NCBI RefSeq assembly: GCF_007859935.1
Contig: NZ_SJPO01000009.1
Coordinates: 1 to 64,000, forward strand
Direction: 5' to 3'
Length of the DNA stretch: 64,000 nucleotides
Source: Posidoniimonas polymericola
GTDB lineage: Bacteria > Planctomycetota > Planctomycetia > Pirellulales > Lacipirellulaceae
Shown here: piece by piece, positions 1 to 64,000 of the stretch
Layout of the letters: each line of letters starts with the position of its first letter
Position numbering within the stretch: position 1 is the first letter of the stretch
Position numbers and translations under genes: made by a program
The notes under the pieces: generated by a model
What the model was told of the DNA's origin: nothing
Databases searched by the model: none
Seen by the model: only the letters and a program-made list of their open reading frames with translations

Positions 1-602
1 GACATACGCCACCTCTACCACACACAGCCGCAATAGCGCAAGTTAAAATCGTGTGAAGGATTTACCGGACGCTACTGGGCTCCGCCAGTGCGATAGGGAG
101 TCGAACCTTGCCCTAGCGCCGCACTGGGCAGAGCCAGTGGCACACGAGGCGGGCTTAGAGTTGTGCCCTACCTCAGCAAGGCGCCTGGATCCAACCAGAA
201 CACGCGGAACGCATCCAGAAGCGGCTGGGCCTCGTGCCGGTCGTGCTGGGCAGAGTGCTCGCCGTTGATCACCATCAGCAAATCGTGCGCTGGCACCGAC
301 CGGTCGTGTCCGTCGAAGCTGCATTCGATCGCGAGGCGACGGCAGTTCGCGGAGGCTAGGCGGCGTGGCGTTGGGCGCCCGCTCGCAAGCGCCCGCTCGG
401 GCCCCGCTCGCGGCGTGACCGCCGGCGTGGGCAATGGGCGCCAGGCGGCTTGGCGCTGAATGTACACGCCGCCCGAGCGGTTGGGCGTCGCTGGGGTCCT
501 GCTTACGCCTAAGACCTTTTGCCACCATACTTTCCAGCGACACCCAGGCCACTGGCGCCGGATCTGCATTCGGGTCTATGCCCCCTGAACCACCAGACGT
601 CT
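1..602. other. Left-edge stretch with no supported gene
   Basis: No reading frame here looks like a real protein. The frames that stay open are arginine/alanine/proline-rich, as expected for chance frames in GC-rich DNA. One minus-strand frame (168-569) has a more protein-like tail near 170-330, including the stretch DLLMVINGEHSAQHD. It could be the remnant of a decayed gene, but its upstream half is low complexity, so no call is made. No tRNA, terminator or clear promoter was seen. Confidence 0.5.
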
Positions 603-1514
603 ATGAACGCCGCCCCCCGCGAAGCTCCGAGTCACCGGTCGCAAGCGATGCATCAGTTCCCCTACTTCACCGACTACATCAACGGCGTCTTCGCCCGCGA
701 GAAGAAGCAGTGGGATTTCTTGCTCGTCCGGCCGCTCTTGCTGGTGCTCTACTTCTTCGTGCGGTTTGTCAGCTTCCCGCTGAAGTTTGTGTTCCACCGG
801 TTCCCGTTGGGGTTTGAGCCGTACCTGATTGATTTCTGCATGGCGTTCGGGATGAAGTACCTCGCCCGCGCCGACGCCGCGGAGCTGTTCATGCGGCACG
901 TCCAGATCGAGCCGCTGCTGTACCAGCACATCCTGCGGCGCCGCGACGACCCGCCAGAAGCCAATGGGATCAAGCTGAACACGATCGACGGTGACTACAG
1001 CGTCGAGGACATCCGGACGGTGCTTCAGAACCGCCTGACCATCGGGCACGACCTCTTGTCCTACGAGGTGGTCGACCGGTTCGACAAGCAGACGTTCCTC
1101 GACAACCTCGACTACATCCGCTCCGTCCAGCCGGGCGACCACGAGCTGTGGAGCAAGGCCGTGCTGGAGACCAACCGGCGGCACTCGCTGCAGTGGTTCG
1201 GCCCCACCAATATCGTGATGCTCATCGTGCTGGCGATCACGGTGTTCGGCGACCTCCGAACCACCGTCACGGCGCTGAACTCGTTCGGGTCGGACTCCGT
1301 ACTGCTGTGGTGCGTCAAACGCATCTACGCCGGCAACCAAGAGGTGCAGTCCGATCTCGATTTCTTCATGCAGGAGGTGTCCAACCGCGGCCACTACAAT
1401 TCGAGCGCGTTCTTCTCCAACCCCAGCCAGTACCTCTACTACCACATCGTGTTCGACGAGGTGGTGTACGACCTGCTGCGTAGGGTTCCCCCGCCCCGCA
1501 GCGAGGCGACCTAG
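603..1514 (+). CDS. Membrane-associated protein of unknown function, first gene of a KAS III/FMO operon
   Basis: I do not recognise this 303-residue protein. It has a hydrophobic segment at about residues 39-60, followed by a basic/aromatic stretch, and a second one at about 203-217 (IVMLIVLAITVF), so it probably sits on or in the inner membrane. The rest is acidic and looks globular, with no cysteine pair or obvious catalytic motif. The ATG at 603 was chosen over an upstream extension that reads like non-coding sequence; the ATG at 648 is equally possible, and neither has a Shine-Dalgarno sequence. It ends 3 bp before the KAS III-like gene, so the two are almost certainly co-transcribed. A role in handling the lipid or acyl product of the cluster is inference from context only. 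Confidence 0.7.
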   Translation: MNAAPREAPSHRSQAMHQFPYFTDYINGVFAREKKQWDFLLVRPLLLVLYFFVRFVSFPLKFVFHRFPLGFEPYLIDFCMAFGMKYLARADAAELFMRHVQIEPLLYQHILRRRDDPPEANGIKLNTIDGDYSVEDIRTVLQNRLTIGHDLLSYEVVDRFDKQTFLDNLDYIRSVQPGDHELWSKAVLETNRRHSLQWFGPTNIVMLIVLAITVFGDLRTTVTALNSFGSDSVLLWCVKRIYAGNQEVQSDLDFFMQEVSNRGHYNSSAFFSNPSQYLYYHIVFDEVVYDLLRRVPPPRSEAT

Positions 1515-1517
1515 CCA

Positions 1518-2597
1518 ATGCCCTGCTACATCACCCGCACCGCCTCGTTCCTGCCGAATGCGCCCGTCGACAACGACGGCATCCAACGCCGCCTCGGGGT
1601 GCTTGACGGCGAGGGCGAGGTCCGAGACGCCATCCTCGCGATGAACGGGATCCGGCGGCGGCACTACGCCCAGAACGATCACCAGGAGCCGACGCACGAC
1701 GTCTACGCGTTGGGCGCCGAGGCGGTGAACCGGCTGGCGACCCGCGCCGACGCTACCCGCGCGACCTTCCTGTCCGCGGGGACGACGTTCGCCCCCCTCG
1801 CCGCGCCCGGGTACTCGTCGATACTCCACTCACGGCTGAGCGAGTGCGGCGTCCTGCCGAGCCCGGTCGAGATCAGCTCCCACGCCGGGATCTGCTCTTC
1901 GGCCTCCGCGGGGTTGGTGGCGGCGGCCCGGGCGGTGGCCAGCGGCGACCACCGCACCGCGCTGTGCGTCGGGGCGGAACACGCCTCGGAGGTCCTTAAG
2001 TCAACGGCGATCCGGCCGGTCGACGACCGCAACCAGCACGGGAACCTCCGGAATAGCCAGTGGTTCATGTCGGTGTTCCTGAGGTTCATGCTCTCCGACG
2101 GTGCCGGGGCGCTGCTGCTCGAGGACCAACCCAACCGCCAGGGACTTTCGCTGAAAATCAACTGGACCCACTCGCTATCGCTGGCCAACCAAGCCCCCCT
2201 GTGCATGAAGCTGGAGAACCACAACTCGCTGCTCAGCCAGGACGTTTCGGTCCTCTCCAGGCATCTGTTCCCGGCCGCCGAGGTCTTCCTGCGGGACGCG
2301 TTCCAGCAGCACGGGGACTCGATCGACTCGCACACGGTCGTGCTGCCGCACATGTCCTCCTTCTTCTTCCGACGCAAGATGGAACGGGTGATCGCCAACA
2401 GCGGCGAGGGCGCCCCCACGCCGTACTGGACTAACCTCGCCACCGCTGGCAACACCGGCGCCGCGAGCATCTTCGTCATGCTGGACGAATTCCTGAGCGA
2501 GGACCGCGTGGCCCCTGGCGATCGCGTGCTGCTGTTCGTGCCGGAATCGGGGCAGTTCAACTTCGTGCTGATCAGCCTCACGGCGGTGGCGCCATGA
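1518..2597 (+). CDS. 3-oxoacyl-ACP synthase III-like condensing enzyme (thiolase fold)
   Basis: A 359-residue KAS III/chalcone-synthase-like condensing enzyme. The three catalytic residues of FabH-type enzymes are in the expected order: Cys126 in HAGICSSAS, His278 in VLPHMSS and Asn312 in AGNTGAAS. FabH itself starts fatty-acid synthesis by condensing acetyl-CoA with malonyl-ACP, but this protein is divergent (about 359 against about 320 residues) and stands apart from other fab genes. It more likely makes a dedicated acyl or ketoacyl product. It overlaps the downstream FAD monooxygenase by 4 bp (ATGA) and lies 3 bp after the membrane-protein gene, which points to one pathway. Substrate unknown; a FabH paralogue acting in primary metabolism cannot be excluded. 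Confidence 0.85.
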   Translation: MPCYITRTASFLPNAPVDNDGIQRRLGVLDGEGEVRDAILAMNGIRRRHYAQNDHQEPTHDVYALGAEAVNRLATRADATRATFLSAGTTFAPLAAPGYSSILHSRLSECGVLPSPVEISSHAGICSSASAGLVAAARAVASGDHRTALCVGAEHASEVLKSTAIRPVDDRNQHGNLRNSQWFMSVFLRFMLSDGAGALLLEDQPNRQGLSLKINWTHSLSLANQAPLCMKLENHNSLLSQDVSVLSRHLFPAAEVFLRDAFQQHGDSIDSHTVVLPHMSSFFFRRKMERVIANSGEGAPTPYWTNLATAGNTGAASIFVMLDEFLSEDRVAPGDRVLLFVPESGQFNFVLISLTAVAP

Positions 2598-4192
2598 CCG
2601 CCGGGCGGGGCCGGCTCGCGATCGTCGGCGCCGGGAGCAGCGGGCTGATCAGCCTCAAGCACGCCCTCGACGCGCTGCCCGAATGGGAGATCGAGTGCTT
2701 CGAAGAATCGGACACCGTGACTGGGGCGTGGGGCCGCCCGTACGACGGCTTCGTCTCGACGTCGACCAAGTACACCACGCAGTTCAGCTGCCTGCCCGTC
2801 TACGACGCGTCGGTCCAGCCCGACCGGGGCGAGAGCCGCAGCGAGTTCTTCCGCGACGGCGAGTACGGCGAGTACCTCAACCGGTTCGCCGAGCATTTTG
2901 ATCTGCGGCGGCACATCAAGTTTCGCCGCCGCGTGCTCTCGGTCCGCCGCCCCCAGGACGCCACCGGGTGGGAGGTAACCTTCCAATCGGACCCAGCCGC
3001 TGAAACGCAGACCAGCCGGTTCGACGCCGTCATCCTCTGTACGGGCCTGGTGGCCGAGCCTCGATCGTCGGGCGACCATCCGCACGCCATCGACCCGAGG
3101 ACGCTCTTCTCGCACGAACGCACGGCGTCGATCACCGGCAAGGCCGTGGCGGTCATCGGCGGCGGAGAAATGGCCGCCGACTTCGCCAACCGCTTCGCGC
3201 GGCCCGAGCTCGGCAATCGAGTGCTGCTGTCGCTCCGCTCGGGAGTCCGCGTGAGCCCGCGGTACCACCCGATACGCGGCGTGCCGTCCGACTTCCTGCG
3301 GAACCGGCTCATGCTGTCGATCCACGAAGACATCCGCAACCGGATCGGGAACTGGTTTGTCCGCACCCGCATCCGGCGACAGGAATGGCTGGAGTGGCTC
3401 TTCCCCGACGCCAAGTCTGCGGGCGCCGCTCACGATACGCAGGCCTACGCCCGCCGCAAGCAGTGGGGGGAGATCCTCAACCGCCGCGCCCAGCACAACC
3501 TGTTCGACATGTTTCACAACAAGAGCGACGACTTCCTCACCGCCGTCGCCGAGGATCGCCTGCGCATCGTCGGCCCACCGGTCGACTCGTCGTTGACCAA
3601 GTGGGAAGGGTTCGACGACGACGGTCCCCACCACTTCACGCCGGACGTCGTGGTCCCCGCGATTGGCTTCCGTTCCAGGCTCGGCGAGGTCCTGGGCGGC
3701 GGAGCCAGCGTACGCGACTTCTACCTCGGCTGCCGGCACGCCGAGCACGACGACCTGTTTCTTGTCGGGTTCGCCCGGCCGGTGATCGGCAACATCCCCT
3801 CGATTAGCGAGATCCAGGCCAGGTACGTCAGCAGCGTGATCGCCGGCCGGACGCCGCGCCCCGACAACCTCACCGAGCTCCATCGGGCGGACGTCGAAGC
3901 CCGCACCGCACGGTACCGCGGCGTCGACACCCGACTAATCTACCCCGTTGAGATGTTCCCCTACTGCGATCGCCTGGCGGCGGCGATGGGCGAGAGCCCA
4001 CGGGCGGCGTCACTCGTGGACTGGTGGACCCAGAACACGGCCCCGGCCACGACGCTCGACTACCACTGCTTCGGTGAACAACGCGGCGCCCGCCCGCGGC
4101 CCCCTACCTACATGCCGACCGTGCTGATAGCGCTGCTCCTCGCCCTGAAGCCGGTCGATTGGACTTACCGGCTGCTGCTTGCCTGTCGCTGA
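2594..4192 (+). CDS. Flavin-containing monooxygenase-like oxidoreductase
   Basis: A 532-residue two-dinucleotide-binding flavoprotein of the FMO/Baeyer-Villiger type. An N-terminal FAD-binding Rossmann motif (VGAGSSG, residues 11-17) follows the first strand. A second one, for NADPH (VIGGGEMAADF, from about 187), comes just after a short LFSHERT stretch where FMOs carry their signature. Such enzymes insert one oxygen atom into a nitrogen, sulfur or ketone substrate. The C-terminal end (LLIALLLALKPVDW region) is hydrophobic and may contact the membrane. The start overlaps the KAS III stop (ATGA), so the genes are translationally coupled. Its last 28 bp overlap the P450 gene tail to tail. Substrate unknown; a function on the product of the condensing enzyme is inferred. 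Confidence 0.83.
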   Translation: MTAGRGRLAIVGAGSSGLISLKHALDALPEWEIECFEESDTVTGAWGRPYDGFVSTSTKYTTQFSCLPVYDASVQPDRGESRSEFFRDGEYGEYLNRFAEHFDLRRHIKFRRRVLSVRRPQDATGWEVTFQSDPAAETQTSRFDAVILCTGLVAEPRSSGDHPHAIDPRTLFSHERTASITGKAVAVIGGGEMAADFANRFARPELGNRVLLSLRSGVRVSPRYHPIRGVPSDFLRNRLMLSIHEDIRNRIGNWFVRTRIRRQEWLEWLFPDAKSAGAAHDTQAYARRKQWGEILNRRAQHNLFDMFHNKSDDFLTAVAEDRLRIVGPPVDSSLTKWEGFDDDGPHHFTPDVVVPAIGFRSRLGEVLGGGASVRDFYLGCRHAEHDDLFLVGFARPVIGNIPSISEIQARYVSSVIAGRTPRPDNLTELHRADVEARTARYRGVDTRLIYPVEMFPYCDRLAAAMGESPRAASLVDWWTQNTAPATTLDYHCFGEQRGARPRPPTYMPTVLIALLLALKPVDWTYRLLLACR

Positions 4193-5541
4193 GCGACCCG
4201 CACCCGCAGACCGTGCTTGGGCCGCATGGTCAGCAACGCCCGGACCTCGTGGCGGTGGCGCGGGTCGACCCGGATCCTGAGCTTCCGGGCCAGGGTCGCT
4301 AGCACGACCACCAGCTCTTGCATCGCAAAATGAACGCCAACGCAAACCCGTGGCCCGCCGCCGAACGGCACGTACGCGTAGGTCGAGCGGCGGTTCTCTT
4401 CCTTGCCGGGCGAGAACCGGTTGGGGTCGAAGACCTCTGGGTCGTTCCAGAACCCCGGGTGGCGGTGGAGCGCGTAGCGGCTGAACGCCACGGTGTCGCC
4501 CGCCCGCAACGTGGCGCCCCCGAGCTCGACCTCCCGCGTGACGTTTCGGTTCTCAAACCAGAACGGCGGGTGGAGCCTGAGGGTCTCGTCGATGACCATG
4601 CGGGTGTAGGTGAGGCGGGGCACGTCGGCCGACTCGATCGGCCTGTCGCCGAGGACCGTGTCGAGCTCTTCGAGCAGCCGTTGCTCGACCGCGGGGTTGC
4701 GGTCGAGCTCGTACCACGCCCACGTGAGCGCGACCGACGAGGTCTCGTGCCCGCCCACGATCATCCCCAGCACCTCGTCTCTGATCTCAGCGTCGCTCAG
4801 CGGCGCCGCCTCGCCGTCGGGCCCGCCCCCGCAGAGCAGCGATAGCAGGCCGCCCTCCGAGCCGTCACGGCGGTTGCTGTCGAGCATCCGCTGAATGAAC
4901 CCGTGGAACTCTCGGACGGTCCGCTCGAGGCGTAGGTTGAGCGGCGAGGGGAACCAGGCGCTCCGGATCACCGGCAGCGGCGCCTTGGAGCTGAAGTGAT
5001 CGATCGCGTGCGTCCAGCGTTGGACCGATTCCTGCGCCCCGTCGAACCCGTCCTGGAACAAACTCCGGCCAATGATCTCTAGAGTTAGGCGATCCATCTC
5101 CGGTGCGATATCGAACGACGCGTCGCGGCGGCAGAGCGGCAGCCAGCGGGCCGCCGCCTGCTCTGCCGCACGGACCATCAGCTCGCAGTAACCCTCGACC
5201 TGCCGCGGACCCAGCACTTTCTGGGCGGCGGCGCGGCGCCGCTTCCACGACTCGCCCTCGGCGACGACAAGTCCGCTCCCGAACGCGCGCCGGAACCGGT
5301 CGTAGAGCGGGCTGTTCTTGTCGAACGTGTCGTGGGCGCCCTGCAGCACCTGCTTCACGAGCGCAGGGTGGTTGACCAGGTAGAAAGAGATGGGGCCACG
5401 GTACTCAACGAAGTCTCCGTAGTCCTGGATGAGTCGCTCGAAGAACCGCTCGCGGCTGCCGGCCAGCATCCACAGCTTGTGGGACCACGGCGGCCGGGCG
5501 GGCGTTCCTGCAAACGGCGCTGGTTCCGGGTCTGAGGTCAT
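4165..5541 (-). CDS. Cytochrome P450
   Basis: A soluble bacterial P450 of 458 residues with every family signature. The I-helix oxygen-activation motif is GGHETS (263-268), the K-helix ExxR is Glu319-Arg322 in DETLRLH, and the heme loop is FGGGPRVC (393-400) with Cys400 as thiolate ligand. Overall layout resembles the CYP102/CYP4-like class, including the aromatic PPFW after ExxR. It hydroxylates or otherwise oxidises a substrate with electrons from partner proteins not encoded nearby. It faces the KAS III/FMO operon and their 3' ends overlap by 28 bp, so the transcripts are complementary there. Context suggests tailoring of the same product. The 102 bp between its start and the fusA stop hold nothing recognisable. 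Confidence 0.95.
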   Translation of the reverse strand: MTSDPEPAPFAGTPARPPWSHKLWMLAGSRERFFERLIQDYGDFVEYRGPISFYLVNHPALVKQVLQGAHDTFDKNSPLYDRFRRAFGSGLVVAEGESWKRRRAAAQKVLGPRQVEGYCELMVRAAEQAAARWLPLCRRDASFDIAPEMDRLTLEIIGRSLFQDGFDGAQESVQRWTHAIDHFSSKAPLPVIRSAWFPSPLNLRLERTVREFHGFIQRMLDSNRRDGSEGGLLSLLCGGGPDGEAAPLSDAEIRDEVLGMIVGGHETSSVALTWAWYELDRNPAVEQRLLEELDTVLGDRPIESADVPRLTYTRMVIDETLRLHPPFWFENRNVTREVELGGATLRAGDTVAFSRYALHRHPGFWNDPEVFDPNRFSPGKEENRRSTYAYVPFGGGPRVCVGVHFAMQELVVVLATLARKLRIRVDPRHRHEVRALLTMRPKHGLRVRVAQRQASSSR

Positions 5542-5643
5542 TGGCTGCGGTAGTCCAGGCTAGGCATCGCGTAATCGAGATTGCCCCGCGGTGCGGCGGC
5601 GATCACCGTATGCCCCCTGAGGTCGGCCGGGCGATCGCGCCGG

Positions 5644-7782
5644 CTAATCCTCGCCCAGGAACACCTTGAGCACTTCCTCCGGCGCGGGGGCGTAGCCGCT
5701 GGGGGCCATCGAGCAGCTCGCGCGGCCCTGCGACAGCGAGCGCATCGCCGAGCTGTAGCCGAACAGGTTCGCCAGCGGGGCCTCGGCGTGCAGCACGGTG
5801 TCCGTGCCGCGGAGCTCGGTCTTGTGGATGATCGCGCGGCGCTGCTGCAGGTCGCCCACCAGGTCGCCGACGTGCTCCTCGGGCGTCGAGAGCTCCAGCC
5901 GCATGATCGGCTCTAGCAGGACAACGCCCGCCTCGCGGAGGCCCTTGTCCACCGCCAGGTTGGCGGCCGTGCGGAAGGCGATCTCGGTGGCGTCGGTCTC
6001 GTGGACGTCGCCGCCCAAGAGCGTGACCTTCAGCCGCATCAGGGGGAAGCCGAGCGTGCCGCTGCCGGCGATCGCCGACTCGAGCTCCTCGATCACCACG
6101 CAGAGGAACTCGTTCGGCAGGCCGTGGTTCGGGTCGATCGACACGGTGACCGGCGGCAGCTTGGCTGCGAGCGGGCCGCTGGGCGTGTACGGCTCGACCT
6201 TCAGACGCACCGCGGCGGTGTGCTGCGCGCCGTTGATCAGCCGGTTGCACTCGCCGGTCACCACGGCCGGGCCGGCGATGGTCTCGCGGTAGCTGACGCG
6301 CGGCTTGTGGACCTTGATCTTGAGGCCGAAGTCACGCTCCAGCCGGTGCTGGATGACCTCCAGGTGCAGCTCGCCCATGCCGCTGATCAGCGTCTGGCCG
6401 GTCTCCTCGTTGTCCTCGAAGCGGAAGGTGGGGTCCTGCTTCTTCAGCATCTCGAGCATCTGGCCGAGCTTCTTCTTCTCGGTGGAGTTCTCGGCCTCGA
6501 CCGCGACGCTGATCACGGTCTCGGGGAACTCGATCGACTCCAGCACGATCGGCGCGCGGGTGTCGCACAGGGTGTCGCCCGTGACCGACTCCCGCAGGCC
6601 CAGCAGCGCGACGATGTCGCCGGCCTGGGCATGCTGCAGCTGCTCGTCCTTCTTGGTCGCGTGGATCCGCCACAGCTGCGAGACGTTCTCCTTGAAGTTC
6701 TTGCCGGCGTTGAGCACGCGGGAGTTCGGATTGATCTCGCCCGAGTAGACGCGGACCCAGTAGAGGTCGCCGGTCTTGAACGGGAGGATCTTGAACACCA
6801 GGCCGCAGAACGGCTCGGCCGGGTCGGGCTTGCGGACCAGCTTCTTGGGCGGGGTGTCCTCGGCGGCGCCCTTGCGCTTGCCGCCCTCGACCACCGGCTC
6901 GGTCCCGACGACCGGCGGCATCTCCAGCGGGTGCGGCAGGTACGCGGCGACCGCGTCGAGCACCTGCTGGACGCCGATGCCGTGCAGGGCCGAGCCGCAC
7001 AGCACCGGCTGCACCTGCAGGTGGATGGTGGCCTCGCGGACCACTTTGTGGATCAGCGCCGCGGGGATCGGCTCCTCGGAGAGGGCCAGCTCCATCAGCT
7101 CGTTGCTGTAGTCGTAGAGGGTCTCGAGCAGCTTCTCGCGCCACAGCTGGGCCTCGGGCAGCAGCTCCTCGGGCACGTCCTCGGCGACGATCTCGCGGCC
7201 CTCCTTCCCCTCCGGGAACGTGAGCAGCTTCATCGTGACCAGGTCGACGATGCCGCGGAACGGGTCGGCCACGTGCTGCGGCCCCAGCCCGGCCGGGATC
7301 TGCAGCGCCAGCGGGTGGGCGCCCAGCCGGTTCTCGATCTCGTCGAACACGTTCTCGAAGTTGGCGCCCTCGCGGTCGAGCTTGTTGATGAACGCGACCC
7401 GCGGAACCTTGTACTTGTTGGCCTGCCGCCAGACGGTCTCGCTCTGGGCCTCGACCCCCTCGCGGGCGCTGAACACCACCACGGCGCCGTCGAGCACGCG
7501 GAGGCTGCGTTCGACCTCGGCCGTGAAGTCGACGTGGCCCGGCGTGTCGATCAGGTTGATGTTGACGTCCTTCCACGGGAACTGCACGCACGCCGAGTAG
7601 ATGGTGATGCCGCGTTCCTGCTCCTCGGCGTCGTCGTCGGTGGTGGTGGTGCCGCGGTCGACCTCGCCCGCCCGGTGCCGCGCGCCGCTGACGTACAGCA
7701 TCCGCTCGGTGGTGGTCGTCTTGCCGGCGTCGATGTGGGCGATGACGCCAATGTTGCGGATCTTGGTAAGGTCGGTGGACAT
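5644..7782 (-). CDS. fusA: Elongation factor G
   Basis: A 712-residue translational GTPase that moves tRNA and mRNA through the ribosome. G-domain motifs are complete: AHIDAGKT (15-22), RGITI in switch I, DTPGHVDF and NKLD. The five-domain length is normal, and domain IV keeps the histidine-containing tip (GGDVHETDATEIAF). One lysine-rich insertion (GGKRKGAAEDTPPKK) lies at the G/domain II border. In the classical str operon fusA follows rpsG directly; here a terminator, a toxin/antitoxin pair and a secreted protein lie between. No Shine-Dalgarno sequence precedes the ATG. Many planctomycetes have several EF-G paralogues, so whether this is the main translocase cannot be settled from one window. 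Confidence 0.95.
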   Translation of the reverse strand: MSTDLTKIRNIGVIAHIDAGKTTTTERMLYVSGARHRAGEVDRGTTTTDDDAEEQERGITIYSACVQFPWKDVNINLIDTPGHVDFTAEVERSLRVLDGAVVVFSAREGVEAQSETVWRQANKYKVPRVAFINKLDREGANFENVFDEIENRLGAHPLALQIPAGLGPQHVADPFRGIVDLVTMKLLTFPEGKEGREIVAEDVPEELLPEAQLWREKLLETLYDYSNELMELALSEEPIPAALIHKVVREATIHLQVQPVLCGSALHGIGVQQVLDAVAAYLPHPLEMPPVVGTEPVVEGGKRKGAAEDTPPKKLVRKPDPAEPFCGLVFKILPFKTGDLYWVRVYSGEINPNSRVLNAGKNFKENVSQLWRIHATKKDEQLQHAQAGDIVALLGLRESVTGDTLCDTRAPIVLESIEFPETVISVAVEAENSTEKKKLGQMLEMLKKQDPTFRFEDNEETGQTLISGMGELHLEVIQHRLERDFGLKIKVHKPRVSYRETIAGPAVVTGECNRLINGAQHTAAVRLKVEPYTPSGPLAAKLPPVTVSIDPNHGLPNEFLCVVIEELESAIAGSGTLGFPLMRLKVTLLGGDVHETDATEIAFRTAANLAVDKGLREAGVVLLEPIMRLELSTPEEHVGDLVGDLQQRRAIIHKTELRGTDTVLHAEAPLANLFGYSSAMRSLSQGRASCSMAPSGYAPAPEEVLKVFLGED

Positions 7783-7891
7783 GGGAGTTGGTAACCGCCA
7801 AGACGCCCAGGGGCGTCAGGACTCAAAGGTTTCGATGGGGACAGGTAGTGGAAGCAGGGATCGGCGTAGATTGGCGAAGACGTGGCCGGGC

Positions 7892-8917
7892 TCACCGCCC
7901 GAAAGCGGCTCTCCGGGCGGCGATCAACGGGCGCGGATCGACCTTCCACGTTCCGTTCTGGTTGACGACCGACAGCGGCGGGTTCATCGGCTCGCCGTTG
8001 ATCTCTGGCATGAGCTGAAGCTCCTGCCGGTTGACGTCGGCGTCGGTAAGGGTGCGTCGGCTGCCGCCGGGCAGCTGCAGATTCTCGCCAACCTCGCACC
8101 GATGAATCTCCGCTTTTGGCACGAGCTCTTTCATCATCGCAACAACCTCCGGCGGCGGGCCGGAGCCCTGGAAGAGGATCTTCGCGTCGGGGTGGTCAAG
8201 CATGACCTCGCTGGCGCCAGCTGGGTCTTGGGTGAGCATCGCCAACACGAACGCTCTCGCGGCGGTTTCAGCAGCGGCCCAATCCGCCTCGCGCGGCTCA
8301 ATGGAGTCGTCGTCGCTTTGGCGCCGGTTCGCCTGGGACTCCTTGAGGCTGACGCGGACACGCTGACCAACACGGTCAAGCAGCTGCTGGAGCGACTCCC
8401 GCGGCTTCCTGATCGCCGAGAGGCTCACAAGAGTGAGTTCGCCGTCGTCGACCCTGACAATCACGTGCTCGGCCGGCCGCCCTTTGCTAGCGGCGGCGAG
8501 GGCGATCCCTTGGAAGTCGACGCCCGCAAACTTGACGGCCTCTCCGCGGGACCCGGCGGGCGCCAGGCGATCGATCAGGGAAGCGGCGGTCTCGGACGGC
8601 CCCGCCAATCTTCGCATCACAGCGACGCTGGTCGACGAGGCGTCGTCCACGACGATGACCGTGGTGTTTTCTTGATAGTCGCCCTTGCGTGAATCGAGCT
8701 TCAAGCGGTAGGGGTCCTTCCACGCCACCCCGAGCGGGCGGTGGACACTCCGCCACACGAACCAGTCCCCCTTCGACTCGCAGTGGTCGAATGAGATCGA
8801 CTCGGCGGCCGCCGTCGACGCCGCCGCCGCCACGACGACGCACGGCAACAAGGCAATCAGCCGGTGCAATCCGGCCCCGGCACGCGCGGCGTGGATCTCG
8901 GTGGGGTCGGTAAACAT
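7892..8917 (-). CDS. Secreted protein of unknown function
   Basis: A 341-residue protein I do not recognise. A hydrophobic stretch at about residues 19-38 (LIALLPCVVVAAAAS) followed by TAAAES looks like a signal peptide, so it is probably exported. The true start may be a later codon, since the first 18 residues lengthen the signal unusually. The middle (about 45-190) reads like a beta-rich domain; after an acidic linker, the C-terminal half (about 220-330) has alternating helices ending in a strand-rich TWKVDPRP section. No catalytic motif is visible. It lies 109 bp upstream of fusA on the same strand and could share its transcript, but a functional link is not evident. Confidence 0.72.
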   Translation of the reverse strand: MFTDPTEIHAARAGAGLHRLIALLPCVVVAAAASTAAAESISFDHCESKGDWFVWRSVHRPLGVAWKDPYRLKLDSRKGDYQENTTVIVVDDASSTSVAVMRRLAGPSETAASLIDRLAPAGSRGEAVKFAGVDFQGIALAAASKGRPAEHVIVRVDDGELTLVSLSAIRKPRESLQQLLDRVGQRVRVSLKESQANRRQSDDDSIEPREADWAAAETAARAFVLAMLTQDPAGASEVMLDHPDAKILFQGSGPPPEVVAMMKELVPKAEIHRCEVGENLQLPGGSRRTLTDADVNRQELQLMPEINGEPMNPPLSVVNQNGTWKVDPRPLIAARRAAFGR

Positions 8918-9032
8918 AGCGGTGGACTCCCAAGGGGTCGCCGGCCACAGGGACTCAACGGCCGTCCCCTAGGGCCAGCGGCACGGCGGAACCCGGATTC
9001 TACCACGATTCGCCCCGACTGGCTGGGGCGGA

Positions 9033-9500
9033 TCAGCCCGCGGCCAGCCGCGCGAGCAGCTCGACCGGCGTGACGACCTCGATCGTGGGGTAGGACGCCT
9101 GGAAGGCCTGGCCGACAGGGTCCCACGGATCCGCCAGGGCGAGCAGGTCGCGATCGCGGCTCACCACCAGGCTGGCAGAAGCCGCGATGGCGAGGTTGAT
9201 ATAGTGCTCGTCCTTAGGATCGCGCTGGAGTAAGAAGACTTCGAGAGGCTCCGGCAAGAACGTAGCGCACCGCCGAACTCCATCACAGAAATAGTCGAGG
9301 CGTTGGACTGTGATTCCGAATTTGTGGGCGATCTTGGGCCGCAGACACACGTCCCTGAGTTCGTTCAGGATGTACTGCGATATGTAGAGGCTGACCGTTC
9401 CTTCACCCCCAGCGTCTAGGCACGAACCCGCCGGCCCCGTGGGTCCGATCAGCGCCTGGAAGTAGACGTTGCAGTCGAAGACGACGCGCGGGGCTGACAT
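9033..9500 (-). CDS. PIN-domain ribonuclease toxin
   Basis: A 155-residue PIN-domain protein of the kind annotated as 'putative toxin-antitoxin system toxin component, PIN family'. The acidic metal-binding residues are Asp9 (VVFDCN), Glu47 (LNELRD), Asp97 (RDPKDEHY) and Asp116 (VVSRDRDL). PIN toxins cleave RNA, often tRNA or rRNA, when their antitoxin is lost. The start used is the ATG at 9500, which overlaps the antitoxin stop (TGATG); a GTG one codon upstream (9503) is also possible. Strict coupling to the preceding small gene supports a toxin/antitoxin pair. The module lies just downstream of the rpsG terminator, between rpsG and fusA, unusual company for accessory DNA. Confidence 0.85.
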   Translation of the reverse strand: MSAPRVVFDCNVYFQALIGPTGPAGSCLDAGGEGTVSLYISQYILNELRDVCLRPKIAHKFGITVQRLDYFCDGVRRCATFLPEPLEVFLLQRDPKDEHYINLAIAASASLVVSRDRDLLALADPWDPVGQAFQASYPTIEVVTPVELLARLAAG

Positions 9501-9751
9501 CACTCGCCCCGCCGCATCGCGTGCTTCTCCTGCTCAAAGAGCTCGACCGCCTCATCCTCGGTCATGCCCGACTGCTCGAACGCCTCGCGGACGGGGCTGA
9601 GCACCTCGTTGAGGTCAGCCTGCTGAGAAGCCTTGGCCTGCGAAACAGACGCCCGCAGCTGGCTAACAACGAACGCCTCGTAGTCGACGCCGGCGGCCGA
9701 AGCCTGGTCGGCGAGCTGCTTGGCGAGGTCGTCGGGGATGTGCAGCGTCAT
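9500..9751 (-). CDS. Antitoxin of the PIN-domain toxin
   Basis: An 83-residue protein. Its N-terminus (MTLHIPDDLAKQLADQ) has the strand-then-helix pattern of a ribbon-helix-helix DNA-binding antitoxin. The acidic, helical C-terminal half ending in EQEKHAMRRGE would wrap the toxin. The start at 9751 is set by a strong Shine-Dalgarno AAGGAG ending 7 bp upstream; the in-frame ATG at 9772 would lie upstream of the predicted transcription start. The toxin gene begins inside its stop codon. RHH antitoxins usually repress their own promoter, and a small inverted repeat (CTTG-4-CAAG, 9762-9773) between the -10 box and the start is a candidate operator. Confidence 0.78.
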   Translation of the reverse strand: MTLHIPDDLAKQLADQASAAGVDYEAFVVSQLRASVSQAKASQQADLNEVLSPVREAFEQSGMTEDEAVELFEQEKHAMRRGE

Positions 9752-9771
9752 GGCGGTTCTCCTTGAATACA

Positions 9772-9800
9772 AGCATATCCCGCCCCGTGGCGTGGGTCAA
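9772..9800 (-). promoter_or_regulatory. Promoter of the toxin/antitoxin operon
   Basis: Read on the minus strand: TTGACC (-35, 9800-9795), a 17-bp spacer, TATGCT (-10, 9777-9772), close to the sigma-70 consensus. Transcription would start near 9765, only about 14 nt before the antitoxin ATG. The -35 box begins about 18 bp after the T-tract of the rpsG terminator, so the pair is insulated and has its own promoter. Confidence 0.65.
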
Positions 9801-9817
9801 AAAAGCCCGCCGCCAAA

Positions 9818-9853
9818 CAAAAAACGCCGGGCCTTGAAAACAAGGCCCGGCGT
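9818..9853 (-). terminator. Intrinsic terminator after rpsG
   Basis: On the minus strand a perfect 13-bp GC-rich stem (arms 9841-9853 and 9824-9836, 4-nt loop) is followed by a run of T (9823-9818). It ends the long secE-rpsG transcription block 33 bp after the rpsG stop and separates it from the toxin/antitoxin pair. Confidence 0.92.
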
Positions 9854-9885
9854 TCGATTGTCTGCGGCGTTGATAGCTTAAGCGG

Positions 9886-10356
9886 CTACCAAGCGAAGTG
9901 CGCGAACGCCTTGTTGGCGTCGGCCATGCGGTGGACGTTCTCGCGGCGGGTCATGGCGACGCCCTCGCGGTTGTAGGCGTTGACCAGCTCGTCGGCCAGC
10001 TTGAGGTGGGTCGGACGGCCCTTCTTCTCGCGGATCGCCATCAGCAGCCAGCGGATCGCCAGCGACTGCTGACGCGTGCGGTTGACCTGCATCGGCACCT
10101 GGTAGGCGGCGCCGCCGACGCGCTTCGAGCGGACCTCAATGGCCGGCTTCACGTTCTCCACCGCCTGGGTGAAGACCTCGATCGGCTCGACGTCCGGCAC
10201 CCGCTCCTTGATCACGTCCAGGGCGTCGTAGAAGATCCGCAGCGCGGTGCTCTTCTTGCCGTCGTTCATCAGGCAATTGACAAACTTACTGGCGAGGAGC
10301 GAGCCGTGCACGGGGTCCGGCTTGAGCTGCTTGCGACTTGCGGTAATACGGGCCAT
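9886..10356 (-). CDS. rpsG: 30S ribosomal protein S7
   Basis: S7, 156 residues, the normal length. It nucleates assembly of the 3' major domain of 16S rRNA and lines the tRNA exit site. The family signature is clear in the N-terminal [16 protein letters not shown] and in [13 protein letters not shown], and the C-terminus ends with the usual [13 protein letters not shown]. It lies 105 bp after rpsL and is the last gene before the terminator. The spacer upstream carries four 7-bp repeats (10362-10389) and no Shine-Dalgarno sequence. Confidence 0.98.
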
Positions 10357-10361
10357 AAGGG

Positions 10362-10389
10362 GGCTGTTAGCTAGTGGCGTTTGGCTGTT
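10362..10389 (-). repeat. Heptamer repeat array upstream of rpsG
   Basis: Read on the minus strand this is four consecutive 7-bp units: AACAGCC, AAACGCC, ACTAGCT, AACAGCC. They fit the same loose consensus (purine-A-M-A-G-C-Y) as the arrays upstream of rplB and rplF. The rest of this rpsL-rpsG spacer, around 10424-10458, has further degenerate units in the opposite orientation, such as AACGGCC and AACAGCC on the plus strand. Confidence 0.6.
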
Positions 10390-10461
10390 GGTAAAAACGG
10401 TTTCGAGCGTGTCCGGCGCCGGCGGTTAGCGGGGGCTAACGGCCTGGGGCCAACAGCCTCG

Positions 10462-10851
10462 TTACTTCTTCTTCTTGGCGCCGCCGTCACGCTTGGCGCC
10501 GTAGCGGCTGCGGGACTGCTTGCGGTCCGACACGCCGAGCGTGTCGAGCGCGCCACGCACCACCTGGTAACGCACGCCCGGCAGGTCGCGGACACGGCCG
10601 CCGCGGACCAGCACGATGCTGTGCTCCTGCAGCGTGTGGCCCTCGCCCGGGATGTACACCGTAACTTCCTTGCCGTTGGACAGGCGGACACGGGTAATCT
10701 TCCGCAGGGCAGAGTTCGGCTTCTTGGGCGTCATGGTCCGGACCTGCAGACAAACACCCCGCTTCTGGGGGCACTTGTTCAGAACCGGCGACTTGCTGAA
10801 CTGCCGCTTCTTCTTGCGGTTTTTGCGGACGAGTTGATTGATTGTGGGCAT
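10462..10851 (-). CDS. rpsL: 30S ribosomal protein S12, with Arg at position 88
   Basis: S12, 129 residues, part of the decoding centre. The conserved blocks [25 protein letters not shown] and the QEHS region are present, with a lysine-rich C-terminus (GGAKKKK). Lys43 of the first streptomycin loop is kept. In the second loop the usual GGRVKDLPG reads GGRVRDLPG: the codon at 10588-10590 is CGC on the coding strand, giving Arg88. Lys-to-Arg at this site is a classical streptomycin-resistance change. It follows rpoC after 118 bp, which hold a hairpin and a likely promoter of its own. Confidence 0.98.
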
Positions 10852-10898
10852 GAATCAGGTTTACCTACGTGGCGTGGCTCGCTAAGGGCGAACCTCAC

Positions 10899-10926
10899 AG
10901 GGTATCGAATTTTGCCCGGGTGTCAA
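10899..10926 (-). promoter_or_regulatory. Promoter of rpsL-rpsG
   Basis: On the minus strand: TTGACA (10926-10921), a 16-bp spacer, TACCCT (10904-10899). The -35 is a perfect consensus; the -10 is weak. Directly upstream, at 10927-10944, lies a CCGGGGGG/CCCCCCGG hairpin without a T-tract. It could slow polymerase leaving rpoC. rpsL-rpsG may thus be partly uncoupled from rpoBC. Confidence 0.5.
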
Positions 10927-10969
10927 CCGGGGGGAGCCCCCCGGGCGACGCCCTGGCAGTGGATTTGAG

Positions 10970-15358
<4,389 letters not shown>

Positions 15359-15427
15359 ATTAATTCGTGCTCCAAGAGGCGACGTGATTCGAACAGCGGA
15401 AGCAAAACAACGGGGGGTGCGTCGGAC

Positions 15428-19144
<3,717 letters not shown>

Positions 19145-19611
19145 AGGGGGCGCGCTGCTCCGTTAAGACGTGAGTTGGGCCAAACCAAGCAGAAAGACGT
19201 CAGGCGGGACGACGTCGAGCATGGAAACGACGAGCGACGCAACAAGAAACCGCCCCGGCGCCGGCAGGGGAGCCGGAATCGATTGGGGAACGCCCCGGCG
19301 GTTGCCAGGGGAGATCGACGCGCAGGGGGAACCAACAGACGAGAGCGCAGCGGGGGGCGCAACTCGTCGCGCGAGGGCAGCTTTCAAGCAGGGATCGCTA
19401 GGCATCCAGTAAGACCGTGCGGTAAGAAGCTGGGGCCGGATGACGCCCGCCGGCTAGCGCCGGACAGCCGTCTCCCGGATGAGTGCACAACGACGAGCCT
19501 CCAAGCACGCGACTTGCACAACCCCCGAGCGGGCAGAGCCCACTCCTTAGAGTGTCGCACAAAGCACATTCTGTGCCAAGAGGCCGCCGCGGCACAACAG
19601 CAACCGCGCGG
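19145..19611 (-). other. Long rplL-rpoB spacer, probable leader/attenuation region
   Basis: 467 bp without a supported gene. The frames across it are arginine/serine/proline-rich. In E. coli the same spacer holds an attenuator and an RNase processing site that set rpoBC levels below those of L7/L12. The position and length suggest a similar role, but I see no classical hairpin plus T-tract, so this remains inference. Confidence 0.4.
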
Positions 19612-20028
19612 CTACTTGATAACCGCGGTTGCGCCAGCTTCTTCCAGCTCGGCCTTGATCTTCTCGGCGTCTTCCTTCGAGCAGCCTTCCTTGACCTTGC
19701 TCGGAACGCCTTCGACCAGGTCCTTGGCTTCCTTCAGACCCAGGCCGGTGATGCCACGGACGACCTTGATCACGCCGATCTTCTTGTCGCCGAAGCTCTC
19801 CATCACGACGTCGAACTCGGTCTGCTCTTCGGCAGCCGCCGCGCCGCCACCGTCGCCGGCGGGGCCTGCCATCATCACCGCGCCGCCACCAGCGGCCGGC
19901 TCGATGCCGTGCTCATTCTTCAGGTAATCGCTGAGTTCCTTGGCCTCCTTGAGGGTCAGGCCGACAATCTTGTCGCCCATTTCCTTGGTGGCGTCCGAGT
20001 ACTCCAACACTGCTGCTTCTTCACTCAT
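19612..20028 (-). CDS. rplL: 50S ribosomal protein L7/L12
   Basis: L7/L12, 138 residues, the multimeric stalk protein that recruits translational GTPases. The order is standard: N-terminal dimerisation domain, a glycine/alanine-rich hinge ([20 protein letters not shown]) and the C-terminal factor-binding domain with [20 protein letters not shown]. The start at 20028 ([10 protein letters not shown]) was chosen because the upstream in-frame extension is compositionally unlike L7/L12 and reads as spacer. It follows rplJ after 221 bp, longer than usual for this pair. Confidence 0.97.
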
Positions 20029-20249
20029 GGTCTCTTGCCTTGCCTTTCTGCAGGGTTGGCCCCCTCCCCAGGGGGCCCGTGGTCGTTGGTCGCTGAAAAA
20101 CTCTCGGCTTGGCAATCGCTGCTAGGGCTGCGCCGAAACCGGATGTGACTTGGTTGCCCGCCAAACTCCGCCTCCGGGGAGACCGAGCGGCCTCTGCAGG
20201 CCGAACGCTGCAGGCCTGACACGGGCGAGGCCTGAGCGGTGGTCGCGGG

Positions 20250-20774
20250 CTACTCTTCGTCGCCCTCGCCCTTCTGCTTAATCTGGCTGCCTAGCGAGGC
20301 GCCAGGACCAAGCAGCTGAGCGTTGAGCGTCATGCCCGGGCCGAGGATCTGGCCCATCAGGATGCTGAGCTGCTCGCCACGGCTGGGCCACTTGCTGACC
20401 GCCGTGACGTCGTCGGCCGAGAGCTTGGCGCCGTCCATCACGCCGCCGCGCGCCTCGAACTCCTCGAAAGCCTTGTCCTTCTTGACCGCGACGATCTCTT
20501 TGGCTAGCGAGACAATATCCTCGCCGCCCCAGGCGACCGCCATCGTGCCCTCGGCGCCCTCGAACGCCGGCGCGAGGGTGGTGCCCTCGCTGGCGCGGCG
20601 GGCCAGGCTGTTCTTCACCACCATCAGGCTGATGTTCTTCTCACGCAGCCGGCGGCGGAGCACGACGGCGTCGTTCGCTTCCAGCTTGCTGACATCCACC
20701 AGCAGGGCGTCGTTGACGCCGTCCCAACGGCTTTTCAGCTCGTCGGTCATCAGTTGTTTGACGTACTTACTCAT
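20250..20774 (-). CDS. rplJ: 50S ribosomal protein L10
   Basis: L10, 174 residues, the stalk base that binds 23S rRNA and carries L7/L12 dimers. The N-terminal rRNA-binding domain has the family pattern (NDALLVDVSKLEANDAVVLR then SLMVVKNSLARRA). The C-terminal helix that would bind L7/L12 ends in a short charged tail KQKGEGDEE. It follows rplA by 69 bp. L10 often represses its own operon; a leader structure was not resolved here. Confidence 0.97.
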   Translation of the reverse strand: MSKYVKQLMTDELKSRWDGVNDALLVDVSKLEANDAVVLRRRLREKNISLMVVKNSLARRASEGTTLAPAFEGAEGTMAVAWGGEDIVSLAKEIVAVKKDKAFEEFEARGGVMDGAKLSADDVTAVSKWPSRGEQLSILMGQILGPGMTLNAQLLGPGASLGSQIKQKGEGDEE

Positions 20775-20843
20775 AAGAGTGACCGGGGGTCAGGGGTTAG
20801 CGGACCGGGCGATGGCCCAGGCCATAACCAAAGATCGGGAAGC

Positions 20844-21524
20844 TTAAACCGCGACGCGGACGCTGGGGCTCATCGTCGCGCTGAGGTGGACGCCCTTCAA
20901 GTAGACGCCCTTCACCGCTGCAGGCTTCATGCTGACGATCTTGTCCACAAACGCCTGAACGTTCTCGCTGAGCTTTTCGGGATCGAAGCTCAGCTTGCCG
21001 ACCGGGGCGTGAATATTGCCACCCTTGTCGTTGCGGAACTCGACCTTGCCGGCCTTGTACTCCGAGACAGCCGTTCCGACGTCGGGCGTCACCGTGCCGG
21101 CGCGGGGCGAGGGCATCAGGCCGCGGGGGCCGAGCACCCGGCCAAGCGGGCCGACCAGCTTCATCATGTCGGGCGCCGCAATACAGACGTCGAAGTCGGT
21201 CCAGCCGCCGAGGATCTTCTTGGAGAGGTCCTCGTCGCCCACCTCGTCGGCGCCGGCCGCCTTGGCGGCTTCGGCCTGCGGGCCCTTGGCGAAGACCACC
21301 ACCCGCTGCTCCTTGCCGATGCCGTGCGGCAGGACAATCGAGCCGCGGACGATCTGGTCCGCCTGCGTGTGGTCGATGCCCAAACGCATCGCGATCTCGA
21401 CCATCTGGTCGAACTTGGTGCCGTCGTAGCCTTTGAGGGTCTTCACCGCATCAGAAAGCGGGAACGCCTCTTTGCTCTTCTGGTTCGCGGCGAGTGCGCG
21501 AAAACGTTTCGACTGCTTTGCCAT
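20844..21524 (-). CDS. rplA: 50S ribosomal protein L1
   Basis: L1, 226 residues, forms the mobile L1 stalk at the ribosomal E site and in many bacteria represses the L11-L1 operon. Typical L1 blocks are present: [46 protein letters not shown] and the C-terminal SVRVAV. It is separated from rplK by 202 bp rather than the usual few bases, leaving room for a regulatory leader. Confidence 0.98.
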
Positions 21525-21726
21525 CTTGCTTCACCCCAAAAAATGCGGGAAGTGTGGTCCAAACCGCGGGGATGCCCATCAGGCTCACCCCGCGTCCCAC
21601 CTTCACTCGTGTGGCTGCGCGACTCAAACGCGATGCCGTAAACTCCTACACCACCACCACTTGCGACTCTAGGCGTGAGGCACGCACCGCCCAAAAACGC
21701 GTGGCAGACTCGTAAGTATGCCCGAT

Positions 21727-22152
21727 TTAACCTTCGACCACTAGCCCCATGCTGCGGGCCGTGCCGGCCACCATCCGCGCGGCGTGCTCGACGTCGCGGG
21801 CGTTGAGGTCGTTCATCTTGGTCGTGGCGATCTCTTCAAGCTGGGCCTGCGTGACCTTGCCGACCTTGGTCTTGTTCGGCACGCCCGACCCCTTGGCGAC
21901 GCCGGCCGCCTTTTTTAGCAGCACGGCGGCCGGGGGGCTCTTGCAGATGAAGTCGAAGGAGCGGTCGTTGTAGACGCTCACCACGACCGGGATCATCATC
22001 CCGCCGGCTTCCTTCGTGGCGTCGTTGAACGCCTGAACAAACTGGCCAAGGTTGATGCCGTGTTTACCCAGCGCGGTGCCGACAGGCGGCGCGGGGGTCG
22101 CCTGACCGCCAGGGATCTGAAACTTTTCTTGTCCGACTAACTGCTTGGCCAT
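21727..22152 (-). CDS. rplK: 50S ribosomal protein L11
   Basis: L11, 141 residues, the normal length. It binds the GTPase-associated region of 23S rRNA together with L10 and is needed for RelA activation and thiostrepton binding. The N-terminal proline-rich loop ([18 protein letters not shown]) and the C-terminal rRNA-binding domain ([20 protein letters not shown]) are clear. It follows nusG by 51 bp. Confidence 0.98.
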
Positions 22153-22203
22153 GACTGCTGGATGGTAGGAAGTGGTTGGTGTGGGGTGACAGGAAGAACG
22201 CCG

Positions 22204-23043
22204 CTACAGGTTCTCGACCTGCCAGTACTCGAGTTCCACCGGGGTCGGGCGGCCGAAGATGCTGAGCATCACGGTGACCTTGCCGTGGATGTCGTCGATC
22301 TTGCTGACCTCGCCCTCGAAACTCTCGAAGTTGCCGTCCTTGACCTTGACCTTGTCCCCCTCCTGGAACGGGATCGCCAGCTTGGGAGCCTCGTCGGTCT
22401 CGTCCTCCTCCGTGTGGAGGATCTTGGCGACGTCCTGCGACGCCATCGGAGTGGGCTTGCCGCCGGATCCGGTGAAGTCGCCGATGCCGGAGGTCTCGCG
22501 GATGGCGAACCAGGTGTCGTCGTTGACGTGCATCTGCACGGCGATGTAGCCGGGCCAGATCTTCCGCTCAACAACCTTCTTCTTGCCGGCCTTGAACTCG
22601 GTGACCTTCTCGGTCGGCACCATGATCTCGCCAAAGTAGCGGTCCAGCCCCTCGATCGAGACCTTCCGCTGCAACGCGGCCGAAATCGAGCGTTCGCGGT
22701 TGCTCTGGACCTTGAGGATGTACCAGTCCATGTCGATGTCCTCGTCCTCCTCCTCGATCAACTCGAGGGGGCCCGAGGGGGCCGCGACCGGCTCCTCTTC
22801 GTCGTCCATGGCGGCCTCGGCGGCCGCCAGCTCTGCCTCGTCCTGGGCGCTCAACCCGCTGTCGGCCTCGGCGGTCTCTTCGACCGGGACCTGGGGAGCG
22901 CCGTCAGCCGGCGCCGACTCCTGCTCGGCGCCCGCGGCGGGCCCGACATCCTGCAGAGCTTCAGCCTGGGCATCGACGGCCGCCTCCTCCGCCGGGATCG
23001 GGGCGGGGGCGTCCTCGTTCGACTTTTCAGAGCCGTCTAGCAC
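22204..23043 (-). CDS. nusG: Transcription elongation/termination factor NusG with a long acidic N-terminus
   Basis: NusG binds RNA polymerase through its NGN domain and couples it to Rho or the ribosome through its KOW domain. The NGN domain begins at about residue 106 (DWYILKVQSNRERS) and the KOW domain is at the C-terminus (KEGDKVKVKDGNFESFEGEV). At 279 residues it is about 100 longer than usual: residues 1-105 are rich in Ala, Glu, Asp and Pro. Codon use in that extension matches the rest of the gene, so I take it as translated. An in-frame ATG at codon 105 would give a normal 175-residue NusG, so two forms are conceivable. It follows secE by 60 bp. Confidence 0.95.
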   Translation of the reverse strand: MLDGSEKSNEDAPAPIPAEEAAVDAQAEALQDVGPAAGAEQESAPADGAPQVPVEETAEADSGLSAQDEAELAAAEAAMDDEEEPVAAPSGPLELIEEEDEDIDMDWYILKVQSNRERSISAALQRKVSIEGLDRYFGEIMVPTEKVTEFKAGKKKVVERKIWPGYIAVQMHVNDDTWFAIRETSGIGDFTGSGGKPTPMASQDVAKILHTEEDETDEAPKLAIPFQEGDKVKVKDGNFESFEGEVSKIDDIHGKVTVMLSIFGRPTPVELEYWQVENL

Positions 23044-23103
23044 GATTCACCAACACAAGACAAATGATTCACGACTGACAAAACTCGCGGGCAACGCCGC
23101 CTA

Positions 23104-23526
23104 CTAGCCGCCGATCGACAGCAGCGTGTTCAGCAGGTTGCTCCACACCAGGTCGTACAGGTAGAGCAGGGCTGCCAGCACAAAGATCGTCAAGATCACG
23201 ACCACCGACGCCCGCCACAACTCGCCCCGCTTCGGCCAGGTGACCTTGTTCATCTCCGCCTCGACGGAGATCAAAAAATCGGCGAACGTCGGTAGCTGCA
23301 CCAGCCGGAAGGCGGCCCAGGCGCCGAGCGCAAACACGCCCACGGAAACCGGCACCGCCAACGCATTGGCGTTCTCCGAACCGTTGGCCTGCATCCAGGT
23401 CATCAACGAGTAGGAGCCGACCGCAATGGCGATCGCGATCGCGTAGAAGGTCACCTGCCGGGCGACCCTCCCTTGCGTCCGCTTGTAAAACCCGATCGAA
23501 AACAGTTGGTGTAGGTATGCGGTCAC
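23104..23526 (-). CDS. secE: Protein translocase subunit SecE
   Basis: SecE, about 140 residues, clamps SecY in the Sec channel. The C-terminal half carries the hallmark amphipathic segment EAEMNKVTWPKRGELW followed by the essential transmembrane helix (VVVILTIFVLAALLYLY). Two further predicted membrane helices come before it (about residues 25-45 and 52-75), so this is a three-helix type. The start is probably the GTG at 23526 (MTAYLHQLFS). The longer frame to 23583 adds residues that look like spacer. It lies between tRNA-Trp and nusG, the standard order. Confidence 0.93.
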   Translation of the reverse strand: MTAYLHQLFSIGFYKRTQGRVARQVTFYAIAIAIAVGSYSLMTWMQANGSENANALAVPVSVGVFALGAWAAFRLVQLPTFADFLISVEAEMNKVTWPKRGELWRASVVVILTIFVLAALLYLYDLVWSNLLNTLLSIGG

Positions 23527-23732
23527 GATCCTGTGAGCCTCGTTGCTGCGGGCCGCCGCCCGCCAAACCGGCGAGCCAACCACTCCGCTCCGTACAGGGC
23601 GGGTTCGCCCCTCTTTCGACTACAGCCCTGCGGGCTACTACACCGCTGCCGAGACCCCCGCTGGGACCCCACTGGAGACCCTGCGGGCAAACCCCGCCTC
23701 GTGCACAACTCCGACGCTCGGAGGCTGCTAAG

Positions 23733-23805
23733 CAGGGGCGGTGGGACTCGAACTCACAACCCCCGGTTTTGGAAACCGGTGCTCTGCCAATTGAGCTACG
23801 CCCCT
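23733..23805 (-). tRNA. trnW: tRNA-Trp (CCA)
   Basis: A complete 73-nt cloverleaf on the minus strand. The 7-bp acceptor stem is AGGGGCG/CGCCCCT, the D-arm contains AGCTCAATTGGCAGAGC, the anticodon loop is TTCCAAA with anticodon CCA, and the T-arm has GTTCGAG. The 3' CCA is not encoded. It lies between tuf and secE, where a Trp tRNA is common in bacteria. Confidence 0.97.
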
Positions 23806-23888
23806 GTTGGAAAGCGGCAGGCAAGAGTGGAGAGGGGAACGCCTGCGGCTGCCCCCCCCCTCTCCGCCTGATGCTTTCACACGCTAAC

Positions 23889-25088
<1,200 letters not shown>

Positions 25089-25178
25089 TTTTCTCCCTGC
25101 TTAACTTCCGGGAACCGTGTTCTGCAAATCAGAACGGAGTTTGTGTTGCTAGTAAATCGAAACCGAACTTCAAGGAAG

Positions 25179-25251
<73 letters not shown>

Positions 25252-25336
25252 CTGATCGACACCGGGTGAACAACGCCGGCAGGCGGCCACCGGCGGGAAC
25301 CCCGCCAGACAACCCACCGCCACCTCTCGCCCTCAA

Positions 25337-25407
25337 AGCGGGTGAAGGGAATCGAACCCTCGTCATCAGCTTGGAAGGCTGTTGCTCTACCATTGAGCTA
25401 CACCCGC
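25337..25407 (-). tRNA. trnG: tRNA-Gly (TCC)
   Basis: A 71-nt cloverleaf on the minus strand: acceptor GCGGGTG/CACCCGC, anticodon TCC in a CTTCCAA loop, T-loop GTTCGAT. The discriminator is T and CCA is not encoded. Third in the Thr-Tyr-Gly-Thr cluster, matching glyT upstream of tufB. Confidence 0.96.
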
Positions 25408-25500
25408 GACGACGAAGCCCAAAAGGGGAACACCGCAGACCGACGACGCCAACCGCCGCACGACCGCAACCGCCTTTCCCTCTTCGCCTCTTCCTCTTAG

Positions 25501-25582
25501 TGGTGGGTGCAGGATTCGAACCTGCGAAGGCATAGCCAGCAGATTTACAGTCTGCCCCGTTTGACCGCTTCGGTAACCCACC
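25501..25582 (-). tRNA. trnY: tRNA-Tyr (GTA)
   Basis: An 82-nt class II tRNA on the minus strand with a long variable arm: acceptor GGTGGGT/ACCCACC, anticodon GTA in a CTGTAAA loop, T-loop GTTCGAA. Second in the cluster, as tyrU in E. coli. Confidence 0.96.
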
Positions 25583-25732
25583 GTCACTTGGGCCGGCGAC
25601 CGGCGGGCCTCGCTACGCTACACACGGCGCCACACCTAGCAGTGTCCCGCTCTACGCAGCTGTTAACCAGCCCTCACCAACCGCAACCCCCACGGAGCTG
25701 CAACCGTCGGGCCAGCGGACCTCGCTCGCAAG

Positions 25733-25805
25733 AGCTAGCGGAGGGACTTGAACCCACAACCTGCTGATTACAAATCAGCTGCTCTGCCAATTGAGCTACG
25801 CTAGC
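25733..25805 (-). tRNA. trnT: tRNA-Thr (TGT)
   Basis: A 73-nt cloverleaf on the minus strand: acceptor GCTAGCG/CGCTAGC, anticodon loop TTTGTAA with anticodon TGT, T-loop GTTCAAG. It is the first gene of the long minus-strand block, equivalent to thrU in the E. coli tufB operon. Confidence 0.96.
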
Positions 25806-25835
25806 CCGACGCTCGCAAACTCGTGCGAATCGCCT

Positions 25836-25863
25836 AATATAGCCGTCCTGACCACCGCCGCAA
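25836..25863 (-). promoter_or_regulatory. Promoter of the tRNA-tuf operon
   Basis: On the minus strand: TTGCGG (25863-25858), a 16-bp spacer, TATATT (25841-25836). A GC-rich discriminator (AGGCG) follows, as in stringently controlled stable-RNA promoters. Transcription would begin near 25829, about 24 nt before the first tRNA. Upstream to about 26340 I see nothing else beyond weak GC-rich frames. Confidence 0.55.
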
Positions 25864-26340
25864 GGGCGGTATTTGGGGTATTTGTCGTCTCCCCCCCATC
25901 GCTCACGACAGCAACTTCCCAAGATCAAGGCGGATGTCCAAAGGTTCGCCTTCGATCCGCTCGCCGCATGGCGCCCAAGGCCCCCATTCATCCGCGCTTC
26001 CGCGACCAGCAGACACCCCCTTGCAGGCGTCGACCTGAACGACCTGGCGCCCCCACTGAAGGAGGGGAGAGCCGTGCGGGCAAACCAAGCTGGGGCGAGC
26101 TGGAGGAATAGGCTGGCTCAGGCCTCGCAAAGTTTTTCGAAACGCCCCACTCGCGGCGATGCCGGCCCACCATCACCGTAAGCCGCTTACTGTAAAGACC
26201 TTACGCCCTTAACCGATCCTTCACGCGGCCTTTGCTAGCACTTCACGATATGCCACAACCTGTTGTGTGCTAGCAACTTACGAAATACAAGATTGCGCGT
26301 TGACGGGCGATTCGATTGGAGTAAGATCTGGCCCCCAGCG

Positions 26341-26356
26341 ACCCAATGCGTTGTAG
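26341..26356 (+). promoter_or_regulatory. NrdR box 1
   Basis: ACCCAATGCGTTGTAG: the CAAT-2-ATTG-like core (CAATGCGTTG, 26344-26353) matches the outer conserved positions of the NrdR box (CwAtATaTwG). It lies exactly 31 bp upstream of the stronger box 2, the spacing typical of tandem NrdR boxes, and overlaps the -35 element. Confidence 0.7.
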
Positions 26357-26378
26357 GCAAGAGGGCATCGTCTACAAT
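26351..26378 (+). promoter_or_regulatory. Promoter of nrdJ
   Basis: TTGTAG (-35, 26351-26356), a 16-bp spacer, TACAAT (-10, 26373-26378). Both boxes lie inside the two NrdR sites, so bound NrdR would block RNA polymerase. The transcript would have a leader of about 170 nt before the nrdJ ATG. I see no cobalamin-riboswitch motif in it. Confidence 0.62.
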
Positions 26379-26387
26379 ATATTGTGT
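26372..26387 (+). promoter_or_regulatory. NrdR box 2
   Basis: CTACAATATATTGTGT: its core CAATATATTG and the GTGT tail match the NrdR consensus acaCwAtATaTwGtgt at all but the first positions. It covers the -10 element. NrdR is an ATP/dATP-responsive zinc-finger/ATP-cone repressor of ribonucleotide reductase genes; its own gene is not in this window. Confidence 0.82.
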
Positions 26388-26557
26388 TCAGTCGCCAGGT
26401 AGCCTCCGGTTTTCCGGGGTTTGGATCCGATGGATCCAACATATGGGTGCAGCCGAGCGGATGGAACCACCGATCGATACTGCTGCACAAAGAAGTGTAT
26501 ACCCGTACACTTCCAGGTAGGGATGCCCATTCTTTCTTGACCATGCAGGAGGTAGCC

Positions 26558-29500
26558 ATGGCTACTGCTCACGTTGGCCCCGCGCCGTCGTCCGACCGCC
26601 CCTCATCCCAGCACGGCCAGCCGATGGAAAAAACTTTCCACGGGCGGCTGAAAATCGACGCCGAGTTCTGCCCGGCGGAGGTCGACAGCCCGTTCGACAC
26701 GGTCGAGTGGGACACCCGCACCAGCCAGATCAAGGGCGAGGGCGGCGAAGTCCTGTTCGAGCAGACCAACTGCGAGGTCCCCACCTTCTGGAGCCAGCTG
26801 GCGACCAACGTCATCTGCAGCAAGTACTTCTACGGCGAGGTCGGCACCCCCGAACGCGAGTACAGCGTCCGCCAGCTGGTGCACCGCGTCACGCGGACCA
26901 TTGCCGACTGGGGCCTGGAAGATGGCTACTTCGCTAGCAAGGAGGACGGCGAGCGGTTCTACCGCGACCTGTCTTGGCTTTGCCTGCACCAGCACGGCGC
27001 GTTCAACTCGCCGGTGTGGTTCAACGTGGGGCTCTTCCACCAGTACGGCGTGACCGGCGACAAGTGCAACTGGCGGTGGGACCCCCAGGCTCAGGACGTC
27101 GTGCAGCCAGAGAACCCGTACGAGTTCCCCCAGGGCTCGGCCTGCTTCATCCAGCACGTCGAGGACAACATGGAGAGCATCATGGACCTCGCGCAGAGCG
27201 AGGCCATGCTGTTCAAGTTCGGCAGCGGCACCGGCACCGACCTGTCGACGCTCCGCAGCAAGCGGGAGAAGCTCTCCGGCGGCGGCACGCCGTCGGGCCC
27301 GCTCAGCTTCATGCGGGTGTACGACCAGGTCGCCGCGGTGGTGAAGTCGGGCGGCAAGACCCGCCGGGCCGCCAAGATGCAGTCGATCAAGGTCTGGCAC
27401 CCGGACGTGATGGAGTTCATCGAGTGCAAGTGGCGTGAGGAGCAGAAGGCCCAGACGCTGATCGCCAGCGGCAAGTACGAGTCGAACTTCAACGGCGAGG
27501 CCTACAGCTCGGTTATGTTCCAGAACGCCAACCTGAGCGTCCGCCTGACGGACGACTTCATGGCGGCGTTCGAGAAGGACGAGGCCTGGACCACCCGGTT
27601 CGTGACCGACAACCGCGTCGATGGCCCAACCTACCAGGCCCGCGAGGTGATGGAACGGATGGCCGAATGTGCGTGGCACTGCGGCGACCCAGGCGTGCAG
27701 TACGACACCACGATCAACCGCTGGCACACGTGCCCCAACAGCGGGCGCATCAACGCGTCGAACCCGTGCAGCGAGTACATGTTCCTCGACAACACGGCCT
27801 GCAACCTGTCGAGCATCAACCTGATGAAGTACCGCCTGGAGGACGGCACGTTCGACTGCCGCCGCTACCAGGCCGCGTGCCGGCTGTTCTTCATCGCCCA
27901 GGAGATCCTGGTCGACCACGCCAGCTACCCAACCCCCGAGATCGCCCGCAACAGCCACCTGTTCCGTCCGCTGGGACTGGGGTACTCGAACCTCGGCTGC
28001 CTGCTGATGTCGGGGGGCAAGCCTTACGACTCGGAGATCGGCCGCGGCACCTGCGGCGCCATCACCTCGCTGATGCACGGCATGGCGAACCTGACCAGCG
28101 CCGAGCTGGCCGAGGCGGTCGGCACGTTCGACAGCTACCAAGAGAACGCCGAGCCGATGCTCCGCGTGATGCAGATGCACCGCCAGGCGGTCAACCAGAT
28201 CGATCCCTCGTGCCCCGACTACCTGGTCGAGTCGGCCCGCATGACCTGGGACCGCGTCACGCAGGCGGGCGCCGTGCACGGCTTCCGCAATGCCCAGGCG
28301 ACCGTGCTCGCCCCGACCGGAACCATCAGCTTCATGATGGACTGCGACACCACCGGCATCGAGCCCGACATCGCGTTGGTTAAGTACAAGCAGCTCGCCG
28401 GCGGCGGCATGCTGAAGATCATCAACCGGACGGTTCCCCTGGCGCTCAAGACGCTTGGCTACGACCAGCCGACGATCGACGGCGTCATCGCCCACATCGA
28501 CGAGTTCGACACCATCGAGGGCGCGCCCGGCCTGAAGGACGAGCACCTGCCGGTCTTCGACTGTGCGTTCACCCCGGCCGGAGGCACCCGCAGCATCGCC
28601 TGGCGTGCGCACATCACGATGATGGCCGCCGCCCAGCCGTTCCTCTCTGGCGCCATCAGCAAGACGGTCAACATGCCCCGGGACACCACGCCCGAGGAGA
28701 TCGCCATGGCCTACCACGACGGCTGGAAGCTCGGCCTGAAGGCGCTGGCCATCTACCGCGACGGCTCGAAGGACAGCCAGCCGCTGAACACCAAGAAGGA
28801 CAGCGGCAAGGCGAAGGAGGACGAGGCCGCCACCCCGAAGCCCCGCCGCGAGCGGCTGCCCGACACCCGCGACAGCAAGACGCACAAGTTCAGCGTTGCG
28901 GGCCACGAGGGCTACATCACGGTTGGCATGTTCGAGGACGGACGGCCGGGCGAGCTGTTCATCACGATGGCCAAAGAGGGCAGCACCATCGGCGGCCTGA
29001 TGGACGCCTTCGGCACATCGGTTTCGATGAGCCTGCAGTACGGCGTGCCGCTTGAGGACTACGTGCGGAAGTTCAGCCACATGCGGTTCGAGCCGCAGGG
29101 GCACACCAAGAACCCGGACATCCGCATCGCCAAGAGCCTGATCGACTACATCTTCCGCTGGCTCGGCATCCAGTTCCTGCCAGGCTACAAGGAGGCCCAG
29201 CTGGGACTCTCGCCGGGCGAAAGTGGAGATGGCGGCGGCGGCAAGTCGGGCAACGCCCCAGCGTCCGAGGGCGAGCCCACCGAGATCAAGCCCGGCGCCA
29301 CGAAGGCCGCTGGGCGCAATGAGGGGCAGGAAGCCACGGCCGGAGCCGGGGGCGGCGGGTCCGCTGCCTCCGGCGCCGCGCCCGCGTCTAGGAGGGACGC
29401 GGTCAACGGGCAGGCCAACGGGCAGAAGAACGGCTCGGCGAATGGCGCCTCGACCGGCGTTGGCTACGAGGTGAACACCGCTCTGCTGGAGCGGGCCGGA

Positions 29501-29650
29501 GCCTCGATGCCCAAGTCCAATAACCGCAACGACCAGTTTGCCACCTTCCAGGTTGACGCGCCGAGCTGCGACAACTGCGGCAACATCACGGTCCGCAACG
29601 GCAACTGCTACCTCTGCCACAACTGCGGCAACAGCATGGGCTGCAGCTGA
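26558..29650 (+). CDS. nrdJ: Class II (adenosylcobalamin-dependent) ribonucleotide reductase
   Basis: A 1030-residue RNR that makes deoxyribonucleotides using coenzyme B12, with or without oxygen. The finger loop reads NPCSEYMFLDNTACNLSSINL in two parts: Cys404 in PCSEY and the thiyl-radical Cys415 in TACNLSS. The redox tail has four CxxC-type cysteines at the C-terminus (CDNCGNITVRNG, CHNCGNSMGC). A long Gly/Ser/Asn/Ala linker (about residues 885-975) tethers that tail. There is no N-terminal ATP cone. The start at 26558 is fixed by a Shine-Dalgarno AGGAGG 5 bp upstream. It is transcribed divergently from the tRNA-tuf block and is controlled by the tandem NrdR boxes. Confidence 0.96.
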   Translation: MATAHVGPAPSSDRPSSQHGQPMEKTFHGRLKIDAEFCPAEVDSPFDTVEWDTRTSQIKGEGGEVLFEQTNCEVPTFWSQLATNVICSKYFYGEVGTPEREYSVRQLVHRVTRTIADWGLEDGYFASKEDGERFYRDLSWLCLHQHGAFNSPVWFNVGLFHQYGVTGDKCNWRWDPQAQDVVQPENPYEFPQGSACFIQHVEDNMESIMDLAQSEAMLFKFGSGTGTDLSTLRSKREKLSGGGTPSGPLSFMRVYDQVAAVVKSGGKTRRAAKMQSIKVWHPDVMEFIECKWREEQKAQTLIASGKYESNFNGEAYSSVMFQNANLSVRLTDDFMAAFEKDEAWTTRFVTDNRVDGPTYQAREVMERMAECAWHCGDPGVQYDTTINRWHTCPNSGRINASNPCSEYMFLDNTACNLSSINLMKYRLEDGTFDCRRYQAACRLFFIAQEILVDHASYPTPEIARNSHLFRPLGLGYSNLGCLLMSGGKPYDSEIGRGTCGAITSLMHGMANLTSAELAEAVGTFDSYQENAEPMLRVMQMHRQAVNQIDPSCPDYLVESARMTWDRVTQAGAVHGFRNAQATVLAPTGTISFMMDCDTTGIEPDIALVKYKQLAGGGMLKIINRTVPLALKTLGYDQPTIDGVIAHIDEFDTIEGAPGLKDEHLPVFDCAFTPAGGTRSIAWRAHITMMAAAQPFLSGAISKTVNMPRDTTPEEIAMAYHDGWKLGLKALAIYRDGSKDSQPLNTKKDSGKAKEDEAATPKPRRERLPDTRDSKTHKFSVAGHEGYITVGMFEDGRPGELFITMAKEGSTIGGLMDAFGTSVSMSLQYGVPLEDYVRKFSHMRFEPQGHTKNPDIRIAKSLIDYIFRWLGIQFLPGYKEAQLGLSPGESGDGGGGKSGNAPASEGEPTEIKPGATKAAGRNEGQEATAGAGGGGSAASGAAPASRRDAVNGQANGQKNGSANGASTGVGYEVNTALLERAGASMPKSNNRNDQFATFQVDAPSCDNCGNITVRNGNCYLCHNCGNSMGCS

Positions 29651-29687
29651 TTGGGCAGAGCACGTGCTCTACTGCGTGAACGCACCA

Positions 29688-29721
29688 GCCGCCGCGGGCA
29701 ATTGCCCGCGGCGGCTTTCTT
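29688..29721 (+). terminator. Intrinsic terminator after nrdJ
   Basis: A perfect GC-rich inverted repeat (GCCGCCGCGGGCAA and its complement, 29688-29715) followed by TTTCTT, 37 bp after the nrdJ stop. Confidence 0.85.
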
Positions 29722-29958
29722 ATTGCCCCCAGCCCGCCAGCGGTCAACCGCTGCAAGGCCCGCAACCAGAAGCCTGCAATAAGAAGATTGTGTGTATTTC
29801 GCCTCGATTCTCCTACCTCGGAGTGCACCTACCCGCTTACGATACCGGGCGGCGCAGCCCGTAGTACGCTCCCCCGATTCGAGGCCGCTTGTCTTGCTGC
29901 AAAGATGGCTGCGTTCGCCTTCCAGCGGCCGAACCCTACAACCAGGAGGTTTGCTCTC

Positions 29959-30597
29959 ATGAAATCCTACCTACTGCGGTCGCTCTGCGTGGCTGCAGCG
30001 CTGTGCTTCGCCGGCGACGCCGGCGCGGCGGTTCTCATCAATGAAGTGCTGTCCGATCCCCCGACGCCGGTCGAAACGGGAGACTCGAACAACGACGGCA
30101 CACGCGCGCCGCAAGAAGACGAGTTCGTCGAGCTCATCAACACTGGCGCAGCCGCGGTCGACATCGGCGGCTGGACGCTGGGCGACGACGAGGTGCCGAG
30201 CGAGGCGAACGGCGACCCGTTCGTGTTCCCCGTCGGTACGATGATCGGCCCCGGCGAGCTGCTCGTGCTGTGGGGCGGCGGCACGCCGACCGGTTTCAGC
30301 TTCCAGTACTTTGTCGACGACGGAACCATCGGCAACGGCCTTGCCAACGGCGGCGACGTGGTCCTCCTGTACGACAACAACGGCGTCCTGGTCGACGAGC
30401 TCGACTACCGCAGCACCGGGCTGGGGACGGACGTCTCGATCGCCCGCAATCAGAGCGGCGTCTTCGTCAACCAGGACACGCTGCTCTCGGGCGTGTTGTA
30501 CACTCCCGGCGCCCCGAACTTCATCCCCGAGCCGGCTGCTGGCCTGCTCTCCCTGCTGGGACTGTCGTCTTGTGGGGTGCTGCTGCGTCGACGCTAA
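29959..30597 (+). CDS. PEP-CTERM secreted protein with a lamin-tail domain
   Basis: A 212-residue secreted protein. An N-terminal signal peptide (to about residue 24, ending GDAGAA) is followed by a lamin-tail-like domain: VLINEVLSDPP, EFVELINTGAA, DIGGWTLGDD. The C-terminus has the complete PEP-CTERM sorting signal: FIPEPAAG, a hydrophobic helix, then RRR. PEP-CTERM proteins are processed by an exosortase (none in this window) and usually end at the cell surface or in exopolysaccharide. The start at 29959 follows AGGAGG by 9 bp; the longer upstream frame is rejected. A terminator follows directly, so it is a single-gene unit. Confidence 0.88.
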   Translation: MKSYLLRSLCVAAALCFAGDAGAAVLINEVLSDPPTPVETGDSNNDGTRAPQEDEFVELINTGAAAVDIGGWTLGDDEVPSEANGDPFVFPVGTMIGPGELLVLWGGGTPTGFSFQYFVDDGTIGNGLANGGDVVLLYDNNGVLVDELDYRSTGLGTDVSIARNQSGVFVNQDTLLSGVLYTPGAPNFIPEPAAGLLSLLGLSSCGVLLRRR

Positions 30598-30623
30598 CGG
30601 TCAACCGCCAAAGAGTATTCTCG

Positions 30624-30665
30624 GTGCCCCACGGTGGAGAAACATCCACGGTGGGGCACTTTTTT
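30624..30665 (+). terminator. Intrinsic terminator after the first PEP-CTERM gene
   Basis: A perfect 15-bp stem (GTGCCCCACGGTGGA and its complement) with a 6-nt loop and a T6 tract, 26 bp after the stop codon. The following 290 bp up to the next gene show no clear promoter. Confidence 0.93.
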
Positions 30666-30959
30666 GCGGTCTGTCGCCGCCAACTGGCGACGCGGGCGAA
30701 CCTCCACCGATGCCTGGTGCTCGCAGATTGTCGGCCAGCTGCGGGACACCGAGGCGGCGATTTGCGAGAAGCTTCCATGAATTAGCGGCAAACTCACTGC
30801 AATCTGCCCGCACAACGAGTACGATGAGCCCCTAACACAGGCGCGAACCCTTGATGCTGCGGCACGATGCCGCATGCGTAACCGGCACTGATGTCCCACC
30901 TAGATTCCCACCCCGTCGGCCGTTGCCGACCAAGTTCGACTCCTGAGGAGAATGTTCTA

Positions 30960-31694
30960 ATGAAGATGTCTATGTTCCGATCGCTGTGCGCGGCCGCCCT
31001 CTTCGCGCTCGTTAGCAACGTGCAGGCCGCAACCCTCGTTGATGAAACATTCAGCTACCCGGACGGCTCGTTGGTCCCCAACGGCGGCTGGGTGAACCAC
31101 AGCGGAACGCTTGGTGACCTCCTGGTCTCGGGTGGCCAGGCGGTTGTCGAGCACGGCGCGCCGTCTGAGGACGCCCACCTGATCTTCGGCGCGGTGAGCA
31201 CTGGCGTCCTCACCGCCGACTTCGACATCGTCGTGAACGACGACTCTGTCATCGCCGGTAACGACTTCGAGTACTTCGCCCACTTCATGCTCGACGGCAG
31301 CTTCAACTTCGGCGCCCGCCTGGACATCGTCGCCCCCACCGACGCGGCAAGCGGCGACTTCACTCTCGGCATCGCCACCACGAGCAGCACTGCCGAATCG
31401 ACCCTGCCGACCGACTTCAGCTTCGGCCAGTCGATCCCTGTGTCGCTCAGCTTCGACTTCGACGCGGGCCTCGCGTCCGTCACTGCTGGCGGGAACACTG
31501 CCACTAGCACGTCCGTCTTCCTCGGCGAGACCTACGACTCGTTCGCACTTCGTCAGTCGGACTCGTCGAACAACGAGAGCATCATGGTCGACAACCTGAT
31601 CGTCAGCGGCACGCTCGACGTCCCCGAGCCCGCCTCGATCGCCCTCGCCCTGCTGGGCGTGGTCGCGATTGGCGCGCGTCGTCGCAACGGCTAG
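30960..31694 (+). CDS. PEP-CTERM secreted protein of unknown function
   Basis: A 244-residue secreted protein. Signal peptide at about residues 1-21 (ending NVQAA), then a beta-sandwich-like body (VDETFSYPDGSLVP, GGWVNHSG near the start), and the sorting tail VPEPASIALALLGVV followed by ARRRNG. The pattern 'DETFSYPDGSL' is common in planctomycete and verrucomicrobial secreted proteins that resemble concanavalin-like lectin domains. The start at 30960 follows GAGGAG by 9 bp. It has its own terminator, so the two PEP-CTERM genes are separate units rather than an operon. Confidence 0.85.
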   Translation: MKMSMFRSLCAAALFALVSNVQAATLVDETFSYPDGSLVPNGGWVNHSGTLGDLLVSGGQAVVEHGAPSEDAHLIFGAVSTGVLTADFDIVVNDDSVIAGNDFEYFAHFMLDGSFNFGARLDIVAPTDAASGDFTLGIATTSSTAESTLPTDFSFGQSIPVSLSFDFDAGLASVTAGGNTATSTSVFLGETYDSFALRQSDSSNNESIMVDNLIVSGTLDVPEPASIALALLGVVAIGARRRNG

Positions 31695-31724
31695 CACGTT
31701 AGCGCCAGTCTGAAAGCTAATTGG

Positions 31725-31756
31725 CCGGCGGCCCGATCTCGGGTCGCCGGTTTTTT
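31725..31756 (+). terminator. Intrinsic terminator after the second PEP-CTERM gene
   Basis: A stem formed by CCGGCGGCCCGA and TCGGGTCGCCGG (one mismatch) with a short loop, then T6 (31751-31756), 30 bp after the stop codon. Confidence 0.9.
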
Positions 31757-31775
31757 CATGCGCCCACTGATTGAT

Positions 31776-32108
31776 TCAACCGCGACGGATCAAGCCGTCA
31801 CACCACTCGTCGGCACGGTGCGACAGGAGCCGCAGGTCGGTCGTCAGCAGCACCTGCGGCCGCTCGCGTCGACCGTCGTCGCGGATCAGTCCCTGCAGGG
31901 TAATCGGCTGCTTGCCGGGCGTGAGGGTCTCGACCTCAAAGCGGCGGACCTGGACCCAGCCGGGCCGCTCGATGCCGATCAGCCGGGGGCGGCGGATCTT
32001 GGCGGCGTGCACCGCGCAGCCCATCCGGCGGAGCTCTGCCTGGATCGCCCGCTCGAGCGAGCGGTCGCCGATCCAGTGGGTCCACTTGTCGAGCAGGTGT
32101 TTGATCAT
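31776..32108 (-). CDS. Small protein of unknown function
   Basis: A 110-residue basic protein (MIKHLLDKWTHWIGDRSLER...). The N-terminal 35 residues form an amphipathic helix; a beta-rich part follows (RRPRLIGIERPGWVQVRRFEVE). No motif was recognised. The frame continues upstream to 32417 inside the neighbouring propeller gene's frame space, but the upstream part is arginine/serine-rich and non-natural, so the ATG at 32108 is taken. It is 55 bp downstream of the PQQ-propeller gene on the same strand and probably co-transcribed. Confidence 0.65.
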   Translation of the reverse strand: MIKHLLDKWTHWIGDRSLERAIQAELRRMGCAVHAAKIRRPRLIGIERPGWVQVRRFEVETLTPGKQPITLQGLIRDDGRRERPQVLLTTDLRLLSHRADEWCDGLIRRG

Positions 32109-32163
32109 ACAGGCATCGTAGCGCGACCGGCGCCGAGCGGCGACTCGCCCGGCCACGCCATGC

Positions 32164-33447
32164 CTAGGTGCGGTCGTAGTTGCCGATGGCGTACAGGTGG
32201 GTGTCGGTGCGGATGATCCATTCGTCGTCGACGATGGCGGGCGTCGCGTGGAACTCGCCGTCGAGCTGGTTCTCGTGCAGCACCTTACCGCCGGCGTCCA
32301 GGCAGGTCGCGACGCCCTCCTTGCTGAACGCGAAGCAGCAATCGCCCACCTGCAGCAGCGACGCCGAGTAGTTGCCGCCGAGCCGCTTCTTCCAGAGCAG
32401 CTTCCCCGAATTGGCATCCAGGCACTGGAAGATCCCCTGGTCGCTGACCATCAGCAGCCGCCCCGCCATCAGCAGCGGCGAGGGCTGGTGGGGCGCCTGA
32501 CGCTTGTACCGCCACCGCACCTGGTCGTCGTCGAGCTTGCCGCTCTCTCCCAACGGCAGGGCGAGCACCTCGTCGCCGGCGAACCCGCTGCAGTAGTAAA
32601 TAGTGCGGCCGTCGGTGACCGGCCGCGGCACCAGCGAGAAGCCGGCCCCGTGGTCGTACCGCCACAGCTCCTCCCCGTCGCTCGGCCGGTAGGCGACGAT
32701 CCACTGGGCGCCCGGGGCCACGAGCTGCACCTGGCCCGCGTGCTCGACCGCCAGCGGGGTCGCAAACGACTTGAGCACATCGGGGTTGGTGGCCCGGAAC
32801 GGGGGCCGGTCCTGGCGCCAGACCTCGTTGCCGGATACGGGGTCGAGGGCCACGACAAACTGCTGGTCGGCGCCGTCGCAGACCAGAATCAGCTTCCCCT
32901 CGCACATCACTGGCGAGCTGCCGGCCCCGACATAGTGCTCAACGACGTAGGCCTTTTTCCACAGCACCTCGGCGGTCTGAGCGTCGAGGCAGGCCGTGCC
33001 GTTGCGGCCGAAGTGGCAGATCAAGTGGTCTCCTGACAAGCAGCAGGTGGGCGACGCGTAGCTGTTCTGGGCGTGGATCTTCTCCGGGCTCTCGATATCG
33101 AACAGCCGCACGCGGTGGACAATCTCCCCAGAATCACGCGAGACGCACACCGCCGACAACGCGACGCGGTCCACCGCGACCGTGCCCTGCTCGCCCGGCA
33201 CTTCGGGCCCCTGCTGCTCAGCGGTGGTGACCCAGATGTGGTCGCCCAACACCACCGGCGACGACCAACCTCTACCAGGCAGGGGAGTCTTCCACCGCAC
33301 ACCTTCGCCCTCGCCCCACGCGAGCGGCGCACGGGTTGTCCGCACGCGGCCCTGCCCGTCGGGGCCCCGGAACTGCGGCCAGAGCACCTCGGCTGCGCTC
33401 GGCCCGGTCAGAACGACGACCAGCAGCAGTGTTCCCAGAATTCGCAT
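32164..33447 (-). CDS. PQQ-type beta-propeller secreted protein
   Basis: A 427-residue protein with a signal peptide (RILGTLLLVVVLTGPSAAE) and a mature start WPQFRGPDGQG, the hallmark of a large planctomycete family of PQQ-like (BamB-related) propellers. Blades repeat the pattern 'W-K-x-G-hydrophobic' (GNEVWRQD, GEELWRYD, GKLLWKKRL). Such proteins form an eight-bladed fold. In BamB it is a scaffold for outer-membrane assembly; in PQQ dehydrogenases it binds the cofactor. I see no set of PQQ/calcium ligands, so a scaffold or binding role is more likely. ATG at 33459 or 33447 could be the start. Confidence 0.85.
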   Translation of the reverse strand: MRILGTLLLVVVLTGPSAAEVLWPQFRGPDGQGRVRTTRAPLAWGEGEGVRWKTPLPGRGWSSPVVLGDHIWVTTAEQQGPEVPGEQGTVAVDRVALSAVCVSRDSGEIVHRVRLFDIESPEKIHAQNSYASPTCCLSGDHLICHFGRNGTACLDAQTAEVLWKKAYVVEHYVGAGSSPVMCEGKLILVCDGADQQFVVALDPVSGNEVWRQDRPPFRATNPDVLKSFATPLAVEHAGQVQLVAPGAQWIVAYRPSDGEELWRYDHGAGFSLVPRPVTDGRTIYYCSGFAGDEVLALPLGESGKLDDDQVRWRYKRQAPHQPSPLLMAGRLLMVSDQGIFQCLDANSGKLLWKKRLGGNYSASLLQVGDCCFAFSKEGVATCLDAGGKVLHENQLDGEFHATPAIVDDEWIIRTDTHLYAIGNYDRT

Positions 33448-33664
33448 CGCGGACCCCATTCAAGAGTGTTCTCTGCGTCCCGCCACCGCGGCAAACACCG
33501 CCGGTGTGAACCTGGGCGCCTTATAACGCCCCGGGACCACCCGGGACAGCAACCGTTATCTTTGACTGACCGCCACAATGCCAGCTCCCCGAGCAGCAAC
33601 CTTTGCCCGCTTGGAGCAACCGACAGGCCGCAAGCGAGTTCCTGCGAAAAGATGCCTGGTGTTA

Positions 33665-33693
33665 TTGACAGTCTACCGTGACCACCATAAACT
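33665..33693 (+). promoter_or_regulatory. Promoter of the S10 ribosomal operon
   Basis: TTGACA (33665-33670), a 17-bp spacer, TAAACT (33688-33693): a near-consensus sigma-70 promoter. The start near 33700 gives a leader of about 130 nt before rpsJ, long enough for autoregulation. It lies in the 369-bp space between the divergent propeller gene and rpsJ; nothing else was recognised there. Confidence 0.75.
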
Positions 33694-33828
33694 CACCGAT
33701 TCCCCGCGACACGCTGGGGACACTGGTGCTGTTTGAGAATTGACGCTTTTGCACCCGCAGCGGCCCTCTGAAGGCGATTGCCCGTCAGTGGAGCGGCTCC
33801 GGCAGCTAAACCCGATAGGTACGACCCG

Positions 33829-34152
33829 GTGGCATCTAGTCAAGAAGTAATCCGGATCCGCATGGAAGCCTACGACCACGCGGCCCTCGATCAGAGCGCG
33901 GCGGAGATTGTCGATACGGCCAAGCGGACGAACTCCATTGTTCATGGCCCTATCCCGCTGCCGACGCGGATCGAGCGTTACACGGTCCTCCGTGGCCCGC
34001 ACGTAGACAAGAAATCTCGCCAGCAGTTCGAGATCCGCACGCATAAGCGTCTGATCGACATCGTGCAGGCGACCGCCAAGACGATCGAGGCGCTCAATAA
34101 GCTGAGCCTCCCTGCTGGCGTCGATATCAAGATCAAGGCGACCACCGCCTAA
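33829..34152 (+). CDS. rpsJ: 30S ribosomal protein S10
   Basis: S10, 107 residues, binds the 30S head and, in antitermination, pairs with NusB. The blocks [37 protein letters not shown] and HKRLIDI are typical. The start is the GTG at 33829, which gives [11 protein letters not shown] as in other S10 proteins; the longer frame upstream is not plausible. It opens the S10 operon, but rplC follows only after 311 bp instead of directly. Confidence 0.97.
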
Positions 34153-34463
34153 GAGCGATAATACTGGCTCACGCGCAACCAACCGCCCGGCGGCTGATTG
34201 CGAGCCGACGCCCGACACCGGGCAACCGATTAAGCTTCGCGTTAAAGAACGTGATGAATTCGTAGCGAAGTGGGCAGCGGCCAACCGCCGCCCACCTACC
34301 AAGAACCCAAACTGATTCGAGCAACCATTCAAGCGTAAGCATGACTGGAAGCCTGGCGAGTAAGCCGGGGCCTGGGTCGCAAGCACTGCTAGCAACCCTT
34401 GCCGCGTGTCTCTGGCCGGCGACTTGACCTCAAATCAACTCAGACGACGGAAGGCGTGGCGGC
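34153..34463 (+). other. Structured spacer between rpsJ and rplC
   Basis: 311 bp with no gene, where most bacteria have a few bases. It contains a strong hairpin at 34270-34295 (GTGGGC-A-GCGG / CCGC-C-GCCCAC with a CCAA loop). An outer pairing, CTTCGC with GCGAAG, lies just upstream. No T-tract follows. A ribosomal-protein-binding leader or a processing site is possible. Confidence 0.45.
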
Positions 34464-35165
34464 ATGGCCGGTACGGAACAAGCTATTGGGATTCTCGGCC
34501 GTAAGGTTGGGATGACCCAGGTGTTCGACGAATCGGGGGCGGTAGTCCCCGTCACGGTTGTTCAGGCTGGTCCCTGCAGCGTGCTGCAGGTTCGCACCCC
34601 CGAGCGTGACGGCTACCAGGGCGTGCAACTCGGGTACCTCGACAAGCCCCGCCGTCTTGCCCGTCGCAGTGAGAGAGGTCACGTCGCTAAGCTCGACAGC
34701 AAGCGGTCCAAAAAGCGTTCCGCCGCCGGCGTCGCCGTGGTCGAGAAGGCCGGCTGCGAGCCGAAGCGTTGGGTCCGCGAGTTCCGCGGCGAGCCGGTCG
34801 GCCTAGAAGTCGGCGGCCAAGTCACCGTTGACGCCTTCGGCGAGATCGAGGCGGTCGACGTCACCGCGACCAGCAAGGGACGCGGCTTCTCGGGCGCTAT
34901 GAAGCGTCACAACTTCTCTGGCCAGCGCGCCACCCACGGCGTCAAGAAGTGCCACCGCCACCTCGGCGGCACCGGCTGCAGCGCCTACCCGAGCCGCCTG
35001 TTCAAGGGCGTCAAGATGCCGGGTCAGTACGGCGCCGCCCGCTGCACCATCCTCAACCAGAAGGTGGTGAGCGTCGACCCCGAGAACAACCTGATCGTCA
35101 TCCGCGGAGCCGTCCCCGGCCCGAACGGCGGTTACGTAGCGATCCGCAAGACCAACATATTGTAA
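34464..35165 (+). CDS. rplC: 50S ribosomal protein L3
   Basis: L3, 233 residues, one of the two initiators of 50S assembly, reaching the peptidyl-transferase centre. The N-terminal ILGRKVGMTQVFDESG and the loop region GRGFSGAMKRHNFSGQRATHG are characteristic; the C-terminus ends in GPNGGYVAIRKTNIL. GGAAGG upstream can serve as a Shine-Dalgarno sequence. It is followed by rplD after 75 bp. Confidence 0.98.
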   Translation: MAGTEQAIGILGRKVGMTQVFDESGAVVPVTVVQAGPCSVLQVRTPERDGYQGVQLGYLDKPRRLARRSERGHVAKLDSKRSKKRSAAGVAVVEKAGCEPKRWVREFRGEPVGLEVGGQVTVDAFGEIEAVDVTATSKGRGFSGAMKRHNFSGQRATHGVKKCHRHLGGTGCSAYPSRLFKGVKMPGQYGAARCTILNQKVVSVDPENNLIVIRGAVPGPNGGYVAIRKTNIL

Positions 35166-35240
35166 GAAAAGGCAACCGCAACGCCGCCGTGTCAGCCTTG
35201 TCGCTGACCCCCGGCCGCCTGCCGCTGACAGCAACCAATC

Positions 35241-35906
35241 ATGCCAAAACTCACTGTCCACGATCGTAAGGGCAATAAGGTCGGCACCTTGAATCTCGAG
35301 GTCGAGGACTTCGCGCCCAGCATCAACAAGCAGCTGCTGCACGATGCGGTCGTGATGTACCAGGCCAACCTTCGCCAAGGCTCGCACCAGACCAAGAGCC
35401 GTGCCGACGTGTCCGGGACGACCAAGAAGCTGTACCGCCAAAAGGGCACCGGCAACGCCCGCGCCGGCAGCCGCCGCAGCGGCGTGCGTCGCGGCGGTGG
35501 CCACATCTTCGCGATTAAGCCGCGCGACTACTCGTACCGCCTGCCGAAGAAGGCCCTCAGGCTCGCCACCCGCATGGCGCTCGCCTCGAAGGTGCAGGAC
35601 GACGAGCTGATCATCATCGACGACCTCAAGTTCGACGCTCCCAAGACCAAGGACATGGCCCAGGTCATCAAGAACCTTGGCTGCGACGGCGGCTCGCTGC
35701 TGGTCACGACCGCCGAGCACGACGCCAACGTCTACAAGAGCGCCCGCAACATCGCTAAGGTGAGCGTCTCCCGGGCGAGCGACCTCAACGCCCTGAATCT
35801 GCTTTCGTCTCGCCGGGTGCTGGTCACCAAGGCCGCCATCGAGGCCCTCAAGGCCAACGCCAGCAGCAACGGCAAGGCGAACACCACTACCGACGGTGAG
35901 GAGTAA
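35241..35906 (+). CDS. rplD: 50S ribosomal protein L4
   Basis: L4, 221 residues, lines the exit tunnel and in E. coli represses the S10 operon. The conserved loop KSRADVSGTTKKLYRQKGTG and RSGVRRGGGHIF are present, followed by a Rossmann-like C-terminal domain and a short tail. No Shine-Dalgarno sequence is visible. rplW begins 3 bp after the stop. Confidence 0.98.
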   Translation: MPKLTVHDRKGNKVGTLNLEVEDFAPSINKQLLHDAVVMYQANLRQGSHQTKSRADVSGTTKKLYRQKGTGNARAGSRRSGVRRGGGHIFAIKPRDYSYRLPKKALRLATRMALASKVQDDELIIIDDLKFDAPKTKDMAQVIKNLGCDGGSLLVTTAEHDANVYKSARNIAKVSVSRASDLNALNLLSSRRVLVTKAAIEALKANASSNGKANTTTDGEE

Positions 35907-35909
35907 AGC

Positions 35910-36224
35910 ATGCCACGGCATATCCCGCAGACCACCTCGCTCACGCTCGAACCGCACCAGGTCATCCTGCGTCCGCTGGTTACCGAGAAGGGCGTGCACC
36001 GCTCGAGCCGCAACAACGCGTACTCCTTCGAGGTCAGCCGGCTGGCGACCAAGGAAGACATCCGTCGCGCGGTCGAGGCCCTGTTCGACGTGAAGGTCGA
36101 AAAGGTCGCGACCCAGAACCGCAAGGGCAAGCTGCGGCGGACCAAGTTCCGCCTCGGCCGCACCAGCGACTGGAAGAAGGCAATCGTGACGCTCAACGAA
36201 GAGCACCGCATCGACTTCTTCTAG
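35910..36224 (+). CDS. rplW: 50S ribosomal protein L23
   Basis: L23, 104 residues, sits at the tunnel exit and docks trigger factor and SRP. LEPHQVILRPLVTEKGVHRSS, the central NAYSFEVSRLATKEDIRRAV and the basic loop are typical. GAGGAG lies 8 bp upstream, inside the end of rplD. Confidence 0.97.
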   Translation: MPRHIPQTTSLTLEPHQVILRPLVTEKGVHRSSRNNAYSFEVSRLATKEDIRRAVEALFDVKVEKVATQNRKGKLRRTKFRLGRTSDWKKAIVTLNEEHRIDFF

Positions 36225-36268
36225 GCCGCGCCGCACAACCAACAGCCAACCGACCAACACAAAAACTT

Positions 36269-36317
36269 GACAGCCGATAGCTGACAGCCGCACGCTGGCA
36301 GCCTACAGCCGAAAGCC
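36269..36317 (+). repeat. Heptamer repeat array upstream of rplB
   Basis: Seven consecutive 7-bp units: GACAGCC, GATAGCT, GACAGCC, GCACGCT, GGCAGCC, TACAGCC, GAAAGCC. They end 8 bp before the rplB ATG. The same unit recurs upstream of rplF (five units) and rpsG (four units, minus strand). Confidence 0.72.
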
Positions 36318-36325
36318 TCGCCATC

Positions 36326-37189
36326 ATGGGCATCCGAAAATACAAGCCGACCTCCGCCGGCCGCCGCAACGCGTCGGTGAGCGATTTCAAGGAGCTGACC
36401 AAGGGCGCCAAGCCCGAGAAGTCGCTGCTGCGTCCGCTCACCAAGACCGGTGGCCGCAACAACCAGGGCAAGATCACCTGCCGCCACCGCGGCGGCGGCC
36501 ACAAGCGTCGGTACCGCCTGATCGACTTCCGTCGCAACAAGGACGGCATGCTGGCGACCGTCGACTCGATCCAGTACGACCCGAACCGCTCCGCCCGTAT
36601 CGCCCTGCTGGTGTACGCGGACGGCGAGCGCCGGTACATCATCGCACCGCACGGCCTGAAGGCCGGCGACCAGGTCCAGAGCGGCCCGGACGCCCCGGCG
36701 GCGGTCGGCAACTGCCTGCCGCTCAGCAAGATCCCGCTGGCGACTCAGGTGTACAACGTCGAGCTGCAGGCCGGACGCGGCGGCGTGCTTTGCCGCTCGG
36801 CCGGGACCAGCGCCACGCTGATGGCCCGCGAGGCCGGTTGGGCACAGATCTCGCTGCCGAGCGGTGAGATCCGCCGTATCCCGTCGACCTGCCGGGCGAC
36901 CATCGGCTCCACCAGCAACCCGGACCACAGCGCGGTCGAGCTCGGCAAGGCCGGTCGCCGCCGCTGGCTGGGTCGCCGCCCGCACGTCCGCGGCACGGCT
37001 ATGAACCCGATCGACCACCCGCACGGTGGTGGCGAGGGCCGCACCAAGGGCGGTCGCCACCCCGTCAGTCCGACCGGCAAGAGCGCCAAGGGCGGCATGA
37101 CCCGGCAGCGTCGCAAGGCGTCGAACAAGGCGATCGTCCGCCGCCGTAAGTCGCGTCGCTACGGCGTCCAGAAGCTCATTACCAAATAG
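36326..37189 (+). CDS. rplB: 50S ribosomal protein L2
   Basis: L2, 287 residues, at the subunit interface and essential for peptidyl transfer. The C-terminal signature [18 protein letters not shown], with the conserved histidine, is intact. The N-terminal [18 protein letters not shown] region binds rRNA. No Shine-Dalgarno sequence; a heptamer-repeat array lies just upstream. rpsS follows after 75 bp. Confidence 0.98.
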
Positions 37190-37264
37190 CGTTAGACCCG
37201 CGGCCGGTGGGGCCCACCCCGGCTCCGACCCGACAGCACACCGTCACCAGCGAACAGCCAATTC

Positions 37265-37534
37265 ATGAGTCGCTCCACCAAAAAAGGCCCGTACGTCGAC
37301 CCAAAGCTCTACCTGAAGGTAGAGCGTCAGAACGACGTCGGCAGCAAGAACCCAATCACTACTTGGGCCCGCGCCTGCACGATTGTGCCTGAGTTTGTCG
37401 GCCACACGTTCATGGTGCACAACGGCAAAGTGCACGTGAAGGTGCTGGTCACCGAAGACATGGTGGGCCACAAGCTAGGCGAGTTTTCCCCGACCCGCAC
37501 CTTCCGCGGCCACAGCGGCAAGGGCAAGAAGTAG
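37265..37534 (+). CDS. rpsS: 30S ribosomal protein S19
   Basis: S19, 89 residues, in the 30S head next to S13. [18 protein letters not shown] at the N-terminus and the central [20 protein letters not shown] and [21 protein letters not shown] blocks are standard. No Shine-Dalgarno sequence. rplV starts 79 bp downstream. Confidence 0.98.
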
Positions 37535-37613
37535 GAGAGGCATTCGGCCGCCAGCCGTCCGCAACCAGGGCACGCCCTAGCGGACCAACGGTGGTCAACG
37601 GCCGACAGGCAAC

Positions 37614-37937
37614 ATGTACCGAGCAACCCACAAGCACGCACGAATCAGCGCCACCAAGGTGCGGCCGCTGGCGGACCTGATCCGCGGCAAGCGGGCCGAC
37701 GAGGCGCTCTCGATCCTCCGCTTCCAGCCCCACCGCGGAGCTCGGCTCCTCGAGAAGGTGCTGCAGAGCGCACTGGGCAACGCCGAGGACCAACGGGCGC
37801 CAAACCTGGCCGGCCTGACGGTTGTCGACGCCCGCGTCGACGGCGGGCCGATGTTCAAGCGTCTGCGCCCCCGTGCCCGCGGCATGGCCCACGTGATCAA
37901 GAAGCGGTTCAGTCACATCACCGTGGCGGTTGAATAG
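37614..37937 (+). CDS. rplV: 50S ribosomal protein L22
   Basis: L22, 107 residues, whose beta-hairpin narrows the exit tunnel near the macrolide site. Family features: ATHKHARISATKVRPLADLI, the ANAEDQ-like GNAEDQRAPN, and RLRPRARGMAHVIKKRFSHI. No upstream Shine-Dalgarno sequence. rpsC follows after 72 bp. Confidence 0.97.
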   Translation: MYRATHKHARISATKVRPLADLIRGKRADEALSILRFQPHRGARLLEKVLQSALGNAEDQRAPNLAGLTVVDARVDGGPMFKRLRPRARGMAHVIKKRFSHITVAVE

Positions 37938-38009
37938 CCACCCCGGACCAGCGGCGCCGCCCGGCGAGCGTCACCACCCCCAACAAGCCACCAACCACAC
38001 ACCATTATT

Positions 38010-38705
38010 ATGGGTCAAAAGGTCAACCCAATCGGATTCCGCACCGGCGTCATGCTCGATTGGAAGAGCCGCTGGTACGCTCCGAAGAAGGAGTTCGCGG
38101 ACCTGCTTCTGGAAGACAAGAAGCTCCGCGACTACGTGACCAAGAAGTACAAGTTCGCCGGGATCCCCAAGGTGGAGATCGAGCGGACCCGCGACGAGGT
38201 CAAGGTCGTCCTGCACGCGGCCCGGCCCGGCGTGATCATTGGCCGCAAGGGCCAGCAGGTCGAGCAGCTGCAGGACGAGCTGCAGAACCTGATCGGCCGT
38301 CGGATCAACATCAAGATTGAGGAGATCAGCCGCCCGGAGATCCAGGCCCACCTAGTGGCCGAGGACATCGCCGAGCAGCTGATCAAGCGGGCCCCATTCC
38401 GCCGCGCTATCAAGCGTGCGTTGGAGCAGACCATGGAAGCGGGAGCCAAGGGCATCAAGGTGCAGTTGGCGGGCCGGCTGGGCGGGGCTGAAATGGCCCG
38501 CCGCGAGAAGCAGATTGCCGGCAGCATCCCGCTGAGCACGCTGCGAGCGAAGATTGATTACGGATTTGTTGAAGCAAAAACCGCACAGGGCCACATTGGC
38601 ATCCAGGTGTGGGTAAACCAAGGCGAGTACGAGGACCAAGCCGATGGCGCTGATGCCCAAGAGGGTCAAGCATCGAAAAAGCCAAAGAGGTCGTATAAGA
38701 GGTAA
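38010..38705 (+). CDS. rpsC: 30S ribosomal protein S3
   Basis: S3, 231 residues, at the mRNA entry tunnel. It has the KH domain (RPGVIIGRKGQQVEQLQDEL) and the C-terminal domain (RAPFRRAIKRALEQTMEAGA, IDYGFVEAKTAQGHIGIQVW). After this a hydrophilic tail of about 28 residues (NQGEYEDQADGADAQEG and lysine-rich end) runs 62 bp into the start of rplP in another frame, so tail and L16 N-terminus share DNA. Confidence 0.97.
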   Translation: MGQKVNPIGFRTGVMLDWKSRWYAPKKEFADLLLEDKKLRDYVTKKYKFAGIPKVEIERTRDEVKVVLHAARPGVIIGRKGQQVEQLQDELQNLIGRRINIKIEEISRPEIQAHLVAEDIAEQLIKRAPFRRAIKRALEQTMEAGAKGIKVQLAGRLGGAEMARREKQIAGSIPLSTLRAKIDYGFVEAKTAQGHIGIQVWVNQGEYEDQADGADAQEGQASKKPKRSYKR

Positions 38706-39063
38706 CGCGACCCGCGGCAACCGCGTGGTCTTTGGCGAGTTCGGATTGCAGGCAATAGAGGGCGGCTGGATCAGCGCCCAAACGATTGAAGCGGGTCGTA
38801 TCGCGGCACAGCAGTATGTGCGCGGCGAGGGCAAGCTTTACATCCGCATCTTCCCGGACAAGTCGATTACCTCCATCCCGCTCGAAACCCGCATGGGTAA
38901 GGGCAAGGGTGAACCCGACTACTGGGCTGCCGTGGTGCGCCCTGGCACTGTGCTGTACGAGGTGGCCGGCATCACCGAGCAGGCGGCGAAGATCTGCTTC
39001 GCGCGTCTGGCTCACAAGATGCCGATCCGCGTTCGTTTGGTGCACCGCGACCCGCAGCTGTAA
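38644..39063 (+). CDS. rplP: 50S ribosomal protein L16
   Basis: L16, 139 residues, helps position the A-site tRNA. Begins MALMPKRVKHRKSQRGR, the usual L16 start, and carries FGEFGLQAIEGGWISAQTIE and the central KGKGEPDYWAAVV. The start (38644, or the ATG at 38653) lies inside rpsC, giving a 53-62 bp overlap in different frames, which suggests coupled translation. Confidence 0.97.
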   Translation: MALMPKRVKHRKSQRGRIRGNATRGNRVVFGEFGLQAIEGGWISAQTIEAGRIAAQQYVRGEGKLYIRIFPDKSITSIPLETRMGKGKGEPDYWAAVVRPGTVLYEVAGITEQAAKICFARLAHKMPIRVRLVHRDPQL

Positions 39064-39155
39064 GAAGCCGCTGGAAAATGAAACCATCGGGGCCCAACCG
39101 CCCCGAGACACACGAGTCCAACGACCCGCAAGTCCACGACCCAACTGCGATAACG

Positions 39156-39383
39156 ATGAAGATTGCCGAACTAAAAGACATGAGCGACGAGCAGCTCGAG
39201 TTGACCGCTAAAGAGGCGGCCGACAACCTGTTCCGGCTCCGCATCCAATCGCAGACCGAGCGTCTGGACGCCCCCAGCGAGCTCCGCCGCAACCGGCGGT
39301 TGATCGCCCGGGTCAAGACGCTGCAGACGCAGCGTGCGACGGCCGCCGGCGGAGCCGAAACCGAAGCCGAGAAGACCGCTTAA
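39156..39383 (+). CDS. rpmC: 50S ribosomal protein L29
   Basis: L29, 75 residues, near the tunnel exit. MKIAELKDMSDEQLELTAKE and RLRIQSQTERLDAPSELRRNRR match the family; the acidic/alanine C-terminus (GGAETEAEKTA) is an extension. The ATG at 39156 is chosen because the upstream in-frame residues are not L29-like. It is followed by rpsQ after 51 bp. Confidence 0.95.
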   Translation: MKIAELKDMSDEQLELTAKEAADNLFRLRIQSQTERLDAPSELRRNRRLIARVKTLQTQRATAAGGAETEAEKTA

Positions 39384-39420
39384 ACCAGAGTCGGCCCGCT
39401 TGCAGGGTCACACCACCCCC

Positions 39421-39434
39421 AACAGCTAGCTGTT
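39421..39434. repeat. Perfect 14-bp palindrome at the rpsQ start
   Basis: AACAGCTAGCTGTT is identical to its reverse complement and abuts the rpsQ ATG at 39435. In heptamer terms it is AACAGCT followed by its complement, so it fits the same repeat family. In RNA it could pair with itself or form a 5-bp hairpin over the start codon. Confidence 0.55.
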
Positions 39435-39767
39435 ATGCCTAAGAAAATCGTCATTGGCGTTGTGACCAGCGACAAGATGGACAAGAGCCGTCGGGTCGAG
39501 ATCGGCCGTTCGGTCCGCCACCCGAAGTACGGCAAGTTCATCCAGCGCCGCACCGTCTGCCACGTGCACGACGAGAACAACGAGTCCCACGAGGGCGACA
39601 CGGTGGAAATCATCGAGTGCCCACCGAAGTCCAAGACCAAGCGTTGGGAGCTGGTTAAGGTGCTGGCGAAGAGCCAGATTGTCGACCTGGCCGCCCTGCG
39701 GGCCGCCCGCAAGGCGCAGCAGGAAGAGGACGCGACCACCGTCGGCGCCGAGGCCTCGGCCGAGTAG
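39435..39767 (+). CDS. rpsQ: 30S ribosomal protein S17
   Basis: S17, 110 residues, binds 16S rRNA early in assembly. The OB-fold core is clear ([57 protein letters not shown]). The last 25 residues, alanine/glutamate-rich, are an extension. The start codon directly follows a 14-bp palindrome and has no Shine-Dalgarno sequence. rplN starts 81 bp downstream. Confidence 0.97.
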
Positions 39768-39848
39768 CGGCCTGCGTAACCAGGCGGGCACAACCGCCGC
39801 CCAATCCATTCCAACCACCGCGACACCCGTAACTGTTTAGACGCCGCC

Positions 39849-40217
39849 ATGATCCAGATGCAGTCCAGGCTGAACGTCGCCGACAACACCGGCGCCAAAG
39901 AGGTGATGTGCATCAAGGTGCTCGGTGGCAGCCGCCGTCGGTTCGCCAACGTGGGCGACGTGATCGTCTGCAGCGTGAAGAGCGTGATCCCGGGCAGCGA
40001 CCTGAAGAAGAAGACGGTCGTCCGCGCCGTGATCGTGCGGGTCAAGAGCCCGACCCGCCGCCCCGACGGCAGCTACGTCCGCTTTGACTCGAACGCGGTC
40101 GTGATCATCGACAAGGACAACAACCCGCGAGGCACCCGCATCTTCGGAGCGGTCGCCCGTGAGCTGCGTGACCGCAAGTTCATGAAGATCGTCAGCCTCG
40201 CCAACGAAGTCATTTAG
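39849..40217 (+). CDS. rplN: 50S ribosomal protein L14
   Basis: L14, 122 residues, the normal length, at the subunit interface. [20 protein letters not shown], then [13 protein letters not shown] and the C-terminal [20 protein letters not shown] are standard. No Shine-Dalgarno sequence is visible; upstream is A/C-rich. rplX follows after 84 bp. Confidence 0.98.
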
Positions 40218-40301
40218 TCGCTCCGGCCGGCCCCTTCGAACCGGGGCCTCCACCGACCGGACCGCCGACCACCGCACAGCCGACCAGCCAACACTACTGC
40301 C

Positions 40302-40649
40302 ATGCTTATTAAAACCGGGGACACCGTTCAGATCATCACCGGCGCGGACAAAGGGGTCCGCAGCCGCGTGACGTCCATCGACCGCACCGCTGGCAAGGCG
40401 CTCGTCGAGGGGGTCAACATGGTCCTGAAGCACGTCCGCCGCAGCCAGAAGTACCCGCAGGGCGGGCGGCTGAACAAAGAGATGCCGGTTCAGGTGTCGA
40501 ACATCGCGTACTTCTGCGAGTCGTGCTCGAAGCCGACCCGCCTGGGCGCCCGGTACCTGGACGACGGCTCGAAGGAGCGGTTCTGCAAGAAGTGCGGAAC
40601 CGCCCACGGCCAGATCGCCCCGGCCAAGGCGGCCCACGCCAAGAAGTAG
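40302..40649 (+). CDS. rplX: 50S ribosomal protein L24 with a zinc-ribbon motif
   Basis: L24, 115 residues, an assembly initiator with a KOW domain (IKTGDTVQIITGADKGVRSR). The C-terminal half has two CxxC pairs (CESCSKP and CKKCGTAH), a potential zinc ribbon seen in some bacterial L24 proteins. It ends in a lysine-rich tail. No Shine-Dalgarno sequence. rplE follows after 72 bp. Confidence 0.97.
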   Translation: MLIKTGDTVQIITGADKGVRSRVTSIDRTAGKALVEGVNMVLKHVRRSQKYPQGGRLNKEMPVQVSNIAYFCESCSKPTRLGARYLDDGSKERFCKKCGTAHGQIAPAKAAHAKK

Positions 40650-40721
40650 GCGCCACCAACATAACCAACGCCGCACGCCGGCCCGTAACCACCTCCACCT
40701 GTTCCCGAACGACCGCGACCC

Positions 40722-41282
40722 ATGTCCGCCCGTCTCCAAGAACGATTTGAAAAAGAGATCCTGCCCCAGCTGGCGGAGAAGCTCGGCCGCAAGAACGTGC
40801 TGTCGCTTCCGCGCCTGGATAAGATCGTTGTGAGCATGGGCGTGGGCAGCGCCATCGCCGACAAGAAACACATCGAAGAGGCGGTCGCCGCCCTCACGGA
40901 GATCAGTGGCCAGAAGGCTGTGATCTGCAGGGCCCGCAAGTCGGTTGCCGGCTTCAAGCTCCGCGAGGGGATGCCGATCGGCGCCAAGGTGACGATCCGC
41001 GGCGTGCGGATGTACGAGTTCCTGGACCGGCTGATCTCGATGGCCCTGCCGCGTGTCCGCGACTTCCGCGGCTGCAAGCGGAACGCGTTCGACGGCAACG
41101 GCAACTACAGCCTGGGCCTGACCGAGCAGCTGGTCTTCCCGGAGCTCAACCCGGACAAGTTCCTGCGTCCGCAGGGCATGAACATCGCGATCTGCTGCCG
41201 CGGCGGGTCGGACGACGACTCGCGTCAGATGCTCGAGATGTTTGGCTTCCCGTTCCAGCGTGAAGAGGAGCAGGCGGCGTAA
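40722..41282 (+). CDS. rplE: 50S ribosomal protein L5
   Basis: L5, 186 residues, anchors 5S rRNA in the central protuberance. [41 protein letters not shown] and the tail [17 protein letters not shown] fit the family. The following rpsN begins 64 bp after the stop. Confidence 0.97.
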
Positions 41283-41346
41283 CCGGCACGTCAGTGAATG
41301 TCGACCGCCCCGCGGCCGACGACCGAAAACCGACCAGACAAGAACT

Positions 41347-41532
41347 ATGGCAAGCAAATCCAAAATCGCCAAAGCCGAGAAGACGCCGAAGTACAGCAGC
41401 CGGCGTGAAAACCGCTGCAAGATCTGCGGCCGCCCCCGTGCTGTGTACCGGAAGTTCGGCATCTGCCGGATCTGCTTCCGGAACCTGGCCGACAAGGGGC
41501 AGATCCCCGGCGTCCGCAAGGCGAGCTGGTAA
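41347..41532 (+). CDS. rpsN: 30S ribosomal protein S14, type Z (zinc)
   Basis: A short 61-residue S14 with the zinc-ribbon pair CKICGRP and CRICFRN, so it is the zinc-binding type Z rather than the about 100-residue form. The start (41347) is taken because the upstream frame is not S14-like. It sits in the normal place between rplE and rpsH. Confidence 0.97.
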
Positions 41533-41671
41533 CGACCCCGCGGTGGGACCAAGCCCCTACGCGTCGCGAATACTGGTCAGAGCCTGCACCCCCAGCCGCC
41601 GGACAAAACCCGCTGCGGCACTCTGACCCGAAACCCTAACAAACCTCTGACCCCGACATCGTAAACCCCTC

Positions 41672-42073
41672 ATGATGACTGACCCCATCGCCGACATGCT
41701 GACCCGCATCCGCAACGCGGTGCGTGTTGAGCGGCCGAATGTGCTGATGCCGGTTTCCAAGGTGAAGCGCGGAGTCGCCGAGGTCCTCAAGCGCGAAGGC
41801 TACATCTGGGACTGGCACGAGGAAGAGCTCGAAGACTCCCCGGCCAAGCAGCTGTACATCGACCTGAAGTACGGGCCCAACGGCGAACGCGTGATCCGGC
41901 ACATCAAGCGGGTCAGCTCGCCGGGTCGCCGCGTGTACTCGCAGGCCCGCCGCCTGCGTCCGGTGCTCAACGGCCTGGGCATCTCGATCATCAGCACAAG
42001 CCGCGGCGTGATCAGCGACCGCGAGGCGCGGCAGCGGAACCTGGGCGGTGAGGTCCTCTGCGAGCTGTGGTGA
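41672..42073 (+). CDS. rpsH: 30S ribosomal protein S8
   Basis: S8, 133 residues, binds the central domain of 16S rRNA and in E. coli represses the spc operon at the L5 start. Begins MMTDPIADMLTRIRNAV; the second ATG (41675) may be the true start. The C-terminal IISTSRGVISDREARQRNLGG is diagnostic. It is followed by rplF after 97 bp, part of which is a heptamer-repeat array. Confidence 0.97.
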   Translation: MMTDPIADMLTRIRNAVRVERPNVLMPVSKVKRGVAEVLKREGYIWDWHEEELEDSPAKQLYIDLKYGPNGERVIRHIKRVSSPGRRVYSQARRLRPVLNGLGISIISTSRGVISDREARQRNLGGEVLCELW

Positions 42074-42128
42074 TTTTGCGTCCGGTCGCCGGCGCCAAAA
42101 CCGTCGGCCCGTCCCCCTACACACAAAA

Positions 42129-42163
42129 CAAAGCTGAACGCTGGAAGCTGACTGCCGACAGCC
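42129..42163 (+). repeat. Heptamer repeat array upstream of rplF
   Basis: Five consecutive 7-bp units: CAAAGCT, GAACGCT, GGAAGCT, GACTGCC, GACAGCC, ending 7 bp before the rplF ATG. Same unit and phase as the array before rplB. Confidence 0.7.
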
Positions 42164-42170
42164 CTGAATC

Positions 42171-42713
42171 ATGTCCCGAATTGGAAAAAAGCCGGTCTCG
42201 ATCCCCGACGGCGTGAAGGTCAACCTCAGCGGCCGTGAGCTCTCGGTGGAAGGCAAGCTCGGCAAGCTAACCTACGAGCACCGCCCCGAGATCACCGTCA
42301 AGGTCGACGACGACGCCAAGGAAGTCGTCTGCTCCCGCGACTCCGAGGACCGCGAGAGTCGGGCCTTCCACGGCCTGACCCGCGCCCTGGTTCAGAACAT
42401 GATCGAGGGCGTGACAAACGGCTACGAGAAGAAGCTCGAGATCCACGGGGTCGGTTACCTCGGCGCGATCGACGGCGACACGCTGCAGCTGCGGGTCGGC
42501 TTCGCCAACGAGATCCACAAGAAGATCCCCAAGGAACTGGACGTCACCTGCCCCGATCAGACGCACATCGTGGTGAAGGGCTCTGACAAGCAGAAGGTGG
42601 GCCAGTTCGCCGCCGAGGTGCGTGCGGTCCGCAAGCCTGAGCCGTACAAGGGCAAGGGCATCCGTTACGAGGGCGAGCAGGTCCGCCGCAAGGCGGGCAA
42701 GGCTGCCAAGTAG
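42171..42713 (+). CDS. rplF: 50S ribosomal protein L6
   Basis: L6, 180 residues, near the factor-binding site. SRIGKKPVSIPDGVKVNLSG, ALVQNMIEGVTNGYEKKLEI and the C-terminal KPEPYKGKGIRYEGE signature are present. The heptamer-repeat array lies immediately upstream and no Shine-Dalgarno sequence is seen. Confidence 0.98.
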   Translation: MSRIGKKPVSIPDGVKVNLSGRELSVEGKLGKLTYEHRPEITVKVDDDAKEVVCSRDSEDRESRAFHGLTRALVQNMIEGVTNGYEKKLEIHGVGYLGAIDGDTLQLRVGFANEIHKKIPKELDVTCPDQTHIVVKGSDKQKVGQFAAEVRAVRKPEPYKGKGIRYEGEQVRRKAGKAAK

Positions 42714-42818
42714 GGGCAGCAGAGCTTCCGATAATTCACCGCGTGGCCGGCGGCCAGCGGCTGGTGTTTGGTTCACCAGCGACGCCGCCAACCACCGAAC
42801 ACCAACTACGACACGACC

Positions 42819-43187
42819 ATGGACCATTCCAAAGCTATCGGCCGGCAGCGTAAGCGTCGCTCGTTCCGCGTGCGCAAGCGCCTGCGTGGCACCGCCGAAC
42901 GCCCGCGTCTGAGCGTCTCGCGGAGCCACAAGAACATCGCCGTTCAATTGATCGACGACGACGCCGGCAAGACGATCGCCTCGGCCTCGACGCTTGAGAA
43001 GTCGATCGCCGACCAGGTCAAGTTCGGCGGCAACCGCGACGCCGCGGCCGCCGTCGGCAAGGCGATCGCCGAGCGGGCCGCCGCGGCCGGCGTCAACGCC
43101 GTCTGCTTCGACCGCGGACCCTACAAGTACCACGGCCGCGTCGCCGATCTGGCGGGCGCCGCCCGCGAGGCCGGCCTGCAGTTCTAG
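42819..43187 (+). CDS. rplR: 50S ribosomal protein L18
   Basis: L18, 122 residues, binds 5S rRNA with L5. [20 protein letters not shown] and the C-terminal [20 protein letters not shown] are diagnostic. The ATG at 42819 is used ([14 protein letters not shown]); the earlier in-frame start adds residues unlike L18. It is followed by rpsE after 62 bp. Confidence 0.96.
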
Positions 43188-43249
43188 GCCCGGCCACCAA
43201 GCCGCGGCGCCCCAAGCCACCAACGAACACCCCAACTTCCCAGTCGAAC

Positions 43250-43756
43250 ATGGCCAAGACCAAATCGAGAGAACCCCGCGAGAAGCAACGCGGCGAGCTG
43301 AACGAGAGCATCGTGAAGATCAAGCGTTGCTCAGCGGTCGTTAAGGGCGGTCGCCGCTTCAGCTTCGCCGCGATGATTGTCGTCGGCGACGGCAAGGGCA
43401 AGGTCGGCTGGGGCTACGGCAAGGCCAACGAGGTCCCGCCGAGCGTGGAGAAGGCCCGCAAGGAGGGCATGCGGAGCATGATCACCGTGCCGATGGAAGG
43501 CTCGACCATCCCGCATGTGGTGAAGGGTCGCTTCGGCGGCTCGGAGGTGATCCTGGTGCCGGCGTCCGAGGGCACCGGCGTGATCGCCGGCAGCGCGGTC
43601 CGCGCCGTCTGCGAGGCGGCCGGCATCCACAACATCCTGACCAAGAGCTTCGGCTCCAATAATCCTATCCCGCTCGTCAAGGCGACGATGGCCGCTCTGC
43701 AAGAGCTCCGCCCGAAGAGCGAGATTGAACGCCTCCGTGGAGTGACCCTGTCATGA
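43250..43756 (+). CDS. rpsE: 30S ribosomal protein S5
   Basis: S5, 168 residues, at the mRNA entry and decoding region. The double-stranded-RNA-binding fold ([37 protein letters not shown]) and [19 protein letters not shown] are typical. Its stop overlaps the rplO start by 4 bp (ATGA). The usual rpmD (L30) between these two genes is missing. Confidence 0.98.
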
Positions 43757-44262
43757 TTCTGGACGACGTCCATCGCGGTATAAACAAGAACAAGAAGCGC
43801 AAGCGGATCGGCCGCGGCCCGGGCTCCGGGCACGGCAAGACCTCCGGCCGTGGCCACAAGGGCCAGGGTTCGCGCGCGGGCAACTCGTCGCACCCCACAT
43901 TCGCGGGCGGGTCGATGCCGATGGTCCGCCGCGTGCCGAAGCGCGGCTTCAACAACCGCTTCGCCGACACGGTCGTGGTGGTCAACGTCGGTCAGATCGA
44001 CGCGGTCTTTGAGGCCGGCGAAGAGGTGACCCTCGAGGCGCTGGCCACCAAGAACCTGGCCAAGGGGCGGTTCGACCTGCTCAAGGTGCTGGGCGACGGC
44101 GAGCTGACCAAGAAGCTCAAGATCTCCGCGCACCGGTTCAGCAAGTCGGCGGTCGAGAAGATCGAGAAGTCCGGCGGCGAGATGGTGACCCTGCCCGGCA
44201 AGACCCCGGTCGCCCAGAAGCAGCGTGAGGCCCGGGCCAAGAAGCAGGCCGCCAAGTCGTAG
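43753..44262 (+). CDS. rplO: 50S ribosomal protein L15
   Basis: L15, 169 residues. The glycine/arginine-rich N-terminus ([27 protein letters not shown]) and the C-terminal domain are typical; the lysine-rich tail is longer than usual. Translation is coupled to rpsE by the ATGA overlap. secY follows after 277 bp, an unusually long gap for this pair. Confidence 0.97.
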
Positions 44263-44539
44263 CGACCTGGTTGCTAGCGAGCGGCGTCCTCGCAGGCGTC
44301 CTCGCGACTGGCCCGCCGCAGAACGCTGTTATTCGGCGCCACGACGGGCCTCCGACGCCGCCGAGTGGCTGCGGGAGCTGGCGTTAAACGATTGGCCCGC
44401 AGAGGTTACACTGGTCCGCGGGGCGGCCGAAGCCGCTCCCCCCGACGCCGCTTCCCCGGCAACCGGGCCTGCAGACGACCGGGCCCGCCAGACGACTACC
44501 GGCCAACCCCGCACAGCCGCCCGGAGCGGTGTAAGCAAG

Positions 44540-45916
<1,377 letters not shown>

Positions 45917-46006
45917 GATCGGGCGAGGGGCCCCAGGCCGCGCCGCGGGCTCGCGTTTGTCTGCTGGTTCGCTGCCGTTAGAACCGCGAAGACTCGGGCG
46001 CCGCTG

Positions 46007-46579
46007 ATGAGAATCGTCTTGATAGGACCGCCCGGCGCCGGCAAGGGGACCCAGTCCCTCAGCTTGGCAGAGAAGCTGGGGATCAAGCACCTCTCGACCG
46101 GCGATGTGCTCCGCGAGGCCCGCGAGCTCGGGACCCCCCTCGGCCGGCAGGCCGGCGGGTTCCTGGACCAGGGACAGCTGGTGCCGGACGATGTCGTGGT
46201 GCAGCTGGTGGCCGAGCGGCTGAACGGGCCGGACTGCGAGCAGGGGTACCTGTTTGACGGGTTCCCCCGCACGCTGCCCCAGGCCGAGGCGCTCGACAAG
46301 CTCCTGCAGGAGCACGGCGGCAAGCCGCTGAACCTGGCGGTGGAGTTCGTCATCCCTGAGGAAGAACTGATGAACCGGCTGTGGAAACGCGGCCGTTCTG
46401 ACGACAAGGAAGAAACCGTCCGCGAGCGGCTCCGGATCTACGCCGATCTGACCAAGCCACTCGCGGCGTACTACGAGCAGCGGGGCGTGCTGCGACGCAT
46501 TGATGCGGTCGGCGCCCTGGAGGAGGTCTTTGCTCGGTTGTGGGACGCGGTAGAGAGCGTCCGTCCGCAAACCCCGTAG
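46007..46579 (+). CDS. adk: Adenylate kinase
   Basis: Adenylate kinase, 190 residues, converts AMP + ATP to 2 ADP. The P-loop is IGPPGAGKGTQS; the AMP-binding HLSTGDVLREA and the DGFPRTLPQAEAL motif are intact. It has the short LID (about 190 residues) without the zinc cysteines of long forms. Standard position between secY and map. Confidence 0.97.
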   Translation: MRIVLIGPPGAGKGTQSLSLAEKLGIKHLSTGDVLREARELGTPLGRQAGGFLDQGQLVPDDVVVQLVAERLNGPDCEQGYLFDGFPRTLPQAEALDKLLQEHGGKPLNLAVEFVIPEEELMNRLWKRGRSDDKEETVRERLRIYADLTKPLAAYYEQRGVLRRIDAVGALEEVFARLWDAVESVRPQTP

Positions 46580-46646
46580 CTGCCGAACAACCGCTCGCCG
46601 CCCGGCCGAGCCTCACGAAGACCGTCCCCCTGCCACCGGCCCAGCC

Positions 46647-47504
46647 ATGATCCAGCTCAAAAGCGACCGAGAAATCGCCAAGATGCGGCTGGCGGGCCTG
46701 GCGGTCTGGCGGGCGCACCAGATCGCCGCGGAGATGATGCAGCCGGGGGCGACCACCCGCGAGATCGACGCGGCGCTCGACGACTACTTCGCCAAGATCG
46801 GCGCGACGCCGCTGTTCAAGAACTACCCGCACCACGAAAAGGGCAAGCCCGCCTTCCCGGCCGTGACCTGCATGTCACGCAACGAGGTCGTGGTGCACGG
46901 CATCCCGGACGACGTGCCGCTGGCCGAGGGGGACATCCTCTCGATTGACACCGGCGTGCGGCTCGGTGGTTGGTGCGGCGACGCCGCGGTAACCCACGCG
47001 ATCGGAGAAATCGACCCCGTAACCCAACGGCTGCTGGACGTCACCCAGGGCGCCCTGCAGCTGGCGTTTGACCTGCTGCACACCAAGGACCGCTGGAGCC
47101 AGATCGCCGACGAGATGGCCCGGTACGTCAAGGACCACGGCTTTGCGACCGTCGAGGACTTCGTCGGGCACGGCATCGGCCGCAAGATGCACGAGGACCC
47201 CCAGGTCCCCAACTTCGTCAGCCGTTCGCTCCGTGGCCGGGCCGACTTTTTCATCGAGCCGGGCCTGGTGCTGGCGATCGAGCCGATGGTAAACGTCGGC
47301 ACCGCCAAGGTGCGGCTGCTGCGGGACGCCTGGACGCAGGTCACCAAGGACGGCAAGCCGAGCGCCCACTTCGAACACACGATTGCGATAACCAAGGACG
47401 GCCCGGTCCGATTGACCGTGGCCCCCTCAGCGGACGAGGAAGCGTTGATGGAGGACTTGATGGCGGTCTCCAGCCCCGGGCTGGAGCGGCTGATCGAGTG
47501 GTAA
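46647..47504 (+). CDS. map: Methionine aminopeptidase
   Basis: Type I methionine aminopeptidase, 285 residues, removes the initiator methionine. Metal ligands can be seen: Asp in SIDTGVRLGG, Asp in CGDAAVTHAIG, His in FVGHGIGRKMHEDPQ, Glu in LAIEPMVNVG and Glu in FEHTIAIT. It has no SH3-like N-terminal extension. After it infA would be expected; instead a 314-bp gap leads to rpmJ. Confidence 0.97.
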   Translation: MIQLKSDREIAKMRLAGLAVWRAHQIAAEMMQPGATTREIDAALDDYFAKIGATPLFKNYPHHEKGKPAFPAVTCMSRNEVVVHGIPDDVPLAEGDILSIDTGVRLGGWCGDAAVTHAIGEIDPVTQRLLDVTQGALQLAFDLLHTKDRWSQIADEMARYVKDHGFATVEDFVGHGIGRKMHEDPQVPNFVSRSLRGRADFFIEPGLVLAIEPMVNVGTAKVRLLRDAWTQVTKDGKPSAHFEHTIAITKDGPVRLTVAPSADEEALMEDLMAVSSPGLERLIEW

Positions 47505-47580
47505 ACCGACCCAATCGCCCCATTTTGCCTGCTATTGCGAGATTGGGGCCCCGTTCTCTGGAGATTTCTCCTTGACGGGC

Positions 47581-47610
47581 TTGCTAGGTTTCGAACTTCA
47601 ATGGTATCAT
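47581..47610 (+). promoter_or_regulatory. Probable promoter of the alpha operon (rpmJ-rplQ)
   Basis: TTGCTA (47581-47586), an 18-bp spacer, TATCAT (47605-47610); a second -35-like TTGACG lies at 47572-47577. The start near 47617 runs straight into a perfect 8-bp inverted repeat (CAGGTCTC/GAGACCTG, 47622-47639), a possible leader hairpin for S4-type feedback. The rest of the 314-bp gap between map and rpmJ shows nothing else. Confidence 0.5.
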
Positions 47611-47818
47611 CACCGGTTTTCCAGGTCTCCCGAGACCTGTACCGGTCAGGTTCTGCCCAAGCCCAGCAGCCACCGAACAATCGGGCCGCCGGGAGTAGTA
47701 GGCAGAATCAGCGGCAAGACGACTGGCTCCGCGGATCGGCGTTCACTGAATGCCTGGTTCGCCAGTGAGCCGCGTTTTCGAGCGGTTTAAGTTTCTCAGT
47801 TAATCAGGAAGCGGTCGG

Positions 47819-47932
47819 ATGAAGGTTCGCGCGAGCGTCAAACGTATCTGCGACAAGTGCAAGGTGGTCCGCCGCAAAGGGGTGGTCCGCGTTGTGTGTG
47901 ACAACCCGCGCCACAAGCAGCGGCAGGGTTAG
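47819..47932 (+). CDS. rpmJ: 50S ribosomal protein L36
   Basis: L36, only 37 residues, binds zinc in the 50S core. It reads [20 protein letters not shown] and continues to HKQRQG; Cys11, Cys14, Cys27 and His32 are the zinc set, so it is the C+ type. AGGAAG lies about 8 bp upstream. It is followed by rpsM after 159 bp. Confidence 0.97.
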
Positions 47933-48091
47933 CCAAGGCAGGCTAGCCGCCACGTTTAGCCGCCACGGCGGTGCTCGCAGGCTTGCCGCCGCGGGCAATC
48001 TCGGCGGCCCTGAGTTGCTCCCTTCGTCGTGTATCGCACCGACATACATCCCAACGTCCAAATCCCCCGTCTGTAGTCCAGCAGTAACGCT

Positions 48092-48475
48092 ATGCCACGT
48101 CTCCTCGGTGTTGATATCCCGCCCGATCGGCCCACGGCCATCTCGCTGACGTACCTGTACGGCGTCGGTCCGAAGACCGCCCGGGAACTCTGCCACAAGG
48201 CGGGGATCGACCCGCACGTGCGGGCGCGTGAGCTGCACGAGGACGAGGTCGCCCGCATCGCGGCGCTGCTCGACAAGGACTACGTCGTCGAGGGTCAGCT
48301 GCGTCGGCAGACGAGCCAGAACATCTCGCGTCTGCGTGACATCGCCTGCTACCGCGGGCTGCGTCACCGCCGCGGCCTGCCGGTGCGTGGCCAGCGCACC
48401 AAGACCAACGCCCGCACCCGCAAGGGCGCCAAGAAGACGGTCGCTGGCAAGAAGGGCGTCAAGGACCTGCGTTAG
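48092..48475 (+). CDS. rpsM: 30S ribosomal protein S13
   Basis: S13, 127 residues, contacts the 50S subunit and P-site tRNA. MPRLLGVDIPPDRPTAISLT, the helix-turn-helix GPKTARELCHKAGID and the basic RGLPVRGQRTKTNARTRKG tail are diagnostic. No Shine-Dalgarno sequence upstream. Confidence 0.98.
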   Translation: MPRLLGVDIPPDRPTAISLTYLYGVGPKTARELCHKAGIDPHVRARELHEDEVARIAALLDKDYVVEGQLRRQTSQNISRLRDIACYRGLRHRRGLPVRGQRTKTNARTRKGAKKTVAGKKGVKDLR

Positions 48476-48585
48476 CGTACAACCAGCTGCTAATCATCAA
48501 CCAAACGGGCGCCGCCCGGCCGAGCGAAGCCCCGGCCCACTAGCGGGCCAAGGCATTCCTCCCAACGTCAAACGGGTAATAAGAA

Positions 48586-48978
48586 GTGGCGAAAACTCGC
48601 GACAAGAGCGCAAAGAAGAAGACACGCCGGAGCGTGGCGGTGGGCATCGCCTACGTCACGGCGACGTTCAACAACACCACGGTGACCATCACGGACACCA
48701 AGGGCGACACCCTCTGCTGGGCGAGCGCCGGCACGAGCGGCTTCAAGGGGAGCCGCAAGAGCACGCCGTTCGCCGGCCAGTGCGCCGCGCAGCAGGCCGC
48801 CGAGAAGGCCAAGAAGTTTGGCGTGCGTGACGTCGAGGTCCGCGTGCGTGGGCCAGGCAGCGGCCGCGAGAGCGCCATCACGGCCCTGGAGGCCGCTGGC
48901 CTGAAGGTGAAGTCGATCGAGGACATCACGCCGCTGCCGCACAACGGCTGCCGCCCCCGCAAGAAGCGTCGCGTCTAG
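48586..48978 (+). CDS. rpsK: 30S ribosomal protein S11
   Basis: S11, 130 residues, on the platform near the mRNA exit. [40 protein letters not shown] and the C-terminal [15 protein letters not shown] are standard. The start codon is GTG. It follows rpsM by 110 bp. Confidence 0.98.
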
Positions 48979-49069
48979 GCCGTCGCTCCGAGAACAACCA
49001 CGGGCCCTCCCCACCGGGGCAAGGCCGCTATCAATCCAACGCCCCACTCTCTTTCAGCTACTTACACTA

Positions 49070-49696
49070 ATGGCACGATACACTGGCCCCGCCTGCCGAC
49101 TTTGCCGTCGCGACGGCCTGAAGCTCTTCCTCAAGGGCACCCGCTGCGACACGTCCAAGTGCGCGTTCGAGCGTCGTGACACCCCGCCGGGTCAGGTGCA
49201 TGGCCGCCGCCCGAAGGTCACCGACTACGGCGTGCACCTCCGTGAGAAGCAGAAGGTGAAGCACTATTACGGCGTGCTGGAGAAGCAGTTCCGCCGCTAC
49301 TTCGCCAAGGCCGAGCGGGCCAAGGGCAACACCGGCGACGTGCTGATGAGCCTGCTGGAGCGTCGCCTCGACAACGTCGTGCACCGGCTTGGCTTCGGCT
49401 CGAGCCGCGCCCAGGCGCGTCAGATGATCAACCACGGCCACATCACGGTCAACGGCCGCCGCGTGACCATCGCCAGCTACGAGGTCCGCGCCGGCGACGT
49501 GGTCCGCGTGATGAACAAGGCCAAGAGCCTGGACTACATCCGTGGCGCCCAGGCCGAGAGCGACCGTTCGGTGCCGGACTACCTGGCCGTGACCGAGAGC
49601 GTGATCCCCGAGGGCATCATCGGTCGGCTGCCCGGCCCGGAAGACGTTTCTGTCCCGGTCCAGACGCAGTTGATCGTGGAGCTCTGCTCACGGTAA
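49070..49696 (+). CDS. rpsD: 30S ribosomal protein S4 (zinc-binding form)
   Basis: S4, 208 residues, initiates 30S assembly and represses the alpha operon in E. coli. The N-terminus carries the C+ zinc set (CRLCRRDG, CDTSKCAFERR). The S4 RNA-binding domain (SLLERRLDNVVHRLGFGSSR, then QARQMINHGHITVNGRRV) is intact. It is followed by rpoA after 127 bp. Confidence 0.98.
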   Translation: MARYTGPACRLCRRDGLKLFLKGTRCDTSKCAFERRDTPPGQVHGRRPKVTDYGVHLREKQKVKHYYGVLEKQFRRYFAKAERAKGNTGDVLMSLLERRLDNVVHRLGFGSSRAQARQMINHGHITVNGRRVTIASYEVRAGDVVRVMNKAKSLDYIRGAQAESDRSVPDYLAVTESVIPEGIIGRLPGPEDVSVPVQTQLIVELCSR

Positions 49697-49823
49697 CCAC
49701 GCGGTAACCACTGGGGAGCCCGGCTCCCTCCGACGCCCCGCGGCGGCCCGAACCGGCGCCCCCACGGGCGACCCACTCAGCCCATAATTTCCCCACCTGC
49801 ATCACCTTAGTGGGAGACGATAA

Positions 49824-50822
49824 ATGCACATCCGATGGCGCGGTCTAGAACTCCCGAGCATGGTTTCCTGTGACCAGGAGACCCTCTCGGCAACGTACGG
49901 CAAGTTTTACGCCGAGCCGTTCGAGCGTGGCTTCGGCGCCACGGTCGGCAACGGCCTGCGCCGGGTGCTGCTGTCGAGCCTCGAGGGCAGCGCGGTCACG
50001 CAGATCAAGATCCACAACGCCCAGCACGAGTTCACGACCATCACCGGCGTGCTCGAGGACGTGACGGACATTGTGCTCAACATCAAGTCGCTGGTGGTCA
50101 AGAACCACTCGGAGACCACCCGCGTGCTGCGGGTCGAGCGCAACGAGGCCGGCGTCATCACCGCCGGCGACATCGAAACCGACGATTCGGTCGAGGTGCT
50201 CAACAAGGACCACGTGCTCGCCACGCTGACCGACGACGTGCCGTTTGTCATGGAGATGGTGGTTGAGAACGGCCGCGGGTACGTCCCGTCGACCGAGCAC
50301 AGCCAGAACATCCAGGAGATCGGCATCATCCCGATCGACGCGATCTTCAGCCCGGTCGCCCGGGTCCGCTTCGCCGTCGACGAGACCCGCGTCGGCCAAA
50401 AGACCAACTACGACAAGCTGACCCTCGAGATTTGGACCGACGGCTCGGTCAACCCCGAGATGGCGATGGTCGAGGCCGCCAAGATCCTCCGCAAGCACCT
50501 CAACCCGTTTGTGCAGTACTCGGAGCTGGGCCCGCAGGTCCGCTCGCCGGCCCGCGCCGCCCCGGCGGCGCCCGGCGTCGACCCGGCGATGGAGCAGAAG
50601 CTCAGCATGCCGATCTCCGAGCTGAACCTGTCGGTCCGGGCAAGCAACTGCCTGGAGTCGGAGCACATCATGACCGTCCGGGACCTGGTGTCCCGCTCGG
50701 AGGACGCGCTGTTGGAGGTCCGCAACTTTGGCGAGACCACCCTCACCGAGGTCCAGGAGAAGCTCAGCGAACTCGGCCTGCACCTCGGGATGCGTGTCCC
50801 GCCGGCGCCGGTCGGAGTCTGA
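49824..50822 (+). CDS. rpoA: DNA-directed RNA polymerase subunit alpha
   Basis: Alpha subunit, 332 residues. The N-terminal dimerisation domain ([20 protein letters not shown]) nucleates the enzyme; an Ala/Pro linker ([13 protein letters not shown]) leads to the C-terminal helix-hairpin-helix domain ([20 protein letters not shown]) that binds UP elements and activators. GGGAG lies about 7 bp upstream. Followed by rplQ, the normal end of the alpha operon. Confidence 0.98.
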
Positions 50823-50929
50823 CGCAGACCCCTTCGCGGGGCCGCGGCGTCACTGCATTCATTTTCAATCAACCGTAACGTTTCAAACCATGTAGGGGCC
50901 CGCCGGCAGCCGCCGACGGCACAACTCCC

Positions 50930-51583
50930 ATGCGACACCGACGCAAAGGCCGTAAGCTCGGCCGCAACCCGAACCACCAACGCGCCCTGCTCCGCAACCT
51001 GGCCAGCGCGTTGATCCTCACCGAGCGTGACACCGAGGACCTGCGGTACATCGAGCTGGAGTCGGAGCCCAACGTTAAGGGCCGCATCGTCACGACCGTC
51101 AGCAAGGCCAAGGAGGTCCGCCCGCTGGTCGAGAAGTGCGTGACCATCGCCAAGCGTTCGATCCCCGCGCAGCGGGCCGCCGAGGAGTTCGCTCCGGACT
51201 CGCCCCGCGGCAGCGACTCCTGGAAGTCGTGGCGCACGAGCGACCGCTGGCAGCAGTGGAACCAGGCGATCGCGCCGGTCGTTTCCGCCCGCCGCCGCTG
51301 CCTGCAGCTGCTCGGCGACAAGAAGGCCGTCAGCGTGCTGTTCGAAGAGATCGCCCCCCGCTTCGAGGAGCGTCCGGGCGGCTACACCCGCGTCCTCAAG
51401 ATCGCCAAGCCGCGTCTGGGCGACGCCGGCCATCAGGCGATCCTGGAGTTCGTCGGCGTGCGTGACCGCGTGCGGGTGAAGAGCGAGAAGCCGGCGTTCG
51501 ACGCCCCCGAGGACGAGGCGCCCGCCGCCGCGGCTCCGCAGTCGGAAGAGGCGCCAGCAGCCGAAGAGAAGAAGGAAGATTAA
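50930..51583 (+). CDS. rplQ: 50S ribosomal protein L17, enlarged
   Basis: L17, 217 residues against about 120 in E. coli. The N-terminus (MRHRRKGRKLGRNPNHQRAL) is canonical, as is the later GGYTRVLKIAKPRLGDAG. Between them, at about residues 78-120, lies an insertion rich in Ser, Trp and Arg (SPRGSDSWKSWRTSDRWQQW), and the C-terminus adds an acidic alanine-rich tail. It is the last gene of the operon. Confidence 0.96.
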   Translation: MRHRRKGRKLGRNPNHQRALLRNLASALILTERDTEDLRYIELESEPNVKGRIVTTVSKAKEVRPLVEKCVTIAKRSIPAQRAAEEFAPDSPRGSDSWKSWRTSDRWQQWNQAIAPVVSARRRCLQLLGDKKAVSVLFEEIAPRFEERPGGYTRVLKIAKPRLGDAGHQAILEFVGVRDRVRVKSEKPAFDAPEDEAPAAAAPQSEEAPAAEEKKED

Positions 51584-51616
51584 GCTTCCCTCCGATCGGC
51601 CCAATCGATTATCAAA

Positions 51617-51655
51617 CAGGGGCGTTCCTCCCACGAGGAACGCCCCTGTTTTTTT
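51617..51655 (+). terminator. Intrinsic terminator after rplQ
   Basis: A 14-bp perfect stem (CAGGGGCGTTCCTC and its complement) with loop CCAC, followed by T7, 33 bp after the rplQ stop. It closes the ribosomal superoperon. Confidence 0.95.
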
Positions 51656-51715
51656 GCTTGCGTCCCGCGTCGGGCGCGCGGCTCTCTCGGCGACAGCGTC
51701 CCCGCTCCGACACCA

Positions 51716-52291
51716 ATGGCTTTCGACCTCACCCACGCCGTGCGGCTGCTCACCCGCGACATGACCATGCGTGTCGACGAGCTCGCTCACATCGACACCG
51801 AGCGCGTCGCGTTCGGCTTCTGCCAGACCCGCAAGCGGGTGTCCCACGGCATCCAGGCGTCGCTGACGCCGCTGCGGTTCGAGGGGGGCGCGAAGACCAA
51901 GCGGGTGCGGGGGCGGCTGTACGGCTGCCAGCGGCTCGAGGACGGGTCGGGGCGCGACTACCTGTACCTGCTCAACCTGTACGTGCCGCGGCTGCTCGAC
52001 CAGCCGTTCGAGGAGAAGCTCACCACCCTGGTGCACGAGCTGTGGCACATCTCGCCCGACTTCAACGGCGACCTCCGCCGCCACGAGGGCCGCTGCTACG
52101 TCCACGGACGGTCGCAGCGGAAATTCGACGAACTGTCGGCCTCGATCGCCAGGGCGTGGCTCGCCCAGGACCCGCCGCGCGGGCTGTACGCGTTCCTCGA
52201 GCCGAGCTTCAGCGAGCTGTCGGCCATGCACAACGGCGTCCGCGGCCAGCGGTTCCCGACGCCCAAGCTGGTGCTAGCAGAGGCGGCGTAG
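51716..52291 (+). CDS. Putative zinc metallopeptidase-like protein (HExxH)
   Basis: A 191-residue protein with a single HELWH (107-111) in a helix TTLVHELWHISPDF. This is the gluzincin/zincin metal motif; His123 and His130 in RRHEGRCYVHGR could supply further ligands. The layout, a beta-rich N-terminal half and the HExxH helix after LYVPRLLDQPFEEK, resembles small 'putative metallopeptidase' proteins, some phage-related. No signal peptide, so it is cytoplasmic. Function unknown. It lies 60 bp after the rplQ terminator and is followed by a lipoprotein gene on the same strand. Confidence 0.6.
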   Translation: MAFDLTHAVRLLTRDMTMRVDELAHIDTERVAFGFCQTRKRVSHGIQASLTPLRFEGGAKTKRVRGRLYGCQRLEDGSGRDYLYLLNLYVPRLLDQPFEEKLTTLVHELWHISPDFNGDLRRHEGRCYVHGRSQRKFDELSASIARAWLAQDPPRGLYAFLEPSFSELSAMHNGVRGQRFPTPKLVLAEAA

Positions 52292-52385
52292 CCGTCGCGC
52301 CGAACGGCGTTGACCCACGGCGCTAGCGTGCGTATGCTCCGCCGCCGGCTTTTCTCGCCCACGGCCTCACGCCCGCAGACAACGG

Positions 52386-53252
52386 ATGCCCCGCAACGCA
52401 CAAACGGTGATCGGACGCACGCTGGCGCTCGCGCTGTTGGCGCTGGCCGGGTGCCACCTTATCGACTCCCCGGAGCTTGCCACGGAGGCGTCGCTGCTGC
52501 AGGCGGCCAACTCGGCCCCGCAGGCCGCGACGCTCGAGATCTACTGGGCGACGCTCCCCGAGCCCGACAACGAGGCCGAGGAGGCCCTGTGGGGACAGCT
52601 GCAAGAGAACCGCTTCTCGCCCGACCTGCGGCGGCGCCTCGCCATCAACGGCCTGCGGGCCGGTGTCCTCAGCGGCGTCATGCCCGACGAGATCCATGAG
52701 CTGCTGAACCCCGGCGGCGGCGCGGGCGAGGGCCCTGCGCAGACCAACGCGATCCTGCAGCAGACCGGCGTCTGGCGGCGGACGCGGCAGCTCCGCCAGG
52801 GCGACCACCTGGAGCTCAAGGCGTGCGAACCAAAGGCGTCCTCGCCGCTGCTGGTCGCCCGAGACGGTGAGCTTGTCGGCGAGACCCTCAGCAACGCCCA
52901 GGCGTTCTACAAGCTGAAGGCCGAGGACCTCAGCGGCGGCCGGTGCGTGCTGTCGCTGACTCCCGAGGTCCGGCACGGTGTGGCCAAGCCGCGCTGGACC
53001 CCCGACGAGACCGGCGTGATCTCGCAGGCGACGCCCTCGCAGGATGCAACGGTTTTTTCGGATTTGTCGATCGAGGCCTCGCTGTCTGCCGGCGAGGCGT
53101 TGCTGGTCACCAGCCTGCGGGACGCCCCCTCGCTGCTGGGTGGGTACTTCCACCAGAGCGCCGCCGACTCCGAGGGCCGCCGCAAGGCGATCCTGATCCG
53201 GGTGGTGCAGGCCCCTCGATCAGCGGATTTCCCGCCGATCGACAAGCTCTAG
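52386..53252 (+). CDS. Lipoprotein of unknown function
   Basis: A 288-residue protein with a lipoprotein signal: a hydrophobic stretch and lipobox LALAGC with Cys23. The mature part has a helical region (about 35-110) with charged residues, and a C-terminal half of beta strands (GDHLELKAC, GGRCVLSLTPEVRHG, ALLVTSLRDAPSLLGGYF). I do not recognise the family; similar proteins appear to be planctomycete-specific. It probably sits in the periplasm, anchored to a membrane. Weakly linked to its neighbours; the next gene starts 119 bp downstream. Confidence 0.7.
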   Translation: MPRNAQTVIGRTLALALLALAGCHLIDSPELATEASLLQAANSAPQAATLEIYWATLPEPDNEAEEALWGQLQENRFSPDLRRRLAINGLRAGVLSGVMPDEIHELLNPGGGAGEGPAQTNAILQQTGVWRRTRQLRQGDHLELKACEPKASSPLLVARDGELVGETLSNAQAFYKLKAEDLSGGRCVLSLTPEVRHGVAKPRWTPDETGVISQATPSQDATVFSDLSIEASLSAGEALLVTSLRDAPSLLGGYFHQSAADSEGRRKAILIRVVQAPRSADFPPIDKL

Positions 53253-53371
53253 ACGCGGCCGGCACGAAACCCACTCCGTCCCGGAGGTGGTTCCTGAGCT
53301 AGATTTCAATAGGGCGGCAGTGCCGTTTCTTTTCTAGCAAAGCAAGAACCACCTAACCTGGGGAGCGCACC

Positions 53372-55174
53372 CTGATCCCCCCTGTCTGGGTCATCGATCT
53401 CTCGTTCGGACTGTTCTGCACCGCGATCGGCGTGACCGGCGCGATGTGGCTACGGACCCGCAAGCCGTTGGACGAGCGCCTTCGCGAGGCCGAGAAGACG
53501 CGGTCGTTTGCCGAAGAGGCGGTCCAGGGACTGCACGCCGCGGTGGAGAGCGTGCAGAGCTGCGTGCTGCAGCACAGCGAGTGCCTGACCGAGATCAACG
53601 CCAGCCTCAAGGGGGGCGACGCGGCCGACGCGGCGGCCTCGATCGTCGAGGCCAACCTGCTGGCCGAGCACCAGTTCCTCGAGCTCAAGGGCGACCTCGA
53701 CGCGCACGCCGTGCAGGTCCGGGGAGGGTCGGGCGCCAGCGGTGTGCTGCAGCTCACCAGCCTCGCGCTCGATCGCCAGAAGCACGCGTACGAGCGGGTG
53801 CTGAGCTCGCTCGAGGCGCTCGCGGTCGAGATGTCCAACGAGCTCGACGGCTGCGGCCAGAAGCTGCGGCACGTCTCGGCGGGGCTCGAGTCCCGCACCA
53901 CCAATTCATCGACCGAGGTCCGCCACGCGATTGGCGAGATCCTCGACGCGGTCGACGAGCTCGGGCAGAGCGCCGACGACGCCGAGGTACGGCTCGAGCA
54001 GTCGGCCCAGAAGGTCTGCATGCAGGCGGTGCTGTCGCACGCGGACCTGCTGACCTCGCTGCCCAACCGCCGCGCGCTCGAGGAGCAGCTCGCCACGATC
54101 ACCGCGTCCAACGGCAAGCGGCCGACGCCGTGCTCGCTGCTGCTGATGGACCTCGACAACTTCGGCGACGTCAACAAGAAGTACGGCTACACCGGCGGCG
54201 ACACCGTGCTGCGGCAGGCGGCGATGCTGCTCAAACGCGCCTCGCGCGGTCAGGACACCGCGTCGCGGTTCGGCGGCGACTGCCTGGCGATGACGCTCTC
54301 GGGCTCGACCCTCTCGCAGGCGATGCCGATGGCCGAGCGCGTGCGGGAGCTGGTCTCGACCGCCAAGTTCAGCGAGGGGGGCCGCCGCCTGCAGCTGACC
54401 GCCAGCGTCGGCGTCGTGCAGCTGCAGCAGGGCGAACGGCCCAACCAGGCGATCGTCCGGGCCACGATGGCGGTGAAGGAGGCCGACCAGGCGGGCGGCA
54501 ACGCCGCCTACTACAACGACGGCCAGCAGTGCTTCCCGATCTCGCTCGCGCACCGCAAGCGGGACGAAGAGGCCCGCGCGAACGACGCGCCCGAGTACCC
54601 GACCGCCGCCTCGCTCGGCGTGGACTCGACCGAGCCCGCCGCGGCCCAGGACGATCTCCCACACGAGGGGGAACCGAGTCTGTGCGGCCGCTCGATCTTT
54701 GTGGCGAACGTCAAGCGGCGGCTCGCCGAGTGGAGCCGCGGCGGCCCGATCGTGTCGGTGCTGCTGATGCGGGTCGACCAGGTCGACGAGCTCGCCCGAC
54801 GGCGGCCGCCCGAGACGCTCAACTTCCTGCGCCGCGTGCTCGGCCGCCTGCTCGAGGCCGCCACCCGCGACATGGACCAACGCTGCGACTACGACCAGGG
54901 AGTCTACGCCGTGCTGCTGCCGGGCGCCGACGAGGAGACCGCCCTGGCGATCGCGTTGCGGCTGCAGAGCCAGGTCGCCAACTGCAAGCTGCGGCTCGAC
55001 AGCGAGCTGTGGGACCTGTCGGCCAGCATCGGGGTGGCCGACGCGCGGTCCGGGGCGTCGGTGGTGGACGTGCTGATGGCCGCCGCCGCGGGCATGGAAC
55101 GCGCCGCCCGCAACGGCGGCGACGCCACCTACGCCTACACCGAGCTGCCGGCCGACGAGTCGACCGGCTGGTAG
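53372..55174 (+). CDS. Membrane-anchored protein with two degenerate GGDEF domains
   Basis: About 600 residues. One membrane helix (residues 4-25, VWVIDLSFGLFCTAIGVTG) is followed by a long predicted coiled coil (30-220) and two diguanylate-cyclase-like domains. The first has HADLLTSLPNRRAL and DLDNFGDVNKKYGYTGGDTV, but its signature is GGDCL (301-305) instead of GGDEF, losing the catalytic Glu. The second (about 460-590) reads YDQGVYAVLLPG at the same place. Both are therefore probably inactive cyclases, perhaps GTP or c-di-GMP sensors. The start is inferred: the CTG at 53372 has GGGGAG 6 bp upstream and adds the membrane helix, while the first common start (GTG, 53432) lies within it. Confidence 0.75.
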   Translation: MIPPVWVIDLSFGLFCTAIGVTGAMWLRTRKPLDERLREAEKTRSFAEEAVQGLHAAVESVQSCVLQHSECLTEINASLKGGDAADAAASIVEANLLAEHQFLELKGDLDAHAVQVRGGSGASGVLQLTSLALDRQKHAYERVLSSLEALAVEMSNELDGCGQKLRHVSAGLESRTTNSSTEVRHAIGEILDAVDELGQSADDAEVRLEQSAQKVCMQAVLSHADLLTSLPNRRALEEQLATITASNGKRPTPCSLLLMDLDNFGDVNKKYGYTGGDTVLRQAAMLLKRASRGQDTASRFGGDCLAMTLSGSTLSQAMPMAERVRELVSTAKFSEGGRRLQLTASVGVVQLQQGERPNQAIVRATMAVKEADQAGGNAAYYNDGQQCFPISLAHRKRDEEARANDAPEYPTAASLGVDSTEPAAAQDDLPHEGEPSLCGRSIFVANVKRRLAEWSRGGPIVSVLLMRVDQVDELARRRPPETLNFLRRVLGRLLEAATRDMDQRCDYDQGVYAVLLPGADEETALAIALRLQSQVANCKLRLDSELWDLSASIGVADARSGASVVDVLMAAAAGMERAARNGGDATYAYTELPADESTGW

Positions 55175-55190
55175 CGGGCGGGTCCGCCGG

Positions 55191-55700
55191 CTACGCGATG
55201 GCCCCGCGGAAGCAGTAGTCGAACAGCAGCTCCCACTCTGCCTGCTGCCGGTCCAGGCACTCCTCGAGCCCCGCGCCGCCGCGCACCGCGGACTCGCAGT
55301 CGTCGACAAAGTCGTACGGGTCCCAGCCGCCAAACCGGTCGGCCAGCAGCGCGTACACCGGGTGGTCGCCGACGTTGCGGAACCAGTACTTGGCGTTGCC
55401 GAAGTCGCCCTCGCGACGGTGCATGACACCGTGCCAGAAGCTCCCCTCTGCGGTGGAGATCGCCTGGCTGTGGGTGTGCGACTCGTCGAGGAAGTCGTGC
55501 ACCAGCCACACGCCCGACAGGCAGCAGCGGGCCATCGCTGGGTCCTCCACCCGCTGGCCAGCAAACGCGGCCGCTAGGTCGAGCCGCTGGAGGGCGGCCT
55601 TGGCGCCCGCCTGCGGCGTCCCCTCGCCCAGCGGGCGGCGGCGGTCGCCGGCGACTAGTTCGGCGAGGGCTTGCGGGTAGTCGGCTGGGTCGAAGCTCAC
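55191..55700 (-). CDS. Conserved-looking cytosolic protein of unknown function
   Basis: A 169-residue protein without a signal peptide. A histidine/tryptophan-rich core (LVHDFLDESHTHSQ, GSFWHGVMHRREGDFGNAKY, WFRNVGDHPVYALLADR) is followed by an acidic, tryptophan-containing end. It looks like a planctomycete protein of unassigned function; the clustered histidines suggest possible metal binding, but this is not shown. The start is the GTG at 55700, where GGAGA lies about 10 bp upstream; the longer frame is arginine-rich spacer that overlaps the terminator. It is convergent with the GGDEF gene, 16 bp away. Confidence 0.7.
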   Translation of the reverse strand: MSFDPADYPQALAELVAGDRRRPLGEGTPQAGAKAALQRLDLAAAFAGQRVEDPAMARCCLSGVWLVHDFLDESHTHSQAISTAEGSFWHGVMHRREGDFGNAKYWFRNVGDHPVYALLADRFGGWDPYDFVDDCESAVRGGAGLEECLDRQQAEWELLFDYCFRGAIA

Positions 55701-55733
55701 GTGGGGCGGTCTCCGCGGCGAGAACGGGGCGAC

Positions 55734-55770
55734 AAAAAAAGGCCGCGGGACGCCAGGGTCCCGCGGCCTT
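55734..55770 (-). terminator. Intrinsic terminator after the repeat-protein gene
   Basis: On the minus strand an 11-bp GC stem (55741-55751 with 55758-55768), 6-nt loop and T7 (55740-55734). It lies 25 bp after the stop of the upstream gene (55795) and 33 bp before the start of the next one. Confidence 0.93.
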
Positions 55771-55794
55771 CGTGTCATTTTTATCCCGGTCGGC

Positions 55795-58218
55795 TTAGCG
55801 GAGCAAGCCGCGACGCGTGCTGCTCTTCTTAGTCGTCTGCGGGGCCGAACCGCCGCCCACCGCGGCGTTCGACGCGGTGCGGTCACGGCCAGCGGTGCTG
55901 GCGGCGCGGGGCTGCGACTGGTTGCCGCGGCGGCGGGCCACCGACTCGCTGTCGGTCTTGGAGTCGCGGGCCTCGGCGGCGAGCGCGGCGTACTTGGCGG
56001 ACTCGCCGGTGTCGCCCAGGTTGCGGTGCATGGTCGACAGGTTGCCGAACGGCACGGCCATCGCGCCCGGGTCGAGCACCTTGGCGTCGACCGCCTGCTG
56101 CATCAGCTCGGCGCCCTTCTCGGTAAGCTCGATCGCCTTGGGCCGCTGATCCTGATTCCAGAAGCTGACGCCCATGCTGACCAGCGCCTCGCCGAGCTGG
56201 CGGGGCACCACGAGTTCGCTCTTGGGGGCGTCGCCCAGCAGCAGGCCCTCGGCCTGGGTGTACCACTCGACCGCGGCCGCGTGGTCCTGCTTGTGCACCG
56301 CGTTGGCGGCGCCAAGGTGGAAGTACAGGCGTCCGATCAGCTGCTCGGCGGCGGGCTGGGCGTCGGCGGTCGCGGCCGCCTCGGTGAGGTGGCTGAGCGA
56401 CTCCTGGCCGTAGGTCAGCGCGCGTTCCGCTTCGCGGCGGGTGTGGGCCACCCGCAGGGCGTGGAAGTACGCCTGGCCAAGGCCCCAGTGCGCCTGGTGC
56501 TTGAGCAGCTTGTCGTCGGTCGAGGCGACAATCGCGGTCGCGGCGTCGGAGGCCTCGGTGACCCACGGGCCGGGGTCCTTGGCGGGCTTGAGGTTGGCGA
56601 GCGTCTCGAGGGCGACCTGCGCTACCTCTAGCCGCAGCTCGAGCGAGCCCTGGTCGTTGGTGATCAGCTCTTCGGCCAGGCCTGAGGCGCGGCCGATCCA
56701 CTGGGCGACCACGTCGGCCTTGTCGTCGTAGCTCCGACGCGAGACCTCGTTGGCCACGGCCAGGTGCGACCTGACCAGCAGCAGCTTGGCGGCGCGGCGT
56801 TCGGTGGCGTCCTTGCTCGTGGCGAGCTTGTCGGCAATCGAGATCGCGGTGGTGTGGAAGCCGATCGCCTTGTCGGCGATCTGCGCGTCGCCCAGCGAGG
56901 CGAGGCTGCCCATCAACGCCAGGGCCTGGGCCTTGACCAGCTGCGGGGCGTCTTCGTCGTCGATCACCTTGCGGGTCTCGAGGACGGCCTCGTCGTAGCG
57001 GGCCACGGCGGCCAGGGTCTCGGACCAGCGCAGACGGTAGGCGACGTTGTCCTCGTCCTGCTCGACGGCAAGCTTGGCGTCGGCCTCGGCCTTCACGGGC
57101 TGACCGGTCGACAGGTAAACCTCGCTCCGCAGCCACAGCGAGTAGGCGGCGTTCGGCTCGATGGCCAACGCGGCCGTAAGGTCCTTCAACCGCTTGCTGT
57201 AGGCGTGACGCGGCCGGGTCTCGGCCCGCAGGGCGAAGGCCTCGGCGTCGGGCGCCTGGAGCACGATGTGGGTGACAAACTGCGGCGAAATCGGCGTGAG
57301 CCCCTCGCTCGACTTGGTGAGCAGGAACATCAGCCCCTTCTCGGGGTAGGCGATGCCGAGCGCCTCGCCCGACTCGTCGTCGGCGATGGTGACCGGGTCG
57401 ATCGCGTCGACGCGGAGCTTGGCCGCCAGGCGTTCGGGCTGCGACTGCTTAACGAGCTGCGCCTTGATCAGCTCGACGCGGTCGCCCTCGACGAGCACCT
57501 CGACCTTGGCGAAGCCTTCCTGATCGAACGCCATCACGACGCCGTCGGAGGTCTTGCGTTGCGAGGCGGGCTCGCCCCACAGTCGTTCGAGGTCCGCACG
57601 GCTCGAGACGCCGGCGACGATCTGCTTAAAGGGCGCCGCGGCGACCTTGACCTCTTCCTGCAGCAACGCGGCGGCGACGTCGCCCGGAGTGGCCATCGCT
57701 CGGGGAGCGGTCGGCTCACCCGCGTCGGCGACCACGACGTCGTCGTCGGCAACGGTGATCTGCTCGGCGGCGTCCTCAACGGCGTCCTCAACGGCGTCCT
57801 CAACGGCGTCCTCAACGGCGTCCTCAACGGCGTCCTCAACGGCGTCTTCAACGGCGTCTTCGGCGGCGGTCGCCTGGGGCGCGGCCTCCTCGGTCGCCAG
57901 GTCCGTAACCTCCACAGACGCGACCGGCGGGGCCGATTTGCTGGGCGGGTCCGCCAGTTCCGGCTCGTGCTCAGAAACCGACGAGATCGGCTCGAGCGAA
58001 TCCTCGGGGGCCTTGTACCCCTCCTCGAGCGCCTCGCGGGTGGCGATCAGCACCGAGTCCTCGACCACCTTCTCAATGATCACCGGCGCCTTGGTAGGCT
58101 CTTCGGCGGACAGCTCGATGGGCGAGCCCCACAGGCTGGCGACCGCGGCCGCCCCAAACCCTGCGCGGAGCAGAATCGAGTCTTGGCGGAACAGCTTGGC
58201 GAGCGTTTGGTTGATCAT
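55795..58218 (-). CDS. Large secreted helical-repeat protein with an (AVED)n stretch
   Basis: An 807-residue secreted protein. A signal peptide-like N-terminus (RAGFGAAAVASLWGSP) is followed by an acidic, low-complexity region with seven VEDA units (about residues 119-150). A beta-rich domain follows (AGVSSRADLERLWGEPASQR). A long all-helical part resembles TPR-like repeats (NAAYSLWLRSEVYLSTGQPV, LGQAYFHALRVAHTRRE, LIGRLYFHLGAANAVHKQDH). The C-terminus is basic (RDRTASNAAVGGG, KKSSTRRGLLR). Probably a periplasmic or surface scaffold. No enzyme motif is visible. The low-complexity region is coded by a 12-bp tandem repeat and could vary in length between strains. Confidence 0.75.
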   Translation of the reverse strand: MINQTLAKLFRQDSILLRAGFGAAAVASLWGSPIELSAEEPTKAPVIIEKVVEDSVLIATREALEEGYKAPEDSLEPISSVSEHEPELADPPSKSAPPVASVEVTDLATEEAAPQATAAEDAVEDAVEDAVEDAVEDAVEDAVEDAVEDAAEQITVADDDVVVADAGEPTAPRAMATPGDVAAALLQEEVKVAAAPFKQIVAGVSSRADLERLWGEPASQRKTSDGVVMAFDQEGFAKVEVLVEGDRVELIKAQLVKQSQPERLAAKLRVDAIDPVTIADDESGEALGIAYPEKGLMFLLTKSSEGLTPISPQFVTHIVLQAPDAEAFALRAETRPRHAYSKRLKDLTAALAIEPNAAYSLWLRSEVYLSTGQPVKAEADAKLAVEQDEDNVAYRLRWSETLAAVARYDEAVLETRKVIDDEDAPQLVKAQALALMGSLASLGDAQIADKAIGFHTTAISIADKLATSKDATERRAAKLLLVRSHLAVANEVSRRSYDDKADVVAQWIGRASGLAEELITNDQGSLELRLEVAQVALETLANLKPAKDPGPWVTEASDAATAIVASTDDKLLKHQAHWGLGQAYFHALRVAHTRREAERALTYGQESLSHLTEAAATADAQPAAEQLIGRLYFHLGAANAVHKQDHAAAVEWYTQAEGLLLGDAPKSELVVPRQLGEALVSMGVSFWNQDQRPKAIELTEKGAELMQQAVDAKVLDPGAMAVPFGNLSTMHRNLGDTGESAKYAALAAEARDSKTDSESVARRRGNQSQPRAASTAGRDRTASNAAVGGGSAPQTTKKSSTRRGLLR
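57769..57864 (-). repeat. 12-bp tandem repeat inside the secreted helical-repeat gene
   Basis: On the plus strand the unit GGCGTCCTCAAC occurs six times without error (57769-57840). A seventh has one C-to-T change (57841-57852) and an eighth (57853-57864) is degenerate. On the coding strand each unit encodes Val-Glu-Asp-Ala, so copy-number change would stay in frame and lengthen or shorten the acidic stretch. Confidence 0.95.
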
Positions 58219-58500
58219 ATTGATTCGCTCCTCGTCGGCCCGCGTGGTGCGGGTCAGGCCCCCTCTGCCAACGGGTCTAAGCCAGCCGGCGTAGTGTTTT
58301 GGTCCGAGCGCGTCATGGCACGGCGTGAACTGTGTTAAGGGCTATCGGCTCGACACAATCGCTACAGCCAGACACTTCGGCCAAAATCGCGCGAATCCGG
58401 CAAATCCCTACGACAGCACCGCTGGCGCTCGTTCTTACGCTGGTCGCGGTGTAACATGAATGGCCCTTGAACCACCAGTTTTTCGACGGAGCGTCACGTC

Positions 58501-59655
58501 TTGAGCTCAACTCTGAACATCGGACTTGTTGGCTACAAGTTCATGGGCAAGGCCCACTCGCACGCCTACCAATCGGCCGGGCGTTTCTTTGACCTCGACC
58601 TCACGCCGGTCATGAAGGCGGTCTGCGGCCGCAATGAAGCGGCGGTGAAGGAATTCGCCCGGCAGTGGGGCTGGGATTCGATCGAAACCGACTGGCGCCA
58701 GCTGGTCGAGCGCGACGACATCGACCTGGTCGACATCGGCTCGCCCGGCAGCACCCACGCCGAGATCGCCATCGCCGCCGCCAAGGCCGGCAAGCACGTC
58801 TACTGCGAGAAGCCATTGGCCAACTCGCTGGACGACTGCAAGCAGATGCTCGCCGCGGTCAGGGAGTCCGGCGTCAAGCACATGATCAACTTCAACTACC
58901 GCAAGACGCCCGCCATGGCGCTCGCGAAGAAGATGATCGAGGCCGACGAGATCGGCGAGGTCCGCCACGTCCGCTGCACGTACCTGCAGGACTGGCTGGT
59001 CGACCCCGAGTTCCCGATGAACTGGCGGATGCGGAAGGAGACCGCCGGCGCCGGCGCGCACGGCGACCTCGGCGCCCACAGCGTCGACCTCGCCCGCTTC
59101 CTGGTCGGCGACATCGCCGAGGTAGTCGGCGAGACGCGGACCTTCATCACCGAGCGGCCCGCCGAGGGGACCTCGAGCGGCCTGACCGGCACCGCCGGCG
59201 AGGGGACCGAGCCGGTCACCGTCGACGACTGCTCGCTGTTCCTCGCCAAGTTCGCGGGCGGCGCGCTCGGCTCGTTTGAAGCGACCCGCCTGGCGCCGGG
59301 CCGCAAGAACTTCAACCGCATCGAGCTCAATGGCAGCAAGGGCACGCTCGCCTGGTGCTTCGAGGACCTCAACGTGCTGGAGTTCTACAGCACCGCCGAC
59401 AGTCGGCAGGGCTTCAAGCGGATCATCGCCACCGAGGGCGACCACCCCTACATGCACGCCTGGTGGCCGCCGGGCCACATGCTGGGCTACGACCACACCT
59501 TCGTCAACGCGGTGGCCGACATGCTCCAGGCGATCGCCCAGGACAAGAACCCGTCCCCATGCTTCCTGGCCGGCGCCAATTGCGTCGCGGTGCTGAACGC
59601 CGTGGAGCGCAGCGTCGAGAGCGGCAAGTGGGAGTCGGTTGAGAAGATCGACTGA
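58501..59655 (+). CDS. Gfo/Idh/MocA family oxidoreductase
   Basis: A 384-residue NAD(P)-dependent sugar oxidoreductase. N-terminal Rossmann fold with GLVGYKFMGKAHSHAY, then the family's CEKPLA motif and a beta-rich C-terminal domain; the catalytic Lys and His residues typical of the family are in EKPLA and in the HGDLGAHSVDLARF region. Starts with TTG at 58501, with GGAG 9 bp upstream. Planctomycetes have many such proteins, often in sugar catabolism; the substrate is unknown. It is followed after 51 bp by a peptidase gene, probably unrelated. Confidence 0.9.
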   Translation: MSSTLNIGLVGYKFMGKAHSHAYQSAGRFFDLDLTPVMKAVCGRNEAAVKEFARQWGWDSIETDWRQLVERDDIDLVDIGSPGSTHAEIAIAAAKAGKHVYCEKPLANSLDDCKQMLAAVRESGVKHMINFNYRKTPAMALAKKMIEADEIGEVRHVRCTYLQDWLVDPEFPMNWRMRKETAGAGAHGDLGAHSVDLARFLVGDIAEVVGETRTFITERPAEGTSSGLTGTAGEGTEPVTVDDCSLFLAKFAGGALGSFEATRLAPGRKNFNRIELNGSKGTLAWCFEDLNVLEFYSTADSRQGFKRIIATEGDHPYMHAWWPPGHMLGYDHTFVNAVADMLQAIAQDKNPSPCFLAGANCVAVLNAVERSVESGKWESVEKID

Positions 59656-59706
59656 TCACCCGCCACGCTTCCTAACCACGCCCGCCAATCGAAATGATGG
59701 TTGCAA

Positions 59707-60930
59707 GTGCCCAAGAAGAACCCGTCGACGGCCAAACGCCCCTCGCTCGAGAGCGCTGTCTCTGACGCCGAGGCGCTGCGGCTGGTGATGAAGCTGATGG
59801 CGATCCCCGGCCGCAGCTGCGAGGAACGATTGGTCGTGGACGCGATTGTCGCGGAGCTGCGTGGCGCGGGGCTAGACGCGGGCCTGCTGCGATTCGACAA
59901 CGCCCACAAGAAGTCGGCGTTCAAGGGCGAGGTTGGCAACCTGATCGTCAAGCTGCCCGGCACGCTCAGAGGCCCGCGGCGGATGTTCTCGGCGCACGTC
60001 GACACGGTGCCGATCTGCGTCGGCTGCACGCCCAGGCGTCAGGGCGACCGCGTCGTGTCGGGCAACCCCGCGACCGGGCTCGGCGCCGACGACCGGGCCG
60101 GCACGGCGGTGGTGCTGTGCACGCTGCTGGCCGTGCTGCGGAGCGGCGCCGACCACCCACCGCTCACATTCCTGTGGACCGTGCAGGAGGAGGTCGGACT
60201 GTGCGGGGCGCGGCACGTGTCGCTCGCCCAACTGGGCAAGCCGAAGCTGGCGTTCAACTTCGACGGCTCGTCGCCGACGAAGGTCACGATCGGCGCCACC
60301 GGCGGCTACCGCATGGCGGTTGAGATCCTCGGCATCCCCAGCCACGCGGGCAACGCCCCCGAGGAGGGCGTCAGCGCGATCAGCATCGCGGCCATCGCCA
60401 TCGCCGACCTCACCCGTCGCGGCTGGCACGGCCGCATCCGCAAGAGCGGCCGCCAGGGGACCAGCAACGTGGGCGTCATCGCCGGCGGCCAGGCGACCAA
60501 CGTCGTGACCGACCGGGTCGTGCTCCGCGCCGAGGCCCGCAGCCACGACCCCGAGTTCCGCCAGCAGATCGTCGCCGAGATGGAGAAGGCCTTCCACGCC
60601 GCGGCGGCAAAGGTCAAGAACACCGCCGGCCAGACAGGCCAGGTGAACATCAACGGTCAGCTCGACTACGAGTCGTTCCGCCTGCCCGCGTCGCACGAGT
60701 CGGTGCAGGCAGCGGTGGCCGCGGTTGAGGCGCTCGGGCTCGAGCCGGAGCTGGCGATCGCCAACGGCGGGCTCGACGCCAACTGGCTGACGCACCGCGG
60801 CCTGCCGACCGTTTCGTTTGGCTGCGGGCAGCGTGGCATCCACAAGCAGGGCGAGGAACTTGTGATCGACGAGTTCCAGACCGCGCGCCGCCTGGCGCTG
60901 CAGCTCACCGCCGCGGAGCCAACCGCATGA
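59707..60930 (+). CDS. M20 family metallopeptidase (PepT/PepD-like)
   Basis: A 407-residue M20 peptidase. Metal-site motifs: FSAHVDTVP (His and Asp), GLGADDRAGTAV (bridging Asp), WTVQEEVGLCGA (general-base Glu pair) and FDGSSPTKV; a C-terminal His follows in GIHKQGEELVIDEF. Layout resembles tripeptidase T and other di/tripeptidases. The start is the GTG at 59707 or the TTG at 59701. Its stop overlaps the following ferredoxin-like gene by 4 bp (ATGA), a curious pairing. Substrates unknown. Confidence 0.9.
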   Translation: MPKKNPSTAKRPSLESAVSDAEALRLVMKLMAIPGRSCEERLVVDAIVAELRGAGLDAGLLRFDNAHKKSAFKGEVGNLIVKLPGTLRGPRRMFSAHVDTVPICVGCTPRRQGDRVVSGNPATGLGADDRAGTAVVLCTLLAVLRSGADHPPLTFLWTVQEEVGLCGARHVSLAQLGKPKLAFNFDGSSPTKVTIGATGGYRMAVEILGIPSHAGNAPEEGVSAISIAAIAIADLTRRGWHGRIRKSGRQGTSNVGVIAGGQATNVVTDRVVLRAEARSHDPEFRQQIVAEMEKAFHAAAAKVKNTAGQTGQVNINGQLDYESFRLPASHESVQAAVAAVEALGLEPELAIANGGLDANWLTHRGLPTVSFGCGQRGIHKQGEELVIDEFQTARRLALQLTAAEPTA

Positions 60931-61211
60931 ACGACGACGAGCACCTCTGCCTGTGCTTCCACGTCACCAAGCGGAAGGTGATCAACTACCTGCGTATCGA
61001 ACGACCGCGCGCGGCGTCGCAGCTGGCGGAGTGCCACGGAGCGGGCACGGGGTGCGGCTGGTGCCGGCCGTTTTTGAAGAAGTTGTTCGAGGCGTCGCGC
61101 GAAGCGGCCGACGTCGAAGGCGTCGACCTGCCGAGCAGCGACGACTACGCCACGTCGCGCAGCGCGTACGTTAAGTCCGGCAAGGGCACGCCGCCGCCGA
61201 GCGCGTCGTAG
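60927..61211 (+). CDS. BFD-like [2Fe-2S] protein
   Basis: A 94-residue protein with the bacterioferritin-associated ferredoxin pattern. Cys8 and Cys10 (CLCF) and Cys43 and Cys46 (CGWC) are spaced as in [2Fe-2S] BFD domains, and the intervening helix KRKVINYLRIERPRAA matches. BFD mobilises iron from bacterioferritin in E. coli; other BFD domains occur in nitrite reductases and NifU. No bacterioferritin gene is in the window. The C-terminal 35 residues are low complexity. It is translationally coupled to the M20 peptidase (ATGA). Confidence 0.8.
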   Translation: MNDDEHLCLCFHVTKRKVINYLRIERPRAASQLAECHGAGTGCGWCRPFLKKLFEASREAADVEGVDLPSSDDYATSRSAYVKSGKGTPPPSAS

Positions 61212-61279
61212 TAAAGGCGCCAGCAGTGCCGCCGCGCATGGGTTTTCTTTTTGTTTTTTGAGAACCCGACCAACTGCCC

Positions 61280-61308
61280 TTGATCGATTCCCACGACCGG
61301 CGTATTCT
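61280..61308 (+). promoter_or_regulatory. Promoter of the candidate non-coding RNA
   Basis: TTGATC (61280-61285), a 17-bp spacer, TATTCT (61303-61308): a good sigma-70 promoter in an otherwise GC-rich stretch. It predicts transcription from about 61315, with no gene in frame downstream until kdsD at 61790. Confidence 0.6.
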
Positions 61309-61314
61309 CCCGCC

Positions 61315-61683
61315 CACACGTGACGCACGGGGCGCCAACAAACGTCGGCAGGATGCTGACAGACGCCGGTGCGACAAGAAGGACTTGACTCTCCAACGCC
61401 GAAAGCGGAGGACCAAACGGACGCAAGGAAGCGCCGCGAGCCATCCGGTTCACTGTACTCTCTTGCGTCCATCCCGATGAAACACGTGGAGTGGCCCGGC
61501 CGCAAGGCTGTCCCGCGAAGCGGTTCGCTCGGCATGGATGCCCGCAGCCGCCCCGAACACTCCCGACGCCCCGGCGCTGCTTTTGTCCCCCCTGAAGCAG
61601 TGAGCCACGCGTCCAATCGCTCCCGGAAAAGTTGCTACGTCCTCTGCCCCCCTGGGACGTGTGCTTTTCTGGGAGCTTTTTTT
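61315..61683 (+). ncRNA. Candidate structured non-coding RNA upstream of kdsD
   Basis: A stretch of about 370 nt between a sigma-70-like promoter and an intrinsic terminator, with no convincing protein frame. Structure can be read from the sequence. A 9-bp perfect pairing joins GGACGCAAG (61419-61427) to CTTGCGTCC (61462-61470). Short hairpins such as GCGAA/TTCGC and GGCA/TGCC follow, and CTGCTT pairs with AAGCAG before the terminator. I do not recognise 6S RNA, tmRNA, SRP RNA or RNase P RNA motifs. It could be an independent small RNA or a long attenuator leader for kdsD. Confidence 0.45.
61619..61683 (+). terminator. Intrinsic terminator of the candidate RNA, upstream of kdsD
   Basis: A long imperfect stem: GCTCCCGGAAAAG with CTTTTCTGGGAGC, continued by TACGTCC/GGACGTG, followed by T7 (61677-61683). 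A second perfect hairpin (CGTCGCCCGGC/GCCGGGCGACG) follows within 15 bp. Read-through would be needed for the upstream promoter to reach kdsD 107 bp later. Confidence 0.78.
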
Positions 61684-61789
61684 ATGCGCCGCGTCGCCCG
61701 GCAATCCCCGCCGGGCGACGCCGTTGCGGCGTTTTGGCCGCGCGGCTAAACTCCCGACCCCAACCCACGACGGTCAAGGAAGACCAACC

Positions 61790-62893
61790 ATGCCCCACTC
61801 CGCCGCGCGGCGCAGCAGCGCCGACCAGCCGAACCTCACCCACCACGAGCAGCTGCGCGCCGCCAAAGAGATCATGCGCCGCGAGGCAATCGCGCTGTGG
61901 CACGTCTCGAACCGGTTGGACCACTCCTTCACCGAAGCGGTCCGCCTGCTCCACGAAGCCCAGGGCGGCGTGATCGTCACCGGCATGGGCAAGGCCGGCA
62001 TCATCGGTCAGAAGATCTCCGCGACCCTCGCCTCGACCGGCGCGCACGCGCACTTCGTCCACCCCGCCGAGGCGTTCCACGGCGACCTCGGCCGCTTCCA
62101 CGACAACGACGTCGTGCTCGCGCTGTCGCAGTCGGGCGAGACCTCCGAGGTCACGCAGCTGCTGCCGAGCCTCCGCTCGCGCGGGCTGCCGATCATCGCC
62201 ATGACCGCCTCGTCCGAGAGCACCCTGGGCCGCGCGGCCGAGGTCGTGCTCGAGCTCGGCAGGCTCGAGGAGGCCTGCTCGCTCGGCCTGGCGCCGAGCA
62301 CCAGCACGACCGTAATGCTCGCGTTGGGCGACGCCCTGGCGCTCGTCCTCAGCAGCATGCGAGGCTTCCGCGAGGAGGACTTCGCCCGCTATCACCCGGG
62401 CGGGGCCCTGGGCCGCAAGCTGAGCAACGTCGAGGACGTGATGCGTCCGCTCAAGGAGTGCCGCGTCGCGCGGCTCGACCAGTCCGCCCGCGAGGTGCTG
62501 ATCCAGTGCAGCCGCCCCGGCCGCCGCTCGGGCGCGATCATGCTGACCGACAACGCCGGCAAGCTAGCCGGGCTGTTCACCGATAGCGACCTGGCCCGGC
62601 TGTTCGAGCACGGCGCCGAATCCAAGCTCGACACGCCAATTGCCAAGCTGATGATCGCCAACCCGACGACTATCCGTGTCGGCCAGAAAACCACCGCCGC
62701 GGTCGAGCTGCTGGCCGCCCGCAAGTTCAGCGAGCTGCCGGTCGTCGACGCCGACGGCAAGCCGCTCGGCATGATCGACGTCACCGACGTCGTCGGCATG
62801 CGGCTGAGCAGTGAGAAGCCGAGTCAGCGCCCGGCGCCGGCCGCCAGCAACGTGAAGATCTTCCCGGGCGAAGACGTCTTCGCTGCCGGCTAG
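61790..62893 (+). CDS. kdsD: Arabinose-5-phosphate isomerase
   Basis: A 367-residue KdsD: it converts ribulose 5-phosphate to arabinose 5-phosphate, the first step to KDO of lipopolysaccharide. The SIS domain is clear (GGVIVTGMGKAGIIGQKISA, HPAEAFHGDLGRF, ALSQSGETSEV); two CBS domains follow (VEDVMRPLKECRVARLDQ..., TPIAKLMIANPTTIRVGQ). The start at 61790 has AAGGA 10 bp upstream; the longer upstream frame crosses the terminator. The kdsC gene follows after 74 bp. Confidence 0.93.
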   Translation: MPHSAARRSSADQPNLTHHEQLRAAKEIMRREAIALWHVSNRLDHSFTEAVRLLHEAQGGVIVTGMGKAGIIGQKISATLASTGAHAHFVHPAEAFHGDLGRFHDNDVVLALSQSGETSEVTQLLPSLRSRGLPIIAMTASSESTLGRAAEVVLELGRLEEACSLGLAPSTSTTVMLALGDALALVLSSMRGFREEDFARYHPGGALGRKLSNVEDVMRPLKECRVARLDQSAREVLIQCSRPGRRSGAIMLTDNAGKLAGLFTDSDLARLFEHGAESKLDTPIAKLMIANPTTIRVGQKTTAAVELLAARKFSELPVVDADGKPLGMIDVTDVVGMRLSSEKPSQRPAPAASNVKIFPGEDVFAAG

Positions 62894-62967
62894 TGTTTTT
62901 GCCCGTGTCCTCATCAGCGAACCGCAGAGCAACCGCGGGCTAACGCCCCGCGGCTGACAAACTGGCC

Positions 62968-63462
62968 ATGACGCTCTCCGACACCTGCCGACAAATCAAG
63001 CTGCTGCTCTCGGACGTCGACGGCGTGATGACCGACGGCTTGGTGATCTACGATTCCAACGGCGGCGAGCTGAAGAGCTTCAACATCCGCGACGGCCTCG
63101 GCATCCGGCTGTGGCAGCGCGCCGGCGGACGGTTTGGCGTTGTGACCGGGCGGGAGAGCCCCATGGTCACCCGCCGCTGCCAGGAACTCGACATCGAGAT
63201 CGTTTGCCAGAACGCCGGCGACAAGCTGCCGGTGGTAGAGCGGATCGCAGCCGAACAAGACGTGATGCTGTCGGAAATCGCCTACATCGGCGACGACCTG
63301 CCCGACCTGCCGGTGATCAAGGCGGTCGGACTCGGGGTCGCGGTGGCGGACGCCGCCGAGGAGCTGCTGCACGCGGCCGACATGACCACCACCCTGCCGG
63401 GCGGCCGCGGCGCGATCCGCGAGCTAATCGAGGTGATCCTAAAGCAGAGGACCAAGCGCTAA
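62968..63462 (+). CDS. kdsC: 3-deoxy-D-manno-octulosonate-8-phosphate phosphatase
   Basis: KdsC, 164 residues, a HAD-superfamily phosphatase that removes the phosphate from KDO 8-phosphate. Motif I is LLSDVDGVMTDG; motif II is in VVTGRES; motif IV is IGDDLPDLPV. No cap domain, as in tetrameric KdsC proteins. Directly after kdsD, so this operon supplies the KDO branch of LPS synthesis. Confidence 0.95.
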   Translation: MTLSDTCRQIKLLLSDVDGVMTDGLVIYDSNGGELKSFNIRDGLGIRLWQRAGGRFGVVTGRESPMVTRRCQELDIEIVCQNAGDKLPVVERIAAEQDVMLSEIAYIGDDLPDLPVIKAVGLGVAVADAAEELLHAADMTTTLPGGRGAIRELIEVILKQRTKR

Positions 63463-63500
63463 GTTCCGTTGGGGAAACTGGCTTTTGCTCGGTTAAGAAC

Positions 63501-63860
63501 ATGATCCGATCGCTCGCGTATTTCGTCGTTGCAGCGTTGTCTGTCCTTCCGACCGTCGCGATTGGCTACATGCCCGTTTACGAGGTCCGCTTCGTTCCCC
63601 CGGATGAACACCCTCACGCCGACGAGCTGGAATTCTTCAAGCAAGATCTGATCGCCTCTTCCTTGCCTCTAACCCGTGACGCGATGCAATCACGGGCAGC
63701 GAGTTCCGCCGACGCCAAACCTTCCCTCTCATTCAAAAAAGAACTAATGGAGAAAGCATTCCCGCAAACGGCGGAGCTTTTCCGGCAGACGGAGGCTCAG
63801 AGGGGCATGGTGTTCAGCGGGCGGTTTTCCTCGTTAGCTCTAGCACCCTCTGGCTCTTAA
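63501..63860 (+). CDS. Small exported protein of unknown function
   Basis: A 119-residue protein with a signal peptide or anchor (SLAYFVVAALSVLPTVAIGY). The mature part is hydrophilic and contains no recognised motif (EVRFVPPDEHPHADELEFFK). Codon use is less GC-rich at third positions than its neighbours, which may mean recent arrival or a fast-evolving gene. It lies 38 bp after kdsC and 9 bp before the next gene, so it is probably in the same operon. Confidence 0.65.
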   Translation: MIRSLAYFVVAALSVLPTVAIGYMPVYEVRFVPPDEHPHADELEFFKQDLIASSLPLTRDAMQSRAASSADAKPSLSFKKELMEKAFPQTAELFRQTEAQRGMVFSGRFSSLALAPSGS

Positions 63861-63869
63861 GAAGCCTCA

Positions 63870-64000
63870 ATGTTCGCCAAGCTCACCCGCAGCCTGATCG
63901 CCTTCGGCGTCGTGTTCGTCGCCTACCAGGCGTACGCGCTGATGCTGGCGCCGATGATCGACCCGCCGCGCACGACGCAGGTCGGCGGCAACGCCGGCGC
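63870..64000 (+). CDS. Envelope protein, partial (possible LptC-like)
   Basis: The frame opens at 63870 (MFAKLTRSLIAFGVVFVAYQ) and is still open at the window edge. Residues 8-30 form one membrane helix, followed by a proline-rich turn into the periplasm (LAPMIDPPRTTQ). In many bacteria kdsC is followed by lptC and lptA, whose products carry LPS to the surface, and LptC begins with exactly one such helix. The identification is inferred from this position; only about 43 residues are visible. Confidence 0.5.
   Translation, partial: MFAKLTRSLIAFGVVFVAYQAYALMLAPMIDPPRTTQVGGNAG

Follow-up and report, generated by a model that had tools for sequence, protein, structure and literature searches.

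A conserved planctomycetal gene cassette joining a DUF6999-like membrane protein to an StlD/DarB-like ketosynthase, with a candidate role in ring-lipid synthesis

The four genes placed at the beginning of the window, that is, the whole 64,000-nucleotide stretch of Posidoniimonas polymericola DNA analysed here, constitute a real, conserved unit. This unit, hereafter the cassette, is composed of genes for a DUF6999-like membrane protein, an StlD/DarB-like ketosynthase (KS), a flavin monooxygenase-like enzyme (FMO) and a cytochrome P450, the first three of which are referred to as the trio. Judged from the families of the encoded proteins, it is moderately probable that the cassette specifies a DarB-type cyclohexanedione-lipid pathway in which DUF6999, the FMO and the P450 would stand in DarA's place.

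A preliminary description of this DNA had reported three joined plus-strand genes faced by a P450 gene, and open reading frame positions confirmed their coordinates (Table 1), the 3-bp gap between the membrane protein and KS genes and the 4-bp overlap between the KS and FMO genes. The exception was the start of the membrane protein, formerly put at 603, which alignment placed most likely at 648 (MHQFPY...), the start common to its relatives. The 3′ ends of the P450 and FMO genes overlapped by 28 bp on opposite strands. The left flank comprised only about 600 bp because the window begins at a contig end, and to the right of the cassette lay EF-G followed by the str/rpo region, with no evident relation to it. 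In relatives with full flanks, no gene for an acyl carrier protein (ACP), regulator or transporter was conserved beside the cassette, and the preliminary description had likewise noted none beside it here.

Table 1. Features of the cassette and their positions in the window
Feature	Position	Strand	Length	Supporting features
DUF6999-like helical membrane protein	648..1514	+	288 aa	PF22523 24.9 bits; start by alignment
StlD/DarB-like ketosynthase (KS)	1518..2597	+		C126/H278/N312; NF005293 265 bits, NF053539 235 bits
Flavin monooxygenase (FMO-like)	2594..4192	+		PF00743 100 bits; GAGSSG motif
Cytochrome P450	4165..5541	-		PF00067 271 bits; haem loop, I-helix and ETLR motifs

The ketosynthase and the two oxidative enzymes

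The second gene had been labelled an ordinary KAS III with a complete Cys/His/Asn set. The three residues were correctly named and the triad was invariant in the aligned relatives; the label itself had to be replaced, as the protein appeared to be of the StlD/DarB-like, ring-forming type. In comparisons with NCBIfam models, the cassette KS matched NF005293 with an E value of 9e-79 versus 2e-10 for FabH, and its 40 bits against the FabH model TIGR00747 remained under the 292-bit cut-off. Similarly, the closest solved structure was StlD (5gk0), with an E value of 1.6e-41, or 2.7e-65 when a KS profile was used as the query, versus 5.6e-10 for the best FabH. In the phylogenetic tree, which had long outgroup branches and whose base was less well resolved in a second tree, the StlD/DarB and cassette KSs were set apart from the FabH-like proteins (support 100/99), and 19 cassette KSs formed a single clade (98/100) beside the StlD/DarB family. 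The NCBIfam scores, the StlD-versus-FabH structure matches and the tree ruled out a plain FabH paralogue, which would have counted against the cluster idea of the preliminary description, and they identify the cassette KS as a putative StlD/DarB relative of the ring-forming type.

The scores of the cassette KS were below both StlD/DarB cut-offs (450 bits for NF005293 and 550 bits for NF053539), and it was therefore not filed as a formal member of that family. Moreover, all five classical members compared had an additional segment of 20-24 residues between their CM and SQD motifs; in the cassette KSs it was missing, and the CM-to-QD stretch measured 14 residues versus 34-38 in the classical enzymes. 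Owing to the sub-threshold score and the segment loss, the KS reaction could have changed, and it may be imagined that the enzyme no longer cyclises, its linear beta-ketoacyl, beta-diketone or long-chain ketone product being then oxidised by the FMO and the P450. FMO-like enzymes generally act on ketones and heteroatoms, which would suit such a product. This alternative is nevertheless unlikely, given that the triad and the LPHxSS and GNTG motifs flanking it were kept as in StlD/DarB relatives, that StlD was by far the nearest solved relative, and that the FMO did not bear the signature of a Baeyer-Villiger enzyme. The small oxidised fatty-acyl or ketone product proposed at the outset is possible, with a cyclised dialkyl product being the more probable of the two.

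The signature in question, the FMO/BVMO fingerprint FxGxxxHxxx[W/Y/F], had no match in the 17 FMO homologues in which the motifs of this enzyme were checked, and a Baeyer-Villiger step is therefore not indicated. The assignment to the FMO family came from PF00743 (cut-off 22 bits), together with the FAD motif GAGSSG at residue 12 and a second nucleotide motif, GGGEMAAD, at residue 189, and a C-terminal hydrophobic segment (YMP..LLLALKPVDW) was conserved. In the P450, all signatures were present, including the haem loop FGGGPRVCVG, the I-helix GGHETS and ETLR.

The DUF6999-like protein and the place of DarA

The first gene had been said to encode a membrane protein of unknown family; its membrane character, indicated by two hydrophobic stretches, was upheld, and on sequence evidence it appears to be a divergent relative of DUF6999 (PF22523). 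The score of the window protein was under the gathering cut-off of 27 bits, which was exceeded by the orthologues in genomes G547 (29.4 bits) and G729 (28.2 bits), while two others gave 17 and 21 bits. A profile of the cassette proteins scored 12.7 bits against the DUF6999 protein of the planctomycete G624 and 8.1 bits against that of G630, above the maximum of 6.4 bits in shuffled controls; the DUF6999 protein of a Pseudoalteromonas plasmid, at 6.2 bits, was not above that maximum, and a profile comparison made directly between this single sequence and the cassette alignment was not significant. Only 15-20% identity separated the cassette proteins from these three true DUF6999 proteins, and 12 positions were invariant across the whole alignment, among them R83, H84, H134, D135, D216, H249, H266 and E271. 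The link to DUF6999 is drawn from the PF22523 matches, the G624 and G630 profile scores above the shuffles and these common residues, taken together.

The invariant His/Asp/Glu set looks like a metal site. Two AlphaFold2 models of the protein (pLDDT 75 and 78) were all-helical, and neither a similar solved fold (Foldseek E <0.001; VIA Z of at least 5) nor a match among PDB sequences in a profile search was found. The DUF6999-like protein was also the most conserved of the four, with a mean pairwise identity of 68%, followed by the KS (61%), the P450 (58%) and the FMO (53%), a ranking more in keeping with an enzyme than with a passive anchor.

In known systems, DarB works with DarA: the co-expression of darB and darA yielded dialkylresorcinol (PMC3992019), and the two proteins are listed as DAR-cyclase and DAR-aromatase, respectively (PMC3949708). 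DUF6999 genes were found beside StlD/DarB-type KS genes in other settings as well. For example, the plasmid of Pseudoalteromonas sp. THAF3 carried, in this order, a KS, a haem-oxygenase-like protein and DUF6999 (PF22523, E 3e-96), and the KS of G624 and G630 carried a fused haem-oxygenase-like domain (PF14518 in the former) and was followed by DUF6999 (E 1e-119 in G624, with the G630 copy 89% identical). A DarA-like protein was searched for in the cassette genomes with a profile of two sequences, which we take to be DarA-like from their position and motif, and no match was better than E 0.04. With the Streptomyces plasmid-cluster protein alone as the query, a DarA-like homologue was found in the planctomycete G099 (E 8e-28), encoded on a different contig from the KS of that genome, which was above the StlD/DarB cut-off (476 bits on NF005293) and of the classical type; there was no DUF6999 match in the 12-kb stretch around this KS. 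In the order as a whole, 17 of the 18 StlD/DarB-type KSs found adjoined a DUF6999-type gene, in the 15 cassette genomes, G624 and G630, and the remaining genome was the one with the DarA-like gene.

This complementarity of DUF6999 and DarA, seen in a small set (a DUF6999-type partner and no DarA in the cassette genomes and G624/G630, versus DarA in G099), is what would be expected if DUF6999 were a plain substitute for DarA, an aromatase whose dialkylresorcinol product would later be hydroxylated by the FMO and the P450 to a hydroquinone- or quinone-like lipid. Such a role is distinctly unlikely, considering that just one planctomycete with DarA was seen, that DUF6999 has no assigned activity and that oxidases accompanied DUF6999 in every locus seen, which suggests chemistry beyond aromatisation.

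In the preferred DarB-type pathway, the KS would join two acyl chains supplied by fatty-acid metabolism, a beta-ketoacyl and an enoyl thioester, and would cyclise them, in the manner of StlD/DarB enzymes, into a ring of the 2,5-dialkyl-cyclohexane-1,3-dione type. Taking the position that DarA occupies elsewhere, the DUF6999-like protein would then modify this ring within the membrane by aromatisation, oxidation or another ring step. Subsequent oxidation of the ring or of its alkyl chains by the FAD enzyme and, usually, the P450 would give a membrane-borne oxidised dialkyl ring lipid as the end product. The KS reaction is proposed here from its family, and the roles of the other three proteins from their association and motifs. 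More tentatively, DUF6999 may represent a new class of membrane metalloenzymes, dedicated partners of DarB-type KSs in several phyla, which would define a DarA-independent branch leading to new oxidised lipids. The cassette gives DUF6999, a family without known function, its first functional context and adds a second kind of partner set for ring-forming KSs of the DarB type.

Distribution and linkage of the cassette

Matches to the membrane-protein profile were found in 15 of the 396 genomes of the order, and cassette-type KSs (E 1e-162 or better) were found in exactly the same 15; G099, G624 and G630 had only more distant StlD/DarB-type KSs, with E values of about 1e-45 to 1e-50. Among 147 relative genomes, six encoded both the membrane protein and the FMO (E <1e-20), neither of which occurred in any other, and these six also carried P450s with at least 55% identity, the next best elsewhere having 37%. 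Moreover, a scan of GTDB species genomes revealed 13 loci, all in Planctomycetota and each with KS and FMO genes beside that of the membrane protein. After overlaps between the two genome collections were removed by contig position, the trio was linked in all 24 species, one contig ending inside the FMO gene, irrespective of flanking genes that were unrelated between genera. Rubripirellula obstinata was among the carriers of the cassette, and the trio was also present in G729.

The P450 was a frequent but looser member of the cassette, linked in 17 of the 24 loci and unlinked in six. When three genomes without a linked P450 were searched throughout, two had a P450 with 55-59% identity elsewhere in the genome and the third, which carried the trio, had none. 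The expectation that the four genes stay together was thus borne out for the trio, across genera with unrelated flanks, and only in part for the P450. Two gene orders were observed. In one, membrane protein-KS-FMO, the P450 gene was either convergent with the trio, co-directional with it or placed upstream; in the other, KS-FMO-P450-membrane protein, all four genes formed a single tight operon. The pairwise divergences of the four proteins were strongly correlated (Mantel r 0.84-0.95), a pattern that fits co-inheritance, although a common species history would produce it too. No relative was found in scans of viral contigs, and viral carriage was discarded. The patchy distribution (15 of 396 genomes) and the variable position of the P450 might suggest genes that are neighbours by chance or through general horizontal transfer, with no single pathway, a reading made very improbable by the identical presence pattern of the trio and its linkage in 24 species despite unrelated flanks.

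Comparison with known systems

A literature search returned no paper mentioning DUF6999 and none describing the cassette. The nearest characterised enzymes are the StlD/DarB KSs of the Photorhabdus stilbene pathway and of the flexirubin and dialkylresorcinol clusters, which resemble the cassette KS in family similarity, triad and size, whereas the latter forms a separate clade, scores below the family cut-offs, has 20-24 residues fewer and has no DarA partner found. Therefore, the preliminary statement that this is not a standard cluster type was half right, because the KS is apparently StlD/DarB-like rather than an ordinary KAS III: DarA is missing, but the cassette does hold the DarB part of a 'resorcinol' cluster. 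The DarA-DarB class called 'resorcinol' by antiSMASH shares with the cassette a DarB-like KS as the common core, while the cassette has no DarA and contains DUF6999, an FMO and usually a P450. One antiSMASH 'resorcinol' cluster was reported in Rubripirellula obstinata LF1 (PMC4982196) and one in Aureliella helgolandensis Q31a (PMC13241502); both calls probably correspond to the cassette locus, and classing such loci as 'resorcinol' may misname their product. The existence of a cultured carrier, R. obstinata, means that the product can be sought directly.

The alkylresorcinol pathway described in planctomycetes uses a type III PKS, in a paper with no mention of DarB, StlD or ketosynthase (PMC10896814); it coincides with the cassette in phylum and in the long-chain ring lipids, and differs in enzyme family. 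A Streptomyces plasmid cluster (NZ_CP108315), with the order ACP-KS-DarA-like-FAD hydroxylase-SCP2-FabF-P450, also combines an StlD/DarB-like KS with an FAD monooxygenase and a P450, but it includes a DarA-like protein, and DUF6999 is absent from the part of it that was read. The FAD enzyme of this cluster belongs to the aromatic-hydroxylase family (PF01494) and was ruled out as a homologue of the cassette FMO, to which it has no similarity; a 321-aa protein of the Streptomyces plasmid was likewise ruled out as a homologue of the membrane protein. The DUF6999 loci of the Pseudoalteromonas THAF3 plasmid, G624 and G630 share with the cassette the pairing of a KS with DUF6999 and the presence of an oxidative partner, which in those loci is haem-oxygenase-like and in the cassette is instead the FMO plus the P450.

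Fused ketosynthase unit and plasmid-borne relatives

In two loci from other genomes (L139 and L140), a StlD/DarB-type ketosynthase (KS) with a fused haem-oxygenase-like oxidase domain was followed by DUF6999 and by a conserved, membrane-like protein of 186 aa, constituting a second three-gene unit, apparently unstudied so far, within the order of the cassette carriers. On plasmids, KS, haem-oxygenase-like oxidase and DUF6999 genes were found consecutively in Pseudoalteromonas sp. THAF3 (L092), and a Streptomyces cluster (L094) comprised an ACP, a StlD/DarB-like KS, a DarA-like protein, an FAD aromatic hydroxylase, an SCP2 protein, FabF and a P450, with genes similar to its DarA-like gene being present on two further Streptomyces plasmids.

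Features and their coordinates
Feature	Location	Strand	Domain
Fused KS-oxidase, DUF6999, 186-aa protein	L139:7079-10437		
Fused KS-oxidase, DUF6999, 186-aa protein	L140:8839-12196		
KS, haem-oxygenase-like oxidase, DUF6999	L092:7992-10610		
Streptomyces plasmid cluster	L094:5712-13119		
Fatty-acid desaturase gene	L060:8967-9935		
Fatty-acid desaturase gene	L061:8944-9801		
PIN-domain gene and 90-aa partner ORF	window 9033-9772	-	PF13470
341-aa gene, unknown, between rpsG and fusA (str region)	window 7892-8917		

Desaturase genes beside the cassette

In two species, a fatty-acid desaturase gene was the immediate upstream neighbour of the cassette, a hint that the acyl substrate may be unsaturated.

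Likeness to known systems in the window genome

Within the str region, flanked by rpsG and fusA, a PIN-domain gene shared a 4-bp overlap with a 90-aa ORF, and the two resemble a toxin-antitoxin pair of the VapBC type. Elsewhere in this genome (L005, G000:C6:257860), a gene resembling type III polyketide synthases, assigned by eye only, is perhaps the known planctomycetal alkylresorcinol enzyme (PMC10896814).
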